Part shown: positions 1 to 64,000 of the stretch, in pieces
Layout: every line of letters begins with the position of its first letter
Numbering within the stretch: the first letter of the stretch is position 1
From: Actinomycetes bacterium
GTDB lineage: Bacteria > Actinomycetota > Acidimicrobiia > Acidimicrobiales > Ilumatobacteraceae
DNA: 64,000 nt
NCBI GenBank assembly: GCA_025359865.1
Contig: JANYDH010000014.1
Coordinates: forward strand, 1 to 64,000
Direction: 5' to 3'
Notes under the pieces: model-generated
The model's database searches: none
What the model saw: the letters and a program-made list of their open reading frames with translations, nothing else
Told to the model about the DNA's origin: nothing
Program-made: the position numbers and the translations under genes

Positions 1-67
1 GCACATTGCGGGTGGGGTGTGGCGGCACCCCGACCTGACTTCACCGATGTGAGTGGTGGGGCGTGGT

Positions 68-119
68 CGACACGTGGAGGCACGTGTGCCTACGTAGCGA
101 CACGTGCCTCCACGTGTCG
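68..119. repeat. Nested perfect palindrome with CACGTG motifs in 10-bp register
   Basis: The arms 68-87 and 100-119 are perfect 20-base inverted repeats around a 12-base loop. Each arm is itself an imperfect palindrome. Hexamer palindromes start every 10 bases: CACGTG at 71, 81, 101 and 111, and TACGTA at 91. One helical turn between sites places them all on the same face of the DNA. It could be a strong hairpin or a multi-site operator; the function is unknown. Confidence 0.85.
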
Positions 120-272
120 CTACGATCAGCGATCCGAACTCGCCACGGCGGAGACCCGGTCCCCGGCCGGCTGGCCTCTTAGCCGCGCGTCGCACCACCT
201 CAGCCCGTCGATGATCACAACGCGGCAGCGTGAGCGAACGAATTCGTGCTCCAACTCGACACAAGGGCTGAG

Positions 273-314
273 CTTTGGCGTTGGGTTGTTGTCAATGACA
301 GCCCAACGCCAAAG
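273..314. repeat. 42-bp dispersed palindromic repeat, full copy A
   Basis: The outer arms are CTTTGGCGTTGGG (273-285) and its exact complement CCCAACGCCAAAG (302-314). An inner hairpin, TGTCA-A-TGACA, occupies 290-300. Full copies of the same length occur at 11541-11582 and 34642-34683, and half copies occur elsewhere. Here it lies about 85 bases past the livK stop codon. Confidence 0.9.
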
Positions 315-397
315 GTCGAACGATTTCGCCTCACCCTCACCTTCGCCTCATCCTCGCCTTCGTTGCGGCGGTGCTCACGGCTACGGAGATGCGTTGA

Positions 398-1876
398 CTA
401 CTTCGTTTCGTAGTCGGTGATCAAGGTTCCGATGTCGGTGAACGTCTTAGCCGTCGCGTCGTACTGCAGTACTTGTAGCGACTCGAACATGTAGGGGTCC
501 TCCTCGCCGTTCGACCGGATGGTTGCGCCATCGCGAGCGAGCGAGGCGACATATGTGAAGTCGCGTGCCGCATTGATGATCGATGCGCGAGTGAGACCCT
601 CCGGCGACGCCTGAGCCTGCTTCAAGATGGCCACGGTCACCTCGCCAACTGTCCAACCAACACCGGCTGTGGTGATGATGTCACCCTTGCCGATGCTGTT
701 CATGTAGTCGACATAACCCTTGACCGACGGGTTCTGCTGCACGGCCGGATCGCCGAGGTCGACCAAGTTGCTGGACGTGATCAGACCGTTCGCCGCGTCA
801 CCGGCTGCGCCGAGGATGAGTTGGTTGGCACACGTGTTCGTGACGAACGTCTTGGGATCCCAGCCGGCGTTCTGGGCCTTGGCTGCAGCAAGTTCGGTGA
901 GAAAGCCGATGCACCCGGCGCCGAGCGGCACCGCCATGATCACATCGGGGGCCTTGCTGGCGATGCTGGTGATCTGTGACGTGGGCGGATTGGCATCGGT
1001 TGCTTCGATGGTCTGCTCGTCGACGATGTCCAGGTTGAACTCGCCAGCGAGTTCCTTGAACGCATCGGCGTAGACCTGGCCAAACTCGCTGTTGACGTAG
1101 AACAACCCCACCGTGGCCCCGTCGGGGAACAAGTTGGAGATCTGCTGTGCATAGACCTTCGACTCGACGTTGTAGGGCACCAATAGTCCGGTGGTCCATG
1201 GGAAGTCGGCAACCTCACCCCACGTGGGCGATCCACTGAGTGCGTTGAGCTGCGGGATGCAGTCGTCATTCAGTGTTTGACGGACAGCGGCGTTGTTGGG
1301 TGTACCGATGATGCCGGTGAACACGTTGGCACCCGCGTCGATCAGCTTCGAGACAGCGCCGGGAGTGAGATCCTTGCTGTACTGGTCGTCTTCAACTGTC
1401 AGCTCGATCTTGGTGTCACCCAACAGGCCCTGCTCGTTGGCGTAGTCGATGTAAGCCTGCAGCCCGTCCTTGACGGGGGCGAACGCGGCTGCTGCGACAC
1501 CGCCGGTGAGCGGCATGACCGAACCGATCTGTACCGTGCCCTCGATAGGGGCGTCGGCTGCTGCGGGATCGACACAATCATCGGTGTTCACCGCAAACGC
1601 TGCCGCCTTGGCGTCGGTCGCAGCCGGGGCGGTATCGGGCGCTGCCGTATCAGCGGGCGCGTCGGTACCAGCAGGCGCTTCAGTGGCAGCCGACTCCGTA
1701 TCAGCGGGAACGTCGGTACCAGCAGGCGTTTCGGTACCAGCCGGAGCCCCGGTTCCGGCCGGAGCCACCGTGGTGGCCGGCGCAACGGTGGTGACTGCTG
1801 TCTTGCTATCACTACCGCATGACGCAACCAGCATGACACCTGCCGCAGCAAGCGCGACGAGTTTTGAACGATTCAT
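398..1876 (-). CDS. livK: Branched-chain amino-acid ABC transporter, substrate-binding lipoprotein
   Basis: Extracellular solute receptor of a LivKHMGF-type importer. The 492-aa protein starts with a lipoprotein signal whose lipobox VASC puts the lipidated Cys at residue 20. An Ala/Thr/Pro/Glu-rich linker follows to about residue 85. The rest is a type I periplasmic-binding fold of the LivK/amide-binding group (begins IEGTVQIGSVMPLTG). The ATG at 1876 was chosen because the signal peptide starts there and a purine-rich GAAGGGGGA lies just upstream. It is the last gene of the operon, 32 bases after livM. The exact ligand (branched-chain amino acid, amide or urea) cannot be read from sequence. 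Confidence 0.92.
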   Translation of the reverse strand: MNRSKLVALAAAGVMLVASCGSDSKTAVTTVAPATTVAPAGTGAPAGTETPAGTDVPADTESAATEAPAGTDAPADTAAPDTAPAATDAKAAAFAVNTDDCVDPAAADAPIEGTVQIGSVMPLTGGVAAAAFAPVKDGLQAYIDYANEQGLLGDTKIELTVEDDQYSKDLTPGAVSKLIDAGANVFTGIIGTPNNAAVRQTLNDDCIPQLNALSGSPTWGEVADFPWTTGLLVPYNVESKVYAQQISNLFPDGATVGLFYVNSEFGQVYADAFKELAGEFNLDIVDEQTIEATDANPPTSQITSIASKAPDVIMAVPLGAGCIGFLTELAAAKAQNAGWDPKTFVTNTCANQLILGAAGDAANGLITSSNLVDLGDPAVQQNPSVKGYVDYMNSIGKGDIITTAGVGWTVGEVTVAILKQAQASPEGLTRASIINAARDFTYVASLARDGATIRSNGEEDPYMFESLQVLQYDATAKTFTDIGTLITDYETK

Positions 1877-1908
1877 GATCACGGACTGTCCCCCTTCATC
1901 GGGTGGGC

Positions 1909-3078
1909 CTAGAGTTCCCCGGCTACGGTGTCGTCGACAGGGGTGTCTACGAGCGTACCTGTGCCTGTGCCTGTGCCCGCCCGGCGTGGAACGATCCGCA
2001 TGAGTCGCGGGCTGTGCTGATGCCACACTCCGACAATGCCTCTGGGCGCTACGAACATGAGCGCGATGAGCGTCACCGCGAAGATCCCCGTACCCGGCGA
2101 GGTCTTCGCCCAAGAAAAGAACGGCCGGATGATGGCGGGGATGTTCTTTTCGTCGCTCCAGTCGCCGGTCTTTTGGGTGATGAACACATACAGGCCAGAA
2201 CCGATGATCGGCCCCCACAGGGAACCAGCGCCGCCGATCACCATGACGATCAAGAATGTGATCGAGCCTGCGATCGAAAGAAACGTCGAGTCGGGCACGA
2301 CGTTGTTGGTAAGGATCGTCGAAACACACCCGGGGAGTGCGCACAACCCCGCAGAGATGCCGAACGCCATCGCCTTGGTACCTGCCAGGTTGACGCCCAT
2401 CACGGCGGCAGCCGTTTCGTTGTCGCGGATGGCGATAAGCGACCGTCCAGACCTGCTCTTCACCACGCCCCGGCACACGAGGTAGGTGATGACGACCACC
2501 CCGGCAGCGATCCAGAAGTAGAACGGTTTCGCACCCTGACCGCGCATGTCACCGAACGGGTTCCATCCGAAGATCTCGTACGTCCGGCGCTTCTTACTGA
2601 AGTTGAAACCGGCATTGTCGAGCCCCCGCGGCCCCCCGGTGAGCCACGTCAGCTTGCGCCACTTGATGAACTGTGGAAACACAAGGCCGAGCGCGAGTGT
2701 GACCAGGGCCAAGTAGATGCCTTTGATGCGCAGCGCTGGCAGCGAAACGAGTACTCCGATCACGAACGCAACGATGAACGCAATCGGAAACGTGACGAGC
2801 GGGCTCCAGCCCCAGCGCGACACAATGATGCCGGTGGCATAGGCCCCGATCCCGAAGAACGCGTTGTGGCCGAGCGAGATCTGGCCCGTGTATCCGAGCA
2901 GCAAGTTGAGCGACATCGCCGCGGCCATCAAGACGAACGCGTTGGTGAACTGGTCGATCAGGGGATTGCTGCCGTGAGTGGGTACCCACAGCATCACCCC
3001 GATGACAGCTGCGCCAGCAACGAGACGCAGCGCCCAGTTGGCAGCGCGTCCCTCATGGATCGTGACGAGCGATTTCAT
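1909..3078 (-). CDS. livM: Branched-chain amino-acid ABC transporter permease LivM
   Basis: Inner-membrane permease subunit, 389 aa, that pairs with LivH to form the translocation path. It has many hydrophobic segments and the family signature LGYTGQISLGHNAFFGIGAY near residue 65. The C-terminal half contains the conserved GGAGSLWGPIIGS stretch. The ATG at 3078 overlaps the livH stop in an ATGA junction, so the two are translationally coupled. A longer reading frame extends upstream into livH but would give a non-membrane N-terminus, so I rejected that start. The C-terminus carries a short Thr/Gly-rich hydrophilic tail. Confidence 0.93.
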   Translation of the reverse strand: MKSLVTIHEGRAANWALRLVAGAAVIGVMLWVPTHGSNPLIDQFTNAFVLMAAAMSLNLLLGYTGQISLGHNAFFGIGAYATGIIVSRWGWSPLVTFPIAFIVAFVIGVLVSLPALRIKGIYLALVTLALGLVFPQFIKWRKLTWLTGGPRGLDNAGFNFSKKRRTYEIFGWNPFGDMRGQGAKPFYFWIAAGVVVITYLVCRGVVKSRSGRSLIAIRDNETAAAVMGVNLAGTKAMAFGISAGLCALPGCVSTILTNNVVPDSTFLSIAGSITFLIVMVIGGAGSLWGPIIGSGLYVFITQKTGDWSDEKNIPAIIRPFFSWAKTSPGTGIFAVTLIALMFVAPRGIVGVWHQHSPRLMRIVPRRAGTGTGTGTLVDTPVDDTVAGEL

Positions 3079-3998
3079 ACGCGTTCCACCTTGGCCGTAC
3101 CGAACAGACCGGAGGGTTTGACGAGGAGCACGACCACGATCACGAAGAGCGCGACACCGAGCTTCAGTTCCTGTCCGATCCACTCGGGAAAGTACCCGGC
3201 GCCCATGTTCTCGATCACACCGATGGCAAGGCCGCCGATGACTGCACCGCCAGGACTGTCAAAACCGCCGAGTGTTGCAGCTGCCGAGCTGTAGATGAAC
3301 ACCGTGAACATCAACCCAAGGTTGACGGAGTTGTTGATACCGGCAAACACCACGCCGCCAAGGGCGCCGATTGCAGCGGCGAGCCCCCAACTGAACATCA
3401 ACACGCGGTTGGTTCGAATGCCGACCAGCTTCGCGCTCTCCGGGTTGCTGGCGACCGCCCGCATCGCGAGGCCGAGCTTGGTCTTATTGAACACGAAGAA
3501 CAACACCGCCGTGAGCACCAGCACCAACACGAGCACCCCGAGATACTTCAATCGCCACGCCGCGCCGAGAATCGTCACGAAGTCGGTGTCTTTGCTGGGG
3601 AACAGCGTTGGGAAATTCGCCTGCTTGCTCACTGCGCTGTTCGGCAGGATCTGGTCACCCCAAATGGCGCCGTCCAACCAGTTGAGCCCTTGAAACAGCC
3701 CGATCGTCACGATGAACACCGCGAACGGAGACTTCTTGCTGATCGGTCTGACCAGCGTGACCTCTACAACAGCGCCGAGTGCGAAACCAACCGCGACACC
3801 GATCACCAGCGCGAAGCCGATCGGGATACCCCATTCGCCCAGCTGGTACACGACGTACGTGCAGAACAACGCCATCTCACCTTGCGCGAAGTTGAGATGG
3901 CCGGTGCCGCGGTAGATGATCACCAGCCCGAGGGCCAACAGCGCGTAGACACTTCCGATACTGAGACCATCGAAGAGGTATTGCAGGAATCGTTCCAT
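3075..3998 (-). CDS. livH: Branched-chain amino-acid ABC transporter permease LivH
   Basis: Second membrane permease of the importer, 307 aa, of usual LivH length. The N-terminus reads DGLSIGSVYALLALGLVIIY followed by GHLNFAQGEMA, the conserved LivH start. Several further membrane helices follow, and the SWGLAAAIGALGG segment lies near residue 205. The ATG at 3998 shares one base with the livF stop, and the gene's own stop overlaps livM by four bases. The gene therefore sits in the middle of a coupled operon in the order G-F-H-M-K. Confidence 0.94.
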   Translation of the reverse strand: MERFLQYLFDGLSIGSVYALLALGLVIIYRGTGHLNFAQGEMALFCTYVVYQLGEWGIPIGFALVIGVAVGFALGAVVEVTLVRPISKKSPFAVFIVTIGLFQGLNWLDGAIWGDQILPNSAVSKQANFPTLFPSKDTDFVTILGAAWRLKYLGVLVLVLVLTAVLFFVFNKTKLGLAMRAVASNPESAKLVGIRTNRVLMFSWGLAAAIGALGGVVFAGINNSVNLGLMFTVFIYSSAAATLGGFDSPGGAVIGGLAIGVIENMGAGYFPEWIGQELKLGVALFVIVVVLLVKPSGLFGTAKVERV

Positions 3999-4705
3999 CA
4001 GAACCCCAGGTACGCCTTGCGGATGCTGTCGTCCGCGCTCAGTTCGTCACTCGAGCCCGAGGCGACGATGCGACCGGTTTCGATCAGGTACACCCGTCGG
4101 GCAATCTTCATCGCCAGGTTGGCGTTTTGCTCAACGAGTAGGACCGACAGACCCTTGTCACGATTGAGGCTGGCGATGATGCCGAACAACTCTTGGGTGA
4201 TGAGAGGGGCGAGCCCCAAGCTGGGCTCGTCACACAGCAACAGCTTCGGCCGGCTCATCAGTGCTCGCGCGATCGCCACCATCTGCTGCTCGCCCCCGCT
4301 CAGGCTTCCGGCGCGCTGCTCACGCCGCTCGCGCAGACGCGGGAACACCTCGAACCAGTGAGCGAGGTCTTCGTCGATCTCGTCGTCGTTGCGCACGAAT
4401 GCGCCGGCTCTGAGGTTGTCCTCGACACTCAGTTCGGGAAACGTGCCGCGACCCTGTGGTACCTGGGCAATGCCGGCGCGCACGATCGCGTCGGGCGACG
4501 ACTTGGTAATTGATTGGCCGGCGAACGTGATCGACCCAGATCGCGCGATCATGCCGCTGATCGCACGCATGGTGGTGGTCTTGCCTGCACCGTTCGAGCC
4601 GAGGATCACCACGATCTCGCCTTCTTCAACCACCAGGTTGAGGTCGACGAGTACGTTGACCGGGCCATATCCGGCCCGCAAAGTGGAAACTTCCAACAGG
4701 CTCAT
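3998..4705 (-). CDS. livF: Branched-chain amino-acid ABC transporter ATPase LivF
   Basis: Cytoplasmic ATPase subunit, 235 aa. It shows Walker A GSNGAGKTT near residue 36, the signature LSGGEQQMVAIARAL near 136, Walker B LLLCDEPSLGLAP, and the switch His in LLVEQNANLA (Gln-Asn form typical of LivF). The ATG at 4705 overlaps the livG stop as ATGA. Together with LivG it forms the heterodimer that powers LivHM. Length and motifs are complete, with no sign of damage. Confidence 0.94.
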   Translation of the reverse strand: MSLLEVSTLRAGYGPVNVLVDLNLVVEEGEIVVILGSNGAGKTTTMRAISGMIARSGSITFAGQSITKSSPDAIVRAGIAQVPQGRGTFPELSVEDNLRAGAFVRNDDEIDEDLAHWFEVFPRLRERREQRAGSLSGGEQQMVAIARALMSRPKLLLCDEPSLGLAPLITQELFGIIASLNRDKGLSVLLVEQNANLAMKIARRVYLIETGRIVASGSSDELSADDSIRKAYLGF

Positions 4706-5523
4706 ACACCCGTCCCGAGGTAGGCGTCAATCACGCGTTGGTCGCTCTGTACTTCAAATGGCGTGCCCTCTGCGATCTTGCGGCCAAACTCCATAGCGAC
4801 AACTCGGTCGCTGATGCTCATCACCATCGACATGTGGTGTTCGACCAGCAGGACCGTGAGTGAGAACTGATCGCGGATAGTGACAATCGTGTCCCCCAGT
4901 TCGTCGACCTCGCCATGCGTGAGCCCGCTTGCCGGCTCGTCCATCAACAAAAAGCTTGGCCGCGCGGCAAGCGCCCTGGCGATTTCGAGACGCTTCAGCG
5001 TGCCGAATGGAAGTCCTGCAGCAGGTCGGAACATCAACGGGCCCAAGCCGAGCTGCACGAGCAGATCGCCCGCAAAGTCGCGCGTCACCCGGTTCTCCTT
5101 GGCCGTGCCGATCCGGGTGATTGCACGACCAAATCCCACGTGCCCCTGGCTGTGGGCCCCGACCATGACGTTCTCGAGGAGCGACATCGACGGAAAGAGT
5201 GCCAGATTCTGAAAAGTGCGGGCGATACCAAGGTTGGCAATCTCGTGGGCCGGCACCCCCACTTGATGGCCGAGGAAGGGCACCTCGCCCAGCAACGGGA
5301 GGCGTCGCGGCCGCGCACCAACGAGATCATTGCCCCGGTACAGCACCTGTCCACTCGCCGGTTGGTAGATACGGCTGACCACGTTGAACATGGTGGTCTT
5401 GCCGGCACCGTTGGGGCCGATCAGGCCACAGATCTGACCTTCATCGATGGAGAACGACAGCCCGTCGAGCGCCACGATGCCGCCGAACCTAACCGTGATG
5501 TCGCGCACCTCGAGCAAACTCAC
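4702..5523 (-). CDS. livG: Branched-chain amino-acid ABC transporter ATPase LivG
   Basis: First gene of the liv operon, 273 aa. It has Walker A GPNGAGKTT near residue 37, Walker B FLLMDEPASGL, and the LivG switch LVEHHMSMVM. The usual signature sequence LSGGQ is replaced by LPFGTLKRLEIARAL; LivG proteins commonly carry a diverged version. The start is GTG at 5523, preceded by a purine-rich GGGGGAAGG. The next gene upstream is divergent, so the operon promoter must lie within 5524-5703. Confidence 0.93.
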   Translation of the reverse strand: MSLLEVRDITVRFGGIVALDGLSFSIDEGQICGLIGPNGAGKTTMFNVVSRIYQPASGQVLYRGNDLVGARPRRLPLLGEVPFLGHQVGVPAHEIANLGIARTFQNLALFPSMSLLENVMVGAHSQGHVGFGRAITRIGTAKENRVTRDFAGDLLVQLGLGPLMFRPAAGLPFGTLKRLEIARALAARPSFLLMDEPASGLTHGEVDELGDTIVTIRDQFSLTVLLVEHHMSMVMSISDRVVAMEFGRKIAEGTPFEVQSDQRVIDAYLGTGV

Positions 5524-5703
5524 ATCCCACCTTCCCCCATCACGAATGCGACCATAGCCGATCCGGGGCTGGCGCTGTAGCCGAAAGTGGACGACACTGT
5601 GTTCATCACTTGACGAACCCTTGACACGGACCCATCAAAGATTTGCTCAAGTTCTCACTTCTAGTTGCCGATTCGCTCATCAACATTGGTGGAGGACCAC
5701 GAC
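5524..5703. promoter_or_regulatory. Divergent promoter region between livG and the HTH membrane protein
   Basis: These 180 bases separate two divergent genes, so they must carry the liv promoter and that of the plus-strand gene. A TTGACA hexamer at 5621-5626 points toward the plus strand, but I see no clear -10 box at the right distance. A purine-rich GGTGGAGGA precedes the ATG at 5704. No riboswitch-like structure was recognised. Confidence 0.4.
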
Positions 5704-6879
5704 ATGACCCCGGGCGACACGATCGATATCAACAGCGCAGCGTTCGCGCGACGGTTGGCGAACCTGTTGGCTGAGCGGCGCCGCGAGTCCGGCAAGAGTC
5801 TTCGCTCGCTCGCTCGGCTGAGTAAGGGCAGCTTTTCGGTGCGCGACCTGCGCGAGTTAGAGCAAGGCAACCGCGCCCTCGACGACAGCATCATCGGCGC
5901 GGCGTCGCTGCTGTATCAGGCCGACCTCGACAGTATTCTGCCAGTGCGTCTTCCACTGGAGATCCGCCCCTTCGGAGTGCTTGCCACCAGTGGTCTCACG
6001 ACACCATTCGTCCCCGACGACAGTACATCGTTGCTGTCTAGCTATTTGAGGCTGGTCCGCCAGCTCAGACTTCAGCAGCGTGAGCCCTCGATAGAACTGC
6101 GACGCGAAGACATCGAAGTGATCGCTGAGTTCTTGGGCGAGTCGCCGGTGGCGGTGATCGACCGCTTAGGAGCGCTGATGGGTGCGACCCAGTCCCAGCG
6201 GCGGGCAATGGCCGGGATGTTCCTCGCCGGGGCTGTCGTGATCGGCCTCGCCGGCGGCAGCGTGGCTGCCTTGGGTGCACGCGGATCGAGTTCGGATTCG
6301 TCCGACACCACACCCGTTCAGCAGGCAGCCACCACCACCTTGGTGGTAGCTCAGGACGCGTCGACCCTCCCGTCCGCGCCCGTTACGACGCAAGCATCGA
6401 CGCCGGCACCTTCCACGACACCCTCCACGACACCCTCCACACTGCCGACAACGACAGCGACAACGGCAACGACAGCGACAACGGCAACGGCAACGACAGC
6501 GACAGCGACAGCGGAAACGACAACGACAGTGATCACGGTCACCGCTGCTGTGCCTCCTGCCACCACGCAAGCTCCGGTCGTTGCTCCGGCTGCTCCGGTT
6601 GCCGCTCCCCCAACGACGGCAACGACGGCAACGACGCCGATCCCAGGCAACGTGATCTTCGGCGGTCCAGAGGCACCGACCCAGGCCGAGCCGATCATTG
6701 CGACCACGAGCGATCCTGCCGCCGTAGCCGACGGCTCCCCACCGCTCGCGCCCGTCATCGTGGCCGATGCTCCTCCGCCCACGCCAGCCGCCACGCCCGC
6801 GCCGCCCACTTCCGCGGTCGATGTCGGCGGTGTCGGCGGTGTAGCCACGGGCCAACCTCCGGTACCCAGCCTGCCGTAG
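5704..6879 (+). CDS. Membrane-anchored HTH protein with Thr/Ala/Pro-rich outer tail
   Basis: Protein of 391 aa with an unusual layout. Residues about 14-75 look like a helix-turn-helix domain of the XRE type (arginine-rich helix, then SLRSLARLSKGSFSVRDLRELE). A helical region follows to about 165. One membrane span lies at about 178-198, and the remainder is an outer tail of mostly Thr, Ala, Pro and Val. The tail DNA at 6410-6530 is built of short repeats (ACGGCAACGACAGCG-like). The HTH-span-tail order resembles RodZ, but no RodZ homology is claimed. The start is the ATG at 5704, behind a good GGAGG site. It might sense envelope state and act on DNA; the function is unknown. Confidence 0.75.
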   Translation: MTPGDTIDINSAAFARRLANLLAERRRESGKSLRSLARLSKGSFSVRDLRELEQGNRALDDSIIGAASLLYQADLDSILPVRLPLEIRPFGVLATSGLTTPFVPDDSTSLLSSYLRLVRQLRLQQREPSIELRREDIEVIAEFLGESPVAVIDRLGALMGATQSQRRAMAGMFLAGAVVIGLAGGSVAALGARGSSSDSSDTTPVQQAATTTLVVAQDASTLPSAPVTTQASTPAPSTTPSTTPSTLPTTTATTATTATTATATTATATAETTTTVITVTAAVPPATTQAPVVAPAAPVAAPPTTATTATTPIPGNVIFGGPEAPTQAEPIIATTSDPAAVADGSPPLAPVIVADAPPPTPAATPAPPTSAVDVGGVGGVATGQPPVPSLP

Positions 6880-6951
6880 TCTCGTCTGGCAAAATCTTGC
6901 TCCGCCTCGACGCGCTGAACGATTTACCGTCGTGCATGCAAGGCTGCAGCC

Positions 6952-7608
6952 GTGAGCGACGACGTGAACAGCGCCCCAGAAGAAGTTGTCGACGAGGCAT
7001 ACGCCACCCTGCCGTGGTGGCGTAGCGGCCTCAATCTGGCGGTTGTCGCCGTTGCGATCGCGGTGCTGTCCGCTGGAGTCGGGTTCGTCGTTGGCAACAA
7101 CCGTGCGCTACCCGATCCGAATGCCGTCGATATTGGCTTTCTGCAAGACATGCGTTTTCACCATGAGCAGGCGGTACAGATCAGCTTGCTGTACATCAAT
7201 ACGCTCGGCAGCGACCCCGACCTTCGCACCGTTGCTCGAGAGATCATCATCAACCAGGGCGTCGAGATCGGCCGAATGATCCAACTGCTGCGCGACTTCG
7301 GCAAACCCGAAGCCAACGAAACCGATCTGGCGATGGGGTGGATGAACGATCCGGTGGCGCTCGACCGCATGCCCGGATTGGCCACTGATACCGATTTGGC
7401 ACACCTGCGACGCTCCACCGGCAGCGACGCCGACGCGACTTTCGTGACGTTGATGACCGCTCATCATCAAGGCGGCATTCACATGGCCGAGTACGCCCAG
7501 GTCAACACTGCGGTCAGCGAGGTTCGGCTGATGGCCGAACAGATGGTCGGCGGCCAACGCGAAGAGATCTCCGAGCTGTCGCAATTGCTGGCAGCATCCG
7601 CCGCGTAA
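6952..7608 (+). CDS. DUF305 family membrane protein
   Basis: Protein of 218 aa starting with GTG. One membrane anchor lies at about residues 27-48, followed by an outer DUF305 domain. The two family His motifs are clear: FLQDMRFHHEQAV near residue 66 and LMTAHHQGGIHMAEYA near 165. DUF305 is a ferritin-like helical family often found near copper or oxidative-stress genes; its reaction is not established. It stands alone here, 72 bases after the HTH protein. A half copy of the dispersed repeat starts right at its stop codon and may serve as a terminator. Confidence 0.88.
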   Translation: MSDDVNSAPEEVVDEAYATLPWWRSGLNLAVVAVAIAVLSAGVGFVVGNNRALPDPNAVDIGFLQDMRFHHEQAVQISLLYINTLGSDPDLRTVAREIIINQGVEIGRMIQLLRDFGKPEANETDLAMGWMNDPVALDRMPGLATDTDLAHLRRSTGSDADATFVTLMTAHHQGGIHMAEYAQVNTAVSEVRLMAEQMVGGQREEISELSQLLAASAA

Positions 7609-7609
7609 C

Positions 7610-7674
7610 CTTTGGCGTTTGACTGTCATTGACAGGCTGTCGCACAATGCTGTTTGGTGGTGTGGCAGGTGAGG
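7610..7674. repeat. Left half of dispersed repeat, long form
   Basis: It starts CTTTGGCGTTTGACTGTCA like the 42-bp copies, then continues with about 50 bases that also occur, inverted, at about 20060-20112. Shared stretches include GTCATTGAC, GGCTGTCGCA and GGTGGTGTGG. This shows the family has a longer form. Confidence 0.75.
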
Positions 7675-7804
7675 TTGGCCGTCTGGTCGTGTTGTTGTCG
7701 GCAACGGTGTCATGGTTGCCACTGAACTCGTGGTTGTGCCGCAGCAGTCGGCTCAACGTCGGCGACTGACAGCCCACCCGCTGGCCTACCCGTTGTTGCG
7801 GTGC

Positions 7805-7862
7805 GGAGTCGCGTCGAGTTATCGGCGCTGGCGACATGAAAGTCGACGCGATCCTGCCCGCA
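7805..7862. repeat. 58-bp direct repeat, copy 1
   Basis: It is nearly identical (one mismatch seen) to 7877-7934, with 14 bases between the copies. Inside each copy, TCGCGTCGA and its complement TCGACGCGA form an inverted pair around about 25 bases, so each copy can fold into a hairpin. Confidence 0.85.
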
Positions 7863-7876
7863 ACGCCTTTCCGGGA

Positions 7877-7934
7877 GGAGTCGCGTCGAGTTATCGGCGC
7901 TGGCGACATGGAAGTCGACGCGATCCTGCCCGCA
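7877..7934. repeat. 58-bp direct repeat, copy 2
   Basis: Second copy of the unit at 7805-7862. The only difference I see is GACATGGAAG in place of GACATGAAAG. Two copies, an internal palindrome and no cas genes argue against a CRISPR array. Confidence 0.85.
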
Positions 7935-8026
7935 CAGCGGTCGTGGTCGCTGATCCAGACTTTCACCACGCCTGCCTGTCATGCAACGAACGTTCACGCT
8001 GCTGCGCGACCGCCTGCTGACGGCCA

Positions 8027-8040
8027 GCCCAACGCCAAAG
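8027..8040. repeat. Right half of dispersed repeat
   Basis: GCCCAACGCCAAAG, followed by GTCGGG, matches the right arm of the 42-bp family. It lies 20 bases past the fixA stop codon, with the matching left half 390 bases away at 7610. Confidence 0.8.
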
Positions 8041-8060
8041 GTCGGGTCTGATCGACGGCC

Positions 8061-8876
8061 TCAATCGAGATAGCCCCACTCGCGTAGCGAGCGGAGTATC
8101 CGTTCGGCTGCTTCGCCCGGCTCGAGTGCCACGGTTTCGCCCCGCGTTGACGAGCCGGTGGCGTCGGTGAGCGCTCGCAGCCGCGCCAGCGGATCGGGGT
8201 CGCCGGGTGACATCATTGTGCGGGCGCGCGGCCGATACGGCGTGACCACAGCCGTTGCCGCGTGTGCGGCCATCGGCGCGGACGGGCGAACGTCGATGTT
8301 GGTAGTTCTGGCTGCCAGAGCGTCGCGCAGTCCGGCGCGACGTAGCCGCGCCACCGAACCCTCGACGGACAGCACGCATGGCAACGGCACGGTGAGAAGT
8401 TCGCGACGGCCGCCGTCGAGTCGCCGCACGACATGCAGCATGCGGTCCACAACACCGGTGTGGTCGACGCTCACCAGCCCCAATGCCTGAGCGCATCGCA
8501 GCCGGTGGGCCAAGAAGGCAGGCACTGAACCACTACCCCGGTCGAGCGAATAGTCACCACAGACGACAATGGCAGCATCACCGACCACTCCCTCCAGTTG
8601 GCGGGCCACCTCGGCAGAGTCGAGCGCTGATGGTGCGTCGAGACGAACGGCGCGGTGCGCACCACAGGCCAGTGCCTCACGCAACGCCAGTTCGGCGGCC
8701 ACCGGCCCGACCGCCGCGGCAGTGACCGAGCCACGGGAATGCTCTGCGAGGACGAGTGCCGTTTCGAGCGCTGCCTGGTCTGCCGGGCTGACCCCGGCGA
8801 ACCGCTCATCGGCATCGGCCACGCCCGGCCGTGCGGTCAACTTGAGGCAGACCACGATGTCGATCGGCGAGTTCAT
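8061..8876 (-). CDS. fixA: Electron transfer flavoprotein beta subunit, FixA type
   Basis: Protein of 271 aa, the beta (AMP/FAD-binding) partner of the FixB protein. It begins PIDIVVCLKLTARPG, the usual EtfB opening, and carries LEGVVGDAAIVVCGDYSLDRGSGSVPAFLAHRL around residues 90-130. The segment around residue 165 (VVRRLDGGRRELLTVPLPCVLSVE) is the family's C-terminal signature region. The start is the ATG at 8876 inside an ATGA overlap with fixX. Operon position and the FixC/FixX partners support a Fix-type complex rather than a plain ETF for acyl-CoA oxidation. Confidence 0.88.
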   Translation of the reverse strand: MNSPIDIVVCLKLTARPGVADADERFAGVSPADQAALETALVLAEHSRGSVTAAAVGPVAAELALREALACGAHRAVRLDAPSALDSAEVARQLEGVVGDAAIVVCGDYSLDRGSGSVPAFLAHRLRCAQALGLVSVDHTGVVDRMLHVVRRLDGGRRELLTVPLPCVLSVEGSVARLRRAGLRDALAARTTNIDVRPSAPMAAHAATAVVTPYRPRARTMMSPGDPDPLARLRALTDATGSSTRGETVALEPGEAAERILRSLREWGYLD

Positions 8877-9181
8877 GTGCGTCGAAACACGATGCCGTGG
8901 CCGCCCTCGGGGTACGACCAACTGATCGCTCCCTCCTGATTGCAGACCAGGTAGCAGGTGCCGCACTCGAAGCACTGTTCGTAGTTGAAAACGACACCAC
9001 CGTCGCTGGTGGGCACGAACAGGTTTGCGGGGCAGGCGACGACACACTCGCGTGATGTGCAGTCTGCGCACACGGCACTGTTCACAACGATGTGCGCGTG
9101 TGGGTGGACGTCGAAATGGGCCGTGGCCATCCGCTCTTCGAACGAGACCTCGGGCCACTGGGAATCGCTGCTGTGCATCAT
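8873..9181 (-). CDS. fixX: FixX-like ferredoxin
   Basis: A 102-aa ferredoxin that would receive or pass electrons at the FixC flavoprotein. Cysteines lie in CADCTSRECVVACP near residue 38 and CFECGTCYLVC near residue 70, consistent with the FixX/ETF-QO ferredoxin domain. The start is the ATG at 9181, forming an ATGA overlap with the fixC stop; an ATG one codon later is also possible. The next gene, fixA, also overlaps by four bases, so all three are translated together. Confidence 0.9.
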   Translation of the reverse strand: MMHSSDSQWPEVSFEERMATAHFDVHPHAHIVVNSAVCADCTSRECVVACPANLFVPTSDGGVVFNYEQCFECGTCYLVCNQEGAISWSYPEGGHGIVFRRT

Positions 9182-10512
9182 CCGAATGTCCTGAGGCCGG
9201 CCCAGCCGTCGCGGGCAAGATCGCGGCGGCGCACCCCGGCGCGCTTGCGTTCCTGGGCGAGGATTCGCCGGAGTCCGGGCTTCGGGTCGGGGTTGTCTAC
9301 ACGGAACATCCGCTCGACGACCGCCGCAACCATCTGCGGGTACCGGTGTTGCACCCGGTCGCTGAGCACGAGTGCGGGCGCCCGCCGAAGCTTTCGGTGA
9401 TCACGCAGCACGAACGTCTCGGTGAGTCGCCGTTCGTACCCGGCGAGTCCCTGTTCGCTGGTGTCACCGCGACGCAACGCTTCGGCGGCCGCTTGGCCGG
9501 CGTACATTCCGCTGGCCATCGCGAAGTTGACGCCCTCGAGCCAGATACCGGCAGCGAGGCACAGCGCGGCTGCATCGCCGGCGACGAGCAGTCCCGCCGT
9601 AGCCAGTTTCGGCATCATCGACAACCCTGCCTCTGGGATGAGATGCGCCGAGTACTCCTTCAATTCGCCGCCTTCGACCAGGGGTGCAATTGCCGAGTGA
9701 GTCTTCATCTTGGCAATGATCTGCTCGGGGCGCAGTTGCTGGGCAGCCAGTGCTGGCAGCTTCAACACCACGCCCACGGCAACCGTGTCGAGGTTGGTGT
9801 ACACGAAGCCGCCGCCGTTGACGCCGCTCGTGCAGCCGATGATCTCGATATCGACGCCTTCGCGCCCGCGCACACCGAACCGCTCGTCGATCACTTCCTT
9901 CGGTAAGCCGATGGTTTCTTTCACTCCGAGGGTGTAGTGCTTCGCGGCAACCTCGCGATACAGGCCAGCATCTTTCGCGAGGAAGCTGTTGACACCATCG
10001 CACGCGATCACCAACCGCGCGGTGAGGTCACCGTCAGGTCGGTCGGTGGTCACACCGGTCACCGCGCCAGATCGGTCGCGGAGCAGACCCGTGGCCGTGG
10101 TGCTGCACAGCAACTGTGCTCCAGCGGATTCAGCGTGGCCAGCGAGCCAGTGGTCGAAGTCGGGCCGATACGCGGTGGCGCCGTTGTAGGGCGGCGCGGC
10201 CCACGCGTCGTTACGGAAGTCGATCGACATCGCCTGCGTATCAGTCATCACCATCGTCGACCGTCGGGTGATCCACCGTTGGACCGGCGCCTCATCGTAC
10301 CAGCGGGGGATCAGCTCGTCGAGGATGCGGGGGTAGACGACGCCGCCGTACATGTTCTTGCTGCCGGGGAACGGCCCGCGTTCCAACAGCACAACGCTGA
10401 AGCCGGCGCGTGCCAGCGCGATGGCAGCGCAGGAACCAGCGGGTCCGGCACCGACCACGATGACGTCGACGTCGACGTCCGGGTTGGCAGCGTGCTGCGT
10501 GCGATCACTCAC
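9178..10512 (-). CDS. fixC: FixC-type flavoprotein, ETF:quinone oxidoreductase family
   Basis: FAD protein of about 444 aa in the GG-reductase/ETF-QO superfamily. It has the dinucleotide motif VVGAGPAGSCAA near residue 18 and the GDAAALCLAAGIWLEGVNFAM segment that binds FAD near residue 330. In Fix complexes this subunit hands electrons to quinone. I chose the GTG at 10512, preceded by GGCCGGAG; it overlaps the fixB stop by eight bases. An ATG at 10578 would add a Ser-Thr-His repeat tail read from the tandem repeat and is less likely. Confidence 0.88.
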   Translation of the reverse strand: MSDRTQHAANPDVDVDVIVVGAGPAGSCAAIALARAGFSVVLLERGPFPGSKNMYGGVVYPRILDELIPRWYDEAPVQRWITRRSTMVMTDTQAMSIDFRNDAWAAPPYNGATAYRPDFDHWLAGHAESAGAQLLCSTTATGLLRDRSGAVTGVTTDRPDGDLTARLVIACDGVNSFLAKDAGLYREVAAKHYTLGVKETIGLPKEVIDERFGVRGREGVDIEIIGCTSGVNGGGFVYTNLDTVAVGVVLKLPALAAQQLRPEQIIAKMKTHSAIAPLVEGGELKEYSAHLIPEAGLSMMPKLATAGLLVAGDAAALCLAAGIWLEGVNFAMASGMYAGQAAAEALRRGDTSEQGLAGYERRLTETFVLRDHRKLRRAPALVLSDRVQHRYPQMVAAVVERMFRVDNPDPKPGLRRILAQERKRAGVRRRDLARDGWAGLRTFG

Positions 10513-11464
10513 GACTGGCTCCGGCCCTGTCGAGTGGGTCGAGTGGGTCGAGTGGGTCGAGTGGTCGGAGCCGAACAAGTAGTTCGTGCACCACCGCGTT
10601 GGCGTCGGCCACCACGGCGAGATCGGCGAGTTGCATCATCGGGCAGAACGGGTCGACGTTGATGCTGATGATGTGGTGCGGATGGCCGAGTCCGCTGGTG
10701 TGCTGTACCGCTCCGCTCACACCGAACGCGATGTACAGATCGGGATGGACCACCACGCCGGTGGTGCCGATCTGGCGCTCATGGCCGATCCAGCCCCGAT
10801 CGGTCACCACACGAGTGGCCCCGACGCTGGCTTGCAGTGCCACGCCGATCTCGGCCAATTCGCTGAACTGCTGTGGGCTCCCCAAGCCGGCGCCTCCTCC
10901 AAGAATGCGGTGTGCCTCGGCAAGGTCGATGGTGGCGGCATCGGGCTGCAGCACGCCATCGACGGTGGCATCGTGGTGCAACCCGAAGGCGAGTTCGATC
11001 TCGGCGATTTCCGGTGCAGCGGTGATGTTGTCGGTGCCGCGCACACCGGGTTGCAGCGTGGCCACGAACGCAGCCGGCGGAACATGCGTGTGCATCCGCA
11101 GGCCGCCATCGCGGGCCAGGACCACCGATGATGCCGACACCGAAATCGCTCCGGCGAACAGTGGCCAGCCGAGAGCCGCAGCAATCCGGGGTGCCAGGTC
11201 GCGCCCATCTGGTGAAGCAGGGAGTACCACTATTTTCGGAAGCCCGAGCATGCCGGTCGGGTCGATGACAGCGGCCGCGATTGCGTTGGCCCACGCGCCC
11301 GGTTGGAACGGGCCGACCTCGGCAAGGCACACCCGACCGGAAAGGTCGCCAGCGGCCGTCCTGGTCGCTGCTCCGATCAGGAGCGTTCGGTTGTGGCACT
11401 CGGCTGCGACTTCGCCACCACCGAGCGGCAGCACACCATCGCGAACGGGGATCACGGCCAGCAC
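10505..11464 (-). CDS. fixB: Electron transfer flavoprotein alpha subunit, FixB type
   Basis: Protein of 319 aa, the FAD-holding alpha subunit. The C-terminal domain shows the family FAD motifs: ATRVVTDRGWIGHERQIG near residue 222, then GVSGAVQHTSGL and ISINVDPFCPMMQLADLAVV. It ends in a Leu-Asp-Pro repeat encoded by four 9-base units at 10529-10564. The start is the GTG at 11464. It is the first gene of the operon, in the order fixB-fixC-fixX-fixA, and the spacing supports one transcript. Confidence 0.9.
   Translation of the reverse strand: MLAVIPVRDGVLPLGGGEVAAECHNRTLLIGAATRTAAGDLSGRVCLAEVGPFQPGAWANAIAAAVIDPTGMLGLPKIVVLPASPDGRDLAPRIAAALGWPLFAGAISVSASSVVLARDGGLRMHTHVPPAAFVATLQPGVRGTDNITAAPEIAEIELAFGLHHDATVDGVLQPDAATIDLAEAHRILGGGAGLGSPQQFSELAEIGVALQASVGATRVVTDRGWIGHERQIGTTGVVVHPDLYIAFGVSGAVQHTSGLGHPHHIISINVDPFCPMMQLADLAVVADANAVVHELLVRLRPLDPLDPLDPLDRAGASRE
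10529..10564. repeat. 9-bp tandem repeat (GTCGAGTGG) x4
   Basis: Four exact units of GTCGAGTGG at the fixB/fixC junction. They encode the Leu-Asp-Pro repeat at the end of FixB. Unit gain or loss would keep the frame, so it would change tail length rather than switch the gene off. Confidence 0.9.
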
Positions 11465-11540
11465 AGGTTCAGGCTAACGAACCACCCGCTCGACAACGCC
11501 TTCGGCAGTTCGGGGATCGATTGGCTCAAAATCTCCTGAC

Positions 11541-11582
11541 GTTTGGCGTTCGGCTGTCACTGACAACAACCCAACGCCAAAG
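11541..11582. repeat. 42-bp dispersed palindromic repeat, full copy B
   Basis: The outer arms are GTTTGGCGTT (11541-11550) and AACGCCAAA (11573-11581), around an inner TGTCA-C-TGACA (11555-11565). The total length is again 42 and the copy is followed by GGTC. It lies between divergent genes (fixB and the MFS exporter), so it cannot be only a terminator. Confidence 0.9.
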
Positions 11583-11676
11583 GTCAGCCCTGAAGCACGG
11601 GCTCCGGGCACCGTAGCAACCAACCGAACTTCGATACGCTGACGCCTCGAACGTCGGCCGACAGGAACAGGATCAC

Positions 11677-13254
11677 ATGGCGAGTAGGCACAGCGCGCCC
11701 ATCTCCGACGGAACGGTCGGCGCGGATCTCGGCGGCATCGACCCGCACGACTACCAACGTCGCCATGCCATCCAAGCCACCATGTGCCTCAGCCTCGTGC
11801 TGATCGTGGCGACGGTCAGTTCTGTCAACGTAGCCATCCCCAGCCTCGCCAAGTCGTCGCTGAACCCGACTGATACGCAGATCTTGTGGATCGTCGATGC
11901 ATACGCACTCGTGTTCGCTGCGTTGCTGCTGCCTGCGGGCGCGCTCGGCGACCGGTTCGGTCGCAAGGGCGCGTTGCTGGTGGGGCTCGTCATCTTTGCC
12001 GCCGCCTCGGCGCTCTCGTCGGTGATGGATACGCCCGAGGCACTCATCGCCACCCGCGCGATCATGGGCATCGGGGCCGCACTGATCATGCCCTCCACGC
12101 TCAGTCTGTTGCAGTCCGTTTTCCCACCCGAGGAACGCGCCAAGGCAATCGCGGTGTGGTCGGGGTTCGCCGGTGCCGGAGGCGCGATCGGCCCGCTGAT
12201 CGGCGGACTCCTCCTTCAACATTTCTGGTACGGCTCGGTGTTCTTCGTGGCTGTGCCGATCGCGGCGCTTGCGTTCGTGGCGACCGCCGTACTCGCGCCA
12301 AAGTCGAAAGAAAGCAATCCCAGCCCTCTCGACCCAGTCGGCGCGGTGCTGTCGGTTGTCGGGTTCGTCGGGTTGTTGTTCGCGATCATCGAGGGACCGG
12401 ATCGTGGGTGGGGCGACTCGCTCGTGCTCGCTGGTTTCGCTGTGGCGGTGTTTGGCCTCGCGGGATTCATCGTGTGGGAGCGCCAAGCGGCGGACCCCAT
12501 GCTCGATATGCAATTCTTTCGCATTCCGCGTTTCGCGATGGGCAGCTTGGGCATCACGTTCACGTTCCTCGCGATGTTCTCGACGTTCTTCCTACTCACC
12601 CAGTACCTGCAGTACGTCAAGGGGTACTCGCCACTCGAGGCGGGCGTGCGCGGCTTGCCGTTCGCCGCAACGATGCTCATCGTTTCGCCGAGATCAGCCG
12701 ATCTGGCGGCCAAGATCGGGGTGCGCCGGGTCGTCGGCGGGGGGATGGGGTTGCTGACCGTTGGGCTGATCATGTTGTCGTTCTTCGGTCTCAACACCCC
12801 GTACTGGTACGTGGCCACCTGTCTGGTGATCATGGCGACCGGCGTCGCAGGGGCGATGTCGTCGCTGAGTGCCGGCATCGTGCAGTCGGTACCGATGAAC
12901 AAGTCGGGCGTCGGTTCCGCCGTCAACGATTCCAGCCGCGAGGTCGGAGGGGCCATTGGTATCGCCGTAGTCGGCAGCATCGTGACCGGCATCTACCGCG
13001 ATCACTTGTCGCCGTCGCTCAGCGCGCTCCCGGCAGACGTTGCCAACCTGGCCCGCGACAACGTAGCCAAGGCGCTCGGCGTTGCCGACCGTGCGGTCGA
13101 CATTGTCGGCCCCGAGGTGGCCGACCAGCTGCGTGACGCAGTGCGCCAGGCCTTCGTCGATGGAGCGCACGTCGGTCTGCGGGTGTCCGCCGGCTTGGTG
13201 GCCGCAGCAGCGGTGGTGGTCTGGGTACGCCTGAACGAGCATCACCTCACCTAG
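11677..13254 (+). CDS. MFS drug efflux transporter, DHA2 (EmrB/QacA) type
   Basis: Membrane exporter of 525 aa with the 14-helix layout expected for DHA2 proteins. Helix 1 contains SVNVAIPSL, the conserved family motif. Loop 2-3 reads GDRFGRKGALL, the MFS motif A, and motif C is GAGGAIGPLIGGLL near residue 168. It probably exports toxic compounds with proton antiport; the substrate is unknown. The start is the ATG at 11677 after a weak AGGA. No regulator gene of TetR or MarR type lies beside it. Confidence 0.88.
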   Translation: MASRHSAPISDGTVGADLGGIDPHDYQRRHAIQATMCLSLVLIVATVSSVNVAIPSLAKSSLNPTDTQILWIVDAYALVFAALLLPAGALGDRFGRKGALLVGLVIFAAASALSSVMDTPEALIATRAIMGIGAALIMPSTLSLLQSVFPPEERAKAIAVWSGFAGAGGAIGPLIGGLLLQHFWYGSVFFVAVPIAALAFVATAVLAPKSKESNPSPLDPVGAVLSVVGFVGLLFAIIEGPDRGWGDSLVLAGFAVAVFGLAGFIVWERQAADPMLDMQFFRIPRFAMGSLGITFTFLAMFSTFFLLTQYLQYVKGYSPLEAGVRGLPFAATMLIVSPRSADLAAKIGVRRVVGGGMGLLTVGLIMLSFFGLNTPYWYVATCLVIMATGVAGAMSSLSAGIVQSVPMNKSGVGSAVNDSSREVGGAIGIAVVGSIVTGIYRDHLSPSLSALPADVANLARDNVAKALGVADRAVDIVGPEVADQLRDAVRQAFVDGAHVGLRVSAGLVAAAAVVVWVRLNEHHLT

Positions 13255-13310
13255 GAGCGTGGGTCAGTAACGGTGAAGTTGGTCGGAGCGTTCGACTGCT
13301 GTATGCGCCA

Positions 13311-13324
13311 GCCCAACGCCAAAG
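13311..13324. repeat. Half copy of dispersed repeat
   Basis: GCCCAACGCCAAAG, followed by ATCGGG, matches the right arm of the 42-bp family. The expected left arm is absent. It sits between the convergent ends of the MFS exporter and the OYE reductase. Confidence 0.75.
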
Positions 13325-13426
13325 ATCGGGTGGTGCGACGTGGAGTCGCGAAGTGCAGAATGAGACGCCACTTTCGCTCGTTGTGTTCGTCACTTCGCCC
13401 ATGGCTGCACATCGGCACGCCAGCCT

Positions 13427-15388
13427 TCAAGGGCGGGAACCGAGCGCGGCACCTGCCCGATCACCCTCCACGACGGCAGCGTGAGCGCGGCGCGGAGCGA
13501 CACAGTCGCCGACTCGCTCCACGCTGACGCCGGCGGCCAACAGGTCGAAGTACAGCCATTCAACAGGGGTAGGGGGAACCGCAAGCACCACCCAATCCGG
13601 CGTGCGGGTCGTGTTCGACCCGGTGGGGTGGTGCAGCAGCGTCAGTTCGCGCCCCGACAGCCCCATCGGTACCAGATCGGTGGACTGCACGATGCCTTTC
13701 GCCCCCGCGCGCATCCACCAGTTCTCCATGTCGAGGGTGATCCCCAGGTCTTGTCCGACCACCATGGCCGGCGTGACGATCTCGACGTCACAGCCCCGGT
13801 CGGCCAACAGTTCGGCGACCGACGTGGCGTGGTGGAAGCCGATCTCGTCGACGATGACGACGGATCCGAATGGGTGAGCGGCGCCGGACAGCACGTCGCG
13901 GACATCGCACACCTGATCGGCATCACCCGGCACCCACCACGGTCGTTGCGCCTCTGCGCCGGTGGAGACGATGACATGGTCCGGCTGCTGCTCGGTGAAG
14001 AGGCCCGGCCACACCCCGACGCCGTATTCGATGGTGACACCCAGCCGGTTGCATTCGGTGAGTTGGTTACGGATCATGTCGACGAACTCGGCTCGATTGG
14101 GCACACTTGCAGCCAGCCGAACCTGGCCTCCGGCTTGGGCTTGCTGCTCGTAGACCGTGACCCGGTGCCCGTTGCGGGCCGCGGCGATCGCGGCCTGCAA
14201 ACCGCCGGGGCCCGCCCCGACCACGATGACGGTGCGAACGGTCGAGACGGGGCGCGCGTGCCGCGGTGGTGCCTCGGCCTCGCGGCCGGCGCGCGGGTTT
14301 TCGATGCATCCAAGCCAGCGGTTGAGCCCCATCCGGCCGACGCATTCCTGGTTGCATGACAGACACAGGCGGATCTCGTCGGTGGCGCCGGCGCGTGCTT
14401 TCGCAGCGAAGTCGGGGTCGGCAATCTGGCCGCGCACTACGCCGACGAGATCGCAGTGGCCTTCAGCGAGGGCCCGTTCGGCCTGGAGCGGGTCTTTGAA
14501 TCGTCCAACGCCGACCACAGGCAGATCGACCGCTTTGCGAAACGCGCTCGGGATGAACATCGCATAACCCGGTGGTACATGCATGCTCGCTTCGATCATG
14601 AACAAACTGGCCGTGGCCACCCCGATCGAGGTGTTGATGTAGTCCACGTGTCCGGAGGCCTCGACCAGCTTGGCGACCTCGACGGCGTCATCGATGGTGG
14701 TTCCACCCTCGATCAGCTCGTCTCCGCAGATCCGCACGCCGAGCGCAAGCCGGGTACCGATCACCTTGCGCACGGCTGCGACGATCTCGAGCATTAGTCG
14801 GGCCCGGTTGGCCTGCGAACCACCGTACTCGTCGGTGCGCTTGTTGGTCGCCGGCGAGAGGAAGCCGCGCACGATCGACGAATGGCTGCACTGCAGTTCG
14901 ATGCCGTCGAAGCCGCCCTCGGCACAATGCTCGGCTACCAGTGCGTACCCGGCGACGATCTCATCGATTTCGGCGTGAGTGATGGCCTTCGGCACCTCGC
15001 GGAACAACGGATCAGCCACAGCCGACGGCGCCCACACGGGCAGTCGGGAATACATCGACGACGCCTGGCCGCCGTTGTGGTTGATCTGAGCGAAGACGGG
15101 GGTGCGATGCCGATGGACGGCTTCGGTGATGGCCCGGTAGCCCGGAATCACATCACGGTGGAAGCCGTGGATCAGCTTCTCGTACGGCCAGTCGGTGGGG
15201 TGGGTGGAGTGTTCCTCGGTGATGATCAGGCCAGCGCCGCCGGCGGCGCGGGCTGCGTAGTACGCAGCATGTTGCTCGGTCGGTTTGCCGTCACGCGCGT
15301 AGTTGGTGAGGTGGGCGCTGAACACGATCCGGTTGCGCGCCGTAACCGGCCCGAGCTCGAGCGGGGTCCACAGGTACCGGTACGCCAT
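13427..15388 (-). CDS. Old Yellow Enzyme / 2,4-dienoyl-CoA reductase family FAD-FMN-FeS reductase
   Basis: Protein of 653 aa with three parts. Residues 1-340 are an OYE-type FMN barrel (starts with LWTPLELGPVTARNRIVFS). A cysteine cluster, CLSCNQECVGR then GCIENP near residues 340-360, holds a 4Fe-4S centre. Residues 380-653 form an FAD/NAD(P) domain with VVGAGPGGLQAA. FadH-type dienoyl-CoA reductases, trimethylamine dehydrogenase and mycofactocin-linked OYE proteins share this layout, so the substrate is open. The ATG at 15388 was chosen; TTG and GTG codons upstream would add up to three residues. Confidence 0.88.
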   Translation of the reverse strand: MAYRYLWTPLELGPVTARNRIVFSAHLTNYARDGKPTEQHAAYYAARAAGGAGLIITEEHSTHPTDWPYEKLIHGFHRDVIPGYRAITEAVHRHRTPVFAQINHNGGQASSMYSRLPVWAPSAVADPLFREVPKAITHAEIDEIVAGYALVAEHCAEGGFDGIELQCSHSSIVRGFLSPATNKRTDEYGGSQANRARLMLEIVAAVRKVIGTRLALGVRICGDELIEGGTTIDDAVEVAKLVEASGHVDYINTSIGVATASLFMIEASMHVPPGYAMFIPSAFRKAVDLPVVGVGRFKDPLQAERALAEGHCDLVGVVRGQIADPDFAAKARAGATDEIRLCLSCNQECVGRMGLNRWLGCIENPRAGREAEAPPRHARPVSTVRTVIVVGAGPGGLQAAIAAARNGHRVTVYEQQAQAGGQVRLAASVPNRAEFVDMIRNQLTECNRLGVTIEYGVGVWPGLFTEQQPDHVIVSTGAEAQRPWWVPGDADQVCDVRDVLSGAAHPFGSVVIVDEIGFHHATSVAELLADRGCDVEIVTPAMVVGQDLGITLDMENWWMRAGAKGIVQSTDLVPMGLSGRELTLLHHPTGSNTTRTPDWVVLAVPPTPVEWLYFDLLAAGVSVERVGDCVAPRRAHAAVVEGDRAGAALGSRP

Positions 15389-15416
15389 GGGCACCAATCT
15401 ACGCGACCGATGTCGA

Positions 15417-16295
15417 CTATTCGTCGAGCAGCCGTCGCGGGTCCATCGAGAGCAACCCTGCCGACATCACCAACTCGGTGAAGTGCCGTCCGGTGCTGCG
15501 AAGCTGAGCGCAGCCTTCGTCGCCGATTGCTGCATACGGCGTGGCCGCTAAACGGTCGGTGGCGTCTTCGAGCCGCTGACGCTGCTCTCGGCCGGCTTCG
15601 GTGAACGCGCCATCATCGGTGACCAGGCCGCGATCGGCCATCCCGGCCACGGCAGCATCCCACTGCTCGTCGCTCCACGCGCGGGTGGCCTTGAGCGCAG
15701 CGGCCGGCACATCACCGGATGCCGCGTGTGAGACCAGTGCCTCGATACCGGTCAGACCCTCGACGGTCAGCGCGGCGATGTGGCCATCACCGCGGAATTC
15801 GCGCAGCAACGTCTGGGCGTGCCACAGGGCGAGGTGTGGTTCGTCCGGCCAGTCGTGCGCTGCATGACCGGCAAATAGTGGCCGACCCTCTGGCCGCGTG
15901 CATGCCACCTCGGCGGCCCGTCGGGTGAGCGTGACCGCTGTGGCGAGCTCGTCGGACGCCAACACCTCGTCGCCGAACGCCCGGCGCAACGACACATCGA
16001 CGGCCCGGTACCGTGCTTCCAGCAGTTCAGCGGGAGTGGTGGCCATCCAGACCCCGTCCATTGCATGACGCACGAGTGACGGGTTGAAGTTGTAGAACGT
16101 GGCAACCACCACCTCGGCGCCGACGGGTCCGACTGCGGCGATGCGCGATGCGAAGTATCCGGTCCGGTTGCGAGTCACTCCGGCCCTTGCGTACTCCGGA
16201 GGTGCATCGGGGGTGAAGTAGATCATCCCGTGCACGGCCTCCATCGCTCGCCAGGCTCGTCGGGCAGTCATCGGGTCGATCGTCGGCGTGTTCAT
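15417..16295 (-). CDS. SCO6745-like protein
   Basis: Protein of 292 aa with no catalytic motif I can name. It resembles the actinobacterial SCO6745 family: an N-terminal ARRAWRAMEAVHGMIYF stretch, a central FYNFNPSLVRHAM motif, and a C-terminal winged-helix-like part (W..LVTDDGAFTEAGREQRQRLEDATD). The start is the ATG at 16295. It is divergent from the SDR gene, whose start lies only about 60 bases away, so the two probably share a promoter region. Function unknown. Confidence 0.7.
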   Translation of the reverse strand: MNTPTIDPMTARRAWRAMEAVHGMIYFTPDAPPEYARAGVTRNRTGYFASRIAAVGPVGAEVVVATFYNFNPSLVRHAMDGVWMATTPAELLEARYRAVDVSLRRAFGDEVLASDELATAVTLTRRAAEVACTRPEGRPLFAGHAAHDWPDEPHLALWHAQTLLREFRGDGHIAALTVEGLTGIEALVSHAASGDVPAAALKATRAWSDEQWDAAVAGMADRGLVTDDGAFTEAGREQRQRLEDATDRLAATPYAAIGDEGCAQLRSTGRHFTELVMSAGLLSMDPRRLLDE

Positions 16296-16356
16296 CCGTC
16301 GCACCGTACGCCACTGTCGTCGATCCAGTGGCTTCGCACAGCGTATGTTGATGTTC

Positions 16357-17184
16357 ATGCAGGAGCTGAGCGGCAAGGTTGCAGTGATCACCGGCGCAGG
16401 CAGTGGGATCGGGCGCGCGTTGGCGCGGCGGTTCGCGGCCGAAGGCATGAAGGTGGTGCTGGCCGACCGCGACGAGGTGAAGATGCGCTCGGTCGAGGCC
16501 GAACTGGCCGAGCGCGGCACCGAGGTGCTCCCCGTGGTGTGCGATACCTCTCTCGAGGACGATGTGCAGGCGCTGGCCGACGCCACCGTCGAGCGGTTCG
16601 GTGGTGCTCATGTGCTGTGCAACAACGCCGGTGTCGTTGGCAAGGGCGATGCATGGCGCAGCCCGATGAGTAGCTGGGAGTGGGTGATCGGGATCAACCT
16701 CTACGGCGTGATCCACGGAATCCGAGCCTTCCTGCCGATCATGGAGGATCAAGGTGAAGGCCACATCGTCAACACCGCGTCGATGGCCGGTCTGGTCGCG
16801 ATTCCCGGGGCGGCGCCCTACAACGTCGCAAAGAGCGGTGTGGTTGCGCTCAGTGAAGGACTGTTCTTGGAGCTTGCCGCCACCGGGTCGCTGGTCAAGG
16901 TCAGCGCGCTCTGCCCGGGTTTCGTCAAGACAGCCCTGATGTCCGACCAACTGTGGACCGAGCGGCTGGGTGCCGATCCGGGAATGCCCGAGACCCCGAT
17001 GGGACAGATGATCGACCAGGTGTTCCGCCAGGGAGTCGAAGAGGGCATCGATGCCGACGAGGTTGCCACACAAGTCGTCGATGCGATCCGTGCCGAGCGG
17101 TTCTGGATCCTCACCCACTCCGAGATGCGGCACCTTCCGGTCGAGCGCATGCAACGCGCTGAGCGGCAGGAAAATCCAGCCTGA
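16357..17184 (+). CDS. Short-chain dehydrogenase/reductase
   Basis: NAD(P)-dependent oxidoreductase of 275 aa, usual for classical SDRs. It has TGAGSGIG for cofactor binding near residue 13, NNAG near residue 88, the catalytic Ser in NTASMAG, and YNVAK as the Tyr-x-x-x-Lys pair. Asp in VVLADRDE at the end of strand 2 suggests NAD preference. Three in-frame ATGs (16345, 16351, 16357) lie close together; I chose the last because the family start follows directly. Substrate unknown. Confidence 0.88.
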   Translation: MQELSGKVAVITGAGSGIGRALARRFAAEGMKVVLADRDEVKMRSVEAELAERGTEVLPVVCDTSLEDDVQALADATVERFGGAHVLCNNAGVVGKGDAWRSPMSSWEWVIGINLYGVIHGIRAFLPIMEDQGEGHIVNTASMAGLVAIPGAAPYNVAKSGVVALSEGLFLELAATGSLVKVSALCPGFVKTALMSDQLWTERLGADPGMPETPMGQMIDQVFRQGVEEGIDADEVATQVVDAIRAERFWILTHSEMRHLPVERMQRAERQENPA

Positions 17185-17206
17185 CGCGATGTGGCAGACT
17201 TTCGTG

Positions 17207-17632
17207 ATGGCTGACATCTCGATGACACACGACGAGCGCGAGGCGTTCTTCGCCGATGTTCACGTAGGCATTCTGGCGATCGCCCGGAACGACAAGGGGC
17301 CTCTTGCTCTCCCGATCTGGTACATCTATGAAGACGGTGTCGCGATCATCGGCATGGACGGCAATTCGTTGAAGGCGAAGTTGTTGCGTGCTGCGGGTCG
17401 GGCAACCTTGACGGTGCAGACCGAGACGGCCCCCTACCAGTACGTTTCGGTGGAGGGCCCTGTCACCGTTACCCACGAACAGCGCGACGATCTGGTGATG
17501 GCGAGCCGGTACCTCGGCCCAGAGATGGGCAAGTGGTACGCCGACAACAACCCGAGCACCGAGCAATCCGTGATCGCCAGTCTGCGACCTGAACAGTGGT
17601 TCACGGGCGACTTCAACAAGGCCATGGGCTGA
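17207..17632 (+). CDS. PNPOx / F420-type split-barrel protein
   Basis: Protein of 141 aa with the pyridoxamine-phosphate-oxidase-like split barrel. Conserved spots are GILAIARNDKGPLALPIWYIYE and DGNSLKAKLLRAAGRATLTVQTE, then YVSVEGPV. In actinobacteria such proteins often bind F420, FMN or heme; the cofactor here is not clear. The ATG at 17207 follows a GTG and an upstream in-frame ATG at 17189. It lies 22 bases after the SDR gene and may be co-transcribed with it. Confidence 0.8.
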   Translation: MADISMTHDEREAFFADVHVGILAIARNDKGPLALPIWYIYEDGVAIIGMDGNSLKAKLLRAAGRATLTVQTETAPYQYVSVEGPVTVTHEQRDDLVMASRYLGPEMGKWYADNNPSTEQSVIASLRPEQWFTGDFNKAMG

Positions 17633-17648
17633 CCCGTACTATCGCCCG

Positions 17649-19067
17649 ATGACAGCAACCACCAGAGGCACGTCGACATCGAACTTCGGTGTGTCCAAAC
17701 GTGAGAGCCATGACGCATCGGGGTTCTATGCGCGCTTTTCGCCACCGATCATCGATGACGCCGATGATCTAGGGACCACCGAGCACGTCGACCGGATCGT
17801 GGTCGGCGACGCGAGGCAGATGACCGAGGTCGCCGACAACTCTGTCGCACTCGTAGTCACGTCGCCGCCGTACTTTGCCGGCAAGGCCTACGAAGAGGCG
17901 CTCGGCGAGGACGGCATCCCGGCCACATACATCGAGTACCTCGGCATGCTCCGCGACGTGTTCGCCGAGTGCCTGCGTGTGCTCGAACCGGGCGGCCGGA
18001 TGGCGATCAACGTCGCCAACCTCGGTCGCCGTCCGTATCGGTCGCTGGCCGCCGACGTCACTGCGATCTTGCAGGATGACCTGCGGATGCTGCTGCGCGG
18101 CGAGGTGATTTGGATGAAGCAACGTGGTGCCTCAGGCTCGTGCGCGTGGGGGTCGTTCCAGCGCCCGGGCAACCCTGTCTTGCGTGACCTGACCGAGCGG
18201 GTGGTCATCGCCAGCAAGGGTCGCTTCGACCGGGCGGTCGACGCCAAGCACCGTGCCAAACGCGGGCTTCCCTCGGTGAGCACGCTCACCCGCGACGAGT
18301 TTATGGAGGCCACCCTCGACGTGTGGGAGATCCCGGCCGAGAGCGCGTCGCGGGTCGGTCATCCGGCACCGTTCCCGGTCGCGTTGCCCGAACGGTTGAT
18401 CAACCTGCATACCTACCTCGGAGATCTCGTCCTCGATCCGTTCATGGGCTCGGGCTCCACCGCCGCCGCGGCCGTACGCACCGGCAGGCACTTCATCGGC
18501 TACGACACCGATCCGGAATACGCCGCCTTGGCCGATCGGCGGATAGCGAGCGAACGCGAGAGTGCTCCAAGCGTTTCACCGGTTCAGATTCATCCCGGCG
18601 ACGGTCAGAAGGGCGATCCGTTTCGCAGCGGATGGTCATCGAAAGAGCTCGCCCGGTGGTCGCTCGCCGAAGCGGGCTTCACCGCGATCGACGATTCTGC
18701 CAAGGTCGCGCCTGGTGTACAACCAACGCTCCGAGCGCTCGACCGTGCCGGCCGGGTGTGGTGGTTCGAGGTTGCAGGTGGCCGCACCGGCAGCCGCCCC
18801 GGGGCACAGCGGATCGATGTGTTGTGGCGGGCCATCGCCAAGGGTGCAGTGATCGCTGCCGCCGATCCCGCCCACCGGTATGGGGTCGTGGCGTGCGGAC
18901 TGCCATCGGCGGCCGCAGGGGGCAAGGCGCTCGCCATGGTCTCCGGCGACACCAAACTGGTGCAGGTCGTGGTCGATCTACTGGCCCCCGATGCCATCGC
19001 CCTACTCGCCTGGCACGCGTCCTCCGCCTCCCCTACGGCGTCCCCGGAGGTTCGAGCCGGCGCTTGA
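17649..19067 (+). CDS. Beta-class DNA methyltransferase (N4-cytosine type) with unknown C-terminal domain
   Basis: Site-specific DNA methyltransferase of 472 aa. Motif IV TSPPY is at residues 71-75 and the SAM motif DPFMGSGST at 263-271; this IV-before-I order defines the beta class. Ser-Pro-Pro-Tyr, rather than Asp-Pro-Pro-Tyr, points to N4-methylcytosine. Residues 301-472 do not belong to the methylase core. Their predicted helix-strand-strand order, with VWWFEVAGG in the middle, recalls nuclease-like folds, but I find no D/E-x-K pair. No restriction gene is adjacent, so it looks like an orphan methylase. It starts with ATG 16 bases after the previous gene. Confidence 0.87.
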   Translation: MTATTRGTSTSNFGVSKRESHDASGFYARFSPPIIDDADDLGTTEHVDRIVVGDARQMTEVADNSVALVVTSPPYFAGKAYEEALGEDGIPATYIEYLGMLRDVFAECLRVLEPGGRMAINVANLGRRPYRSLAADVTAILQDDLRMLLRGEVIWMKQRGASGSCAWGSFQRPGNPVLRDLTERVVIASKGRFDRAVDAKHRAKRGLPSVSTLTRDEFMEATLDVWEIPAESASRVGHPAPFPVALPERLINLHTYLGDLVLDPFMGSGSTAAAAVRTGRHFIGYDTDPEYAALADRRIASERESAPSVSPVQIHPGDGQKGDPFRSGWSSKELARWSLAEAGFTAIDDSAKVAPGVQPTLRALDRAGRVWWFEVAGGRTGSRPGAQRIDVLWRAIAKGAVIAAADPAHRYGVVACGLPSAAAGGKALAMVSGDTKLVQVVVDLLAPDAIALLAWHASSASPTASPEVRAGA

Positions 19068-19205
19068 CCCTCCGACCTCGGCCCGGTCCGACCTGCTCCG
19101 CCCCGCCCCGCCCCGCCCGCCCCGGCCCGGCTCACGGACCTGGTGGTTCGTGAGGTTCCGGCGGTTCAGTCGGCATCGAACCTCACAGACCTGGTATGTG
19201 GGGCA

Positions 19206-19649
19206 TCAATGATCGAGCACAACGGGGACGAGTCGGAAGCCTTCGATGAGCGCTGCTTGCCGCAATGCGCGGTCGAACACGACGAACGCATCGACCGCTC
19301 CGACGACGTCTCGCGCCACCTATGCCGTCGCGAGTTGCACTGCGTCGTAGGCGCGCAATGCATGGCGGGAAACGGATTCAACCGCTCGTCGCACGATGAG
19401 CGGTCCAAGTCCGATGACAGCGAAGCGCCCGGAGGTGTCATCGAGATCAGCTTCGAATGCGACCGACAACGTTGCTGCATCGCTGGCGTCGATCTCGCCC
19501 ATGCGGTGTTTGCGCCAGAAAGCGGAAGCCACTTCCACCCTCGTGACCGCGGCCACGATGATCGGGCCAGCCAGGTCGCGCACCGCTGCGTGTTGACGCT
19601 CTGGGACATACAGCTTCGCGATTGCCGAACTGTCGAAGAACAGCGTCAC
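19206..19649 (-). pseudogene. vapC: VapC-type PIN toxin broken by an in-frame amber codon
   Basis: The first 109 codons encode a PIN-domain ribonuclease: FFDSSAIAKLY with the first acidic residue, TRVEVASAF, and the third-acid segment LRAYDAVQLATA. A TAG at 19322-19320 stops it. In the same frame the next 37 codons read as a normal PIN ending (VVFDRALRQAA, then GFRLVPV) and end at TGA 19206. Full length would be 147 codons, normal for VapC. The start is GTG at 19649, in a GTGA overlap with the antitoxin. It is either inactive, read through, or a sequencing error. Confidence 0.85.
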
Positions 19650-19942
19650 CGACCGGTGCTGACCAGTTCGTCGAGCGGAGTTCCACCGGCCGCGCGGCGG
19701 CCCGCCGCGACCACCGTTTGACTTGACCGCGGTGCTGCATGCCGAAACATCGGAGCGTCGATCAGACCAGCCAGTGCTAGTCGCTCTCGGATCACCGCCG
19801 CCTCACTTCCTGCGGTGGACGGGTCGGTGGCAGCGGCGAGGATCACGGTGATGAACTCGTTGAGCGATCGGTCGGATCGTCGCGCAGCCAGCCGGACGCG
19901 GTCAACGAGTGTGTCATCGGCGCGCCAACTCACCTGGGCCAT
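19646..19942 (-). CDS. vapB: VapB-like antitoxin (ribbon-helix-helix)
   Basis: Protein of 98 aa that starts AQVSWRADDTLVDRVRLAARRSDRSLNEF, a ribbon-helix-helix DNA-binding motif typical of antitoxins. The acidic/Ala-rich C-terminal half would wrap the toxin. The ATG is at 19942, and its stop overlaps the start of the PIN toxin by four bases. Type II antitoxins of this kind repress their own promoter; the region upstream (19943-20153) also serves the divergent MazEF-like pair. Confidence 0.82.
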   Translation of the reverse strand: MAQVSWRADDTLVDRVRLAARRSDRSLNEFITVILAAATDPSTAGSEAAVIRERLALAGLIDAPMFRHAAPRSSQTVVAAGRRAAGGTPLDELVSTGR

Positions 19943-20039
19943 GCAAGCATGCTAGCAGGCATGAGTCATGTCGGCAGGAGACCGGGTTCGTTGCGTCAAC
20001 CCGGGTCAACGGTCGCCGAACTCGCCGATCAGGGCTCAC

Positions 20040-20112
20040 GTTTGGCGTTGGGCTGTTGCCCTCAGCCACCCCACACCACCGCCCAGCATTTTTGCGACAG
20101 CCCGTCAATGAC
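20040..20112. repeat. Dispersed repeat, one arm plus inverted long form
   Basis: GTTTGGCGTTGGG at 20040-20052 is one arm of the 42-bp family. From about 20060 to 20112 the complement strand matches 7625-7674 (shared GTCATTGAC, GGCTGTCGCA, GGTGGTGTGG). The second outer arm is missing. It lies between two divergent toxin-antitoxin pairs. Confidence 0.75.
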
Positions 20113-20118
20113 GTATCT

Positions 20119-20146
20119 GTAGACAGAGTATCTACTAGATGTAGAC
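20119..20146 (+). promoter_or_regulatory. Probable autoregulatory operator of the MazEF-like pair
   Basis: TGTAGAC occurs at 20119 and 20140, 21 bases apart (two helical turns). Between them sits the palindrome ATCTACTAGAT (20130-20140). The antitoxin GTG starts eight bases later. This arrangement fits an operator where antitoxin dimers bind side by side. Confidence 0.6.
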
Positions 20147-20153
20147 TGACGCG

Positions 20154-20387
20154 GTGGCAACAACAACGATCCGCGTCGACGCGGCGACCCACGCGCAACT
20201 GCTGGAGTTGAGCAAGGCGACGGGGTCATCGCTGATCGACACGGTGCGCGAGGCCGCCGAAGCGCTGCGGCGGCAGAGATTCGCACATCGAGTCGCCGAC
20301 GAGTTGGCGGAGTTACGCAACGACTCCGACTCATGGGACCGGTACGTGGCCCAAGCCGACGACTCGGTGGGCGATGGCCTCGGTTGA
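20154..20387 (+). CDS. MazE-like antitoxin
   Basis: Protein of 77 aa starting with GTG. The N-terminal half (TTTIRVDAATHAQLLELSKATGSSLIDTVREAAEAL) looks like a ribbon-helix-helix DNA-binding domain. The C-terminal half is acidic and likely wraps the toxin. It overlaps the toxin gene by 14 bases. The upstream repeats at 20119-20146 suggest self-repression. Confidence 0.8.
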   Translation: MATTTIRVDAATHAQLLELSKATGSSLIDTVREAAEALRRQRFAHRVADELAELRNDSDSWDRYVAQADDSVGDGLG

Positions 20388-20712
20388 CGAACTCTGGCTC
20401 GTCGACTTCGGCACGCCATATCCGGGTGAGCCCGCCTCGTTCCGGCCAGCGCTGGTTATCGGGCCGCCTGACAGTTTTGGACCGACCTTCCCGTTCGTGA
20501 TCGTGGCGCCGCTGACGACAACTCGACGTGGGTTGTCGCTGCACGTGGAGGTCGACCAGTCGCCGAGCAACGGACTCGACGAGACGAGCTACGTGCAGTG
20601 CGAGCTGATCCGTTCCATCAACCGCAAGCGTCTCGTGCATCGCCTGGGAGCCGCAGCCCCAGCCGACACACAACGTGTTGCGAACATCATCAAGACGTTG
20701 CTCAACTACTGA
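20374..20712 (+). CDS. MazF/PemK-family mRNA interferase
   Basis: Toxin of 112 aa, normal MazF length. Family features are LWLVDFGTPYPGEPASFRPALVI at the start, then FVIVAPLTTTRR, then YVQCELIRSINRKRLVHRLG near residue 75; the RPALVI and CELIRSI parts line the RNA site. It would cut mRNA at a short sequence and stop growth when the antitoxin is lost. The frame is intact, unlike the neighbouring VapC. Confidence 0.88.
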   Translation: MASVDELWLVDFGTPYPGEPASFRPALVIGPPDSFGPTFPFVIVAPLTTTRRGLSLHVEVDQSPSNGLDETSYVQCELIRSINRKRLVHRLGAAAPADTQRVANIIKTLLNY

Positions 20713-20744
20713 CCGCCGATTCCGAACAGATTCCGTCGGCTGGG

Positions 20745-21476
20745 TCAACGCTGTTGAAGTGGCCCGATGACGAGGTCGAACCGGTTGTCTTTCCATGACG
20801 CCAGCGCCCGGCGCGGTGCGGCCGCCGACTCGAGTAGGTGCCGCGCCAGCCGACCCTTGGCCGCCTTGGCGTCATGGCCGGCCACTTTTCCCGTTCGTTC
20901 GACGAACGACACGCACACCCCGTCGATGTCGTCGCCCGGATGCCACGAAGCGCGATGCTCGGTCGGGAGCAGGTCGATCACGAACCGTCCCGTACTGAAC
21001 TCGGCCAGCGCAGCCGACACGGCCGGTCGCCACCACGTGGACAGCTTGCCGAGCGGCGCAAGATTGGCGCCCATCTTCAACCGGTAATCGGGAACGGGAT
21101 CGTCCAAGGCGACCAGGCCGAGCAGACCCGACACCGTCACGATCGATGTGGCGGCCCGGGAGCGCACGGCTTTCGACATCGATGCCGGATCGAGGTGATC
21201 CCAGACCACGCCGGTGTAGCGCTGCGCGGCCGCCAGAGTCGGCGAACCGATCAGCGACGAGTTCGTCGACAGAGCGCGCAGCAGGTGCTTTCCGCCTACC
21301 CCCAACAACTTCTCGTCGCCCCCGCGAGCGGTCGCCAGTGCTGTGGCAACCGCCAGCCTCCGGTCGCCGAGCGCTACCCCAAAGTGACCATCGCCGGGTT
21401 GCCACCCCGCGCCGGATCCGCCCTCGGCCTTGCCTTCCGACGGTGGCAGCAACAGGACGATCGGCGCTCGTGTCAC
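20745..21476 (-). CDS. yaaA: YaaA (DUF328) peroxide-stress protein
   Basis: Protein of 243 aa starting with GTG. The family motif LLPPSEGKAEGG is at the N-terminus, and YRLKMGANLAPLGKLSTWW lies near residue 130. In E. coli YaaA lowers free iron and protects DNA from peroxide. It follows the respiratory operon by 35 bases on the same strand and could be co-transcribed, which would suit a stress role near redox genes. Convergent with the MazF-like toxin. Confidence 0.88.
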   Translation of the reverse strand: MTRAPIVLLLPPSEGKAEGGSGAGWQPGDGHFGVALGDRRLAVATALATARGGDEKLLGVGGKHLLRALSTNSSLIGSPTLAAAQRYTGVVWDHLDPASMSKAVRSRAATSIVTVSGLLGLVALDDPVPDYRLKMGANLAPLGKLSTWWRPAVSAALAEFSTGRFVIDLLPTEHRASWHPGDDIDGVCVSFVERTGKVAGHDAKAAKGRLARHLLESAAAPRRALASWKDNRFDLVIGPLQQR

Positions 21477-21511
21477 GCCGATAGTGAACAGGGTCAGCTG
21501 GGCAAGCGACG

Positions 21512-21991
21512 TCAGCCCTTGGCTTTGGCCCCCGTTCGCCAGTCGGGCACGCTCGGCGCGTTCGGTTCCAGGCTGCGAAGGTAGGTCACCAGTTCGCGGA
21601 TCTGTTCGGCGGTCAATGAGCCGCCATAGTCCTGGGCCCAGGCGGTCATCGAACTTCCCGAGACGCCACCGGTGATGAGCAGTTCGATCTGGTTGTCACT
21701 GGTGGTGCTGAGAAACTGTTTCGAGTTCAGCGTCGGCGCGGTGCCACCCGTGCCGCTCGGACCGTGGCATGTCGAGCAGTTCTTCGCAAACAGATCTGCG
21801 CCGCTCTTCATGTAGGCGGCGTCTTGCTCGGTCTTTGCATCAGCGCGAAGCGTGGGCTCACGGAGCCAGTAGATGGGGAAGGCAACGATGAGTACCGCCA
21901 TGAAGACGAGGCCCCAGGCGAGATAGCGGTCGAGGCTGCGCTGTAGCCATTCGGGCTCGAACTCGCGGGGACCGGTGGGGGTGGCAGCCAT
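21512..21991 (-). CDS. Membrane-anchored class I cytochrome c
   Basis: Protein of 159 aa. One membrane span lies at about residues 24-43, then an outer monohaem domain. The haem motif is CSTCH (Cys72, Cys75, His76), and Met115 in SGSSMTAWAQ is the likely sixth ligand. The C-terminal helix LTAEQIRELVTYLRSL is typical. It is the last gene of the six-gene respiratory operon, three bases after the Rieske gene, and would take electrons from the Rieske centre toward an oxidase not present in the window. Confidence 0.92.
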   Translation of the reverse strand: MAATPTGPREFEPEWLQRSLDRYLAWGLVFMAVLIVAFPIYWLREPTLRADAKTEQDAAYMKSGADLFAKNCSTCHGPSGTGGTAPTLNSKQFLSTTSDNQIELLITGGVSGSSMTAWAQDYGGSLTAEQIRELVTYLRSLEPNAPSVPDWRTGAKAKG

Positions 21992-21994
21992 CGC

Positions 21995-22489
21995 TCATCC
22001 CTTCCCGGAGCAAGACGGACCTGTGGCAGGTGTCAAGAACACCGCTGCACCTGGATCAGGGCCGTTGATTCGTTGGCTCGTGTCGACCACCAGGATGTCG
22101 CCCTCGATGCTCAACGGGTGCTGGTCCATGCCTCGAGGCGACGGTCCGGAGATCCATTCGCCGCCGATGTCGAACACCGAGCCGTGGCACGGGCACTCGA
22201 ACCTGCCGGAGCTCTCGCAGAATGGAATGCGGCAACCGAGGTGCGGGCACTTCTGCGAGAGCGCGAACAGATGCCCGTCAGCATTGGCGACCCACAGTCG
22301 AGCGGCGTTGACGTACGTCGCGGTACCCGGGGCATAGCTGCTGGCACTCCCGAGTTTGATCTTGCCGGAGGCGCCGCCGGCCTTCAGCGGGCGGAGCAGT
22401 TCCCACGAGGTCCATCCGGCGATGAGCGCAAGAAAGCCTCCTCCGAGTTTCCAGCCTGATTCGAGCAGGCTTCGACGGGTGAGTTTCAT
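21995..22489 (-). CDS. Rieske iron-sulfur protein of a bc-type complex
   Basis: Protein of 164 aa with a twin-arginine start (LTRRSLLESG) followed by a hydrophobic anchor. Cluster ligands are in CPHLGC (81-86) and CPCHGS (99-104): Cys81, His83, Cys99 and His102, with Cys86-Cys101 as the disulfide. The ATG at 22489 was chosen because the Tat motif begins there. It lies between the cytochrome b and cytochrome c genes with gaps of 10 and 3 bases. Confidence 0.93.
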   Translation of the reverse strand: MKLTRRSLLESGWKLGGGFLALIAGWTSWELLRPLKAGGASGKIKLGSASSYAPGTATYVNAARLWVANADGHLFALSQKCPHLGCRIPFCESSGRFECPCHGSVFDIGGEWISGPSPRGMDQHPLSIEGDILVVDTSQRINGPDPGAAVFLTPATGPSCSGKG

Positions 22490-22499
22490 GTCGGCTGCC

Positions 22500-23858
22500 T
22501 CACAGTTCCAAGTACGAATGTTGCCATGGGGCGATGAACTCCCAGCCCGGGCCACGGAACAGCGCTCCGAGCACGGTGAGTACCAGTGCGACGAGCAGCA
22601 CGATGCTGAAGATCGTGATCGCCACCTTGCGGTATCGCGACTCGGTTGCCGGATTGCGGTCGATGTAGGGCAGCGCGATCAGCGTAATCAGGGCACCGGC
22701 CGGGACGAAGATGCCTGCGACTAGAGGGTCGAAGTGCGACAGCAGTTCTTGGAGCCCGACGAAGTACCACGGCGCCTTGGCCGGCTCCGGTGTCTCGTTG
22801 GGGTTGGCCAGCCCACGCAGCGGGGCAGCGAAGAGCACGCCGAGGGTGAGCACGACGGCCACCGTGCCCAGACCGACAACCACGTGGCGCACGAGCATGT
22901 GTGGCCACGTGAACACGGTGTCGTCGGTCAGACGCTCCTCGGCCGTGACCGACTCGCGATCGACCACGCCGAGCAGGCGGACCCGCCGCCCGTCGGCGGC
23001 GACGTTGGTGACCGCGGTGACGCTAGCGATAGGGGTGACGTCGGTCGACTCCTCGGCAAAAGCACCCACGCCGCCACGCTTCACGGCGAAGCCATCCTTG
23101 CGCACCCTCCAGATGTGGATCATCAGCACAAGCGCCAGCGAAACGGGCAGTACGGCCACATGGAGTGCGTAGAAGCGCAGCAGCGTTGCTTGGCCGATCT
23201 GTTCGCCGCCGATCAGCAGATCGCGCAGGGTGTCGCCGAGGACCGGGATGTAATTGACGAGGTTGGTACCGACAGTGACCGCCCAGTAGCTGAGTTGGTC
23301 CCACGGCAACAGATAGCCGGTGAACGAGAACCCGAGCGTGATTGCGAGCAGCACGATGCCGAGCACCCAGTTGAACTGCCGTGGCCGTTTGTACGCGCCA
23401 GCGAAGAACACCCGCACGAGGTGCAGTATCACGACCAGCACCATCAGGTGGGCGGACCAGCGATGTACATTGCGAATCAATTGGCCGAAGCCGACGCCGG
23501 TACGCAACTGCTGCATGTCGCCGTAGGCCGAGGTGACCGACGGTGTGTAGAAGAACATCAGGTAGACCCCGGTAGCGAGCAGCACGCCGAACAGCACGCT
23601 CGCGATGTAGCCGAGTCGCCAGGAGTAGCGCACCTTCAGGACGCGAGCGGGCACCTTCACGGGGTAGACGTGCAGGAACACGTTCGAGAACGACTGCAAC
23701 GCTCGCCCGCGAGGGGTGTCGAGATGAGGGTGGCGGAACATTGAGCGCCACGCTTCGCCGTGGCGGACCCGATCGAACCAGCCTTCGGGCACGGGCCGAT
23801 CTTGCGGCTCTAACACGTCGTTGCGAACGTCGACGACCGTGTCGGATGCTTCGGTCAC
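22500..23858 (-). CDS. Cytochrome b of a bc/b6f-like complex
   Basis: Protein of 452 aa with both the b6-like and subunit-IV-like parts in one chain. Four haem His are seen: HRWSAH, VILHL, YALHV and LMIHIW, with spacing like cytochrome b6. SFTGYLLPWDQLSYWAV is the conserved quinol-site loop, and KAPWYFVGLQE stands for the PEWY region of the second part. The start is GTG at 23858, with a very strong AGGAGGTG before it, in a GTGA overlap with the flavoprotein stop. That coupling ties it to the flavoprotein. Confidence 0.93.
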   Translation of the reverse strand: MTEASDTVVDVRNDVLEPQDRPVPEGWFDRVRHGEAWRSMFRHPHLDTPRGRALQSFSNVFLHVYPVKVPARVLKVRYSWRLGYIASVLFGVLLATGVYLMFFYTPSVTSAYGDMQQLRTGVGFGQLIRNVHRWSAHLMVLVVILHLVRVFFAGAYKRPRQFNWVLGIVLLAITLGFSFTGYLLPWDQLSYWAVTVGTNLVNYIPVLGDTLRDLLIGGEQIGQATLLRFYALHVAVLPVSLALVLMIHIWRVRKDGFAVKRGGVGAFAEESTDVTPIASVTAVTNVAADGRRVRLLGVVDRESVTAEERLTDDTVFTWPHMLVRHVVVGLGTVAVVLTLGVLFAAPLRGLANPNETPEPAKAPWYFVGLQELLSHFDPLVAGIFVPAGALITLIALPYIDRNPATESRYRKVAITIFSIVLLVALVLTVLGALFRGPGWEFIAPWQHSYLEL

Positions 23859-25663
23859 GTGGACACCTCCTGGGCATGGACCATCACGAGTGCGGTCGGT
23901 GGACAACGGTTGATGCACAGGCCGCACCTGATGCACAGTGTCTCGTCGATCACGAGCGCGGACTGCAGGCTGGTGCCCGCGCCGATGTTGTCGGCGCGCA
24001 CGATCGAGATACAGTCGAACGGGCACACGTCGACGCACAGCCCGCACAGAATGCACAATTCTGGGCGCAGCATGATGTTGTCGAAGCAGCGCAGGCAGCG
24101 CTGACCTTCCAACACCGCGTGGCCTTCGTCGTATCCGGTTTCCACCTCGGCGAACCCGATCCGTCGATCTTGTGGCATGTTCGGAACAGGGATGCGGGCA
24201 ACTGCGTCGTAGTCGGTTGCTAGCCGCCGAAATCCGGGTTTGGCGGTCAGTTCGACCCGGACACCGGTAGCTGGAACCGGCTTGTTTCCGAGTAGCGCGG
24301 TGTGGATCGATGCCGCGGCCCGACGACCATCCGCGATGGCATCGATCAGGTTGCGTGGGCCGAATGCCACGTCGCCGCCGGCCCACACCCGAGGATCGCT
24401 CGATCTCAGATCGGCATCGACGGCGATGCCGCCGAACCGGGTGCGGTCGAGTTCGCTCTCGCCGAGGAACGTCACGTCGGGTGCCTGTCCCACAGCCAGG
24501 ATCACGGTGTCGGCGGGGATCACCTCCTGGGTCCCCTCGGCGAAGACCGGCGAGAACCGACCTGAGCTGTCGAATACGGAAACGACATCGACGGTTTCGA
24601 GACCAGTCACCCGTGTATCGCCGACGACGCGATGTGGCCCATGCCGGTAGAGGATTCGGATTCCTTCCCTCTCGGCCTCCTCGACCTCTTCGAACGCGGC
24701 TGGCATCTCTTCGAACGATTCGAGCGCGATGACCGTGACTTCCTTGACGCCGGCACGTAGCGCAGCGCGCGCCGCATCGAGCGTGGTGGTCAGACCGCGA
24801 CGTGCAACGTCGGCGGTGTTGGAAGCGAGCATCGTCGGCGTCGGAGCGGCCTCGTCGTACGCGGCAGCGCGCAGGGCGGTGCGCGCCGCGTCGAACGCGA
24901 CGTTGCCACCACCGACGACGACCACCCGCTCGCCGAGGTCGACCCGGTACCCGCGGTTGATGTTGAGGAGGAACTCGACGGCCGTGAACACACCATCCAG
25001 ATCGTGGCCGGGAATATCGAGATCACGCCCGCGGGCTGTGCCAACGCAGACGAACACGGCTGCGTGCTGTTCGAGCAATTCGGCGAAGGTGACGTCGATA
25101 CCGATCCGGCAGTTGACGTGGGCCTCGATGCCCAGTTCGAGGATCGCTTCGATTTCTCTCTCGATGAGCGGGCGCGGCAGGCGGTATTCGGGAATCCCGA
25201 GCACCATCATCCCACCGAGTCGGGCCTCGGCTTCGTAGACCGTGACGCGATGGCCAGCGAGGCGCAGATCGTGCGCAGCAGCGAGGCCGCCCGGCCCGCC
25301 GCCGATGATGCCGACCGATGGTCCGGTCGCGGCGGGTACTGGGCCGTGGCCCTCGTGCCATGCCTCGGCGCCGGCGAAGCTCTCGACACCGAACCGCTCG
25401 GTGACGAACCGCTTCAGCGCCCGGATCGATACCGGCGCATCGATGCAGCCGCGCCGACATGCGGTCTCGCACGGGGCCGCACAAATGCGGCCACATACCG
25501 ATGGGAATGGATTTGGTCCACGGGCCAGCACATAGGCATCACGAAAGCGACCTTCGGCGATGGCGGTGACGTAGCCGCCGGCGTCGGTGTGTACGGGACA
25601 CGCCGCCCTACACGGCTCGTTGTCCCACAGCCATTGGGCGTCGGGAACTACGGGATGGTTCAC
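23855..25663 (-). CDS. GltD-like FAD/NAD(P) oxidoreductase with N- and C-terminal FeS domains
   Basis: Protein of about 602 aa. The N-terminal cysteine-rich domain (CRAACPV, then CGRICAAPCETACRRG) matches the GltD-type 4Fe-4S domain. Two nucleotide motifs follow: GIIGGGPGGLAAA for FAD and VVVVGGGNVAFDAA for NAD(P)H. The C-terminus adds CLRC, CILCGLCVDVCPFDC and CIRCGLCINRCPP, a two-cluster ferredoxin. It is in a coupled operon with cytochrome b, so it may feed electrons from NAD(P)H or ferredoxin to the quinone pool. The start is GTG at 25663; an ATG at 25744 would overlap the upstream gene by 71 bases. Confidence 0.85.
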   Translation of the reverse strand: MNHPVVPDAQWLWDNEPCRAACPVHTDAGGYVTAIAEGRFRDAYVLARGPNPFPSVCGRICAAPCETACRRGCIDAPVSIRALKRFVTERFGVESFAGAEAWHEGHGPVPAATGPSVGIIGGGPGGLAAAHDLRLAGHRVTVYEAEARLGGMMVLGIPEYRLPRPLIEREIEAILELGIEAHVNCRIGIDVTFAELLEQHAAVFVCVGTARGRDLDIPGHDLDGVFTAVEFLLNINRGYRVDLGERVVVVGGGNVAFDAARTALRAAAYDEAAPTPTMLASNTADVARRGLTTTLDAARAALRAGVKEVTVIALESFEEMPAAFEEVEEAEREGIRILYRHGPHRVVGDTRVTGLETVDVVSVFDSSGRFSPVFAEGTQEVIPADTVILAVGQAPDVTFLGESELDRTRFGGIAVDADLRSSDPRVWAGGDVAFGPRNLIDAIADGRRAAASIHTALLGNKPVPATGVRVELTAKPGFRRLATDYDAVARIPVPNMPQDRRIGFAEVETGYDEGHAVLEGQRCLRCFDNIMLRPELCILCGLCVDVCPFDCISIVRADNIGAGTSLQSALVIDETLCIRCGLCINRCPPTALVMVHAQEVST

Positions 25664-25673
25664 GTGGGAGCGC

Positions 25674-25877
25674 TCACAGTACGTGTCTGGCTTGGAGGCG
25701 ACGCAGCCCCCACAGCAGCGCCGTGAGGGCCACACCGAACTCAACCGTTGCGAACAACACCCGTCGACTGCGATCGATGCCCGACAGTTGCAGCAGTTGG
25801 TCGGGCACGATCACCAACAACACGAACGCGGCGATCACCACGAGCACGCCCGTAATGATCGCCCGAGGTGTTTTCAC
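25674..25877 (-). CDS. Small membrane protein in the respiratory operon
   Basis: A 67-aa protein with two likely membrane segments (AIITGVLVVIAAFVLLVIV and LFATVEFGVALTALLWGL). I recognise no family. The start is GTG at 25877, in a GTGA overlap with the cupredoxin stop, and it ends 10 bases before the flavoprotein start. Placement suggests a small subunit or assembly factor of the bc-type complex, but that is inference. Confidence 0.65.
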   Translation of the reverse strand: MKTPRAIITGVLVVIAAFVLLVIVPDQLLQLSGIDRSRRVLFATVEFGVALTALLWGLRRLQARHVL

Positions 25878-26365
25878 GGTGTGACCGTGAATGCAACTCG
25901 CATTCCCTGTCCGTAGTGCTTTTCGATGTTGCACACCAGCACGTAGTTACCGGCAGCAAGATCGAACGTCTTGACCACGGTCTTGCCTGCATCAGTCTCG
26001 GCGATCTCGCCGACGCTCGAGTCTTCGCTGACCTTGTTGGTCGCAGCGTCGATCTCGAGCTTGTCGAATGGCGTATCGGTCTTCAGTACGATCATCTCGT
26101 GCTGGCGGTTGCCCGTGTTCTGGAAGGTGAACGTCACTTGCCCTGCCTTCACCGAGGCTGGCGCCAAGGTGAAGAACTGTTCCGTCGCGGACTTGTCGCC
26201 TGCGGTCAACGACACCGGTACGCCCGTGGCAGCGGGAACCGTGATGCCACCACCACCACCACCACCTGCCGTAGTGGTGGTGGATGTCTTGGCATCGGAT
26301 GAGCACCCCACCAGTGCCGTGATGCCCAGCATCACCGCGATGGTCGCAATCATTGGTCTACGCAT
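25874..26365 (-). CDS. Blue copper (cupredoxin) lipoprotein
   Basis: Protein of 163 aa. A lipoprotein signal ends in lipobox LVGC (Cys21), then a Thr/Gly-rich linker leads to a cupredoxin domain. The type 1 copper ligands are visible: His89 in NRQHEM, Cys145 in VLVCN, His150 and Met155 in KHYGQGM. The C-x4-H-x4-M spacing is classic. It is the first gene of the operon with the flavoprotein and bc genes, so it probably carries electrons outside the membrane. It may be related to sulfocyanin-like proteins; the exact family is uncertain. Confidence 0.85.
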   Translation of the reverse strand: MRRPMIATIAVMLGITALVGCSSDAKTSTTTTAGGGGGGGITVPAATGVPVSLTAGDKSATEQFFTLAPASVKAGQVTFTFQNTGNRQHEMIVLKTDTPFDKLEIDAATNKVSEDSSVGEIAETDAGKTVVKTFDLAAGNYVLVCNIEKHYGQGMRVAFTVTP

Positions 26366-26486
26366 GTCCTTGCCTCCGTCTTCGAGTTGAAGTTCACGGT
26401 ACCCAGGATGACCGAGCCGTAAACAGGGGCGAAGGTCCCTGCCTGCGGGTCAACGCGGTCCACACATGGGGCAGTAGATTGCCGGG

Positions 26487-26684
26487 ATGCGCGTTCAGAT
26501 CGACAGCGAGAAATGCCAGGGCCACAACCGGTGCTATGCCCTCGCCCCCGAGTTGTTCGACGTGGATGACTACGGTTCGGCACTCGTGGTCGGCGATGGT
26601 GTCGTGCCGGTGGAGATGCACGCCAAGGCCCGCCTTGCCGTGGCCAACTGTCCTGAGTTCGCCATCACGATCGTCGACGACTGA
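26487..26684 (+). CDS. Small ferredoxin with a CX2HX2C motif
   Basis: A 65-aa actinobacterial ferredoxin of the type that serves cytochromes P450. The N-terminal cluster motif reads CQGHNRC, with His where 4Fe-4S ferredoxins have Cys, and the last Cys is in NCPE. This points to a 3Fe-4S cluster or to one with a His ligand. No P450 gene is in the window. It starts with ATG and is divergent from the respiratory operon, whose first gene starts 120 bases away. Confidence 0.88.
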   Translation: MRVQIDSEKCQGHNRCYALAPELFDVDDYGSALVVGDGVVPVEMHAKARLAVANCPEFAITIVDD

Positions 26685-26741
26685 CGTCCACCAAATTCGT
26701 GGTTGCGAAAGCTGCCGATCAAGCTCCGGTAGATCGACGGG

Positions 26742-29117
26742 TCACAACTTCTTTAGCGGTGCCCAGGCAAGCGCAAGGTGCTTGGTCCCCACTTCGCGGA
26801 ACCGGATGGTGGCCTCGGCCCGGTCGCCATCGCCGCGGACTTCCATGATCACTCCTTCGCCGAACGTGGGATGCTCGACGTCGTCACCGACGCGCAGCCC
26901 GAGCGACTGCGCACCCGTTTGCGTCGGTACCTGAGCGCGGCCCGAGCGCATCGCGGCATCGACCACGCGCTCGCGGTGGGCGTCGGTGTCGCGACCCTGC
27001 CAGCCGCCGTCACGGCCGCCATCTCGGTCGCCGAAGCGAGGGCGGTAGGGAGCCGGGTCTGCGTTGTCGCGTGACCGGTAGCTCTGGCGCCCGTACGAGT
27101 TCGGACCCGATACGTTGCCCTGCTGGTCGAGCAACTCCGAGGGGATCTCCTCGATGAACCGACTGGGCGGGTTGTACTGGGTGGTTCCGAACAGGCTTCG
27201 GCTCCACGCATGCGTCAGGTGTAGTCGCTGTTGGGCGCGGGTAATGCCGACGTACGCGAGCCGTCGCTCCTCGAACAACTCCGCTGGTTCGGTGAGCGCC
27301 CGGTTGTGGGGGAACACCCCTTCCTCCATCCCCAGCAGGAACACGTTCGGGAACTCAAGCCCCTTGGCCGAGTGGAGCGTCATCAGCACGACACGGTTGT
27401 CGTCTTCGATGCCGTCGATATCGCCGACCAGTGCCACCTGCTCGAGGAACTCGTCGACGCGGGTGAACTCGCGGGCAGAACCGACGAGCTCGCCGAGGTT
27501 CTCGAGCCGTCCGTTCGACTCGACCGATGCTTCGGCTTCGAGTTCGGACAGGTATCCGCTGCGGTCGAGCGCTTCCTGCAACAGATCACCCGGGCCTACT
27601 TCGCCGGCAGCTGAGACAGTGAGCTGTTCGATCAGCAGGACGAACGATTCGACCCCGCGACCGGCCGGGCCGGTGATGCCGGCTTCGCGACCGCGGCGCA
27701 TCGCCTCAAAGAAGCTGACGCCGAGTGACGCGGCCAGCGCATCGAGCTTGCCGACGCTCGTGTCGCCTACGCCGCGCTTGGGCACGTTGAGGATCCGTTT
27801 CATGCTCACCTCGTCGGCCGGGTTGATCACAGCGCGGAGGTAGGCCAGGGCATCTTTGATCTCACGGCGGTCGTAGAACCGTGTACCACCGACCACCTTG
27901 TACGGGATACCGGCCCTGATAAGCGCGTCTTCCACAACCCTGGACTGTGCGTTGGTGCGGTAGAAGACAGCGATCTCGCTCCACATCTGGCCGTCGGTTT
28001 CGTGCAGACCGTGCATGGTCCGCGACACCCAGGCGGCCTCGTCGTGTTCGTCGTCGGCGTGGTAGCGCACGATGCGGTCGCCGTGGCCCAGTTCGCTCCA
28101 CAACAGCTTCGGCCGGCGGGCGGGGTTGTTGGCGATGACGGCGTTGGCAGCGTCGAGAATGACCTGTGTACTGCGGTAGTTCTGGTCGAGGATGATGGTG
28201 GTGAGCGCCGGGAACGAGTCTTCGAGCTGGTTGATGTTGCGAACGTCGGCCCCGCGGAATGCATAGATGGACTGGTCTTGATCGCCGACGGCGGTGATCT
28301 CGCCGCTGTCGGCCGCGAGTAGCACGGCGAGTTCGTTCTGGGCGACGTTGGTGTCTTGGTACTCGTCGATCAGAACATGACGGAACCGTTCCTGGTAGCT
28401 GTGCAGCACGTCGGGATGCGTGCGGAACAACTCGACCGTCTTACTCAACAGGTCGTCGAAATCCATCGCACCCGCCTTCAACAGCCTGGCCTGGTACTCC
28501 CGGTACACGTCGACGTGTTTGCGGTCGAAGATGTTGGCCGCCCGGGTAGCGGCCTCGTCGGGGCCGACCAGTTCGTTTTTCCACAGGCTGATCACGCCAT
28601 GCACCGCTCGGGGAGTGAAGCGTTTGGAGTCGAGTCCGAGATCGCGGATGACGTAACCGGTGAGCCGTTGGGCATCGGCCTGGTCGTAGATGCTGAACGT
28701 TTTCGGAAAACCCAACCGGTCGGCGTTGGCGCGAAGGATGCGCACACACGCCGAGTGGAACGTGCTGACCCACATCTTGTTGGCGACCGGGCCGACGAGC
28801 GTGGCGACACGGTCGCGCATCTCGCCGGCAGCTTTGTTGGTGAAGGTGATCGCCAGGATCTGCATCGGGTGCACGCCTTCGCCGATGAGGTAAGCGATGC
28901 GGTGAGTGAGCACGCGCGTCTTTCCGGAACCTGCCCCGGCAACCACGAGCAGCGGGCCGCCACGGTGGACGACCGCATCGAGCTGATCCGGGTTCAACCC
29001 GGAGAGATCCGGTGCTCGACGGGCAGTGGCGGGTCGCGGATCGCCATCGGTAATGAAATCGCCATCGGTGTGGTCTTGTATGGGGCCTTGTGTGGGAAGG
29101 GGGTGCTCGCTGGACAT
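26742..29117 (-). CDS. pcrA: UvrD/PcrA-family DNA helicase
   Basis: ATP-dependent 3'-5' helicase of 791 aa, full length for PcrA. Motifs: Q motif LNPDQLDAV, Walker A AGAGSGKTRVL near residue 64, DEYQDTN, GDQDQSIYAFRGAD, and TLHSAKGLEFPNVFL. The C-terminal tail ends with GDDVEHPTFGEGVI and then a Tudor-like region seen in actinobacterial PcrA. It acts in nucleotide excision repair and replication-fork upkeep. The start is the ATG at 29117. Confidence 0.95.
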   Translation of the reverse strand: MSSEHPLPTQGPIQDHTDGDFITDGDPRPATARRAPDLSGLNPDQLDAVVHRGGPLLVVAGAGSGKTRVLTHRIAYLIGEGVHPMQILAITFTNKAAGEMRDRVATLVGPVANKMWVSTFHSACVRILRANADRLGFPKTFSIYDQADAQRLTGYVIRDLGLDSKRFTPRAVHGVISLWKNELVGPDEAATRAANIFDRKHVDVYREYQARLLKAGAMDFDDLLSKTVELFRTHPDVLHSYQERFRHVLIDEYQDTNVAQNELAVLLAADSGEITAVGDQDQSIYAFRGADVRNINQLEDSFPALTTIILDQNYRSTQVILDAANAVIANNPARRPKLLWSELGHGDRIVRYHADDEHDEAAWVSRTMHGLHETDGQMWSEIAVFYRTNAQSRVVEDALIRAGIPYKVVGGTRFYDRREIKDALAYLRAVINPADEVSMKRILNVPKRGVGDTSVGKLDALAASLGVSFFEAMRRGREAGITGPAGRGVESFVLLIEQLTVSAAGEVGPGDLLQEALDRSGYLSELEAEASVESNGRLENLGELVGSAREFTRVDEFLEQVALVGDIDGIEDDNRVVLMTLHSAKGLEFPNVFLLGMEEGVFPHNRALTEPAELFEERRLAYVGITRAQQRLHLTHAWSRSLFGTTQYNPPSRFIEEIPSELLDQQGNVSGPNSYGRQSYRSRDNADPAPYRPRFGDRDGGRDGGWQGRDTDAHRERVVDAAMRSGRAQVPTQTGAQSLGLRVGDDVEHPTFGEGVIMEVRGDGDRAEATIRFREVGTKHLALAWAPLKKL

Positions 29118-29313
29118 CGCCTCGCCATCCTACGAACTCGATCGGAACGGATTGATGAGCACCAGTTGGCGAGCAGATCGTCGAGGGCTACGTGGCGGGC
29201 CCGCAGCGGGAGTCCGAGGTCGGCTGGGCGGATGAGGCAACGATTCGAATGATCGCTGACGAGCCTTGGTAGTTGACGCACGTTCGCATCTCTTGGTCTG
29301 ATTGAATCGTGGC

Positions 29314-29787
29314 ATGGACGACGAAGTCGAACTCACGGCTGAGCAGCACCGGCGTCGCCGGTACCTCAGCAGGGCGTGGGCACTCGTCGTGGTGGCGTGG
29401 GCGTTCGGACGGACGCTGCTGGTGTGGGCTGCCGTTGGCGACTACGGGATCAACCCGTGGTGGTATCTGACGATCGACCTGACGTGTGCATCGATCGATG
29501 CGTTCACCACCCCTCGAACCGTGCTCGCCCTCGTCGATTCCCGGTATACCAAAGCCGCCATGTGGGGGGCAGCGTCGCTTGCTGCGTTCGTCATACCCGA
29601 CGTGTACATCTTCATCGCTACCGATCATTTGCCGAACTCGATCGTGTTCGCCGTACTCGCAGTGATCGCGGTCACGCTCACGTTCACGATCGTGGGCATC
29701 GTCCGCAAGGTCCGCAAGGTTTCGGCGTTGCCGACCACGCAAGAAATCTCTCCCGGAGGTGCCGGAGTGATTGAATCTGAATCATGA
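29314..29787 (+). CDS. Four-helix membrane protein of unknown function
   Basis: A 157-aa protein with four predicted membrane segments, at about residues 22-42, 52-70, 84-105 and 112-135. It has a charged N-terminus (EVELTAEQHRRRRY) and a polar tail. I do not recognise a family. The ATG at 29314 was chosen over a TTG four codons earlier. Its stop overlaps the next gene, a flavodoxin-like protein, by four bases (ATGA), so the two are translated together. Confidence 0.7.
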   Translation: MDDEVELTAEQHRRRRYLSRAWALVVVAWAFGRTLLVWAAVGDYGINPWWYLTIDLTCASIDAFTTPRTVLALVDSRYTKAAMWGAASLAAFVIPDVYIFIATDHLPNSIVFAVLAVIAVTLTFTIVGIVRKVRKVSALPTTQEISPGGAGVIESES

Positions 29788-30224
29788 AGGCAGCAATCCT
29801 GGTCGAGAGCCTTACCGGAAACACCTGGAAGGCGGGCGAGAAGATCGCCGCGCTGTTGCAGCAAGAGCAGTGGCAGATCACCGGGATGAACCGCGTGCGC
29901 GAACCCGACCATGCCGCGTTGCAGGATGCCGACTTCGTACTGGTGGGTACGTGGACCCACGGCCTGTTCGTGGTTGGTCAGGCGCCGTGGGGTCTTGGAG
30001 CGATCGGCAAGATCCCGATGATCCGTGGCAAGAAGGCCGCCGTGTTCTGCACGTTTGCGTTGAACCCGGCGAAGACCCTCGACAAGCTCACCGCTGCGGT
30101 CCTCGGTCGTGGTGCCGACGTGCTCGGTGGTATCGCGCTCAATCGGGCCAAGCTCGATCATCACAGCGAGGTGTTCGTCGAACGGCTCCTGGCCAACCTG
30201 CCGCCGTCGCTCGCCACGACGTAG
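29784..30224 (+). CDS. Flavodoxin-like protein
   Basis: A 146-aa protein with the flavodoxin fold. The phosphate-binding loop is ESLTGNTWKAGEKIA at residues 8-22, and the second FMN loop is near VGTWTHGLFVVGQAPWG. The chain is close to the normal short flavodoxin length. It may be an electron carrier, possibly linked to the FixBCXA complex elsewhere in the window, but that link is a guess. It is coupled to the upstream membrane protein. Confidence 0.83.
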   Translation: MKAAILVESLTGNTWKAGEKIAALLQQEQWQITGMNRVREPDHAALQDADFVLVGTWTHGLFVVGQAPWGLGAIGKIPMIRGKKAAVFCTFALNPAKTLDKLTAAVLGRGADVLGGIALNRAKLDHHSEVFVERLLANLPPSLATT

Positions 30225-30287
30225 TCTCGCCGCTCCCCCTTCTGCCGACACGCCGCACCCCGGCGGCGCGGTCACGGCACCGTCTAC

Positions 30288-30304
30288 TGTAGCAGACTGC
30301 TACA
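30288..30304. promoter_or_regulatory. 17-bp perfect palindrome, likely operator of the ParD-like/zeta pair
   Basis: TGTAGCAG-A-CTGCTACA reads the same on both strands. It lies 17 bases upstream of the antitoxin ATG (30322), where self-repression by a ParD-like dimer is expected. A strong CGGAGG ribosome site (30311-30316) follows. Confidence 0.7.
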
Positions 30305-30321
30305 CTATGCCGGAGGTTCTC

Positions 30322-30717
30322 ATGGCTACCACCACCCCAACCAGGATTGATGACGAGCTCTATGCGTCCGCGAAGGTCGTCGCGTCGCTGATGAGCCGGA
30401 GCGCAGCCCAGCAGCTGGCCCACTGGGCCAGGATCGGCCGGGAGATCGAAGCTGGCGAGAGCATCTCGCAGCGCTCGATCGCTGCGGCGCTCGCGGGGAG
30501 GGTGCCCTACGACCAACTGACCCCACACGAGCAGGCAGTAGTGCGCGCCGAATGGATCGAACGGATGGATGCGCGTCGTGAGGATCTGGACTTCGCGGCG
30601 GAGTTCGCCGCCGCTGGCAAGCCATACGTCGGCCTCGACGCGCAAGGCCAGGTGGTCCGCTACGCAGCCGACGCGACGGTGCTCGAGGTCGTCGCGGCTG
30701 CCGTCGCTGGCAGCTGA
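30322..30717 (+). CDS. ParD-like antitoxin
   Basis: A 131-aa protein with an N-terminal ribbon-helix-helix part (TRIDDELYASAKVVASLMSRSAAQQLAHWARIGREIE) and a C-terminal part ending GLDAQGQVVRYAADATVLEVV. This matches the ParD-like antitoxin family commonly paired with zeta-type kinases. The ATG at 30322 was chosen because GGAGG lies five bases upstream; an ATG at 30307 lacks one. The paired toxin, five bases downstream, is broken, so this antitoxin may now act alone. Confidence 0.82.
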   Translation: MATTTPTRIDDELYASAKVVASLMSRSAAQQLAHWARIGREIEAGESISQRSIAAALAGRVPYDQLTPHEQAVVRAEWIERMDARREDLDFAAEFAAAGKPYVGLDAQGQVVRYAADATVLEVVAAAVAGS

Positions 30718-30722
30718 AGGTC

Positions 30723-31250
30723 GTGAGCGATCCGGTCCTGCACCTCGTTGCGGGCCCCAACGGTGCGGGCAAGACGACGTTGCAAGACAGAGTCATCGAA
30801 CCAGCGACGCACCTGCTGTTCATCAACGCCGACCTGATCGCCCACGACCGCTGGCCTGGCAAGGAACTCGAACACGCCTATGAGACCGCAGCGATCGCCT
30901 CTGCCGCCCGCGCGGAGTGCCTCGCACAACGCCAGTCGTTTGCCACCGAGACTGTGTTCTCCCACCCGTCAAAGATCGCACTGCTGTAGGCGGCGGCCGA
31001 TGCCCGGCACCGCACCTATTTGCACATCGTCTTGATCCCCGAGGCGCTTGCCGTGGCGCGCGTGGCCGAACGAGTCGCCAGCGGTGGCCATCAGGTCCCG
31101 GAGGACATCTCTTGGGCCCCTCGTCCTCAACAGCGATGGTGTCGGCAGTATCGACAGTTCTGCGCGTCGTCAAGCCAAATGGAGCACCCTAGTGCGCTAC
31201 GCAGAATCGACGGTGAAGCGCCAATGGCCACTGACAAGGTCAGAGACTGA
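30723..31250 (+). pseudogene. Zeta-type kinase toxin, broken by an amber codon and a diverged end
   Basis: The first 88 codons carry the kinase P loop AGPNGAGKTTL, the FINADLIA strand and the SFATETVFSHPSK segment of zeta toxins. A TAG at 30987-30989 then stops translation. The same frame continues as recognisable zeta sequence (LHIVLIP, VARVAERVASGGHQVPEDI) to about 31110. The expected kinase ending is then lost, and the frame closes at TGA 31250 inside a tandem repeat. The frame at 31110-31200 offset by one base (LVLNSDG) looks like the lost family ending, so a frameshift is also likely. The start is GTG at 30723. Confidence 0.82.
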
Positions 31251-31279
31251 CAAGGTCAGAGACGGACAAGGTCAGAGAC
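31232..31279. repeat. 16-bp tandem repeat x3
   Basis: Three units of T/G-GACAAGGTCAGAGAC lie at 31232, 31248 and 31264, followed by a partial unit GGACAACGTC. They mark the broken end of the zeta gene, about 180 bases before the methyltransferase start. Confidence 0.88.
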
Positions 31280-31460
31280 GGACAACGTCGCAGCCCAGGT
31301 GTCCTTTCACGCGGACACGCGACCTACCTCACACCCAACCCACCGGTTGATCCAAGCTAAGGTAAGCGAGGGACCGCGTCAGCCTCGGCTTCGTTGTCAC
31401 ACCCCTCGCGTACGTTCAAGCCACTTCCCCTACGGACCACCCATCCACAAGGAGCTGGCG

Positions 31461-32612
31461 ATGCGACCACCCCGGAGTACCAAGCAGATTACAATGTTCG
31501 AGACGAAGCCGGTTGTCGCCACACACGAAGGTGCGGCACAACGAACGATTACGACCGTCGACCTGTTCGCCGGTGCCGGCGGCCTGAGCCTCGGCTTCCA
31601 CCTCGCGGAGTGCGGCTACACGCCGGTGTTCGCCGTCGAACATGACCATGCGGCCGCCGCAACATTCGAGCGCAACTTCGGCTGTGAGGTGTTCGACGGC
31701 GACATCGAGTACGGCCCCGAGTACCCCGAGGCCGACGTGATCATCGGAGGGCCGCCGTGTCAGGGCTTCAGCCCGTTGGGACGTGATCGCGACGACCAGA
31801 GTCGCGCCCAGATGAATGAACTGTGGAAGCACTACCTCGACGCAGTGAGAACGATCCGGCCCAAGGTGTTCGTGATTGAGAACGTGCCCGAGTTCCAGCG
31901 CTCCGCGCAGTTTGAGGAGCTGCTCGAGCTCCTCGAGACGGACACGGAACTCAGTGCCTACACTGTTGCGTACGGAGTCCTGAACGCCGCTGACTACGGA
32001 GTGCCGCAGAGCCGACGACGCGGGATCCTGGTGGCGATCCGCGACCAGGACTCCCCGCTGCCGTGGCCCCCACCACCGACGCATGGCCCAGCGTCCGAGT
32101 CCGGTCGCCGACATGTCACGGTGAAGGACGCAATCGGCGACCTTCCCTCGCGCCCGCGGGGCACCGATCCGATCATCAACGACGATGGTCAGCACCTTCA
32201 CTTCGGCCGGCGACCCCTGGCCACATCGATGGAGCGCTACCAGGCGATTCCGCCCGGCGGCAACCGATTCGACCTGATGCGGAACCGACCCGACATCACC
32301 CCGGCCTACTGGCTGAACAAGCCCACGGGCACGACCGACGTGATGGGCAGACTGTGGTGGGATCGGCCATCTGCGACCATCCGAACCGAGTTCTTCAAGC
32401 CGGAGAAGGGGCGCTACCTTCACCAGACGGCCAACCGTGTCATCTCACACAGGGAAGCGGCACGGCTCCAGTCGTTCCCGGACTGGTACGTCTTCGAAGG
32501 CACCAAGATTCAGATCGCTCGTCAGATCGGCAATGCTGTTCCGCCGCTACTCGGCAAGGCCATCGCCGACTACGTGTTCGAGCACGCCTTCTCGGCCAGC
32601 CGGCCCGAGTAG
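31461..32612 (+). CDS. DNA cytosine-5 methyltransferase of a NaeI-type system
   Basis: A 383-aa C5 methyltransferase that protects the host from the nuclease encoded next door. Motif I is DLFAGAGGLSLGF, motif IV GGPPCQGFSPLG with the catalytic Cys, motif VI IENVPEF, motif VIII QSRRRGILVAI, and motif X QIGNAVPPLLGKAIA. The target-recognition region lies between motifs VIII and IX at about residues 210-310. The ATG at 31461 follows a clear AAGGAG; longer forms upstream have no coding character. The nuclease gene starts nine bases later. Confidence 0.93.
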   Translation: MRPPRSTKQITMFETKPVVATHEGAAQRTITTVDLFAGAGGLSLGFHLAECGYTPVFAVEHDHAAAATFERNFGCEVFDGDIEYGPEYPEADVIIGGPPCQGFSPLGRDRDDQSRAQMNELWKHYLDAVRTIRPKVFVIENVPEFQRSAQFEELLELLETDTELSAYTVAYGVLNAADYGVPQSRRRGILVAIRDQDSPLPWPPPPTHGPASESGRRHVTVKDAIGDLPSRPRGTDPIINDDGQHLHFGRRPLATSMERYQAIPPGGNRFDLMRNRPDITPAYWLNKPTGTTDVMGRLWWDRPSATIRTEFFKPEKGRYLHQTANRVISHREAARLQSFPDWYVFEGTKIQIARQIGNAVPPLLGKAIADYVFEHAFSASRPE

Positions 32613-32621
32613 CTACCGACG

Positions 32622-33512
32622 ATGCTCCACGACGACCCACTCGAGAGGGCAGTCGCCTGGTTTCGTAGCCAAGCACGCTTTGAGGAACGATTCGCCGCTG
32701 CTATCCGTCAGAGCTTCGACGAAGTATTCGACGACCGGCGAACTGGTCGCTACCGCCTCGAGCAGCTCTCGAAGGTCGAGACGTCCTACATTGGAACCAA
32801 GGTCGAGATCGTCGTCCAAGATGAATTCGGGCTGCAGCGCGGCCGGCGAATGGACTACCTGATCGACGACCAAGAGGTTGACTCCAAGTGGTCGATGACA
32901 TCCGGCGGATGGATGATCCCCACTGAGGCCGTCGGCGAGTTGTGCTTATGTTTGACGGCAGACTACAACCGGTCGGAGTTTCAGGTCGGCATCGTGCGCG
33001 CTGGTGACGCCCAGCTCAAGGCTGGCCAGAACAAGGACAAGAAGCGCCGCCTCAATGACGACGGACTGTCGGCGATGACGTGGCTCGTCAAACGTGGCGA
33101 CCTCGCCGAGAATCTCCTGCTGCATCTCGACGAGCGCACGCGCGGCTCGATCCTGAACCCCTCGCTATCCGGCCAGCGCCGAGTCACCGAACTGTTTCGC
33201 CTTGTGCAGCAGCGGATCGTACGACGAGAGGTGGTGATCACAGTCGCAAGGCAGGACGACGGCTCCCAGCGGGTGCGCGACGCTCGAAAGGCTTTACGGG
33301 CCGAGGGGGTCATCGTGCTCGGACACCAACAGTCGCACCCGCGCATCGCCGCCGATCTCGGTCTCGAGATCCCGCCGAAGGGCTCGTGGCTTTCCTGTCA
33401 CGTGGTGCGCGATGGGGGCGAAGGTGACAGGACGGCCGAGATCGCCGGGGCATCATGGAGGCTCGCCCGACTCGGAGACTCGCCGGAACCCGGACCCGCC
33501 GTCTACACCTGA
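32622..33512 (+). CDS. NaeI-type restriction endonuclease
   Basis: A 296-aa protein resembling R.NaeI (type IIE, target GCCGGC, 317 aa). The catalytic pattern fits with a constant offset of eight from R.NaeI residues as I remember them (E70, D86, D95, K97): Glu62 in TKVEI, Asp78 in MDYLIDD, and Asp87 with Lys89 in EVDSK. GGWMIPTEA and LCLTADYN also fit the family. Residues from about 160 on form the second, DNA-binding topoisomerase-like domain that needs an extra site for activation. The site specificity here is inferred. Confidence 0.87.
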   Translation: MLHDDPLERAVAWFRSQARFEERFAAAIRQSFDEVFDDRRTGRYRLEQLSKVETSYIGTKVEIVVQDEFGLQRGRRMDYLIDDQEVDSKWSMTSGGWMIPTEAVGELCLCLTADYNRSEFQVGIVRAGDAQLKAGQNKDKKRRLNDDGLSAMTWLVKRGDLAENLLLHLDERTRGSILNPSLSGQRRVTELFRLVQQRIVRREVVITVARQDDGSQRVRDARKALRAEGVIVLGHQQSHPRIAADLGLEIPPKGSWLSCHVVRDGGEGDRTAEIAGASWRLARLGDSPEPGPAVYT

Positions 33513-33776
33513 CTCGGGCTCGAAGGAGGACAGTCTGGTCGGATGCGGCCGGACCTCACGCCAGCCGTCGTCGTCGCAGGCAACCGACGTGGCATCAGCC
33601 ACGTAACGAGCCCGAACAGAGGTGGGAACCCCCCCAGGCCGAGGTCATCTCCGCGCCCAACTCGACGACGAATCTGCCACGGCGTGGAAGAGGTCATCAC
33701 GTCCAGCCCTCGCCGCACGAGCCAACCAGACCGCTGCGGTGCTCGTGCGCTCGACGCTCATGATATCCTCAGCAGC
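33513..33776. other. Intergenic region with direct repeats at the VapB start
   Basis: I see no supported gene in these 264 bases. TGATATCCTCA occurs at 33761-33771 and again at 33782-33792, 21 bases apart, with the antitoxin ATG between them. The spacing of two helical turns hints at an operator that overlaps the start. Confidence 0.5.
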
Positions 33777-33989
33777 ATGCCTGATATCCTCATTCGGGAC
33801 GTTCCCGACGACGTTGTCGCAGCCCTCGACACGAACGCGAAGTTCGCTGGCCAGACTCGCGCCGAATACCTGCGTCGACTTCTCGCCGACCAGCAAGGTC
33901 CGGCGCTGACACGAGAGCAACTGAACCGCTTTGCCGAGCGCACTGCCGACTTGGCGAACGCTGAGGTGATGACAGCCGCATGGCGGTGA
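33777..33989 (+). CDS. vapB: VapB/FitA-like antitoxin
   Basis: A 70-aa protein starting [35 protein letters not shown], a ribbon-helix-helix antitoxin of the FitA/VapB kind. The short C-terminal tail would block the partner toxin. The ATG at 33777 was chosen because the RHH strand begins immediately. It overlaps the PIN toxin by ten bases. It follows the NaeI-type genes on the same strand but after a 264-base gap, so it likely has its own promoter. Confidence 0.87.
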
Positions 33990-34384
33990 CGACCTGGCTG
34001 ATCGACAAGTCGGCACTCAGCCACATCAGCGGCGTCAACGACGCGTGGCTCTCTCGCATCCAACGCGGCTTGGTCAGGATCTCGACGGTCACGCTGCTCG
34101 AGATCGGCTTCTCCACACGCAACGGCACGGGTCACCGCAGCACGCTCGGCGAACCGCCTGTGTCATCGATGCCTGTCGAGAATCTCACACCGGCGGTCGA
34201 AGCTCGTGCGGTCGAGATACAGATGCTGCTCGCAGACCGCGGCCAGCACCGAGCCCCGTCGATCCCTGATCTGCTCATCGCAGCGACCGCGGAACTCTCC
34301 CGACTCACTGTGTTGCATGTGGACAAGGACTTCCACCTCATCGCCGCGATCACCGGCCAACCGATCGAACGTCTCGGTGGCTGA
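33980..34384 (+). CDS. vapC: VapC-type PIN-domain toxin
   Basis: A 134-aa PIN ribonuclease of normal VapC length. Acidic residues for metal are in WLIDKSAL (Asp, with Lys after it rather than the usual Thr or Ser), TLLEIGFS, and [12 protein letters not shown]; the last acid is in [11 protein letters not shown]. It would cut tRNA or rRNA once freed from the antitoxin. Unlike the VapC at 19.4 kb and the zeta toxin at 30.8 kb, this frame is intact. Confidence 0.87.
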
Positions 34385-34719
34385 GCCGATCGACTCCGCT
34401 GACGTTCGCACCGAGCGACGTGGTGCGTTCGACGCAGTGGAAGAACGTGACTCAGCGGTCGGCGAGACGTCCGAAGTACGCCGCAGCGTTGCCGTCGATG
34501 AGATCGACGCCGTGGGTGACCACGCCGTCCGCCACAATCGAGTCTTTGCCCTCCCCTCGCAACAAGTTGGAACGGTGACGGTGCCGGAGTGTGCGGGTTG
34601 CGTCAGGTCTGCGAGTATCATTTCAACTCAATTGACGTACCCTTTGGCGCTGGGTTGTTCTCAATGACAGCGCAACGCCAACGGTCGGGCGGTCATCGAA
34701 TGCGAAGGTGAGGTAGACG
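34385..34719. other. Intergenic region before the hybrid kinase
   Basis: No gene is well supported. A minus-strand frame ending at 34452 reads protein-like near its end (LIDGNAAAYFGRLADR) but has no clear start, so it may be a remnant. A full copy of the 42-bp dispersed repeat lies at 34642-34683, just before the ribosome site of the kinase gene. Confidence 0.45.
34642..34683. repeat. 42-bp dispersed palindromic repeat, full copy C
   Basis: The outer arms CTTTGGCGCTGGG and CGCAACGCCAACG are slightly diverged. The inner part TCTCAATGACA matches the other copies and the length is again 42, followed by GTCGGG. It lies about 37 bases before the hybrid kinase start. Confidence 0.85.
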
Positions 34720-36327
34720 TTGGAAACCTGGCTTCTTAAGAACCATAGAGAGTTGCTCCGTGTTGCCCCCGATGCAGTGTTGTGCGTAAACGACGATGGC
34801 CTTATTCGGTGGGTCAATGACCAGGCAGCGTCGCTGTTTCGCTATCCGAATCTCGATCTGGTCGGCCAGGCCATCGAGGTGCTCGTCGCCAACGAAGCTC
34901 GCCACGAGCACGTGCAATTACGCGCCCGGTACCTTGCCAATCCACAGCCAAGATCGATGGGCGGTCACCAGCTTCTTTACGGGGTGCGGTCTGACGGCAC
35001 CACATTTCCCGCCGAAATCAGCCTGTCGACGATCGACACCGATGAGGGACTCGTCACCATCGCTGCGGTCCGAGATGCATCCGCCCGCATCGCTGTACAG
35101 GCAGCGATCGACGTGCTCGACGCCGACCTGTCGGAGGCGAAACTCGCGACCCGAGTGCTCCAGGCTGGACGACTCGAGGCAATCGGGCAGCTTGCCGGTG
35201 GCGTTGCCCACGACTTCAACAATTTGCTTACTGCGGTATCGGGCTACACCGGGATGCTGAGTCAGGAACTGGCCGACCTTCCAACTACCGATGCGACCCG
35301 CGCACGAATGCAGCGCGATGTGGATCAGATCCAACGGGCAGTCGATCGTGGCACAAGCCTCACCCGTCAACTGCTCACCTTCAGCCGACAAGAGATCGTG
35401 CACATCGGACCAGTCGACCTGAACAAGGTGGTCTCCGACATGGACTCCTTGCTGCGACGCACGCTCGGCGAAGGTACCTCGTTGGTCGTCAAAGTCACCG
35501 ATTCTCGAACGACGATATTCGCTGATAGCGGAACCATCGAGCAGGTAGTGGTGAACCTGGCCATCAACGCCCGTGATGCAATGCAGCAGCGTGGTGTTGT
35601 GTTGATCACCACAGCGGTGGTCGACATCGACGGTCCCGGCATGTACGCGGTAGGCGGCGCAGAAGTGCCTCCCGGGCAGTACGTGCGCCTCTGTGTCACC
35701 GACATTGGCACCGGTATGTCACCCGAACTCGTCGAACGCATCTTCGAACCATTCTTCACCACCAAACCCGTCGGCCAAGGCACAGGGCTCGGCCTGGCAA
35801 CGGTCTATGGCATCGTGACTCGAGCCCAAGGTTTCGTTCGAATCGACTCCAAAGTCGGCGAGGGCACCACGTTCACGGTGTTGTTCCCGCACCGCGCCAC
35901 CGAGGCCACCCGCACTCCGATTGCCGTCACATTGAACACTTCAACTGGGACAGAAACGGTACTCATCGTTGAAGATGATGAGTCGATCCGTGATGTGGTA
36001 GTGCGGATGCTGCAACGTCACGGCTACCACGTCCTCGCCGCCGGCACCGGATTGCAAGCACTTGAAATTGCCTGCCGGCACGCCGGGACGATCGATATGC
36101 TCGTCACCGATATGGTGATGCCAGTGATGAATGGCCTCGAAACTGCGGCCGCGATACGCGGTGTGCGCCCAGACATCAAGGTACTTTTCATGTCTGGTTA
36201 CCCGGGACCGATCCTCGCCGACCGTAGTACGCCCACCGTCGAGATCGACCTCATCGCGAAGCCGTTTACCGAAGCAACGCTGATGTCTCGGATGCGCGCC
36301 GTGCTTGACGCTTTGCCTCCCGTCTGA
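34720..36327 (+). CDS. Soluble hybrid histidine kinase (PAS-HK-receiver)
   Basis: A 535-aa kinase without a membrane span. Residues 1-125 are a PAS domain ([22 protein letters not shown], then [14 protein letters not shown]). The phospho-acceptor His is in [17 protein letters not shown] near residue 165. The ATP lid has [24 protein letters not shown]. Residues about 410-535 form a receiver with Asp in MLVTDMVMP. This fused form usually passes phosphate to a separate protein; no partner lies nearby. The start is TTG at 34720 after GAGG. The signal sensed is unknown. Confidence 0.88.
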
Positions 36328-36383
36328 TCTGCTAAAGATCAGTCCAAGCCAACGCGGCGAATCGACTGATCATGGGAGGCACG

Positions 36384-37418
36384 ATGCGGCGAGTTATCAG
36401 ACGACCGGCGCTGGTTGTTGTTTGTGCGATGGCGCTCGTCGCTGCTGGGTGCGCCGACAACCAGAGCGTCTCGGCCACCCGGTCTAACGACGCGGTCGGT
36501 GCGACGGCCGTCGTCAGCACGACCGCAATGACAGACTCCACGGTCGCGCCGGCCATCGAGGTGCCTACCACGTATGTACCCGTCACGACGGTTGCGCCGA
36601 CCACCGAAGCACCGCCGGTCACCGAGGCGGCAGCCACCACAGCACCCACCACAGCACCCACCACTGTGGTCACCGAAGCCCCAACCACCACTGTTGCGGC
36701 GGGCATCCCCAGCGGCTGGGTCGAAGGCAGCTTCCCCGAAGGTTCGATGGCCGGGTGCTGCGAGTACAGCTACTGGACCGGGACACCGTCACCTGCGTTC
36801 CCCGATGATCCCGCCGCCCCGCTTGCCGACGGCGTCTACACCGCGGCGGTCGTGGCGCCGTGGACGGCGGCACAACCGAACCAATTGTCGATCGAGGTAC
36901 GCCGCATCGAGCAGTGCACGATCCTCGGCGAAGCGGCATGCATCGAGCCCGGGCCGTACGTCGACACCGACGTGATCACGGCCGACTCGCCTACCCGCAC
37001 CCTCACCGTTGCGCTCGACGACACGCTCGCCGTCGGCCTGTCCGGGTTCGACAACTGTAGGTCGCTTAGTAAGAGCGCCAACGGCAACGATCTGGTCGCC
37101 CTTTTCGCAGCGTTCGACTCGGCCTACAGGAGCGAGATTGGCTCGAAGCTGGCCGCCGGCGAACCCGAGGAACAGATTGCCGCCGAGCTCACCGCCGCAC
37201 CGGCTTCCGGGTTCGAGCCGATCTCACCCGTCGATTGTGGTGGAGTGTTCGTCTTCCGCTCCGGCGATGCTCCGCCGCTGCTCATGCAGGTCATCGCCGG
37301 GTACATCGACGACAACAATCGACCGCCGCTCACGCCGACCGACCAGATCCACCTGGTGTCGATCGTCGTGACCAACGGCCAACCGTCGCTGTACTTCTAC
37401 TCCGGCTTCTACTCCTGA
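36384..37418 (+). CDS. Secreted lipoprotein with Thr/Pro-rich linker
   Basis: A 344-aa protein with a lipoprotein signal (RRVIRRPALVVVCAMALVAAGC) and a long Thr/Ala/Pro linker to about residue 110. A folded outer domain follows that I do not recognise, with cysteines in MAGCCEYSYW, EQCTILGEAACIEPG, FDNCRSL and VDCGGVFVF. The even number of cysteines suggests disulfides. The DNA of the linker has 12-base repeats near 36640-36670. The start is the ATG at 36384, after a strong GGGAGG. Its end overlaps the convergent lipoate ligase by ten bases. Confidence 0.75.
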   Translation: MRRVIRRPALVVVCAMALVAAGCADNQSVSATRSNDAVGATAVVSTTAMTDSTVAPAIEVPTTYVPVTTVAPTTEAPPVTEAAATTAPTTAPTTVVTEAPTTTVAAGIPSGWVEGSFPEGSMAGCCEYSYWTGTPSPAFPDDPAAPLADGVYTAAVVAPWTAAQPNQLSIEVRRIEQCTILGEAACIEPGPYVDTDVITADSPTRTLTVALDDTLAVGLSGFDNCRSLSKSANGNDLVALFAAFDSAYRSEIGSKLAAGEPEEQIAAELTAAPASGFEPISPVDCGGVFVFRSGDAPPLLMQVIAGYIDDNNRPPLTPTDQIHLVSIVVTNGQPSLYFYSGFYS

Positions 37419-38092
37419 TCCATCAGCGCCTCGACCACTGTGTCGACCAATGCCTCTGGGTCGACGGCGGGCACAACCGACCACACCGCGCGAAGATCGT
37501 TGGGGGCAGGGCGCGGAACTGCGAGGAGCGCCGTCATCACATCCGGCCGCCATACGGTATGTACCGCTGATTGCAGTCGGGCCCAGTGGCGAGTACGGCG
37601 CTGACTGATGCCAACCGCTTTTGCGCCGCCCACCAGCACCTCACCTGCGCCGATGCCGTCGAAACACACGTTAGCCGACCACGACGAGGCAACGAACGGG
37701 CCGTGATGCACCGTTACCTCGGATTGGCCGAGCGCACAAAGCGAGCGTGCCCATACATCGCCCAGCCACCACATCGACCTGCCGATGTCGTCATCCCACA
37801 GTGGATCACCGCGCGGGATGACCACATCGAGCCAGAGCAACTCGCCGGGAAGCATCAGCACGGCGCCGCCACCGCTACGCCGCCGAATCACCTCGATGCC
37901 GTGCCGCTCACAGGCTTCCCGGTCGATCGTGGCAGCAGGCTGTGCGGACCCGAGGGCGAGGGCGCGCCGGCTGACTGCGTACCACCAGGCTTGACGTCCA
38001 AGCGCGACGTCGGGTTCTCGCGCGTGAAAGTCGGCCGCACTACCCTCGACTCGTTCGACTGACCAAACCGGCTTCGATACGGAGCCCTGCAC
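37409..38092 (-). CDS. Lipoate-protein ligase A-like protein
   Basis: A 227-aa protein of the BPL/LplA fold that would join lipoate (or octanoate) to E2 or H proteins. Conserved pieces: RRSGGGAVLMLPGELLW around residue 65, then VGGAKAVGISQRRTRHWARLQSAVH with the Lys that contacts the acyl-adenylate. It is shorter than full LplA, so it may be the catalytic domain only. The start is the GTG at 38092, three bases after the HNH stop. It is the fourth gene of a minus-strand run that starts with an acyl-CoA dehydrogenase. Confidence 0.82.
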   Translation of the reverse strand: MQGSVSKPVWSVERVEGSAADFHAREPDVALGRQAWWYAVSRRALALGSAQPAATIDREACERHGIEVIRRRSGGGAVLMLPGELLWLDVVIPRGDPLWDDDIGRSMWWLGDVWARSLCALGQSEVTVHHGPFVASSWSANVCFDGIGAGEVLVGGAKAVGISQRRTRHWARLQSAVHTVWRPDVMTALLAVPRPAPNDLRAVWSVVPAVDPEALVDTVVEALMDQE

Positions 38093-38094
38093 CG

Positions 38095-38592
38095 TCAACC
38101 CGCACGCGCGAGATATGGCAACCATACATCTGGCACACGCTGCACGGACACCGTGACCCAAGCGAGTTCACGTGGGGTGCGCGCCGGACGCGCCAACCGC
38201 ATGCCCGCCTCGTCGGGGGTGCGGTCACGCTTGGAGAGGTTGCACGGACGGCATGCCGCGGCGACGTTGTCCCACACGTGTGCTCCACCACGCGACCGCG
38301 GCATGATGTGGTCGATCGAGTCGGCATAGCCACCGCAGTACTGACACGTGCTGTTGTCGCGGGCAAACACCGCTCTTCGAGAGAGGGCAGTTCGCCGATG
38401 ATAGGGCACCTTGACCACGTAGCGAAGACGGATGACCAACGGGTTCGGGAGGCTCATCGTGGCGGCATGCAGCAGCGTTCCGTCGTCTTCGATGATGTCG
38501 GCCTTGTCGGCAAGGACGAGACACGCTGCTCGACGTGCCGGAACAACAGAGAGCGGTTCGTACGTGGCATTCAACACGAGCGCGCTTCTCAT
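38095..38592 (-). CDS. HNH endonuclease
   Basis: A 165-aa HNH-family nuclease common in actinobacteria. The N-terminal half starts SALVLNATYEPLSVVPARRA. Zinc ligands CQYCGG and CRPCN flank the active motif DSIDHIMPRSRGG, and a final Asn/His part (CNLSKRD) completes the beta-beta-alpha-metal site. The start is the ATG at 38592. The protein may act in DNA repair or as part of a mobile-DNA defence; the role is not known. It is directly upstream of the lipoate ligase on the same strand. Confidence 0.87.
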   Translation of the reverse strand: MRSALVLNATYEPLSVVPARRAACLVLADKADIIEDDGTLLHAATMSLPNPLVIRLRYVVKVPYHRRTALSRRAVFARDNSTCQYCGGYADSIDHIMPRSRGGAHVWDNVAAACRPCNLSKRDRTPDEAGMRLARPARTPRELAWVTVSVQRVPDVWLPYLARAG

Positions 38593-38688
38593 GGATGCGA
38601 CCCTACTGAGTTCGTCTCGGCGGATTCGGCCGGATTCGGTGGACGTCGCGAGACAGCTTTCGAGCATGCCCCAGTCGGGTCGATCCGA

Positions 38689-38946
38689 TCACGGTTCGAC
38701 TCGCCGACACCATGCCAGGTAGGTCAACACATCGACGGGGTCGGGCACGCGGTCGCGCGTTTGACCGGTAGACCCGTATTGGGTCGCCAGACGAAAGTTG
38801 AGGTAGTCGCCCGATGGAACAGGCAGGAACGGCATTCGCCGCCACCAACCAGGTGGCGCCATACGCCGCAGTTGGCGGATTGCCGTGGCCCACAGTGACG
38901 GATGTACCATCACCACGAACCCAATGCGCAACCAGTGCCGGATCAT
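38689..38946 (-). CDS. Small conserved-looking protein, unknown
   Basis: An 85-aa basic protein, with a hydrophobic start (HWLRIGFVVMVHPSLWATAIRQLRR) and then PPGWWRRMPFLPVPSGDYLNFRLATQYG, and ending DPVDVLTYLAWCRR. The aromatic-rich middle and clean codon pattern suggest a real gene. It lies 18 bases after the acyl-CoA dehydrogenase on the same strand. No function can be given. The ATG at 38946 or the one 12 codons later could be the start. Confidence 0.65.
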   Translation of the reverse strand: MIRHWLRIGFVVMVHPSLWATAIRQLRRMAPPGWWRRMPFLPVPSGDYLNFRLATQYGSTGQTRDRVPDPVDVLTYLAWCRRVEP

Positions 38947-38964
38947 CGAGCAGTCATCCGGGGT

Positions 38965-40179
38965 TCAGCGCGGTTCTTTCGGCAGACCGAGCACCATCTC
39001 ACCGATGATGTTGCGTTGAATCTGCGACGATCCTGCATAGATCGTGCCGGCTCGGGCATTGAGGAAGGTGCCAACCCAACTCCACGAACTGTTGGGAGCA
39101 CCCGCATCATCGGCCTGAAAGGCACTCGATGGCCGTCGACCGACCGGAACCAGCGCATCGGCACCGAGAATGTCGATCGACAGTTCGCTGATCTCCTTGT
39201 GGTATTCGCTCCAGTACAGCTTCGAGATGGCTCCATCCGGCCCAGGGTGGTGCCCACCGAGGAACCTGGTGAGTACGCGCATGCCGTTGTAGCGCATGAT
39301 CTGTACCTTGGCGTAGCACCCTGCGATGCGTTGGCGGATGATGGGGTCATTGGCAACCCCGCGCTCTTTCGCCAGCAGCACGAGCCGATCGAGTTCGGCT
39401 TGAAACCGAATCGGCAACGTGGCAGCAGCCTCGCCGCGCTCGTATCCGAGCAGGGTCATCGCAACCGCCCAGCCGTTGTTGAGCCCGCCGACCACTTCGC
39501 CTTTCGGCGTCGTTGCATCGGTATAGAAGATCTCGTTGAACTCGCTCTCACCAGAGATCATCCGGATCGGGCGAACCTCGATCCCCGGCTGACGCATGTC
39601 GACCAGCATGAATGAAATACCCTTGTGTCGCGGGGCATCGGGATCGGTACGAGCAAGTGTGAAGATGTGATCAGCGAGGTGCCCGGCCGATGTCCAGATC
39701 TTTTGACCGTTGAGCACCCATTGGTCGCCGTCCAACATCGCGCGCAGTCCGATGTTGGAGAGATCGCTGCCGGCGTTGGGCTCGGAGTATCCCTGGCACC
39801 ACACATCGGCCCCCGAAAGGATCCGCGGCAAGTAGTACCGCTTCTGCTCTTCGGAGCCCCATTGCAGCAACGTGTTGCCCAGCATCTGGATACCGAACAC
39901 GTCGTTCGGGCCTCCGGTAGGCACCCCGGCCTTCGCGAATTCCTCGCCGATGATGACCTGCTCGAGAGCCGAGAGGCCGGCACCTCCGTATTCGACGGGC
40001 CACCCCGTGGCGAGGTATCCGCCCTCGTACAGCGTTTTGCGCCAATCAGTGACGAACTCGTTGAGTTCGAGTCCTTCGAGTTGACCGATGCCGTGCCAAT
40101 CGACCGGCAACTTCTCGGCGAGGAACGCCTGAACTTTCTCGCGATAGGCCTCGGCTTCTGGGGTGTACATCGGACGCAT
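38965..40179 (-). CDS. Acyl-CoA dehydrogenase
   Basis: A 404-aa FAD enzyme that oxidises acyl-CoA esters and passes electrons to an ETF. It shows YLPRILSGADVWCQGYSEPNAGSDLSNI for FAD contacts, KIWTSAGHLADH, and the C-terminal GTIYAGSSQIQRNIIGEMVLGLP. The catalytic Glu position is not certain from sequence alone. It fits the long-chain or steroid-type actinobacterial group. The start is the ATG at 40179; a second ATG lies three codons later. It heads the run with the 85-aa protein, HNH nuclease and lipoate ligase. Confidence 0.9.
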   Translation of the reverse strand: MRPMYTPEAEAYREKVQAFLAEKLPVDWHGIGQLEGLELNEFVTDWRKTLYEGGYLATGWPVEYGGAGLSALEQVIIGEEFAKAGVPTGGPNDVFGIQMLGNTLLQWGSEEQKRYYLPRILSGADVWCQGYSEPNAGSDLSNIGLRAMLDGDQWVLNGQKIWTSAGHLADHIFTLARTDPDAPRHKGISFMLVDMRQPGIEVRPIRMISGESEFNEIFYTDATTPKGEVVGGLNNGWAVAMTLLGYERGEAAATLPIRFQAELDRLVLLAKERGVANDPIIRQRIAGCYAKVQIMRYNGMRVLTRFLGGHHPGPDGAISKLYWSEYHKEISELSIDILGADALVPVGRRPSSAFQADDAGAPNSSWSWVGTFLNARAGTIYAGSSQIQRNIIGEMVLGLPKEPR

Positions 40180-40188
40180 GTCGTGATG

Positions 40189-41088
40189 TTACTCGTCGGT
40201 AGGCGACTCAGGAGGTGCCGGCGCTACGACTGCCACCGGAGTCTGCGCAAACCGGGCCAGTGCTGCTGCGCCGACGAGCGGAGCGAACTGTCCGAGAGCG
40301 GCCGGTACCACCGAGAACCCGACCATGTAACCGAGCTTGGCTCGGCTGTCGAGTTCGCGCTGAGCGGAAGTGAAAAACGCCTCGCCGAAGCCGAGCGCGA
40401 CCGAACCACCGACCACCGCAAGCTTCAGATCGACCACCGCGCCAACCGACGCAAGTGCTCGCCCGACAAGTGTGCCCGTGCGTTCCATGATTGCCAGCGG
40501 TGCCCGCTGGGGCGGCCGGCCGGTCTCTTCTTCGATAGCAGGACCGCTGCAATACGCTTCGAGGCACCCGAATCCGCCACACAAGCACGGCCGCCCATCT
40601 GGCTCGACCACCATATGGCCGATGTGGCCGGCATTGCCGAGGCGTCCCTGCAGCAGTCGCCCGCGGCTGATGATTCCGCCACCGACCCCCGTGCCGACCA
40701 CCACGCCGATGAGGTCGTGCACCCCGACCGCAGCGCCACACCATGCTTCGCCAAGCGCCAATGCCTTCGCGTCGTTGTCGATTGCGGTCGCAAGCCCCGT
40801 GAGCTGTTCGATCTCGGCACGCAACGGGAACGCGCGCCACGTGGGAATGTGGAGCGGCGACACGGTGGCGTCGATGGGAGACATCGGCCCCCCGCACCCG
40901 ACACCGCACGACACGGGCAGCGACGGTGAGGCCGCCACCACGCGTTTGACCAAGCGGGCCAGTGCCGGCCAGACATCGCGCGTTGGAGTAGCGACGCGGT
41001 CGCGAACCAAGAATGCTCCGGCGTTGTCGACGATGCCGGCCGCCATCTTGGTGCCACCGATGTCGATCGCGAGATAGGGGCCGTCCAC
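40189..41088 (-). CDS. ROK-family sugar kinase (glucokinase-like)
   Basis: A 299-aa ATP-dependent sugar kinase. Motifs: phosphate loop LAIDIGGTKMAAGIV at the start, substrate Asp-Asn in AIDNDAKALALGE, GTGVGGGII, and the zinc-binding CLCGGFGCLEAYCSG that marks ROK proteins. The likely role is glucose phosphorylation, though other sugars are possible. A second ROK kinase lies at 58.4 kb. The start is GTG at 41088; the frame upstream overlaps the divergent MoxR promoter region and has no coding look. Confidence 0.88.
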   Translation of the reverse strand: MDGPYLAIDIGGTKMAAGIVDNAGAFLVRDRVATPTRDVWPALARLVKRVVAASPSLPVSCGVGCGGPMSPIDATVSPLHIPTWRAFPLRAEIEQLTGLATAIDNDAKALALGEAWCGAAVGVHDLIGVVVGTGVGGGIISRGRLLQGRLGNAGHIGHMVVEPDGRPCLCGGFGCLEAYCSGPAIEEETGRPPQRAPLAIMERTGTLVGRALASVGAVVDLKLAVVGGSVALGFGEAFFTSAQRELDSRAKLGYMVGFSVVPAALGQFAPLVGAAALARFAQTPVAVVAPAPPESPTDE

Positions 41089-41153
41089 GACGGGCAAGGG
41101 TATCTTGCCGGTCCCGACGTCCGGCGGTCGCAACTGGCGTCTACCCTGTGGGC

Positions 41154-42155
41154 ATGACGGCACTGTCTGACCCTGCCGCCGGCGATCAGCCAGCGTCTGT
41201 CTCTGCCCCAACTCGACGCACGTTCGCGATGCTGTTCGACGCGATCACCACAAATGTCGCGCTGGTGCTGCACGGCAAGCGTGAGGCGATCGATCTTGCG
41301 GTGATCTGCCTGCTTGCCGAGGGACACCTTCTCATCGAAGACGTACCCGGTGTCGGCAAGACCAGTCTGGCAAAGGCATTGGCGGCGTCGATCGACTGCA
41401 GTTGGAAGCGGGTGCAGTTCACCCCAGACCTGTTGCCGGGCGACCTCACCGGCGTCAGTGTGTTGCAACGCGCCACCGAGACGTTCGTTTTTCAACCCGG
41501 TCCGCTGTTCGCCAACATCGTGCTTGCCGATGAAATCAACCGTGCCTCACCGAAGACGCAGTCCGCATTACTCGAGGCCATGGAAGAACGCCAGGTCACA
41601 GCCGAGGGCCGTACCTACCGTTTGCCCCAGCCGTTCCTCGTGGCCGCCACGCAGAACCCCATCGAGCAAGAAGGCACTTACCGGTTGCCCGAGAGCCAAC
41701 TCGACCGCTTCCTGATGCGACTCTCGCTCGGCTACCCGAGCCGCCAGGCCGAGTTGAGCATCCTCGATTCTCAGGGCGCTGCCGAAGCCCTATACGCCTT
41801 GAAGCCGGTACTGACCGGCGACGAGATTCTCGAAATGGCACGCGTGGTCAAAGAGGTCCACCTCGCCGATGCGCTGAAGGCGTACCTGGTCGATATCGCC
41901 GAGAGCAGCCGCAACCATCAGGCACTGACGCTCGGATTGTCACCGCGAGCGACGTTGCAACTGGCAAGAGCCACCCGCGCCCGCGCCGCTTCCTCCGGCC
42001 GAGATTTCGCGACCCCGGACGATGTGAAGGCCGTGGCCATACCTGTGCTCTCCCACCGCATCGTGCTGCGCTCCGACGCTGCGTCCCGCGGCTACACGTC
42101 CGAGCAGGCGATCCGTGACATCCTGGCGATGGTGCCGGTCCCTGCGGGTCGCTAA
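41154..42155 (+). CDS. MoxR-family AAA ATPase
   Basis: A 333-aa chaperone-like ATPase. It has Walker A EDVPGVGKTSLAKAL near residue 60, Walker B NIVLADEINRASPKTQSALLEAMEE, and sensor-1 FLVAATQNPIEQEGTYRLPESQLDRF. MoxR proteins help mature protein complexes, often together with DUF58 and transglutaminase proteins, as here. The start is the ATG at 41154. Its TAA stop shares one base with the DUF58 start, so the trio is one operon. Confidence 0.94.
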   Translation: MTALSDPAAGDQPASVSAPTRRTFAMLFDAITTNVALVLHGKREAIDLAVICLLAEGHLLIEDVPGVGKTSLAKALAASIDCSWKRVQFTPDLLPGDLTGVSVLQRATETFVFQPGPLFANIVLADEINRASPKTQSALLEAMEERQVTAEGRTYRLPQPFLVAATQNPIEQEGTYRLPESQLDRFLMRLSLGYPSRQAELSILDSQGAAEALYALKPVLTGDEILEMARVVKEVHLADALKAYLVDIAESSRNHQALTLGLSPRATLQLARATRARAASSGRDFATPDDVKAVAIPVLSHRIVLRSDAASRGYTSEQAIRDILAMVPVPAGR

Positions 42156-43330
42156 TGCTGACTCGAAGCGGCTGGGGGGCTCTGCTCATCGCGGTCGTCA
42201 GCTTCGGTACCGGGCGCGTCTTCGGCATTCTCGAGCTGTACGTCCTTGGGGCCGGCGTCGTTGCCGCCGTGTTGTTCGCAATTGCCAGCGCCATGCGGCA
42301 GCCGCCGCACCTTGGCGTTCGGCGACTGCTCGAACCGTCCATCGTGAGGGCGGGCGAGACTGCACGAGTGGATGTGCAGGTTGCCAATCTCGGTCATCAG
42401 CGCACCCCAGTTGTGCAACTGTGGGAGCCAGTCGGTCCGACCGGTGGTGCCACGATGAACCTGGCGCCGCTACGACGCAGCGAAACCACCACTGCGGCAT
42501 ACCGGCTGCCGACCAGCCACCGGGGGGTCATCCGTGTTGGGCCGATGCAGGCTCGTCGCCGTGATGTTCTCGGTCTGTGCTGCACCTCGTTCGAGCTGCC
42601 CGGCAGCGTCGAACTCCTCGTCATTCCCAAGTACACCCCGACCCCGTTCTCGCTTGGCGGTAGCAGCGGACGGCTTGGTGAACACCTCCGGATGCGCGCG
42701 TACGGACAGTCCGGTAGCGAGTTTCACTCACTGCGCGAATACGTCATGGGCGACGACCTTCGGCGAATCAGTTGGAAGGCTTCGGCACGGTCTTCGGAGT
42801 TCATCGTCAAAGAGACCGCAATAGAGGGCGTCCGCCGTTGCACCGTGGTAGTCGATGTGGACGACGACGCCTACGACACAGCCGGGTTCGAACGGGCGAT
42901 GTCGTTCGCCGCCGGACTGGTTACCGGCGCCGTCGCGGCTGATCTCAACACACGCGTGATCTCCCCGGAGGTCGACCTGCGTGGATCTGATGTCGCAGTG
43001 CTCACATTGCGGTGGCTGGCGACCGCGAACCCCGAAGGAGGCGACCGCCTGCCCCTTCCGTCACTTCGCTCAGGCGAGGGGATGGGGGTCTTGGTGCTTA
43101 TCACTGCACACCCCACGAGCCGACGGGTGTCCGAAGTGCGCGGTGGGCTCAGCCCCGATGACACGCTCGTCATCGTTGCCGTCACTTCCGCCGGTGCCTC
43201 GGCGACCGGTACACGATTCGTGGTCGACGCCACTAGCGACGAAGCGTTCCGGCGCGACTGGGCGCATCTCACGGGCGCGCTCTCCGTTCGGCGATCCGAC
43301 GTCGAGTCCCCGGTGGCGGTCGGCCGATGA
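42155..43330 (+). CDS. DUF58 protein
   Basis: A 391-aa protein. Two hydrophobic segments lie at the N-terminus (GALLIAVVSFGTGRVFGILELYVLGAGVVAAVLFAI). The family core is HSLREYVMGDDLRRISWKASARSSEFIVKE near residue 195, followed by a von Willebrand A-like part (CTVVVDVDDDAYDTAG). It is a common partner of MoxR and TgpA-like proteins. It overlaps both neighbours (one base and four bases), so it is translated with them. The biochemical role is unknown. Confidence 0.92.
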   Translation: MLTRSGWGALLIAVVSFGTGRVFGILELYVLGAGVVAAVLFAIASAMRQPPHLGVRRLLEPSIVRAGETARVDVQVANLGHQRTPVVQLWEPVGPTGGATMNLAPLRRSETTTAAYRLPTSHRGVIRVGPMQARRRDVLGLCCTSFELPGSVELLVIPKYTPTPFSLGGSSGRLGEHLRMRAYGQSGSEFHSLREYVMGDDLRRISWKASARSSEFIVKETAIEGVRRCTVVVDVDDDAYDTAGFERAMSFAAGLVTGAVAADLNTRVISPEVDLRGSDVAVLTLRWLATANPEGGDRLPLPSLRSGEGMGVLVLITAHPTSRRVSEVRGGLSPDDTLVIVAVTSAGASATGTRFVVDATSDEAFRRDWAHLTGALSVRRSDVESPVAVGR

Positions 43331-45669
43331 TCAGCGAGGATCTTCTTCTCCGCTCATCAGTGCGCCCGACGGCGCCCGACGACTCCGCGCCGACTCATCT
43401 CGCTCGACGCGGCGCCTCATCCCACCGGCCGGGACGCGTCACATCCGATCACGTCATCGCAACGTTCGCTCTCACACTGCTCACCGTGGTCACTGCGATC
43501 GGGATGTGCCGAGTGTTCGCCGACTGGGAGTTCCTCGGAACGCTCGTCGTCACCGCGATCGTCGTACATGCGGCTGCACTAGGTCTGCGCGTGTTGCGGG
43601 TGCACGCGATCTTGGCGATTCCGTTCGGCGCGCTTGTCCTCTACGAGACCATCGCCGTGCAGTTCTATCGCGACACCGTTCAGTTCGGCCTACCGTCGCG
43701 GGGCACCTTCGAACTCATCAGCATCGACACACGACTGGTCTGGAGCCAGTTCCCCACTACCGTCGCGCCAGTTTCGAGCAGTGGCGGGTACCTCGTCGCC
43801 GCTACGCTCGCCATCGGTCTGGTTGCGCTGCTGTCCGATTCGTTCGCCTTTCGCGCGTATGGGCGCGCCGAAGCGGTGGTCCCCTCCGGCGTGTTGTTCA
43901 TCTTCATGGCCGCACTCGGCACGGACCGCAACCGCATCTCGGTCACCGCTGCCTGGCTTGCTGCAGCTCTCCTCGTCATCGGAATGCTGCGCGCACTCCA
44001 CGGGGGCGTCGACGAGTCGTGGCTCGGTCGCCGAGGCCGCGCGATGGGAGCCGCAGTGCCTGCCGCGGGCATGATCGCAGTCGTCGCTGCCATTGCCGCA
44101 ACGATCGCTGGCCCGCGCCTTCCAGGGGCGGGTGCCGAACCGCTGCTCGATACACATCGCGGTCAGGCCGACGTCACCGAGGTAGTGAGTCCCCTCGTGG
44201 ACATTCGCTCGCGACTAGTCAACCGGTCCGACACCGAAATGTTCACCGTCGACGCCAGCGCCGGACGGTATTGGCGCCTTACCGGTCTTTCGTCGTTCGA
44301 CGGCACCAGTTGGGGTCTGCCCGACCGAACGCTCGAGAGCGCCGGTGGAACGTTGAACGACCAGATCACCGGTGCAGCATTGCTGCAACAGCGAATCACG
44401 ATCTCACGGCTCGGCGGCAAGTTGATTCCTGCCGCGTTCGCCCCTGTATCGATCAGCCAGCGTGGAGTGCTCTGGCTACCGGGCACCGACACGCTGGTCC
44501 TGGACGACGAAACGTTCCATCAAGGCGACGTGTTCAACATCAGTTCCACCGATACCGACCCCGGGCCTGACGTGCTCAGGGCGGCGACGGCCAGTTCACC
44601 GCCGACGAGTGAGTTTTTCGACCTCCCGGCGGACTTCCCAACCGACGTCACCAACCTTGCCCGGGCCGTCACCAGCGGCGCGGGCACACCCTACGATCAG
44701 GCCTTGGCCCTACAGAACTACTTCCGCACGAACTTCACCTACGACCTCACCGTACAAAAGGGCCACAGCGAGGACGCGATCTTGAGCTTCCTGCGGATCA
44801 AACGCGGCTACTGCGAGCAGTTCTCCGCCACCTTTGCGGCGATGGCCCGCTCGATCGGGCTCCCCGCTCGCGTTGCCGTCGGCTTCACCCAAGGCCAACT
44901 CGAACCGGACGGAAAGTTCCACGTGCTCGGAAAGCATGCACACGCCTGGCCAGAGGTGTGGTTCGATGGGATCGGCTGGGTGCTGTTCGAACCAACGCCA
45001 GGACGCGGTGCCCCCGGCGCCGAAAGTTCCACCGGGGTAGCCCCGCAGCAGGACGAAACACCGGCCGGCAACGGCCAGGCCGGCGGTGCCGGCGAGCCTG
45101 CGCCGTCGACCACGATCGCCCGGGTGACTCCCACCACCGAACCGAACTTCGATGGCCGGCCCGCTGGCCAGGCCGCGCCAACGGTGCCGCCCAGGTCATC
45201 AAGCACATCGAAAACCTCAGGATCCGGCATTGGTCCTATCGGCTGGATCATGCTCGCACTGCTCGCACTCGGCGCGTGGATGGCAGCGATGCCCACCGTG
45301 ATCGCTCGATTCACCCGTCGCGGATCCACCCCCAGCGAGCAGGTGATCGCCGCGTGGCACGGCACGGTCGGCTCGCTGATGCTTGCCGGTGCCCCCCCGC
45401 CGCTGGGTACGACGCCGCTCGAATACGCTGGCACGGTCGAGAGCCGTCTCGCGGTCGACTACCGCAGTTTGATCGAGTTGGCCAGGTTCGTCACCCGTGC
45501 TGTGTATGCACCCAACGGTGTCGGAGCGCCCGCAGCGCTCCGTGCCCAGGTGTTGCAAACCCACCTCCAACAGTCGAGCCGAGATATCACCCCATGGACC
45601 ACTCGGCTGCGACTTCGTCTCGATCCACGTCTCGTCCGTCAACGCCTAGTCGGCGATCTGTACCGGTGA
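43327..45669 (+). CDS. Transglutaminase-like membrane protein (TgpA type)
   Basis: A 780-aa protein. Six to seven membrane helices occupy about residues 35-260, and an outer transglutaminase-like domain follows. The catalytic Cys is in KRGYCEQFSATFAAMARSIGLPARVAVG, the His in GKHAHAWPEVWF, and the Asp in FDGIGWVLFEPTP. A Thr/Pro/Gly-rich linker, one more membrane span (about residue 640) and a cytosolic tail follow. It probably acts as a protease or cross-linker on the outer face, with MoxR and DUF58 as partners. Confidence 0.92.
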   Translation: MISEDLLLRSSVRPTAPDDSAPTHLARRGASSHRPGRVTSDHVIATFALTLLTVVTAIGMCRVFADWEFLGTLVVTAIVVHAAALGLRVLRVHAILAIPFGALVLYETIAVQFYRDTVQFGLPSRGTFELISIDTRLVWSQFPTTVAPVSSSGGYLVAATLAIGLVALLSDSFAFRAYGRAEAVVPSGVLFIFMAALGTDRNRISVTAAWLAAALLVIGMLRALHGGVDESWLGRRGRAMGAAVPAAGMIAVVAAIAATIAGPRLPGAGAEPLLDTHRGQADVTEVVSPLVDIRSRLVNRSDTEMFTVDASAGRYWRLTGLSSFDGTSWGLPDRTLESAGGTLNDQITGAALLQQRITISRLGGKLIPAAFAPVSISQRGVLWLPGTDTLVLDDETFHQGDVFNISSTDTDPGPDVLRAATASSPPTSEFFDLPADFPTDVTNLARAVTSGAGTPYDQALALQNYFRTNFTYDLTVQKGHSEDAILSFLRIKRGYCEQFSATFAAMARSIGLPARVAVGFTQGQLEPDGKFHVLGKHAHAWPEVWFDGIGWVLFEPTPGRGAPGAESSTGVAPQQDETPAGNGQAGGAGEPAPSTTIARVTPTTEPNFDGRPAGQAAPTVPPRSSSTSKTSGSGIGPIGWIMLALLALGAWMAAMPTVIARFTRRGSTPSEQVIAAWHGTVGSLMLAGAPPPLGTTPLEYAGTVESRLAVDYRSLIELARFVTRAVYAPNGVGAPAALRAQVLQTHLQQSSRDITPWTTRLRLRLDPRLVRQRLVGDLYR

Positions 45670-45684
45670 GGTCGATCAGACCGG

Positions 45685-46017
45685 TCAGTCTGACGAGTCG
45701 TGCTTGGCGGAGCCGGGCACGTTGCGCCGCATTGCGGCCACCTGACGCATTGCCTCGTCACCCAACACCCGCAGGTGCCGCTCACCGTAGGCCACCGCCG
45801 CAATCGCCCCGACGAACGCGGCGAAGGCAGCGAACGGGCTGACTGCCAAGAGCAGCACGCACAGCGCCAAGGACAAGATTCCACCGGCCACGGCAATGAC
45901 CAATGACCGCCGCGAGGCTGTGGCTGCAGGCCGCAACTCGCGCACAAACCCGGGGTCGCGCTGAAGCTGCTCTTCAATTTGACGCAAGATGCGCTGTTCA
46001 TGATCAGAGAGCGGCAT
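45685..46017 (-). CDS. DUF3040 membrane protein
   Basis: A 110-aa actinobacterial protein. It starts PLSDHEQRILRQIEEQLQRDPGFV, the DUF3040 signature, and is followed by two membrane helices (about residues 40-60 and 63-80). Function unknown; often linked to cell division regions. The ATG at 46017 is preceded by a good AGGAG. It is convergent with the transglutaminase gene, 15 bases apart; a weak hairpin at 45676-45693 may end both transcripts. Confidence 0.9.
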   Translation of the reverse strand: MPLSDHEQRILRQIEEQLQRDPGFVRELRPAATASRRSLVIAVAGGILSLALCVLLLAVSPFAAFAAFVGAIAAVAYGERHLRVLGDEAMRQVAAMRRNVPGSAKHDSSD

Positions 46018-46095
46018 GGGAACTCCTGTTGTACGCTTTCGTCCATCATCCCACGTTCGCGGTGGAGAGACAACGCGAGTGCGCGGATACCGCGA

Positions 46096-47424
46096 TCAGG
46101 TTCGCAGATCGTGGTCGGGACCCCACTGCTGTGCTCCCTTGCGGGCGAGGCGCAATCCGGTGGCGGACAGCGCACTAGCGGGCCCGATCGAGGTCGACCC
46201 AAACCGGTCGCGGATCGCGTCGATCGCTCCGGCGGCCGACGTCCAGTCGGACGCAATCGGCGAAACACGCTCGGGCAGCGCAGCACCGGCGGCACCCGAA
46301 TGTGCCAAGAGTTGATCGAAGGACAGTTGTTCGGTCGGTTCGGCGAAGTTGCTCACGCTCACTCCAACCAGACGAACGCCCAGATTCAGCGACACGCTGC
46401 GCAGTAGTGGCTCGACGATGCCGATGATCGCCTGCGCGGTGGCAACCGGGGCTGCGGCCGTATGCGACCTACTGACCAAGGTGAAGTCACTGAACTTCAA
46501 CTTGAGCGTGACCGTTCTTGCTCCCGTGCCATGAGCGCGAAGCCGGCTGCTCACGGCGTCGGCCAACCGCACGACTTCGCGGTGCAGTTCATCGTGTGTC
46601 TGCCGATCGGCCGAGAACGTCTCTTCGTGCCCGATCGACTTGAGCACACGATCTGATTCGACAGGACGATCGTCGATTGCCCACGCAAGCTCGTGGAGGT
46701 GCTGACCATGGGCTCGGCCCACCACGGAGATCAACGACGGCAATCCGATCTGCGCGAGATCGCCGACCGTACGCACCCTGAGCTTGTCGAGCCGCTCCAG
46801 CGTGGACGGGCCAACTCCCGACAGCGCCTGTACCGGTAGCGGATGCAAGAACTGCAGTTCGCTGCCGGGGGTCACCAGTACCACCCCAGCTCCGGGCACG
46901 ACGCTCATGTCGACAATTCGCGGTTTGGCCTGTTTCGAGGCCAACTTCGAGATGAATTTGTTGGTGGCCCCACCGACGCAACACTCGAGACCAAGTTCAT
47001 CGTGGACCCGTGTGCGGATCCGCTGTGCGATCTCGGCTGCCGTGCCGAGACTGCGCAGCGCCCCGGTGATATCGAGGAAGGCCTCGTCCAAAGCGATTGG
47101 CTCGACGAACGGGGTGAACGCTTGGAAGATCTCATGGACCTCTGCGCTGACCCTGGCGTATAGCTCGTGATCGCCGGGCAAGAACACCGCCTGCGGGCAC
47201 CGGCGGCGAGCGACAACCGAAGACAGCGCCGAATGCACCCCGTATCGGCGGGCCTCGTACGAGGCGGCCGCAATCACGCCGCGAGCTCCGGTGCCGCCGA
47301 CCACGACTGGTTTACCGCGCAGCTCAGGCCGCGAACGCAGTTCCACGCTGACGTAGAAGGCATCCATGTCGACGTGTAGGACGGCACGAGAACCTTCGCT
47401 GCCGAGCACTCGCGCGCTGGTCAC
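46096..47424 (-). CDS. dinB: DNA polymerase IV (Y family)
   Basis: A 442-aa translesion polymerase. Catalytic acids are in LHVDMDAFYVSVEL near the start and IALDEAFLDITG near residue 105. YEARRYGVHSA is the fingers motif. The thumb helix-hairpin-helix is SGVGPSTLERLDKLRVRTVGDLAQIG. The little-finger part follows to about residue 350. The C-terminal 80 residues extend past the usual DinB length and lack a clear beta-clamp motif. The start is GTG at 47424, in a GTGA overlap with the NUDIX gene, so both are made together. Confidence 0.93.
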   Translation of the reverse strand: MTSARVLGSEGSRAVLHVDMDAFYVSVELRSRPELRGKPVVVGGTGARGVIAAASYEARRYGVHSALSSVVARRRCPQAVFLPGDHELYARVSAEVHEIFQAFTPFVEPIALDEAFLDITGALRSLGTAAEIAQRIRTRVHDELGLECCVGGATNKFISKLASKQAKPRIVDMSVVPGAGVVLVTPGSELQFLHPLPVQALSGVGPSTLERLDKLRVRTVGDLAQIGLPSLISVVGRAHGQHLHELAWAIDDRPVESDRVLKSIGHEETFSADRQTHDELHREVVRLADAVSSRLRAHGTGARTVTLKLKFSDFTLVSRSHTAAAPVATAQAIIGIVEPLLRSVSLNLGVRLVGVSVSNFAEPTEQLSFDQLLAHSGAAGAALPERVSPIASDWTSAAGAIDAIRDRFGSTSIGPASALSATGLRLARKGAQQWGPDHDLRT

Positions 47425-47918
47425 GACAACCGAACTGCGGTGTTGGTAGCCCGATCAGCACCGTCGAGCCGGAACCGGTAGAGCACGGTCTCGGTGATCG
47501 ATGCCCCGCACCGGCCGTCCAGCCACTCGCCCACCGGCACATGGATCCACGGCGGGCTCGACGACATCATGGTGTCGATCTCGGGTCGCTCGACGCCACG
47601 CGCATGCTCGACGATGCCATCGGGATCCTCGATGACGAACTCACCGACCGCGTCGGCCTCCCACGCCTCGACCCGCAGCAGCCAGCCCAGCTCGGGCGCC
47701 TCGACTTCGACCCGGTACGCGAGACCGTGCCAACGGGCGATGGCCAGACCGGTCTCTTCGCGCACCTCTCGTGCCAAGCCCTCCAGTACCGACTCGCCGT
47801 GGTCGATGACCCCGCCGGGTGGAGTCCAGTCGAGCGACCCGTCGCGGCGGCGATTGGCGACCATCACCAGGCCGGTGCCGTGGCGAATGAGCGCCCCGCC
47901 CACCGTCCACGACCTCAT
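47421..47918 (-). CDS. NUDIX hydrolase
   Basis: A 165-aa enzyme with the Nudix box GGVIDHGESVLEGLAREVREETGL, which matches G-x5-E-x7-REVxEExGL. MutT-type enzymes cleave oxidised or other nucleotide diphosphates; sitting upstream of DinB suggests a role in limiting mutations, but the substrate is not shown. The ATG at 47918 was chosen as GAGGGG lies seven bases upstream; a GTG at 47948 is possible. The last four bases overlap dinB. Confidence 0.9.
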   Translation of the reverse strand: MRSWTVGGALIRHGTGLVMVANRRRDGSLDWTPPGGVIDHGESVLEGLAREVREETGLAIARWHGLAYRVEVEAPELGWLLRVEAWEADAVGEFVIEDPDGIVEHARGVERPEIDTMMSSSPPWIHVPVGEWLDGRCGASITETVLYRFRLDGADRATNTAVRLS

Positions 47919-48013
47919 CGGCGACCCCTCACGCACCCAGTCTGCCACACGAACGGCAGCCTGAGAACATCTGTTCGTGCGGTTTCGGGCAATCGTGCTC
48001 GAGCGAGCGCGGC

Positions 48014-48751
48014 TCAGCCGCCGAGGGCTCTCCGGCGGCGGCGGCCTCCAAAGTCAGCAAGCCACAACCTGACCACCAACCCGAACGCTTCACTGACAAT
48101 CGATCCGCTGAACTTCGACTCACCCTCGGTACGGTCACGAAAGGTGATCGGAAACTCCACCACACGGCCCCCCAGGCGAACGATGCGATACATCATCTCG
48201 ATCTGAAACCCGTAGCCCTCGGCAGTAACGGTGTCGAATCGCATCTTTTCGAGTGCACTGGTCGCGTACGCGCGATACCCGGCCGTCACATCGTTGACGG
48301 CAAGGCCCAGCACCCCGGCCGCATACCGATTCCCCCATCGCGACACCCATCGGCGGCGCCTCGGCCAGTCCAGTGTGATACCGCCAGGCACGTAGCGGCT
48401 GCCGACCGCCAGATCGGCGCCGTATTCGACGATCGCCACCAGCGCCGGCAACACATCCGGATCATGCGAGAGGTCGGCGTCCATCTGCACACAGATCTCG
48501 GCACCGCTGGAGATCGCATGGCGGAGCCCCGCACGGTAGGCGGCACCCAACCCGGCCTTGGTAGGGCGACGAAACACCTCGACCTGCCCCAGTTCTTTGC
48601 CGAGCTCTTCGGCCATGTCGGCGGTGCCGTCAGGGCTGGCATCGTCGACGACAAGCACCAGTGCCGTTGGGAGCACCCGGCGGATGGCCCGGATGAGCGT
48701 GTCGATGTTGGCCGCCTCGTTGTAGGTGGGCACCACCACCGTCGCACGCAT
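48014..48751 (-). CDS. Polyprenol-phosphate mannose synthase-like glycosyltransferase
   Basis: A 245-aa GT2 enzyme. Motifs: VVVPTYNEAANI, VVDDASPDGTADMAEEL (the Asp-Asp pair), and QMDADLSHDP, the D-x-D metal site. VTAGYRAY and TFRDRTEGESKF are typical of dolichol/polyprenol monophosphomannose synthases. The product would be the mannose donor for lipomannan and protein mannosylation. The start is the ATG at 48751. It has no separate membrane domain, unlike Ppm1. Confidence 0.9.
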   Translation of the reverse strand: MRATVVVPTYNEAANIDTLIRAIRRVLPTALVLVVDDASPDGTADMAEELGKELGQVEVFRRPTKAGLGAAYRAGLRHAISSGAEICVQMDADLSHDPDVLPALVAIVEYGADLAVGSRYVPGGITLDWPRRRRWVSRWGNRYAAGVLGLAVNDVTAGYRAYATSALEKMRFDTVTAEGYGFQIEMMYRIVRLGGRVVEFPITFRDRTEGESKFSGSIVSEAFGLVVRLWLADFGGRRRRRALGG

Positions 48752-48786
48752 GGACCGCGAGCCTACTGATCGCCCCGTAGATTGGC

Positions 48787-49086
48787 GTGGTGGCCCAGCC
48801 CGACGACGCTCCCCTTTCTGCTCTACCATCGCGCGGCGCGCGGCTCGCGGCCTTCGCCGCCATCATCGTCGGCGGGTTCGCAGGTGGACTGATCGGGTAC
48901 ACCCTCGTCCAACTGCAATGCAGCGGTGATTGCGCTGTACCACTCGGTCTCGGTGCGTTCTTCGGCGCGATCATTGCGGCCGGAGGGATGGCAGTCGTGG
49001 CGGTCCTCGTGCTTCGAGCACTGGGTGAATGGCGAGAGGTCGAGCAACGCGAACTCGACAAGCGCCAGGGGGCGGCGAACCGATGA
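48787..49086 (+). CDS. Small two-helix membrane protein
   Basis: A 99-aa protein starting with GTG. Two membrane helices (about residues 21-43 and 55-80) flank a loop with CSGDC. The C-terminal tail is charged. No family recognised. Its stop overlaps the inositol-phosphatase start by four bases (ATGA), which supports co-translation. A second GTG one codon later could be the start. Confidence 0.65.
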   Translation: MVAQPDDAPLSALPSRGARLAAFAAIIVGGFAGGLIGYTLVQLQCSGDCAVPLGLGAFFGAIIAAGGMAVVAVLVLRALGEWREVEQRELDKRQGAANR

Positions 49087-49871
49087 ACATCACCTTGCGC
49101 AATCTCGCCGCGAGCATTGCTCGCGAAGCCGGCGACATGGTCGCTGCCGGTCGCCGTGAGGGCAGACTGCTCGCCGACACCAAGTCGTCGCCGACCGACA
49201 TGGTCACGCAGTTCGACCGGCAATCCGAGCTCCTCATCGTGGGGCGCCTCAGCGAACACCGACCCGATGATGCAGTGATCGGAGAAGAAGGCACCGACCA
49301 CGTCGGCACATCGGGAATCCGGTGGCTCGTCGATCCCATCGATGGAACCACCAACTTCCTCTACGACCTGCCGGGCTACGCGGTGTCCATTGCGGCCGTC
49401 GACGCCGAGGGCACGATTGCCGGCGCGGTCTACGTGCCCAGCTCCGGCGAACTGTTCACCGCGGCCAGGGGCCACGGCGCACAGATGAACGGCCGCGACA
49501 TCCACTGCGCCCTGGCAGCCGAGCTCGGCCATGCACTCGTGTCCACCGGGTTCAGCTACCAGCCCGAGCGACGCCGAACCCAGGCCGCACGCGTGGCCCG
49601 GCTGATTCCGTTCGTGCGCGACATCCGCCGGTTCGGTGCCGCCGCTGTCGACCTGTGCAATGTGGCATGCGGCCGGGTCGATGCGTATTTCGAGGAGTAT
49701 CTCGGCCCGTGGGACCTTGCTGCCGGCGATCTCATCGCGCGCGAAGCAGGGTGCCGTACGGGTGACTTCAGCGGCGGTTCGGCCAGCACTGAACAGGTCA
49801 TCGCCTGCGCGCCTGCACTGTTCGACTCGCTCGCTCAACTGATTCGTGAGTCATCGACACCTGCCCCCTGA
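49083..49871 (+). CDS. Inositol monophosphatase family protein
   Basis: A 262-aa Mg-dependent phosphatase. The metal motifs are EEG (in VIGEEGTD), DPIDGTTNFLYDLPGYAVSIA near residue 85, and GPWDLAAGDLIAREAG near residue 215. These are the three conserved sites of the IMPase family. In an actinobacterium it may make inositol for phosphatidylinositol, which the PimB-like gene at 60.3 kb would use. The start is the ATG at 49083. Confidence 0.92.
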   Translation: MNITLRNLAASIAREAGDMVAAGRREGRLLADTKSSPTDMVTQFDRQSELLIVGRLSEHRPDDAVIGEEGTDHVGTSGIRWLVDPIDGTTNFLYDLPGYAVSIAAVDAEGTIAGAVYVPSSGELFTAARGHGAQMNGRDIHCALAAELGHALVSTGFSYQPERRRTQAARVARLIPFVRDIRRFGAAAVDLCNVACGRVDAYFEEYLGPWDLAAGDLIAREAGCRTGDFSGGSASTEQVIACAPALFDSLAQLIRESSTPAP

Positions 49872-49894
49872 CCGTTTCCTGGCAGTATGTCCAG

Positions 49895-50575
49895 GTGGGA
49901 ACTCGCATCTTGACTGTCGAAGACGACGAGCGCATCCGCTCTGCGGTAAAACTCGCTCTCGAGGACGAAGGGTGGATCGTCGACGAAGCGGGCAGTGGCG
50001 AGGAAGCCATCGAACTGTTCCAGCGATCCCCCGCCGATGTCGTGCTCATCGACATCATGCTGCCCGGCATCGACGGGTTCGACCTCTGCCGCAACCTTCG
50101 CCGCCACAGCGACGTACCGATTGTCATGGTCACGGCACGCAACGACACTCATGATGTGGTCGCCGGCCTCGAAGCAGGTGCCGACGACTACATGACCAAG
50201 CCGTTCGCCCCGAAAGAGCTGTCAGCCCGAATCCGGGCATTGCTCCGACGGAACCGCCCGCTGTCGAGCGGTCACGCCAAGCTCACGTTCGGCAACCTCG
50301 AACTTGTGCCAGATGAAGGAAAAGTGCTGCGCGATGGTATTGAGCTGCACCTCACCAAGACCGAGTTTCGGTTGCTGTGCGAACTTGCACAGAACCCTGG
50401 TCGGGTGTTCAGCCGAGAGAGTCTGCTCGACAAGGTTTGGGGCTACGACTACTTTGGCGATGGCCGTCTCGTCGACGTACACGTCAGGCGGTTGCGCACC
50501 AAGGTCGAAGCCGACCCAGCGAACCCGCGACATGTGGTCACGGTGCGCGGGTTGGGCTACCGCCTGCAGTCGTGA
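49895..50575 (+). CDS. OmpR-family response regulator (MtrA-like)
   Basis: A 226-aa regulator. The receiver has phospho-Asp53 in DVVLIDIMLPGIDG and a switch Lys in MTKPFAPKEL. The C-terminal winged helix includes LTKTEFRLLCELAQNPGRVFSRE and RLVDVHVRRLRTKVE. The order, regulator then kinase then a GerMN lipoprotein, resembles mtrA-mtrB-lpqB of mycobacteria, which controls cell wall and division genes. It starts with GTG, and its stop overlaps the kinase by four bases. Confidence 0.92.
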   Translation: MGTRILTVEDDERIRSAVKLALEDEGWIVDEAGSGEEAIELFQRSPADVVLIDIMLPGIDGFDLCRNLRRHSDVPIVMVTARNDTHDVVAGLEAGADDYMTKPFAPKELSARIRALLRRNRPLSSGHAKLTFGNLELVPDEGKVLRDGIELHLTKTEFRLLCELAQNPGRVFSRESLLDKVWGYDYFGDGRLVDVHVRRLRTKVEADPANPRHVVTVRGLGYRLQS

Positions 50576-52044
50576 CCGACGCGCTCGACGGGGCGCCTAT
50601 CAAGCGACCGAGGTACCGACGGTTCATCGATGCGGTCGCCGAACGACGGCCGGGAAGGCTCGGACTACGTACCCGCATTCTCTTGATGTTCACGCTCGGT
50701 GCGCTCTTGCTGGCCGGCTTCTTGGCAGGGGCTGCGTACAGTTTCACACGGAGCAGCCTGGTCACCCAGCGCGACAAGAGCGCCGTCGCGGAAGCCGAGC
50801 GAAACGCATCGGTCGCCGAGGGCGAGTTGAGTGCCAACCCGACGTCGGCCCAGGCAGCCATCAACCGGCTCCGTTCACTCGGGGTGGAAAGTCCGGCGCT
50901 CAACTACCGGGGCGCATGGACAGTGGGGACTACCAAGTTCGGCCCCGATCAGATCCCCGAGCAGTTGTCCAACCATGTGATTGTCGACGCGGTCGCGTCG
51001 CGAATGATCACCGAGATCGGAGGACGGCCAGTACTGGTGGTCGGCATTCCGCTACCGAGTGTCGACGCAACATATTTCGAGTTCGTCAGCCTGACTCAGG
51101 TTGACGACACGTTGCGCAGCGTGGCGCTGTCGTTGCTGTTCGGTGCGATCATCACCACCATGTTCGGCGTGCTGATCGGATGGTTCGCAGCGAGCCGGGC
51201 GGTCCGCCCCCTTGCCGAAGCAGCTCTGGCGGCAAAGGCCATCGCCGGTGGACGCCTGGACACGCGACTCGAGCCCACCGACGATCACGATCTGCGTATG
51301 CTCGCCAACTCCTTCAACGACATGGCGTCGGCGTTGGAGACCCGCGTCGAGCGTGACGCCAGGTTCGCCAGCGACGTGAGCCACGAGCTCCGTTCGCCGT
51401 TGATGACACTGGCGGCAAGTGTCGAGGTGATGCTGGCTCGGCGCGACGACATGCCCGCACGGGCTCAAGTCGCGCTCGACCTTTTGGTCAGCGATGTCGC
51501 CCGGTTCCAGGGTCTAGTTGAAGACCTGCTCGAGATCTCGCGTTTCGATGCGGGCGCGATCCGCCTGCATCGCGAGGACCTGTTCGTGGCTGAACTCGTT
51601 CGTCAAGCGATCGCAGTGTGCAGTAAGCCCGATACCCCGGTCACCGTGACCGAGCGTGGCGAGCGAATGGTGATGCAGGGCGATCGCCGCCGACTGGCGC
51701 GTGTGATGGCCAACTTGATCGACAACGCCAGACTCCACGGCGGTGGCACTCCCATAGTCCTCGTATCTGAGGCAGAAGGCGATGGCGAGCCGCTTGGTCA
51801 TGTCTGGATCGCGGTCCAAGACGACGGTCCAGGCGTGCCGACCGAAGAACGAGTGTTGGTGTTCGAGCGATTTGCACGCGGCGGTGTCGCCGGTCGCCGA
51901 AGCGCTACCGACGGGGCCGGCCTCGGACTTGCCCTCGTCGACGAGCATGTCCGCATGCACGGAGGCAGGGTCTGGGTCGAAGACCGAGTCGACGAACTGC
52001 CGGGAGCACGGTTCGTCATCGAGTTGCCGGCAGAGGAGGTTTGA
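50572..52044 (+). CDS. Sensor histidine kinase (MtrB-like)
   Basis: A 490-aa kinase. Membrane spans at about 35-57 and 185-207 flank an outer sensor. A HAMP linker follows (AASRAVRPLAEAALAAKAIAGGRLDTRL). The phospho-acceptor His is in FASDVSHELRSPLMTLAASV. The ATP site shows NLIDNARLHG, DDGPGVP and GAGLGLALVDEH. The GTG start at 50572 overlaps the regulator stop. Together with the next lipoprotein this forms a three-gene signalling operon. Confidence 0.93.
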   Translation: MTDALDGAPIKRPRYRRFIDAVAERRPGRLGLRTRILLMFTLGALLLAGFLAGAAYSFTRSSLVTQRDKSAVAEAERNASVAEGELSANPTSAQAAINRLRSLGVESPALNYRGAWTVGTTKFGPDQIPEQLSNHVIVDAVASRMITEIGGRPVLVVGIPLPSVDATYFEFVSLTQVDDTLRSVALSLLFGAIITTMFGVLIGWFAASRAVRPLAEAALAAKAIAGGRLDTRLEPTDDHDLRMLANSFNDMASALETRVERDARFASDVSHELRSPLMTLAASVEVMLARRDDMPARAQVALDLLVSDVARFQGLVEDLLEISRFDAGAIRLHREDLFVAELVRQAIAVCSKPDTPVTVTERGERMVMQGDRRRLARVMANLIDNARLHGGGTPIVLVSEAEGDGEPLGHVWIAVQDDGPGVPTEERVLVFERFARGGVAGRRSATDGAGLGLALVDEHVRMHGGRVWVEDRVDELPGARFVIELPAEEV

Positions 52045-52046
52045 CC

Positions 52047-52673
52047 GTGCGATTCGTTCCTAGCAGGTTGGTCGCCGTCAGCGGCGCGGTAGCTGCCACG
52101 TTGGCGCTCGCCGCCTGCTCCATCGGGACCGATCAATCCCCGCGTGATATTGATCGCGGTGCACGCAACGATCAGGTTCCGTTCACACCGGCCGCCGGAG
52201 CTGCCGCCACGGGTTCGGGACGAGTGTTCCTCCTGGCACCCGATGTGCCGGGCCTTCCTACTCGGCTACACGCCGTGGCCCGAGACGTACCCGACGACCC
52301 AACCGAGGTGATCCAGGCACTCTTTGCTGGCCCGAACACCGCCGAGTCGTCCGACCAGTACCGCACCGCTCTACCCGCAGGCGTCAGGGTCCTCGATGTC
52401 GGACTGCGGGCCGGTGGCGTGCTCTTTGTCGACATCTCCGAAGAGATTCGGGCGTTGTCCGGCGATGTGTTGATCGCAGCCATTGCCCAGCTCTTGTACA
52501 CCGCATCGACCCTGAACGGTGTCGAGTCGGTGTCGATCACCATCAACGGTGACCCGGCGCAATGGCCGGCCGCCAACGGTGAGCTGCAATCGGCACCGCT
52601 CACGGTGTACGACTACCCCGGCTGGGACAGCAGCAGTCAACCCGCGTTCCCGGGCACGCCACCTCTGCCATGA
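52047..52673 (+). CDS. GerMN-domain lipoprotein (short LpqB-like)
   Basis: A 208-aa lipoprotein. The signal ends at LAAC, then a GerMN domain (about residues 55-170) includes PTEVIQALFAGPNTAESSDQYRTALPAGVRVLDVGL and the VLFVDISEE strand. Mycobacterial LpqB has a similar domain plus a beta-propeller; here the propeller is absent. The GTG at 52047 was chosen because AGAGGAGGT lies six bases upstream; a TTG at 52041 would leave no space. It probably tunes the kinase upstream. Confidence 0.83.
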   Translation: MRFVPSRLVAVSGAVAATLALAACSIGTDQSPRDIDRGARNDQVPFTPAAGAAATGSGRVFLLAPDVPGLPTRLHAVARDVPDDPTEVIQALFAGPNTAESSDQYRTALPAGVRVLDVGLRAGGVLFVDISEEIRALSGDVLIAAIAQLLYTASTLNGVESVSITINGDPAQWPAANGELQSAPLTVYDYPGWDSSSQPAFPGTPPLP

Positions 52674-52724
52674 CCGTCGCCTGACCGTCTGCCGGGTGCC
52701 GTTCGGTCAACTGCATGCCCCGCG

Positions 52725-53759
52725 TCAGCCGAAGAACACCGACGCCACATCGCGATACAGGTGTAAGTCGACCGGTCGCGTGCGACCGACCGTCTCGGCC
52801 AACGGTGCCAGGACAATGTCGTTGCCGCGCAGAACCGTCATCTGGCCCCATGCACGTGCGTGTACGGCGTCGATCGCCTCGACCCCGTACCGGGTCGAGA
52901 GCACTCGGTCGTACGCAGTCGGCGTCCCGCCGCGCTGGATGTGCCCGAGGAGCACGACCCGCGACTCGAAGCCGGTCCGCGCTTCGATCGCATGCGCCAC
53001 GGTCTCGGCGATGCCGCCCAGGCGCACATGTCCGAACTTGTCGTAGATCTTCTCGCTCGGTGGCAGCGTGCCGCTGGCAGGTTCTGCTCCTTCGGCAACC
53101 ACCACGATCGAGGCGTACCGTCCGCGGCCATGGCGCTGTTTCAGAATCGAGCACACTTCGTCGATATCGAACGGTTGCTCCGGGATGAGAATCACGGTCG
53201 CGCCGCCAGCGATACCGGCGTGGGTGGCGATCCACCCAGCGTGACGACCCATTACCTCGACTACCATCACGCGGTCGTGACTTTCAGCCGTCGTATGCAA
53301 ACGATCGATCGCATCGGTGGCGATCTGTACGGCGGTGTTGAACCCGAACGTCACATCGGTGCCGACCACATCGTTGTCGATCGTCTTGGGCACACCGACG
53401 ATTGGGAGTCCAAACTCGGCATGCAACTGACACGCCACGCTCAGCGAACCGTTGCCGCCGATCACGATCAGCGCATCGAGTTCGAGTTCACTGAAGGCGT
53501 CGATCACCTGACGCGGGCCATCGGCGTGATCATACGGGCTGCCGCGCCGGGTGCCGAGCAAGGTTCCGCCCTTAGGCAACATGCCACGTAGCGACGACAC
53601 ATCGAGGTGGATGTAGCGGCGCTCGCGGACCCCGTCCCACGCGTCGAGAAATCCGATCAATTGATCGCCGTAGGCAACCTCGCCTTTGCGCACCACCGCC
53701 CGAATTGCGGCGTTGAGCCCAGGACAGTCGCCGCCACCGGTGAGAATCCCAACACGCAC
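52725..53759 (-). CDS. pfkA: 6-phosphofructokinase
   Basis: A 344-aa glycolytic kinase. GILTGGGDCPGLNA binds the nucleotide. The phosphoryl-donor site reads IGGNGSLS, with Gly at the place that marks ATP use. The substrate loop is PKTIDND with the catalytic Asp; the Lys before TIDND is more often seen in PPi enzymes. This Gly/Lys mix is typical of group III actinobacterial PFK, mostly ATP-dependent. MGRHAGWIA and QRGGTPTAYDR complete the site. The GTG at 53759 was chosen over a TTG at 53768. Confidence 0.92.
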   Translation of the reverse strand: MRVGILTGGGDCPGLNAAIRAVVRKGEVAYGDQLIGFLDAWDGVRERRYIHLDVSSLRGMLPKGGTLLGTRRGSPYDHADGPRQVIDAFSELELDALIVIGGNGSLSVACQLHAEFGLPIVGVPKTIDNDVVGTDVTFGFNTAVQIATDAIDRLHTTAESHDRVMVVEVMGRHAGWIATHAGIAGGATVILIPEQPFDIDEVCSILKQRHGRGRYASIVVVAEGAEPASGTLPPSEKIYDKFGHVRLGGIAETVAHAIEARTGFESRVVLLGHIQRGGTPTAYDRVLSTRYGVEAIDAVHARAWGQMTVLRGNDIVLAPLAETVGRTRPVDLHLYRDVASVFFG

Positions 53760-53821
53760 ACGAACCAACGCTACCGGGAAAAAAGGTGCCGAGCGGGCAC
53801 CGAGGTGCTAGGAAACAGACC

Positions 53822-54211
53822 ATGGCATGGGAATCGACTCGACTTATCCCGTGGCGACGCCTGCTGCGCGACTGGCTCATCTATGCCGCGATCATGTCAA
53901 TCGTGTTCACCATCTTCTACCGCGACCGTCTCTCTGCCGGTCCGTTCATCGGGTTGTTGTCGAGTGGACCGCTGTTCATCGGCATCGGTGCCGTCCTGGC
54001 GAAGTTCGGCTACAAACGAAAGACCCTGAAAGACCTCCGCGCCGAGACCGCCGTCCGCGAGCAAGCCAAGGCTGCCGACATGCAGTCCGGTGTCGCCACC
54101 AGGTCAGGCAGGGCGCGTCCGGCGCCGACCAGTCGTACGTCGACCGGACCGAGCCAACGACCGAACAACCACCGGCCGAAGAACAACCGCCCCGGTAAGG
54201 GGCACCGCTGA
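53822..54211 (+). CDS. Small membrane protein upstream of glycerol kinase
   Basis: A 129-aa protein with two membrane helices (about residues 16-32 and 40-63) and a long basic, Asn/Arg/Pro-rich tail. No known family. The ATG at 53822 was chosen. It is divergent from the PFK gene, and its TGA stop shares one base with the glycerol kinase ATG. That coupling hints at a link to glycerol use, not proven. Confidence 0.68.
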   Translation: MAWESTRLIPWRRLLRDWLIYAAIMSIVFTIFYRDRLSAGPFIGLLSSGPLFIGIGAVLAKFGYKRKTLKDLRAETAVREQAKAADMQSGVATRSGRARPAPTSRTSTGPSQRPNNHRPKNNRPGKGHR

Positions 54212-55698
54212 TGAAGGCCGTCATCGCGATCGACGCCGGCACCACTGGCGTGCGCAGCCGCGTCGTGTTCTCGGGTAGCCCATCATTCTCGTCCTACGTC
54301 GAGTTCACGCAGCACTTCCCCGAACCGGGTTGGGTCGAGCACGACGCAACCGAAATCTGGGCGTGCGTGAAGCACACTTTTCTCGATGTCCTCAGTCGCC
54401 TACCGAACGGCGCCGACGACGTCGCTGCCATCGGCATCACGAACCAGCGTGAGACGGTCGTGGCTTGGAACCGACGCACGGGTGTCCCATATGGACCGGC
54501 GATCGTGTGGCAAGACCGGCGCACGTCCGCCCGATGCGCCGAACTCGCCGCAGCCGGTGCGCTCGATCTGGTGCGTGCAACAACGGGCCTGGTGCTCGAT
54601 CCGTACTTCTCCGGAACCAAGTTCGAATGGCTCCTCCGCAACCGTGACATACCGGTCGACGACGAACTCGCTCTCGGCACCATCGACTCGTGGATTTTGT
54701 GGAACCTCACCGGTGGCGAGGTGCACGCCACAGATCCGTCCAATGCCAGCCGCACGATGCTGTTCGATATCCGGTCCCTCGAATGGTCGCCCGAACTCTG
54801 CGATCTCCTCCACGTTCCAATGTCTGCGCTGCCGGTGGTTCGGCCGTCCAGCGGGCGGTTTGGGGTCACCTCAGAGCGCTGCGGGCTTCCCGGTGGGCTA
54901 CCGATCTCGGGCGTTGCTGGCGACCAGCAGGCCGCCCTGTTCGGTCAGGCGTGCTTCACCCCGGGGATGGCCAAGAACACCTACGGCACAGGCAGTTTCG
55001 TGCTCCTCAACGTCGGCCCGCACTGTCCGCCACCCTCTGCGGGGATGCTCACCACGATCGCCTGGACGCTCGCTGACGGCACCATTGCGTATGCACTCGA
55101 AGGTGCCATCTTTGTCACTGGCGCGGCAATCCAGTGGCTGCGTGACGGTCTCGACATCATCGACAGCGCTGCCGAGGTCGGCCCGCTGGCCGACAGCGTT
55201 GCCGACACCGGCGGGGTGTATCTCGTTCCGGCGTTCACCGGGCTCGGGAGCCCCTGGTGGGACCCATATGCCCGCGGCACGCTGGTGGGCATCACCCGCG
55301 GCACCAACCGCGCCCACATCACTCGCGCTACGGTCGAGGCGATGGCGTACCAGACGCGAGACGCTGTTGAGGCGATGACCGCTGCTTCAGGTACAGCGCT
55401 CAGCGATCTGCGCGTCGACGGCGGGGCCTCGGTGATGAACGTGTTGCTCCAGTTCCAGGCCGACCAGCTCGGTGTCACCGTACGACGACCGAAGGATCAA
55501 GAGACGACGGCGCTCGGCGCGGCCTTCTTGGCTGGTCTCGCCGAGGGAGTATGGCCGTCGCTCGATGCCATCACCGCGCGATGGGAACTCGATGCCGAGT
55601 TCCTGCCCGGCCAAGGCGACACCAAGATCATCGCCGACCTGTTGCACGCGCAGTGGATCAACGCGGTAAGCCGCTCACGACACTGGGCCCACGACTGA
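54211..55698 (+). CDS. glpK: Glycerol kinase (FGGY family)
   Basis: A 495-aa sugar/polyol kinase. The start is AVIAIDAGTTGVRSRVVF, the ATP site. GITNQRETVVAWNRRTGVPYGPAIVWQDRRT is the substrate motif of glycerol kinases, and NTYGTGSFVLLNVG and RVDGGASVMNVLLQFQADQLG follow. The Arg-Glu pair in QRETV and Asp in DQQAALFGQ fit glycerol binding. Transporter and glycerol-3-phosphate dehydrogenase genes are not adjacent. Confidence 0.9.
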   Translation: MKAVIAIDAGTTGVRSRVVFSGSPSFSSYVEFTQHFPEPGWVEHDATEIWACVKHTFLDVLSRLPNGADDVAAIGITNQRETVVAWNRRTGVPYGPAIVWQDRRTSARCAELAAAGALDLVRATTGLVLDPYFSGTKFEWLLRNRDIPVDDELALGTIDSWILWNLTGGEVHATDPSNASRTMLFDIRSLEWSPELCDLLHVPMSALPVVRPSSGRFGVTSERCGLPGGLPISGVAGDQQAALFGQACFTPGMAKNTYGTGSFVLLNVGPHCPPPSAGMLTTIAWTLADGTIAYALEGAIFVTGAAIQWLRDGLDIIDSAAEVGPLADSVADTGGVYLVPAFTGLGSPWWDPYARGTLVGITRGTNRAHITRATVEAMAYQTRDAVEAMTAASGTALSDLRVDGGASVMNVLLQFQADQLGVTVRRPKDQETTALGAAFLAGLAEGVWPSLDAITARWELDAEFLPGQGDTKIIADLLHAQWINAVSRSRHWAHD

Positions 55699-55748
55699 CC
55701 CGCTCGGCGCGAGGATTGCTCGGCGCATCACCTCAGGCCACCAGCGCA

Positions 55749-56387
55749 TCAAGCCACCAGCGCATCAGCAATTCTGCCGAGCAAGCTCACCTGTTGGCGT
55801 TCGCGTGCCAGGAACGGCCGACCGCTGCGGCCGATTGCGATGCTGATGTCGTGACGTGCAAGTCGCGACCATGCCAGGTCTCCCGGTGCACCAGCGGCCT
55901 GTTCGGCCTCACCGAGATGGCTGCTCCCGGCGAGGAATGCCCCGACCCACACCGGATCAGGCGCGGACCCGACGCTGACAATGGCATGGCGATGATCAAC
56001 TCCGATCGCCATTGCCCACTCACCGTCGACCAGGTCGATCAGTTCGTGACACAACAACTCCAGTCGGTCGCATCGGTCGGCCTCAACCAAGTGCGCCGCA
56101 ACGATCAGCGCGACCGTGCCTGCACCCGGTCGATCGGTTGCGACGGGACGAACGTCTTGCACAGCCACACCATCGACCTGCATGATCTCGGCGACCAACA
56201 GATCGATCGTCCCACCATCGGGCACGCTGACCACCAACTCATCGACGGCCAACCCGCTGTCACGTTCCAAAATATCGATCCCGACCACATCGCCACCCAT
56301 CGCCCCGATTCGACTCGCTACCTGACCGAGCGCACCGGGCAGGTCCGGTAACCACACGCGTACGACATAGTTCTGCACCACGGCCAC
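55749..56387 (-). CDS. ACT-domain protein
   Basis: A 212-aa protein. The N-terminal ACT domain starts YVVRVWLPDLPGALGQVASRIGAMGGDVVGIDILERD, and a second part follows (GTVALIVAAHLVEADRCDRLELLCHELIDLV). ACT domains bind amino acids to control enzymes. The start is GTG at 56387; two more GTG codons lie close by. It stands alone. Its ligand and target are unknown. Confidence 0.82.
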   Translation of the reverse strand: MAVVQNYVVRVWLPDLPGALGQVASRIGAMGGDVVGIDILERDSGLAVDELVVSVPDGGTIDLLVAEIMQVDGVAVQDVRPVATDRPGAGTVALIVAAHLVEADRCDRLELLCHELIDLVDGEWAMAIGVDHRHAIVSVGSAPDPVWVGAFLAGSSHLGEAEQAAGAPGDLAWSRLARHDISIAIGRSGRPFLARERQQVSLLGRIADALVA

Positions 56388-56418
56388 GGTACCCCCGTGC
56401 CGGGCGACGCTGTCACTG

Positions 56419-56451
56419 CCAGATCACGGCCAGATCACGGCCAGATCACGG
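56419..56451. repeat. 11-bp tandem repeat x3
   Basis: Three exact CCAGATCACGG units in a row in the 182-base gap between the ACT protein start and the aminotransferase end. They fall just upstream of the ACT gene and could mark its promoter region. Confidence 0.88.
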
Positions 56452-56569
56452 GCGTGTGAACGTGTCAACCGATGTCGACCTCACGTTCTCATCACGAAGA
56501 GAAGCGCACGTGCCGTTCATTTCGTGAAGAGATGAACTCATCGGCCGACCCAACTTCGGCCCGCGAGGG

Positions 56570-57775
56570 TCAGCCCAGCTTGATGAGTCCGTGCTTGAGA
56601 TTGCGGATGCCCTGCGCGATGCGATGCTCGTTCTCGATCAACGCGAACCTGGCGAAGCCCTCGCCGCCGGGGCCGAATCCGACACCGGGCGAGAGAGCGA
56701 CGTCGCACTCTTTAACCACGTGCGAGCAGAACTCGACCGAACTCATGTCCGCATATGCATCGGGGATCGGTGCCCACACGAACATCGACCCCTTCGGCTT
56801 CGGCACATCCCAACCGATGCGACCGAGCCCATCGACGAGCGCATCTCGGCGGCTTTGGTACATGGCACACAGTTCGGCCGGGTAATCGGAGGCCTCGTTC
56901 ATCGTGACCGTTGCAGCGATCTGGATCGGCTGAAACACGCCGTAATCGAGATAGCTCTTCAACTTCACCAATGCCTGCACGACCTCACGGTTACCCACCA
57001 AGAACGCGCACCGCCAGCCAGCCATCGAGAAGCTCTTCGTCATCGAATACAACTCCACTGCGCAGTCCTTGGCGCCTTCGGCCTGCAAAATACTGGGCGG
57101 TTTGTAGCCGTCGAAACCCATATCGGCGTACGCAAAGTCGTGAACGACGATCATCTCGCGCTCGCGACAGAAATCGACAACACGTTGCATGAAATCGAGG
57201 TCGACGACGGCACCGGTGGGGTTGTGCGGAAACGAGATGACGAGAACCCGGGGCTTGGGCCAGCCAACGTCGTAGGCAGTGGTGAGACTGTCGAAGAAGT
57301 CGCCCGTGAAATCCCCCTGCACTCGCGGATCGGCCAGGTGGCGCATCGGCACCTGGCGGAGGTCGGCACCTGCGAACAGCGGTCCGTAGATGTGGATCGG
57401 GTAGCTGGGGCTCGGCACGATCGCCGCGTCACCTCGGTCTAGCAGCACCCACATCAGGTGGCTGAACCCCTCCTTCGACCCGATCGTGTTGGTGATCTCC
57501 AACTCGGTATCCAACTGCACGCCCCAGTTGCGTTCGTAGAGGGCGGCGACTGCCTCACGAAGTTTGGGCAACCCGCGACTGAGCGAATACCGATGATTGC
57601 GGGCGAGGTGAGCCGCTTCGGCAAGCTTTTCTACCGCAATCTCGGGCGACGGCAGATCAGGGTTGCCAAAGCCGAGGTCGATCACGTCCTTGCCCGCTCG
57701 CCGTGCCTCGATCTTCAAGTTGTTGATGATCGTGAAGACGTACGGCGGCAAGTTGGTGATGCGTCTGAAGTCCAT
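56570..57775 (-). CDS. Class I aminotransferase, AlaC-like
   Basis: A 401-aa PLP enzyme. It begins DFRRITNLPPYVFTIINNLK, typical of the AlaC/YfdZ group. The substrate and cofactor residues are in GFGNPDLP, SFPHNPTGAVVD and YADMGFDGY; the PLP Lys is in YSMTKSFSMAGWR. The group makes alanine from pyruvate and glutamate. The ATG is at 57775 and the gene is divergent from the pyrophosphatase. Confidence 0.9.
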   Translation of the reverse strand: MDFRRITNLPPYVFTIINNLKIEARRAGKDVIDLGFGNPDLPSPEIAVEKLAEAAHLARNHRYSLSRGLPKLREAVAALYERNWGVQLDTELEITNTIGSKEGFSHLMWVLLDRGDAAIVPSPSYPIHIYGPLFAGADLRQVPMRHLADPRVQGDFTGDFFDSLTTAYDVGWPKPRVLVISFPHNPTGAVVDLDFMQRVVDFCREREMIVVHDFAYADMGFDGYKPPSILQAEGAKDCAVELYSMTKSFSMAGWRCAFLVGNREVVQALVKLKSYLDYGVFQPIQIAATVTMNEASDYPAELCAMYQSRRDALVDGLGRIGWDVPKPKGSMFVWAPIPDAYADMSSVEFCSHVVKECDVALSPGVGFGPGGEGFARFALIENEHRIAQGIRNLKHGLIKLG

Positions 57776-57883
57776 AGCGACGAGACGCTAGTGGGCGCGC
57801 TCATCCGTCGAGGACCAGATTGTCATACGCGTTACCACCACTGCACATGGAGCTTGTGTCGACGATGTGCCACCATGCATGGC

Positions 57884-58387
57884 ATGTCGAACCCACTTCC
57901 CGACGGATGCATCCACGTCGTCATCGAGATTCCCCGTGGTAGCCGTAACAAGTACGAGATCGATCACGAAACCGGCCGGGTGTTCCTCGACCGACGCCTG
58001 TTCACCGCGACTACCTATCCGGCTGACTACGGCTACATCCCCGACACCCTCGGCGGTGATGGCGATCCGCTCGATGCACTCGTGCTGTTGGAAGATCCTG
58101 TGTATCCGGGCGTATGGGTCCAGGCCCGCCCGCTCGGGGTGCTCTACATGCACGACGAAGCAGGAGAAGATGCCAAAATCATCTGCGTACCCCCGCGCGA
58201 ACCACGCTGGGCGGGGGTTCAAGATCTAGCCGACCTGACCCCACAACTCGTCGAGGAGATCCAGCACTTCTTCGAGGTCTACAAGGCGCTCGAGCCGGGC
58301 AAATCCTCCTCCACGGCAGGGCTGGCAGGACGCGACGCAGCTTGGCGGGAAATCGAGCTAGCCCGCGCCCACTTTCGACCAGTGTGA
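57884..58387 (+). CDS. ppa: Inorganic pyrophosphatase (family I)
   Basis: A 167-aa enzyme that splits pyrophosphate and drives biosynthesis. Motifs: EIPRGSRNKYEIDHETGRVFLDR, DYGYIPDTLGGDGDPLDALVL (the metal-binding Asp cluster), and HFFEVYKALEPGK. Length is normal for family I. The ATG at 57884 was chosen; an ATG three codons earlier is possible. It is divergent from the aminotransferase and convergent with the second ROK kinase. Confidence 0.94.
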   Translation: MSNPLPDGCIHVVIEIPRGSRNKYEIDHETGRVFLDRRLFTATTYPADYGYIPDTLGGDGDPLDALVLLEDPVYPGVWVQARPLGVLYMHDEAGEDAKIICVPPREPRWAGVQDLADLTPQLVEEIQHFFEVYKALEPGKSSSTAGLAGRDAAWREIELARAHFRPV

Positions 58388-58391
58388 GCGA

Positions 58392-59324
58392 TTACTCCTT
58401 GTTCTCGATCGTCAACAACGCGGCCCCCACAGCGCCCGCGTGCGGACCGAGTTCGGCAAAGCGCAACAACGGGAGCGGGCGTAGATCGGTGGCGAAGATG
58501 CGACGAACGAACGACTGCTGGATAGCGTCGAGAAAGACGTCGGCATCGCCCGACAGCCCCCCGGACATCACGATCATCGCAGGGTCGTATAGGTTTGTGA
58601 GGTTGACCAAGCCGAGCGCGACCCAACCGGCATAGGTGTCGACAACCGCGCAAGCCTCACTGTCGCCGAAGCGTGCCGCCACAGTGATGTGCTCGCCGTG
58701 AATCGCTTCGACGCTGCCGACCTGGTCGAGGATCGCATCGAGCAATCCATCGGATGCCGCCCGACGCGCATGCTGAGCCAAACCGTTTCCAGAGGCGTAA
58801 CGTTCCCAACAACCGCGTTGCCCGCAGAGACACGAGATGCCGTCCGGGTCGACGATCATGTGCCCGAACTCACCGGCGAAACCGTTGGCGCCTCGTTGCA
58901 GCTTGCCCCCCGACACGAAACCGCCGCCGATGCCGGTGCCGAGTCCGACTAGCAGCAGGTCGTCACTACCTCGACCGGCGCCCAGTCTCCATTCGCCCAG
59001 GCACGCAACGGTGTTGTCGTTGTCGACGATCACCTTCAACCCCGTTGCTTGTTCCAACTGCTGCCGCAGCGGGAGCATTCGGACCGAGGTGATGTTGGGA
59101 GCGGCAAGCAACACTCCGTCACGGTTGACGAGACCCGGAACGGCCACACCGATGGTGTCGTCGGCACCGAGTTCATCGGCGATCTTGGCCAACGTTGCGA
59201 TCAGTTGGTCAGGGTTGTTCGGAGTGGGCACACGCACGGCCGCAAGTTGTTCGCCAGTCGTCGCTAGAGCAACACCGAGACACTTGGTGCCGCCGACGTC
59301 GATGCCGACCAGCCTGCCGGTCAT
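58392..59324 (-). CDS. ROK-family glucokinase
   Basis: A 310-aa sugar kinase. LVGIDVGGTKCLGVAL is the phosphate loop, VDNDNTVACLGE the substrate site, GLGTGIGGGF the second loop, and CLCGQRGCWERYASG the zinc motif. It differs enough from the ROK at 40.2 kb to be an old paralogue. The ATG at 59324 lies in an ATGA overlap with the SRPBCC gene, which ends where this starts. Likely glucokinase. Confidence 0.9.
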   Translation of the reverse strand: MTGRLVGIDVGGTKCLGVALATTGEQLAAVRVPTPNNPDQLIATLAKIADELGADDTIGVAVPGLVNRDGVLLAAPNITSVRMLPLRQQLEQATGLKVIVDNDNTVACLGEWRLGAGRGSDDLLLVGLGTGIGGGFVSGGKLQRGANGFAGEFGHMIVDPDGISCLCGQRGCWERYASGNGLAQHARRAASDGLLDAILDQVGSVEAIHGEHITVAARFGDSEACAVVDTYAGWVALGLVNLTNLYDPAMIVMSGGLSGDADVFLDAIQQSFVRRIFATDLRPLPLLRFAELGPHAGAVGAALLTIENKE

Positions 59325-59755
59325 GCCTCGGCTCGTACCTTGAGTTCTCGGACCGTGTTCAGGATTCGCACTTCGGCACGGCGTTTCACGAAGCCGGGCA
59401 ATGGCACGACCAACTCGATCGTGAGGTCGTAGCGCACGTGCGTACCACCGTCGGGCGTGGACGAGAACGTGTAGGCACCATCGATGGTCCGCATGATGTC
59501 ACCTCGGATCATCCGCCATGCCAGTACCTGTGGAGCGCGCGAGTAATCGTAACCAAGGGTGTAATGCGTACTGCGACCGAGCGCTGATGCGCGGAACTCG
59601 ACCTCGACGGCTCGGCCTTGCTCGTCGCGAGTTCGGACCACCACATCCTTCACGTCTCTTGCCCAATGCGGGTACTGCTCGAAGTCGACAGCGATGATCC
59701 AGACGTGCTCTGGAGATGCTGCGATGGTGGTGGTCTGGAAGGCCTGTTCTGCCAT
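59321..59755 (-). CDS. SRPBCC (START-like) protein
   Basis: A 144-aa protein of the START/SRPBCC fold. It begins AEQAFQTTTIAASPEHVWIIAVDFEQYPHWARDVKDVVV, with the W..V.D...YP.W pattern of polyketide-cyclase-like proteins. It ends with GFVKRRAEVRILNTVRELKV. Such proteins bind lipids or other hydrophobic ligands. The ATG at 59755 was chosen. Its stop overlaps the ROK kinase. Confidence 0.85.
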   Translation of the reverse strand: MAEQAFQTTTIAASPEHVWIIAVDFEQYPHWARDVKDVVVRTRDEQGRAVEVEFRASALGRSTHYTLGYDYSRAPQVLAWRMIRGDIMRTIDGAYTFSSTPDGGTHVRYDLTIELVVPLPGFVKRRAEVRILNTVRELKVRAEA

Positions 59756-59766
59756 GGTCATCAGTT

Positions 59767-60261
59767 CTAGTCGATAGAGCGGTTGGAAGGTTGGACAGTG
59801 CGGTCGAGACGTGGTCCGAAGGTGCCATGACGGGCCGCCCAGATACCGTTGATCCCAATGCCGAACATCGGTACGAGAATACCGAACGCCAACGCGTTGA
59901 CCTGGTTCTTCCCAAGACCACGAGCACCGATGATTGCTCCGGCGAACGCAACCAGCACCTGCATACCGAGTAGCACCGACATCAACCGCTTGACTCTGAC
60001 CGGCGCTGTGCGACCGGTCAGCAGAAACAAATTGGCGACACCAATTTCGAGCGTCCGAGACCGTTCGAGTGCAGCGATGTAGGCCCAGAGGCCACCGGCT
60101 GCACCAATCGCGAACAGGGTCATCGACACCGCCCCGACAACGATCTGCATGGGCCGCTCGTCGGCGAACGACACACCAAGCACGATCACAGCACAAAAAA
60201 CGACCGTGGCCACCAGATCGAAACGAACCCACCCTTGGCCTGGTACCGCTGTGCCATTCAT
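59767..60261 (-). CDS. Four-helix membrane protein
   Basis: A 164-aa protein with four membrane segments (near residues 14-34, 40-66, 92-112 and 125-145), a basic loop in the middle and a charged tail. No family recognised. The ATG at 60261 was chosen. It sits between the PimB-like gene (11 bases before) and the SRPBCC gene (11 bases after), in a tight minus-strand run that starts with a small Cys-rich protein and QueG. That run seems to be an operon. Confidence 0.7.
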   Translation of the reverse strand: MNGTAVPGQGWVRFDLVATVVFCAVIVLGVSFADERPMQIVVGAVSMTLFAIGAAGGLWAYIAALERSRTLEIGVANLFLLTGRTAPVRVKRLMSVLLGMQVLVAFAGAIIGARGLGKNQVNALAFGILVPMFGIGINGIWAARHGTFGPRLDRTVQPSNRSID

Positions 60262-60271
60262 ACAAAACCCA

Positions 60272-61393
60272 TCATGGCAGCACGCCGAGACAACGGCCCA
60301 GCCTGGCCGCAAGCACATCGTAGGAGAAGTCGGCGACTGCGCGAACACGTGCCGCCTTGCCCATCTGAGTCCGACGCGCGGGATCATCGAGTAGCGCCTC
60401 GAAGGCCGCGACCACTTCTTCGAGTTGGTCTGGGTGGCGAACGATGATGCCCGTCTCGCCATCTGCGACCGCCTCGGCGGCACCGCCGCTATCGCCGGCA
60501 ATCTGCGGCACGCCACAGGCGGCGGCCTCGACGAACACGATTCCGAAGCCTTCTTGCTCGAGCCCGCCCCACCGGTTGCGGCACAGCATCGTGTACACAT
60601 CGGCACAGCCATACAGGCGGGGAAGATCATCATTCGAGATTCGGCCGAGAAACCTGACGGGTGCGTGCAGTTCGGCGGCAAGGGTTCGTAGTCGGGCTTC
60701 GTCACGCCCGCCGCCGGCGATGGCGAGCACCAACTTGGGGTGCCGGTGGCGCAGGACGGCCGCCGCTCGGATAGCCATGTCGAACCCCTTGCGGGTGACG
60801 AGCCGGCTGATGCTGACAACCAGTTCGGCATCGTCGGCAAAACCGAACTGCCTGCGTGCCGATAGCCGGTCAGCTGTATCGAATGGGTGGAATCGTAAGA
60901 CATCGACGCCGGGAGGCACGATGGTCACGGGTAAGGGGCATCCCGCTGCATGCTCGGCCTCGGCCGCTGGATACCCGCCTGCGGCCACCACATGGCGCGC
61001 ACCTCGCAACACGCGGCCCAGAGCCTGTTTCGACCCTGGCAACCGCCCGGGCACCGTCACCTCGGCGCCATGCAGTACCAGGTCGTACGGCAATTGCAGG
61101 AACGGCCCGACCAGACCCAAAGGCAGCGCTGGATCGAGTACCACGAAGTCGGCACCGAACTGGCGTGCCAATGCATCGATTCGGCGAACCATCCACGGAT
61201 GCGGCAACAATACGGGCTCGCGCGTGCGTTCGACCCTGAACGGTTGTTCGGCGTCGAACGCCGCTGCCCCGTCGTACGGGCTGGTGAGCACGGCAAACGA
61301 ATCGGGCGGCAAACGCCGCCACCATTCCCACAACAGCGACTGGATTCCGCCGATCTTTGGCGGAAAATCGTTCGTGACGAGCAAGTGTTTCAT
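60272..61393 (-). CDS. GT4 mannosyltransferase, PimB-like
   Basis: A 373-aa glycosyltransferase. It begins HLLVTNDFPPKIGGIQSLLWEW, the start of PimB/PimC-type proteins. The donor motif E-x7-E is EGFGIVFVEAAACGVPQIA, and SISRLVTRKGFDMAIRAAAVL is the nucleotide-sugar region. In mycobacteria such enzymes add mannose to phosphatidylinositol mannosides. The start is the ATG at 61393 in an ATGA overlap with queG. The acceptor is inferred. Confidence 0.85.
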   Translation of the reverse strand: MKHLLVTNDFPPKIGGIQSLLWEWWRRLPPDSFAVLTSPYDGAAAFDAEQPFRVERTREPVLLPHPWMVRRIDALARQFGADFVVLDPALPLGLVGPFLQLPYDLVLHGAEVTVPGRLPGSKQALGRVLRGARHVVAAGGYPAAEAEHAAGCPLPVTIVPPGVDVLRFHPFDTADRLSARRQFGFADDAELVVSISRLVTRKGFDMAIRAAAVLRHRHPKLVLAIAGGGRDEARLRTLAAELHAPVRFLGRISNDDLPRLYGCADVYTMLCRNRWGGLEQEGFGIVFVEAAACGVPQIAGDSGGAAEAVADGETGIIVRHPDQLEEVVAAFEALLDDPARRTQMGKAARVRAVADFSYDVLAARLGRCLGVLP

Positions 61394-62547
61394 GGTCGTG
61401 GCGCGGTGTTGGCCGTCAGCTCGGCCTGGACGAGTGGATCTGGGTCGTCAACTGGGAGCAGTGCGTGGAGACCAAGCCGACGTGCGGCCCACACGGCATG
61501 TCCGCGAAGGATCGGATCATGGTGGGCAAGGTACAGGGCCAAGATGCTTGCCGCCAGCGGATCGGCTGGATCGGCACGATTGCCCAGTACTACTAACGCA
61601 TTGCGACGTACCCACCGCGGGTCACGGTCGGTGACGTACCATTCGCCGCACGTGGCCATGACCTCCTCGTCGCTACCCGTCAGCAGCTGCACCACGTCGA
61701 CAACGGCACGTTGGGGTTCGGTACTGGGACGCCGCAACCGCTCACCGAGTCGCACTGTGGGCGGACATACCTCTTGGCAGTCGTCGCAACCGTAGATTCG
61801 GTCGCCGAGAGCCTCACGGAACCGAGTGTCGAACACGCCGGGCTTTTGCAGCAGCCACGAAAGACACCGGCCAGCGTCGACCACACCCGGTTCGATGATC
61901 GCGCCGGTCGGGCAACCGTCGAGGCATCGTCGGCACGTTCCGCATCCATCGGGTACCACCTGGGTGGACTCGGGCAGCGGCGCCGTGGTGACGACGCTGC
62001 CGAGGACGAAGAAACTGCCGGCACCGGCAACAAGGAGGTTGGCGTTCTTGCCGAACCATCCGATACCGGCTCGATATGCGATCTCGCGATCGACCATCGA
62101 GTTGTCGTCGGCGAACGCAACCGCCCGCCACCCGTCGCGTCGGAGTTGGCCGGCGACTGCACGCAGCCCCAGCCGCAGCGCTTTGTAGTGATCGATCCAC
62201 GCGTAACGCGCCACACGCCCGACGAGCGCACCCTGTGGTTGACGACGGGCGTCATGGTCGCCATCAGCGCCACCATCAAGCAGGTAGGGCATCGCACCGA
62301 CAAGCACCGACCGAGCGCCAGCCACCGCCAGGGTCGGGTCAGTGGATCTCACCGGATTGCGGTACGTGAACTGCATGCCACTGTGTAACCCGGCTTGGCG
62401 GCGACGGAACAACTCGTCACGGGCCCGCTGCATCACCTGGGCTGATGCCACGCCGACATGGGTGATGCCACAGCCAGCAGCTATGTCCTGCAACAACCGT
62501 ACGTACCCTTCGGGGACGGTGTCAGGAGGTGGTTCAGATCGCCTCAC
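61390..62547 (-). CDS. queG: Epoxyqueuosine reductase
   Basis: A 385-aa cobalamin- and FeS-dependent enzyme that makes queuosine from epoxyqueuosine in tRNA. Family motifs: YRAGIGWFGKNANLLV, and the two 4Fe-4S sets CGTCRRCLDGCPTGAI and YGCDDCQEVCP. A HEAT-like tail (VRRNALVVLGNRAD) is present. The start is GTG at 62547; it overlaps the upstream Cys-rich gene by 14 bases. No other queuosine gene is in the window. Confidence 0.92.
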   Translation of the reverse strand: MRRSEPPPDTVPEGYVRLLQDIAAGCGITHVGVASAQVMQRARDELFRRRQAGLHSGMQFTYRNPVRSTDPTLAVAGARSVLVGAMPYLLDGGADGDHDARRQPQGALVGRVARYAWIDHYKALRLGLRAVAGQLRRDGWRAVAFADDNSMVDREIAYRAGIGWFGKNANLLVAGAGSFFVLGSVVTTAPLPESTQVVPDGCGTCRRCLDGCPTGAIIEPGVVDAGRCLSWLLQKPGVFDTRFREALGDRIYGCDDCQEVCPPTVRLGERLRRPSTEPQRAVVDVVQLLTGSDEEVMATCGEWYVTDRDPRWVRRNALVVLGNRADPADPLAASILALYLAHHDPILRGHAVWAARRLGLHALLPVDDPDPLVQAELTANTAPRP

Positions 62548-62737
62548 GGTGTCGCAACGCCGGGACAAGACCTGCCGCCACGAGCAACCGAACCGCCCGT
62601 TGCTCGGCGATGTCGAACACGACCGCCTCGTGGGGATGGTGACCGTAGAGGGCGGTGACCATGCAGTCGTCGCAACATTCGGTGGCACGCATGACACATG
62701 TGCTGCAGTTGATGATCAGAATCGGAGTTTTCATCAT
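62534..62737 (-). CDS. Small Cys-rich protein before queG
   Basis: A 67-aa protein: MKTPILIINCSTCVMRATECC then DDCMVTALYGHHP. The cysteines (CSTC, ECC, DDC) and His pair suggest a zinc or FeS site. I do not know the family. It overlaps queG by 14 bases and so is translated with it. ATG codons at 62737, 62734 and 62749 are all possible starts; I chose 62737. Confidence 0.7.
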   Translation of the reverse strand: MMKTPILIINCSTCVMRATECCDDCMVTALYGHHPHEAVVFDIAEQRAVRLLVAAGLVPALRHREAI

Positions 62738-62803
62738 GAATCGAATCATCGCAAAAGGGTGTTACAACCATGATGTGATCACCGTCGACCTGCCCGGGAT
62801 GAG

Positions 62804-64000
62804 TCATCTCCGAGCCAGCTCCAACCACTGTTCGCTACTCATCATGTTCGCACCAAGGCTACGAACGTCGACCGCTATGGCCTGGTCGTTGGTGACGACT
62901 ACCACCTGTACTGCTGCCGCAAGTGATGCAACTTCGGCACGCAAGACATCGTCGGCCTCGACACCCTCCAGCGAGAACTGCACACGAACGAGACGCCGTC
63001 CCGGTGTATTCGCTCCGGGCACAGACGCTCCATCGAACACGACAGCGATGCTCGTACCAAAGCGACGAGCAACATCTTCAGCGGCCTCGATACATCGCTC
63101 GCGTTGGGCCTCCAACCCGAGACGGGGCCACCCGAGCTTGGCGACGTTGTAACCGTCCACCAGAACCAGCACACCGGGCACCCGCACGAGGTACTCAGAA
63201 GCGGCTGACGAGCTGCCATAGATACCACCCGGAAGCGCTATCGGTCGTCGGGCGGCGGTTGCCGAACGTGACGATCCTGGGCGGCGCTTCGAGCCGTCAG
63301 GCGCACCTTGGGCCGCTCTTTGCGCCGCTCCTTGCGCCGCTTCTGTCACCGAACGTGCCGCAGGTTCGAGTAGCACCAACTGCGCTGAGATGCGGGCGAG
63401 TGCCTGCTGCAACGCCCGCACAACGACGATCTGCTCGTCGAGATCGGATGCGACTCGGGTTGCGCCGGCCAGCACGATTTCGTCCGCGCCATCAGACGCA
63501 GTCCGTCCGGCACGCTGAGCAAGCACTTCATCGCGCACCTGCTCGGCCTGCACGGTTCGTCGCTGCGCATCGGCGGCTTCTGTCCGAGCCCGCTCGGCTC
63601 GCTCGGTTGCGGCCGCCAACCGGTCGCCCGCATGGCGCGCCTCGACGCGAGCGTCGACCAGTTCAGCATCGAGCGTCGCCACTCGAGCGACGAGTTCGTC
63701 AACAGCCTTGGTCCGACTGCCGACGTCGAGAGCCAATCGCTCGACTTCAGCACGCAATGCAGCGATCTCGGCGACCGATCGCGCGGCAAACTGCTCGGCC
63801 GCTTCGCGTCGCTTTTCGGATCGACGTAGGGCGGTCGCGATGTCGACCGACGTATCGGTGACGGCGAGTTCCAGTAACCGTTGGCACCATCCGTCAGGCC
63901 GAGTCAGCCACAAGAACCCGGGTTCGTCGAGTAGCTCCATGGTGGCCGCCGCAGCCAGCCCACGACGGAACGAACTGCTGGCCTCGACAATCCTCCTGAC
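62804..64000 (-). CDS. NYN-domain (YacP-like) protein with coiled coil, partial at right edge
   Basis: At least 398 codons. The last 150 residues form a NYN/PIN-like nuclease: LVLVDGYNVAKLGWPR with the first Asp, IAVVFDGASVPG, VEADDVLRAEVASL and VVVVTNDQAIA. A long coiled coil of Glu/Arg/Ala heptads spans about residues 60-170 of the visible part. An ATG at 63940 exists, but the frame stays open and protein-like (FRRGLAAAAT) to the window end, so the true start is likely beyond 64000. YacP-type proteins cut RNA. Confidence 0.85.
   Translation of the reverse strand, partial: VRRIVEASSSFRRGLAAAATMELLDEPGFLWLTRPDGWCQRLLELAVTDTSVDIATALRRSEKRREAAEQFAARSVAEIAALRAEVERLALDVGSRTKAVDELVARVATLDAELVDARVEARHAGDRLAAATERAERARTEAADAQRRTVQAEQVRDEVLAQRAGRTASDGADEIVLAGATRVASDLDEQIVVVRALQQALARISAQLVLLEPAARSVTEAAQGAAQRAAQGAPDGSKRRPGSSRSATAARRPIALPGGIYGSSSAASEYLVRVPGVLVLVDGYNVAKLGWPRLGLEAQRERCIEAAEDVARRFGTSIAVVFDGASVPGANTPGRRLVRVQFSLEGVEADDVLRAEVASLAAAVQVVVVTNDQAIAVDVRSLGANMMSSEQWLELARR

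What the first reader, a model, noticed from the sequence alone, without database searches (positions are those of the whole stretch)
21512..26365. Six-gene operon linking cupredoxin, FeS flavoprotein and cytochrome bc complex
The junctions are GTGA overlaps or short gaps of 3-10 bases, so all six proteins are probably made in step. A GltD-like flavoprotein with extra ferredoxin domains directly coupled to cytochrome b is unusual, as is a blue copper protein in place of, or beside, a soluble cytochrome c. It may be an NAD(P)H- or ferredoxin-linked quinone reductase joined to a bc complex with a copper exit path. This is the best candidate in the window for an undescribed system.
Basis: partly seen in the sequence, partly recalled or inferred. 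Interest (0 to 1): 0.75.

Follow-up and report, generated by a model that had tools for sequence, protein, structure and literature searches.

The report
NADH-linked Rieske/cytochrome b operon with copper protein
This six-gene operon very probably encodes a membrane respiratory complex that connects NAD(H) in the cell to quinone and, outside, to a blue copper protein, making it an uncharacterised actinobacterial cousin of complexes discussed for anammox bacteria.

Summary
In detail: six genes on the minus strand, 26365 to 21512, with overlaps of 4 or gaps of 3-10 bases: cupredoxin lipoprotein, two-helix membrane protein, GltD-like flavoprotein with ferredoxin domains, fused cytochrome b/subunit IV, Rieske protein, membrane-anchored monohaem cytochrome c. 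Among the 80 nearest relatives of the flavoprotein, cytochrome b follows in the 77 whose contig allows a test; the genome has a separate GltB-GltD pair, so this is not glutamate synthase.

It is a new variant of a known kind: Rieske/cytochrome b complexes with an NAD(P) oxidoreductase, known from anammox Kustd1480-85 and Kuste4569-74. The Rieske protein's best two PDB hits are those two proteins. Differences: no haem cN cysteine, an NAD(H)-type residue pattern, a monohaem cytochrome, a conserved two-helix subunit and a cupredoxin. The cupredoxin sits where 30 of 56 sister-clade loci have a cytochrome c. Some relatives lie beside a haem-copper oxidase, nitrate reductase or N2O reductase.

Coupling of NAD(H) to the b haems is well supported by inference; direction is not. 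I slightly favour quinol bifurcation that reduces NAD+ while electrons leave through Rieske, cytochrome c and copper; NADH oxidation is nearly as likely. My ten literature searches found no biochemistry for this branch.

The parts
25874..26365 (-). Cupredoxin lipoprotein (type 1 copper, ligands H89, C145, H150, M155, loop C-x4-H-x4-M); lipoprotein reading is by eye from the signal sequence
   Evidence: Pfam SoxE 26.5 bits and Copper-bind 25.7 bits, both over cut-off; ligand residues invariant in the window and 11 of 17 clade-1 loci aligned; model core pLDDT 93-97, best folds auracyanin and rusticyanin
25674..25877 (-). Two-helix membrane protein, a conserved subunit of the family
   Evidence: No Pfam or NCBIfam match at E 0.001; two hydrophobic segments; homologous domain directly upstream of the flavoprotein in 77 of 80 relatives after an iterated HMM restricted to that position, 43 before iteration
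23855..25663 (-). GltD/Nfn-like FAD- and NAD(H)-binding flavoprotein with N-terminal Fe-S domain and C-terminal ferredoxin domain; 16 conserved Cys, enough for four [4Fe-4S] clusters
   Evidence: Pfam Fer4_20, Pyr_redox_2, Fer4; NCBIfam PRK12771 449 bits, cut-off 516; PDB profile hits; residues in 80 relatives
22500..23858 (-). Cytochrome b with fused subunit IV part; four haem-b His, no haem cN Cys
   Evidence: Pfam Cytochrome_B 175 bits, Cytochrom_B_C 45 bits; alignments to b6 of PDB 6rqf and to 75 relatives
21995..22489 (-). Rieske [2Fe-2S] protein (CPHLGC / CPCHGS)
   Evidence: Pfam Rieske 43.6 bits; best PDB hits 9rk3 and 9rk4, the two anammox Rieske proteins
21512..21991 (-). Monohaem cytochrome c with one N-terminal membrane helix (CSTCH)
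   Evidence: Pfam Cytochrome_CBB3 41.2 bits; helix 20-38

Best explanation
The operon encodes one membrane complex of the NAD(P)-oxidoreductase-bearing Rieske/cytochrome b kind. On the cytoplasmic side the flavoprotein binds FAD and NAD(H) and is wired by about four [4Fe-4S] clusters to the cytochrome b haems. On the outer side the Rieske protein passes electrons to the anchored cytochrome c and from there to the cupredoxin. Likely direction (inferred): menaquinol is oxidised at the outer site; one electron goes downhill through Rieske, cytochrome c and copper to a terminal reductase, and this drives the other uphill through the b haems and Fe-S clusters to NAD+. Shown here: gene content, order, conservation, cofactor ligand residues, the NAD-type residue. 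Inferred: assembly into one complex, cluster number, electron path, quinone type, direction.
For: Flavoprotein followed by cytochrome b in 77 of 80 relatives, the other 3 at contig ends (in L093 the Rieske gene lies between). 16 Cys present in 79-80 of 80; the anammox model has four clusters between b part and FAD (PMC12954380). E315 stands in 80 of 80 where the three best PDB relatives have the second Arg of YRR: NAD rather than NADP. Rieske hits Kustd1480 (9rk3, 70.5 bits) and Kuste4569 (9rk4, 57.1 bits) first among 79 PDB sequences, next 55.1, while the Rieske of the genome's other complex shows no such preference (9rk4 56.1, PetC 55.3 and 55.2, 9rk3 53.6). It keeps the Ser/Phe pair of Kustd1480, measured at +335 mV. 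PF00346, the complex I 49-kDa family, is in 197 of 197 genomes sampled, so NADH oxidation probably has another route. A locus labelled Ignavibacteriales bridges the two: small two-helix protein, flavoprotein, Rieske, cytochrome b, subunit IV, multihaem c (L093). High-potential partners lie beside some relatives: oxidase, NarG, NosZ.
Against: Direction is not shown. No link with carbon fixation: strong RuBisCO hits in 11 of 197 genomes, only 1 of them among the 37 with the flavoprotein, and no hit in the window's own genome. Linkage to terminal reductases fits NADH oxidation equally well. Haem cN, present in the anammox models, is absent (0 Cys of 75), and so is a multihaem c subunit. The conserved N-terminal His (H63) lies 190 residues before the Arg-Lys pair, against 204 between His62 and Arg266 in Kustd1481, so its equivalence to the proposed interface-haem ligand is open; the genome's other cytochrome b, without a flavoprotein, has this His too. 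No anammox flavoprotein or cytochrome b sequence was available to compare.
Confidence: 0.45

Rival explanations
1. Same complex, forward direction: NADH is oxidised by the flavoprotein, electrons enter the b haems and reduce menaquinone at the inner site; the quinol is then oxidised at the outer site through Rieske, cytochrome c and copper to a terminal reductase. It is a non-pumping NADH dehydrogenase built into a bc complex.
For: Relatives lie beside terminal reductases: COX1 and COX2 in the same 18 of 56 clade-2 loci and NarG in 8 of 56, with no overlap, and NosZ-like genes beside three copies from L093's phylum. Most hosts lack RuBisCO, which leaves them less need to make NADH from quinol. 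Haem ligands and Rieske are intact, so a Q-cycle remains possible.
Against: PF00346 is in 197 of 197 sampled genomes, so energy would be wasted; the authors of the anammox work call this direction unlikely on the like ground. The high potential measured in the related Rieske proteins is not needed for it.
Confidence: 0.4
2. The flavoprotein uses ferredoxin rather than NAD(H), its ferredoxin domain being the docking and exchange site.
For: It has a two-[4Fe-4S] ferredoxin domain, and the genome's other complex (L020) carries a free ferredoxin-like protein of 137 aa with no flavoprotein beside it, next to nuo-like genes.
Against: The Pyr_redox_2 domain is complete (112 bits) and the NAD-site residues are conserved in 80 of 80, which a pure ferredoxin enzyme would not need.
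Confidence: 0.1
3. The flavoprotein is a glutamate synthase small subunit or a separate soluble enzyme that only shares a transcript with an ordinary bc complex.
For: It is homologous to GltD and Nfn.
Against: The genome has its own GltB-GltD pair. Linkage to cytochrome b is 77 of 77 testable loci, and cytochrome b or subunit IV genes are close in the four loci fetched from L093's phylum.
Confidence: 0.05

Closest known systems
Anammox Rieske/cytochrome b complexes Kustd1480-1485 and Kuste4569-4574 (Kuenenia stuttgartiensis; PMC12954380)
   Same: Rieske protein, b-type cytochrome with subunit-IV part and an NAD(P) oxidoreductase with about four Fe-S clusters from one gene cluster; their Rieske proteins are the window Rieske's two best PDB hits; same Ser/Phe pair near the cluster as Kustd1480.
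   Different: Monohaem instead of hexa- or octahaem cytochrome c; no haem cN Cys; subunit IV fused to cytochrome b; cupredoxin and 2-TM protein in the operon; no HAO-like subunit; Actinomycetota hosts. Whether Kuenenia has the 2-TM protein or the NAD-type Glu was not tested.
Cytochrome b6f
   Same: Cytochrome b is closest to b6 among solved structures (5.9e-52); copper protein as electron carrier (plastocyanin, recalled).
   Different: No haem cN Cys (Arg81 at that place), no cytochrome f found, b6 and subunit IV fused, flavoprotein added.
Nfn-type flavoproteins and GltD
   Same: Fer4_20 plus pyridine-nucleotide oxidoreductase fold; PDB profile hits include NfnA 9n5u, 5jca and glutamate synthase small chains.
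   Different: YRR replaced by mostly [AS]LE; N-terminal Cys set differs from that of the genome's own GltD (by eye); linked to cytochrome b.
Auracyanin / rusticyanin / sulfocyanin
   Same: Cupredoxin fold (Foldseek best hits auracyanin 6kol and rusticyanin 1rcy), Pfam SoxE match, C-x4-H-x4-M copper loop.
   Different: 20-25% identity; TM-scores about 0.5 by query length; EfeO is also among the top hits; here in an NADH-linked bc operon.

Membership tests
NAD(P)-oxidoreductase-bearing Rieske/cytochrome b complexes (anammox kind) | Rieske, b-type cytochrome and NAD(P) oxidoreductase encoded together | tested here: met
   flavoprotein and cytochrome b together in 77 of 77 testable loci
NAD(P)-oxidoreductase-bearing Rieske/cytochrome b complexes (anammox kind) | Fe-S cysteines for a path of about four clusters in the oxidoreductase | tested here: met
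   16 Cys in 79-80 of 80; their grouping into four clusters is inferred
NAD(P)-oxidoreductase-bearing Rieske/cytochrome b complexes (anammox kind) | Rieske closest to Kustd1480/Kuste4569 among solved structures | tested here: met
   (control: the genome's other Rieske)
NAD(P)-oxidoreductase-bearing Rieske/cytochrome b complexes (anammox kind) | N-terminal His of cytochrome b as ligand of the proposed interface haem b | tested here: inconclusive
   H63 in 75 of 75, but spacing to Arg-Lys is 190 against 204, and the paralogous L020 also has it
NAD(P)-oxidoreductase-bearing Rieske/cytochrome b complexes (anammox kind) | Multihaem c subunit | tested here: not met
   One CXXCH in the window's cytochrome c; multihaem c is present in L093 and in L118-L120. 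I treat it as a variable exit part, so the claim is 'variant', not plain member
NAD(P)-oxidoreductase-bearing Rieske/cytochrome b complexes (anammox kind) | Haem cN | tested here: not met
   Cys in 0 of 75 at the b6 Cys position
NAD(P)-oxidoreductase-bearing Rieske/cytochrome b complexes (anammox kind) | Electron bifurcation from quinol to NAD(P)+ | not testable with these tools
   Only proposed in the anammox case as well (PMC12954380)
Glutamate synthase small subunit | Partner GltB beside it | tested here: not met
   GltB-GltD lies on another contig
Cytochrome b6f | Haem cN Cys and cytochrome f | tested here: not met
   the c-type subunit matches Cytochrome_CBB3
NADP(H)-binding Nfn/GltD group | YRR motif at the NADP site | tested here: not met
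   E315 in 80 of 80 against YRR in 9n5u, 9bov, 8oh5; that YRR marks NADP(H) is recalled
Type 1 blue copper proteins | His, Cys, His, Met ligands on a cupredoxin fold | tested here: met
   copper binding itself not tested

The most novel reading that the evidence does not exclude
A general, modular machine: one core (NAD(H) flavoprotein, cytochrome b, Rieske, two-helix subunit) is fitted with exchangeable high-potential exits (cupredoxin, cytochrome c, multihaem c) and thereby with O2, nitrate or N2O, and uses respiration of these to push quinol electrons up to NAD+ in ordinary non-anammox bacteria.
Probability: 0.3. Interest if true: 0.85.

Novelty: new variant of a known kind. Interest (0 to 1): 0.6.

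Why it matters
The anammox NAD(P)-linked Rieske/cytochrome b complexes look like an oddity of one lifestyle. Here the same core occurs in 37 of 197 sampled genomes of the window's class (the window's own genome included) and in 4 of 198 of a sample of L093's phylum (L093's own genome included), with the electron exit swapped. If it runs as proposed, it is a second way, besides reverse complex I, to make NADH from quinol; if it runs forward, it is an NADH dehydrogenase built into complex III. Either would add a branch to respiratory chains, testable in bacteria easier to handle than anammox organisms.

Tried and rejected
Glutamate synthase subunit: rejected. Replacement for complex I: rejected, PF00346 in 197 of 197 (the Pfam family also covers hydrogenase subunits, recalled). 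Link with Calvin-cycle autotrophy: none (24 of 197 hits at 1e-10, 11 of them with E under 1e-60; 5 of the 37 flavoprotein-bearing genomes have any hit, 1 a strong one). AlphaFold model of the flavoprotein (A1, 8 rows): mean pLDDT 46, not used. NCBIfam PRK12771 over its cut-off: no, neither in the own genome nor in the 14 controls. Conserved neighbours of clade 1 that would name a substrate: beyond the operon's own genes and their antisense ORFs, no group listed holds more than 5 of the 18 clade-1 loci, and that one looks like an ABC-transporter ATPase. A 41-locus ORF group that I first took for one upstream cytochrome c family turned out mixed, with members elsewhere and on the other strand, so I dropped that count. 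A 196-aa ORF at the head of L093 that I took by eye for a cupredoxin matches no cupredoxin family. Literature: ten text searches were answered; their listings showed no actinobacterial flavoprotein-Rieske-cytochrome b-cupredoxin complex. I saw passages of PMC3578206 and PMC13053071, which do not describe one either, and only listings of the rest. The library lacks most subscription journals; Kartal et al. 2013 is known to me only as cited in PMC12954380, and ten Brink et al. 2013 is recalled; neither was read.
Full report
WHAT IS THERE. Pfam supports a cupredoxin, a GltD-like flavoprotein with ferredoxin domains, a cytochrome b with C-terminal part, a Rieske protein and a cytochrome c; the second gene, 67 aa with two hydrophobic segments, matches no family. 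The window lies in a 4.99-Mb draft genome of 219 contigs. Most named relatives are Actinomycetota by title, many of them labelled Acidimicrobiia; one is labelled Ignavibacteriales (L093), one Acidobacteria (L075), and a few only 'bacterium'.

NOT A GLUTAMATE SYNTHASE. The same genome has a GltB (1566 aa) and GltD (483 aa) pair on another contig. The window flavoprotein matches NCBIfam PRK12771 best (449 bits, under the cut-off of 516) and, as a profile, PDB entries of Nfn-like proteins.

CONSERVATION OF ORDER. Among 41 genomes (own and 40 relatives), 7 carry 8 copies at E 1e-60; none of the 4 other genomes of the same genus does, so the operon is patchy. A scan of GTDB genomes with the profile of 8 flavoproteins found 496 stretches that encode a relative and kept the best 80, L021-L100. 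Cytochrome b follows the flavoprotein on the same strand in 77; the other 3 (L055, L064, L098) end within 102 bases of it. In L093 the Rieske gene lies between. These 80 are the nearest of 496, so more distant relatives could differ. In a sample of 198 genomes of L093's phylum, 4 carry 5 copies, L093's own among them; in the four loci fetched from the other three genomes (L118-L121), cytochrome b or subunit IV genes are close by.

CLADES AND SWAPPED EXITS. A tree of the 80 flavoproteins and the window (quick method, SH-aLRT only, midpoint root) gives clade 1 (window and L021-L037, support 100), clade 2 (56 loci, support 100) and a small group of 7. A cupredoxin lies upstream in 16 of 17 clade-1 loci and the last, L037, has no upstream sequence. 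In clade 2, 0 of 56 have a cupredoxin there, while 30 of 56 have a CXXCH within 1.6 kb upstream; in 25 of these it is in one ORF with the two-helix domain. The other 26 clade-2 loci show neither there. One clade-1 locus, L024, also shows a CXXCH, just before the flavoprotein and in its frame, which I take for chance. In the small group a cupredoxin lies downstream in 3 of 7 (L067, L068, L081); L074 and L092 end too early to tell. So the copper protein stands where about half of the sister clade has a cytochrome c.

THE TWO-HELIX SUBUNIT. An HMM begun from clade 1 and iterated on hits directly upstream of the flavoprotein ends with 77 of 80 loci; missing are L037 (no sequence), L093 and L097. 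The first round, before iteration, had 43. The position filter helps this number; at the same threshold 12 hits lie elsewhere, of which the ten printed are short and partial. L093 has its own small protein with two hydrophobic segments at that place, which the HMM does not reach.

PARTNER ENZYMES. ORF groups made by single-linkage BLAST put COX1 and COX2 into the same 18 of 56 clade-2 loci and NarG into 8 of 56, with no overlap; one COX1, one COX2 and one NarG were checked by HMM. Many flanks are cut, so these are lower bounds. In the window's own genome two COX1 matches lie on another contig, C83, with a NirK-like protein nearby (157.7 bits, under the cut-off of 296.3).

COFACTOR RESIDUES. 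Flavoprotein: 16 Cys present in 79 or 80 of 80, the exceptions being gaps; E315 in 80 of 80. In the three best PDB matches this place is the second Arg of YRR. I read this as NAD(H) specificity; that YRR binds the NADP phosphate is recalled knowledge. Sixteen Cys suit four [4Fe-4S] clusters; the assignment is inferred. Cytochrome b (75 relatives): haem ligands H132 75, H146 74, H233 73, H248 73, the rest gaps or X; H63 75; R253 and K254 72, the rest gaps or X; the place of the b6 haem-cN Cys is Tyr 29, Arg 23, Phe 22, Gly 1 and never Cys. The genome's other complex (L020, beside nuo-like genes) does have that Cys (YTLCLGG) and also the His. The PEWY motif of the quinol site (recalled) reads APWY in the 24 of 24 rows that reach it and in L020 and L093. 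Rieske (72 relatives): cluster ligands in 70 or 71, the rest gaps; S104 is Ser in 65 and Thr in 5; F106 is Phe in 60 and Tyr in 10. Cupredoxin: ligands invariant in the 12 sequences aligned, the window and 11 of 17 clade-1 loci; fold closest to auracyanin and rusticyanin.

COMPARISON WITH THE KNOWN. PMC12954380 (abstract, introduction, modelling section, first of two parts of the discussion, and passages) describes two anammox complexes with NAD(P) oxidoreductases, Rieske potentials of +303 and +335 mV, and a proposal that quinol bifurcation reduces NAD(P)+. Their Rieske structures, 9rk3 (Kustd1480) and 9rk4 (Kuste4569), are the first two of 79 PDB matches of the window's Rieske (70.5 and 57.1 bits, next 55.1). 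The Rieske of L020 does not separate them from b6f. L093 links the two sets: small two-helix protein, flavoprotein, Rieske, cytochrome b, separate subunit IV and a cytochrome with at least five CXXCH, cut by the contig end. I therefore file the operon as a variant of that kind, with two of its features not met (multihaem c, haem cN) and one inconclusive (interface-haem His).

DIRECTION. For quinol bifurcation to NAD+: the anammox proposal and potentials, the mostly conserved Ser, the presence of PF00346 in 197 of 197 genomes and strong oxidants beside some relatives. For NADH oxidation: linkage to terminal reductases, lack of any link with RuBisCO and a simpler energy balance against a proton-motive force (own reasoning). 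I put 0.45 against 0.40; the assembly into one NAD(H)-linked complex I hold at about 0.85.

Noticed in passing
L020 (own genome, C37:3000-22000), 8684-12672: The genome's other Rieske/cytochrome b complex: free 2x[4Fe-4S] ferredoxin-like protein (137 aa), cytochrome b6 with the haem cN Cys, separate subunit IV, Rieske and dihaem cytochrome c, followed by ORFs that look by eye like nuoA, nuoB, nuoC. A ferredoxin-like subunit beside a b6f-like complex and complex I genes is itself unusual.
   Followed up: partly
   Followed up: partly
L054 4205-6400; by eye similar in L045 and L070: Divergent operon beside clade-2 copies with a fused protein: b-type cytochrome, two Fer4 motifs and more, next to COX1/COX2 and a Sco-like gene. 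The L054 protein passes no cut-off among the best 25 of 42 NCBIfam matches shown.
   Followed up: partly
26487-26684 +: Small ferredoxin-like ORF, divergent from the operon; no match beside any of 80 relatives in the flanks held. Named by eye.
   Followed up: yes
19320-19942 - and 20154-20712 +: Two likely toxin-antitoxin pairs (PIN-domain-like and MazF-like), named by eye from the translation.
   Followed up: no
17649-19067 +: ORF that looks like a DNA methyltransferase (TSPPYF motif), named by eye.
   Followed up: no
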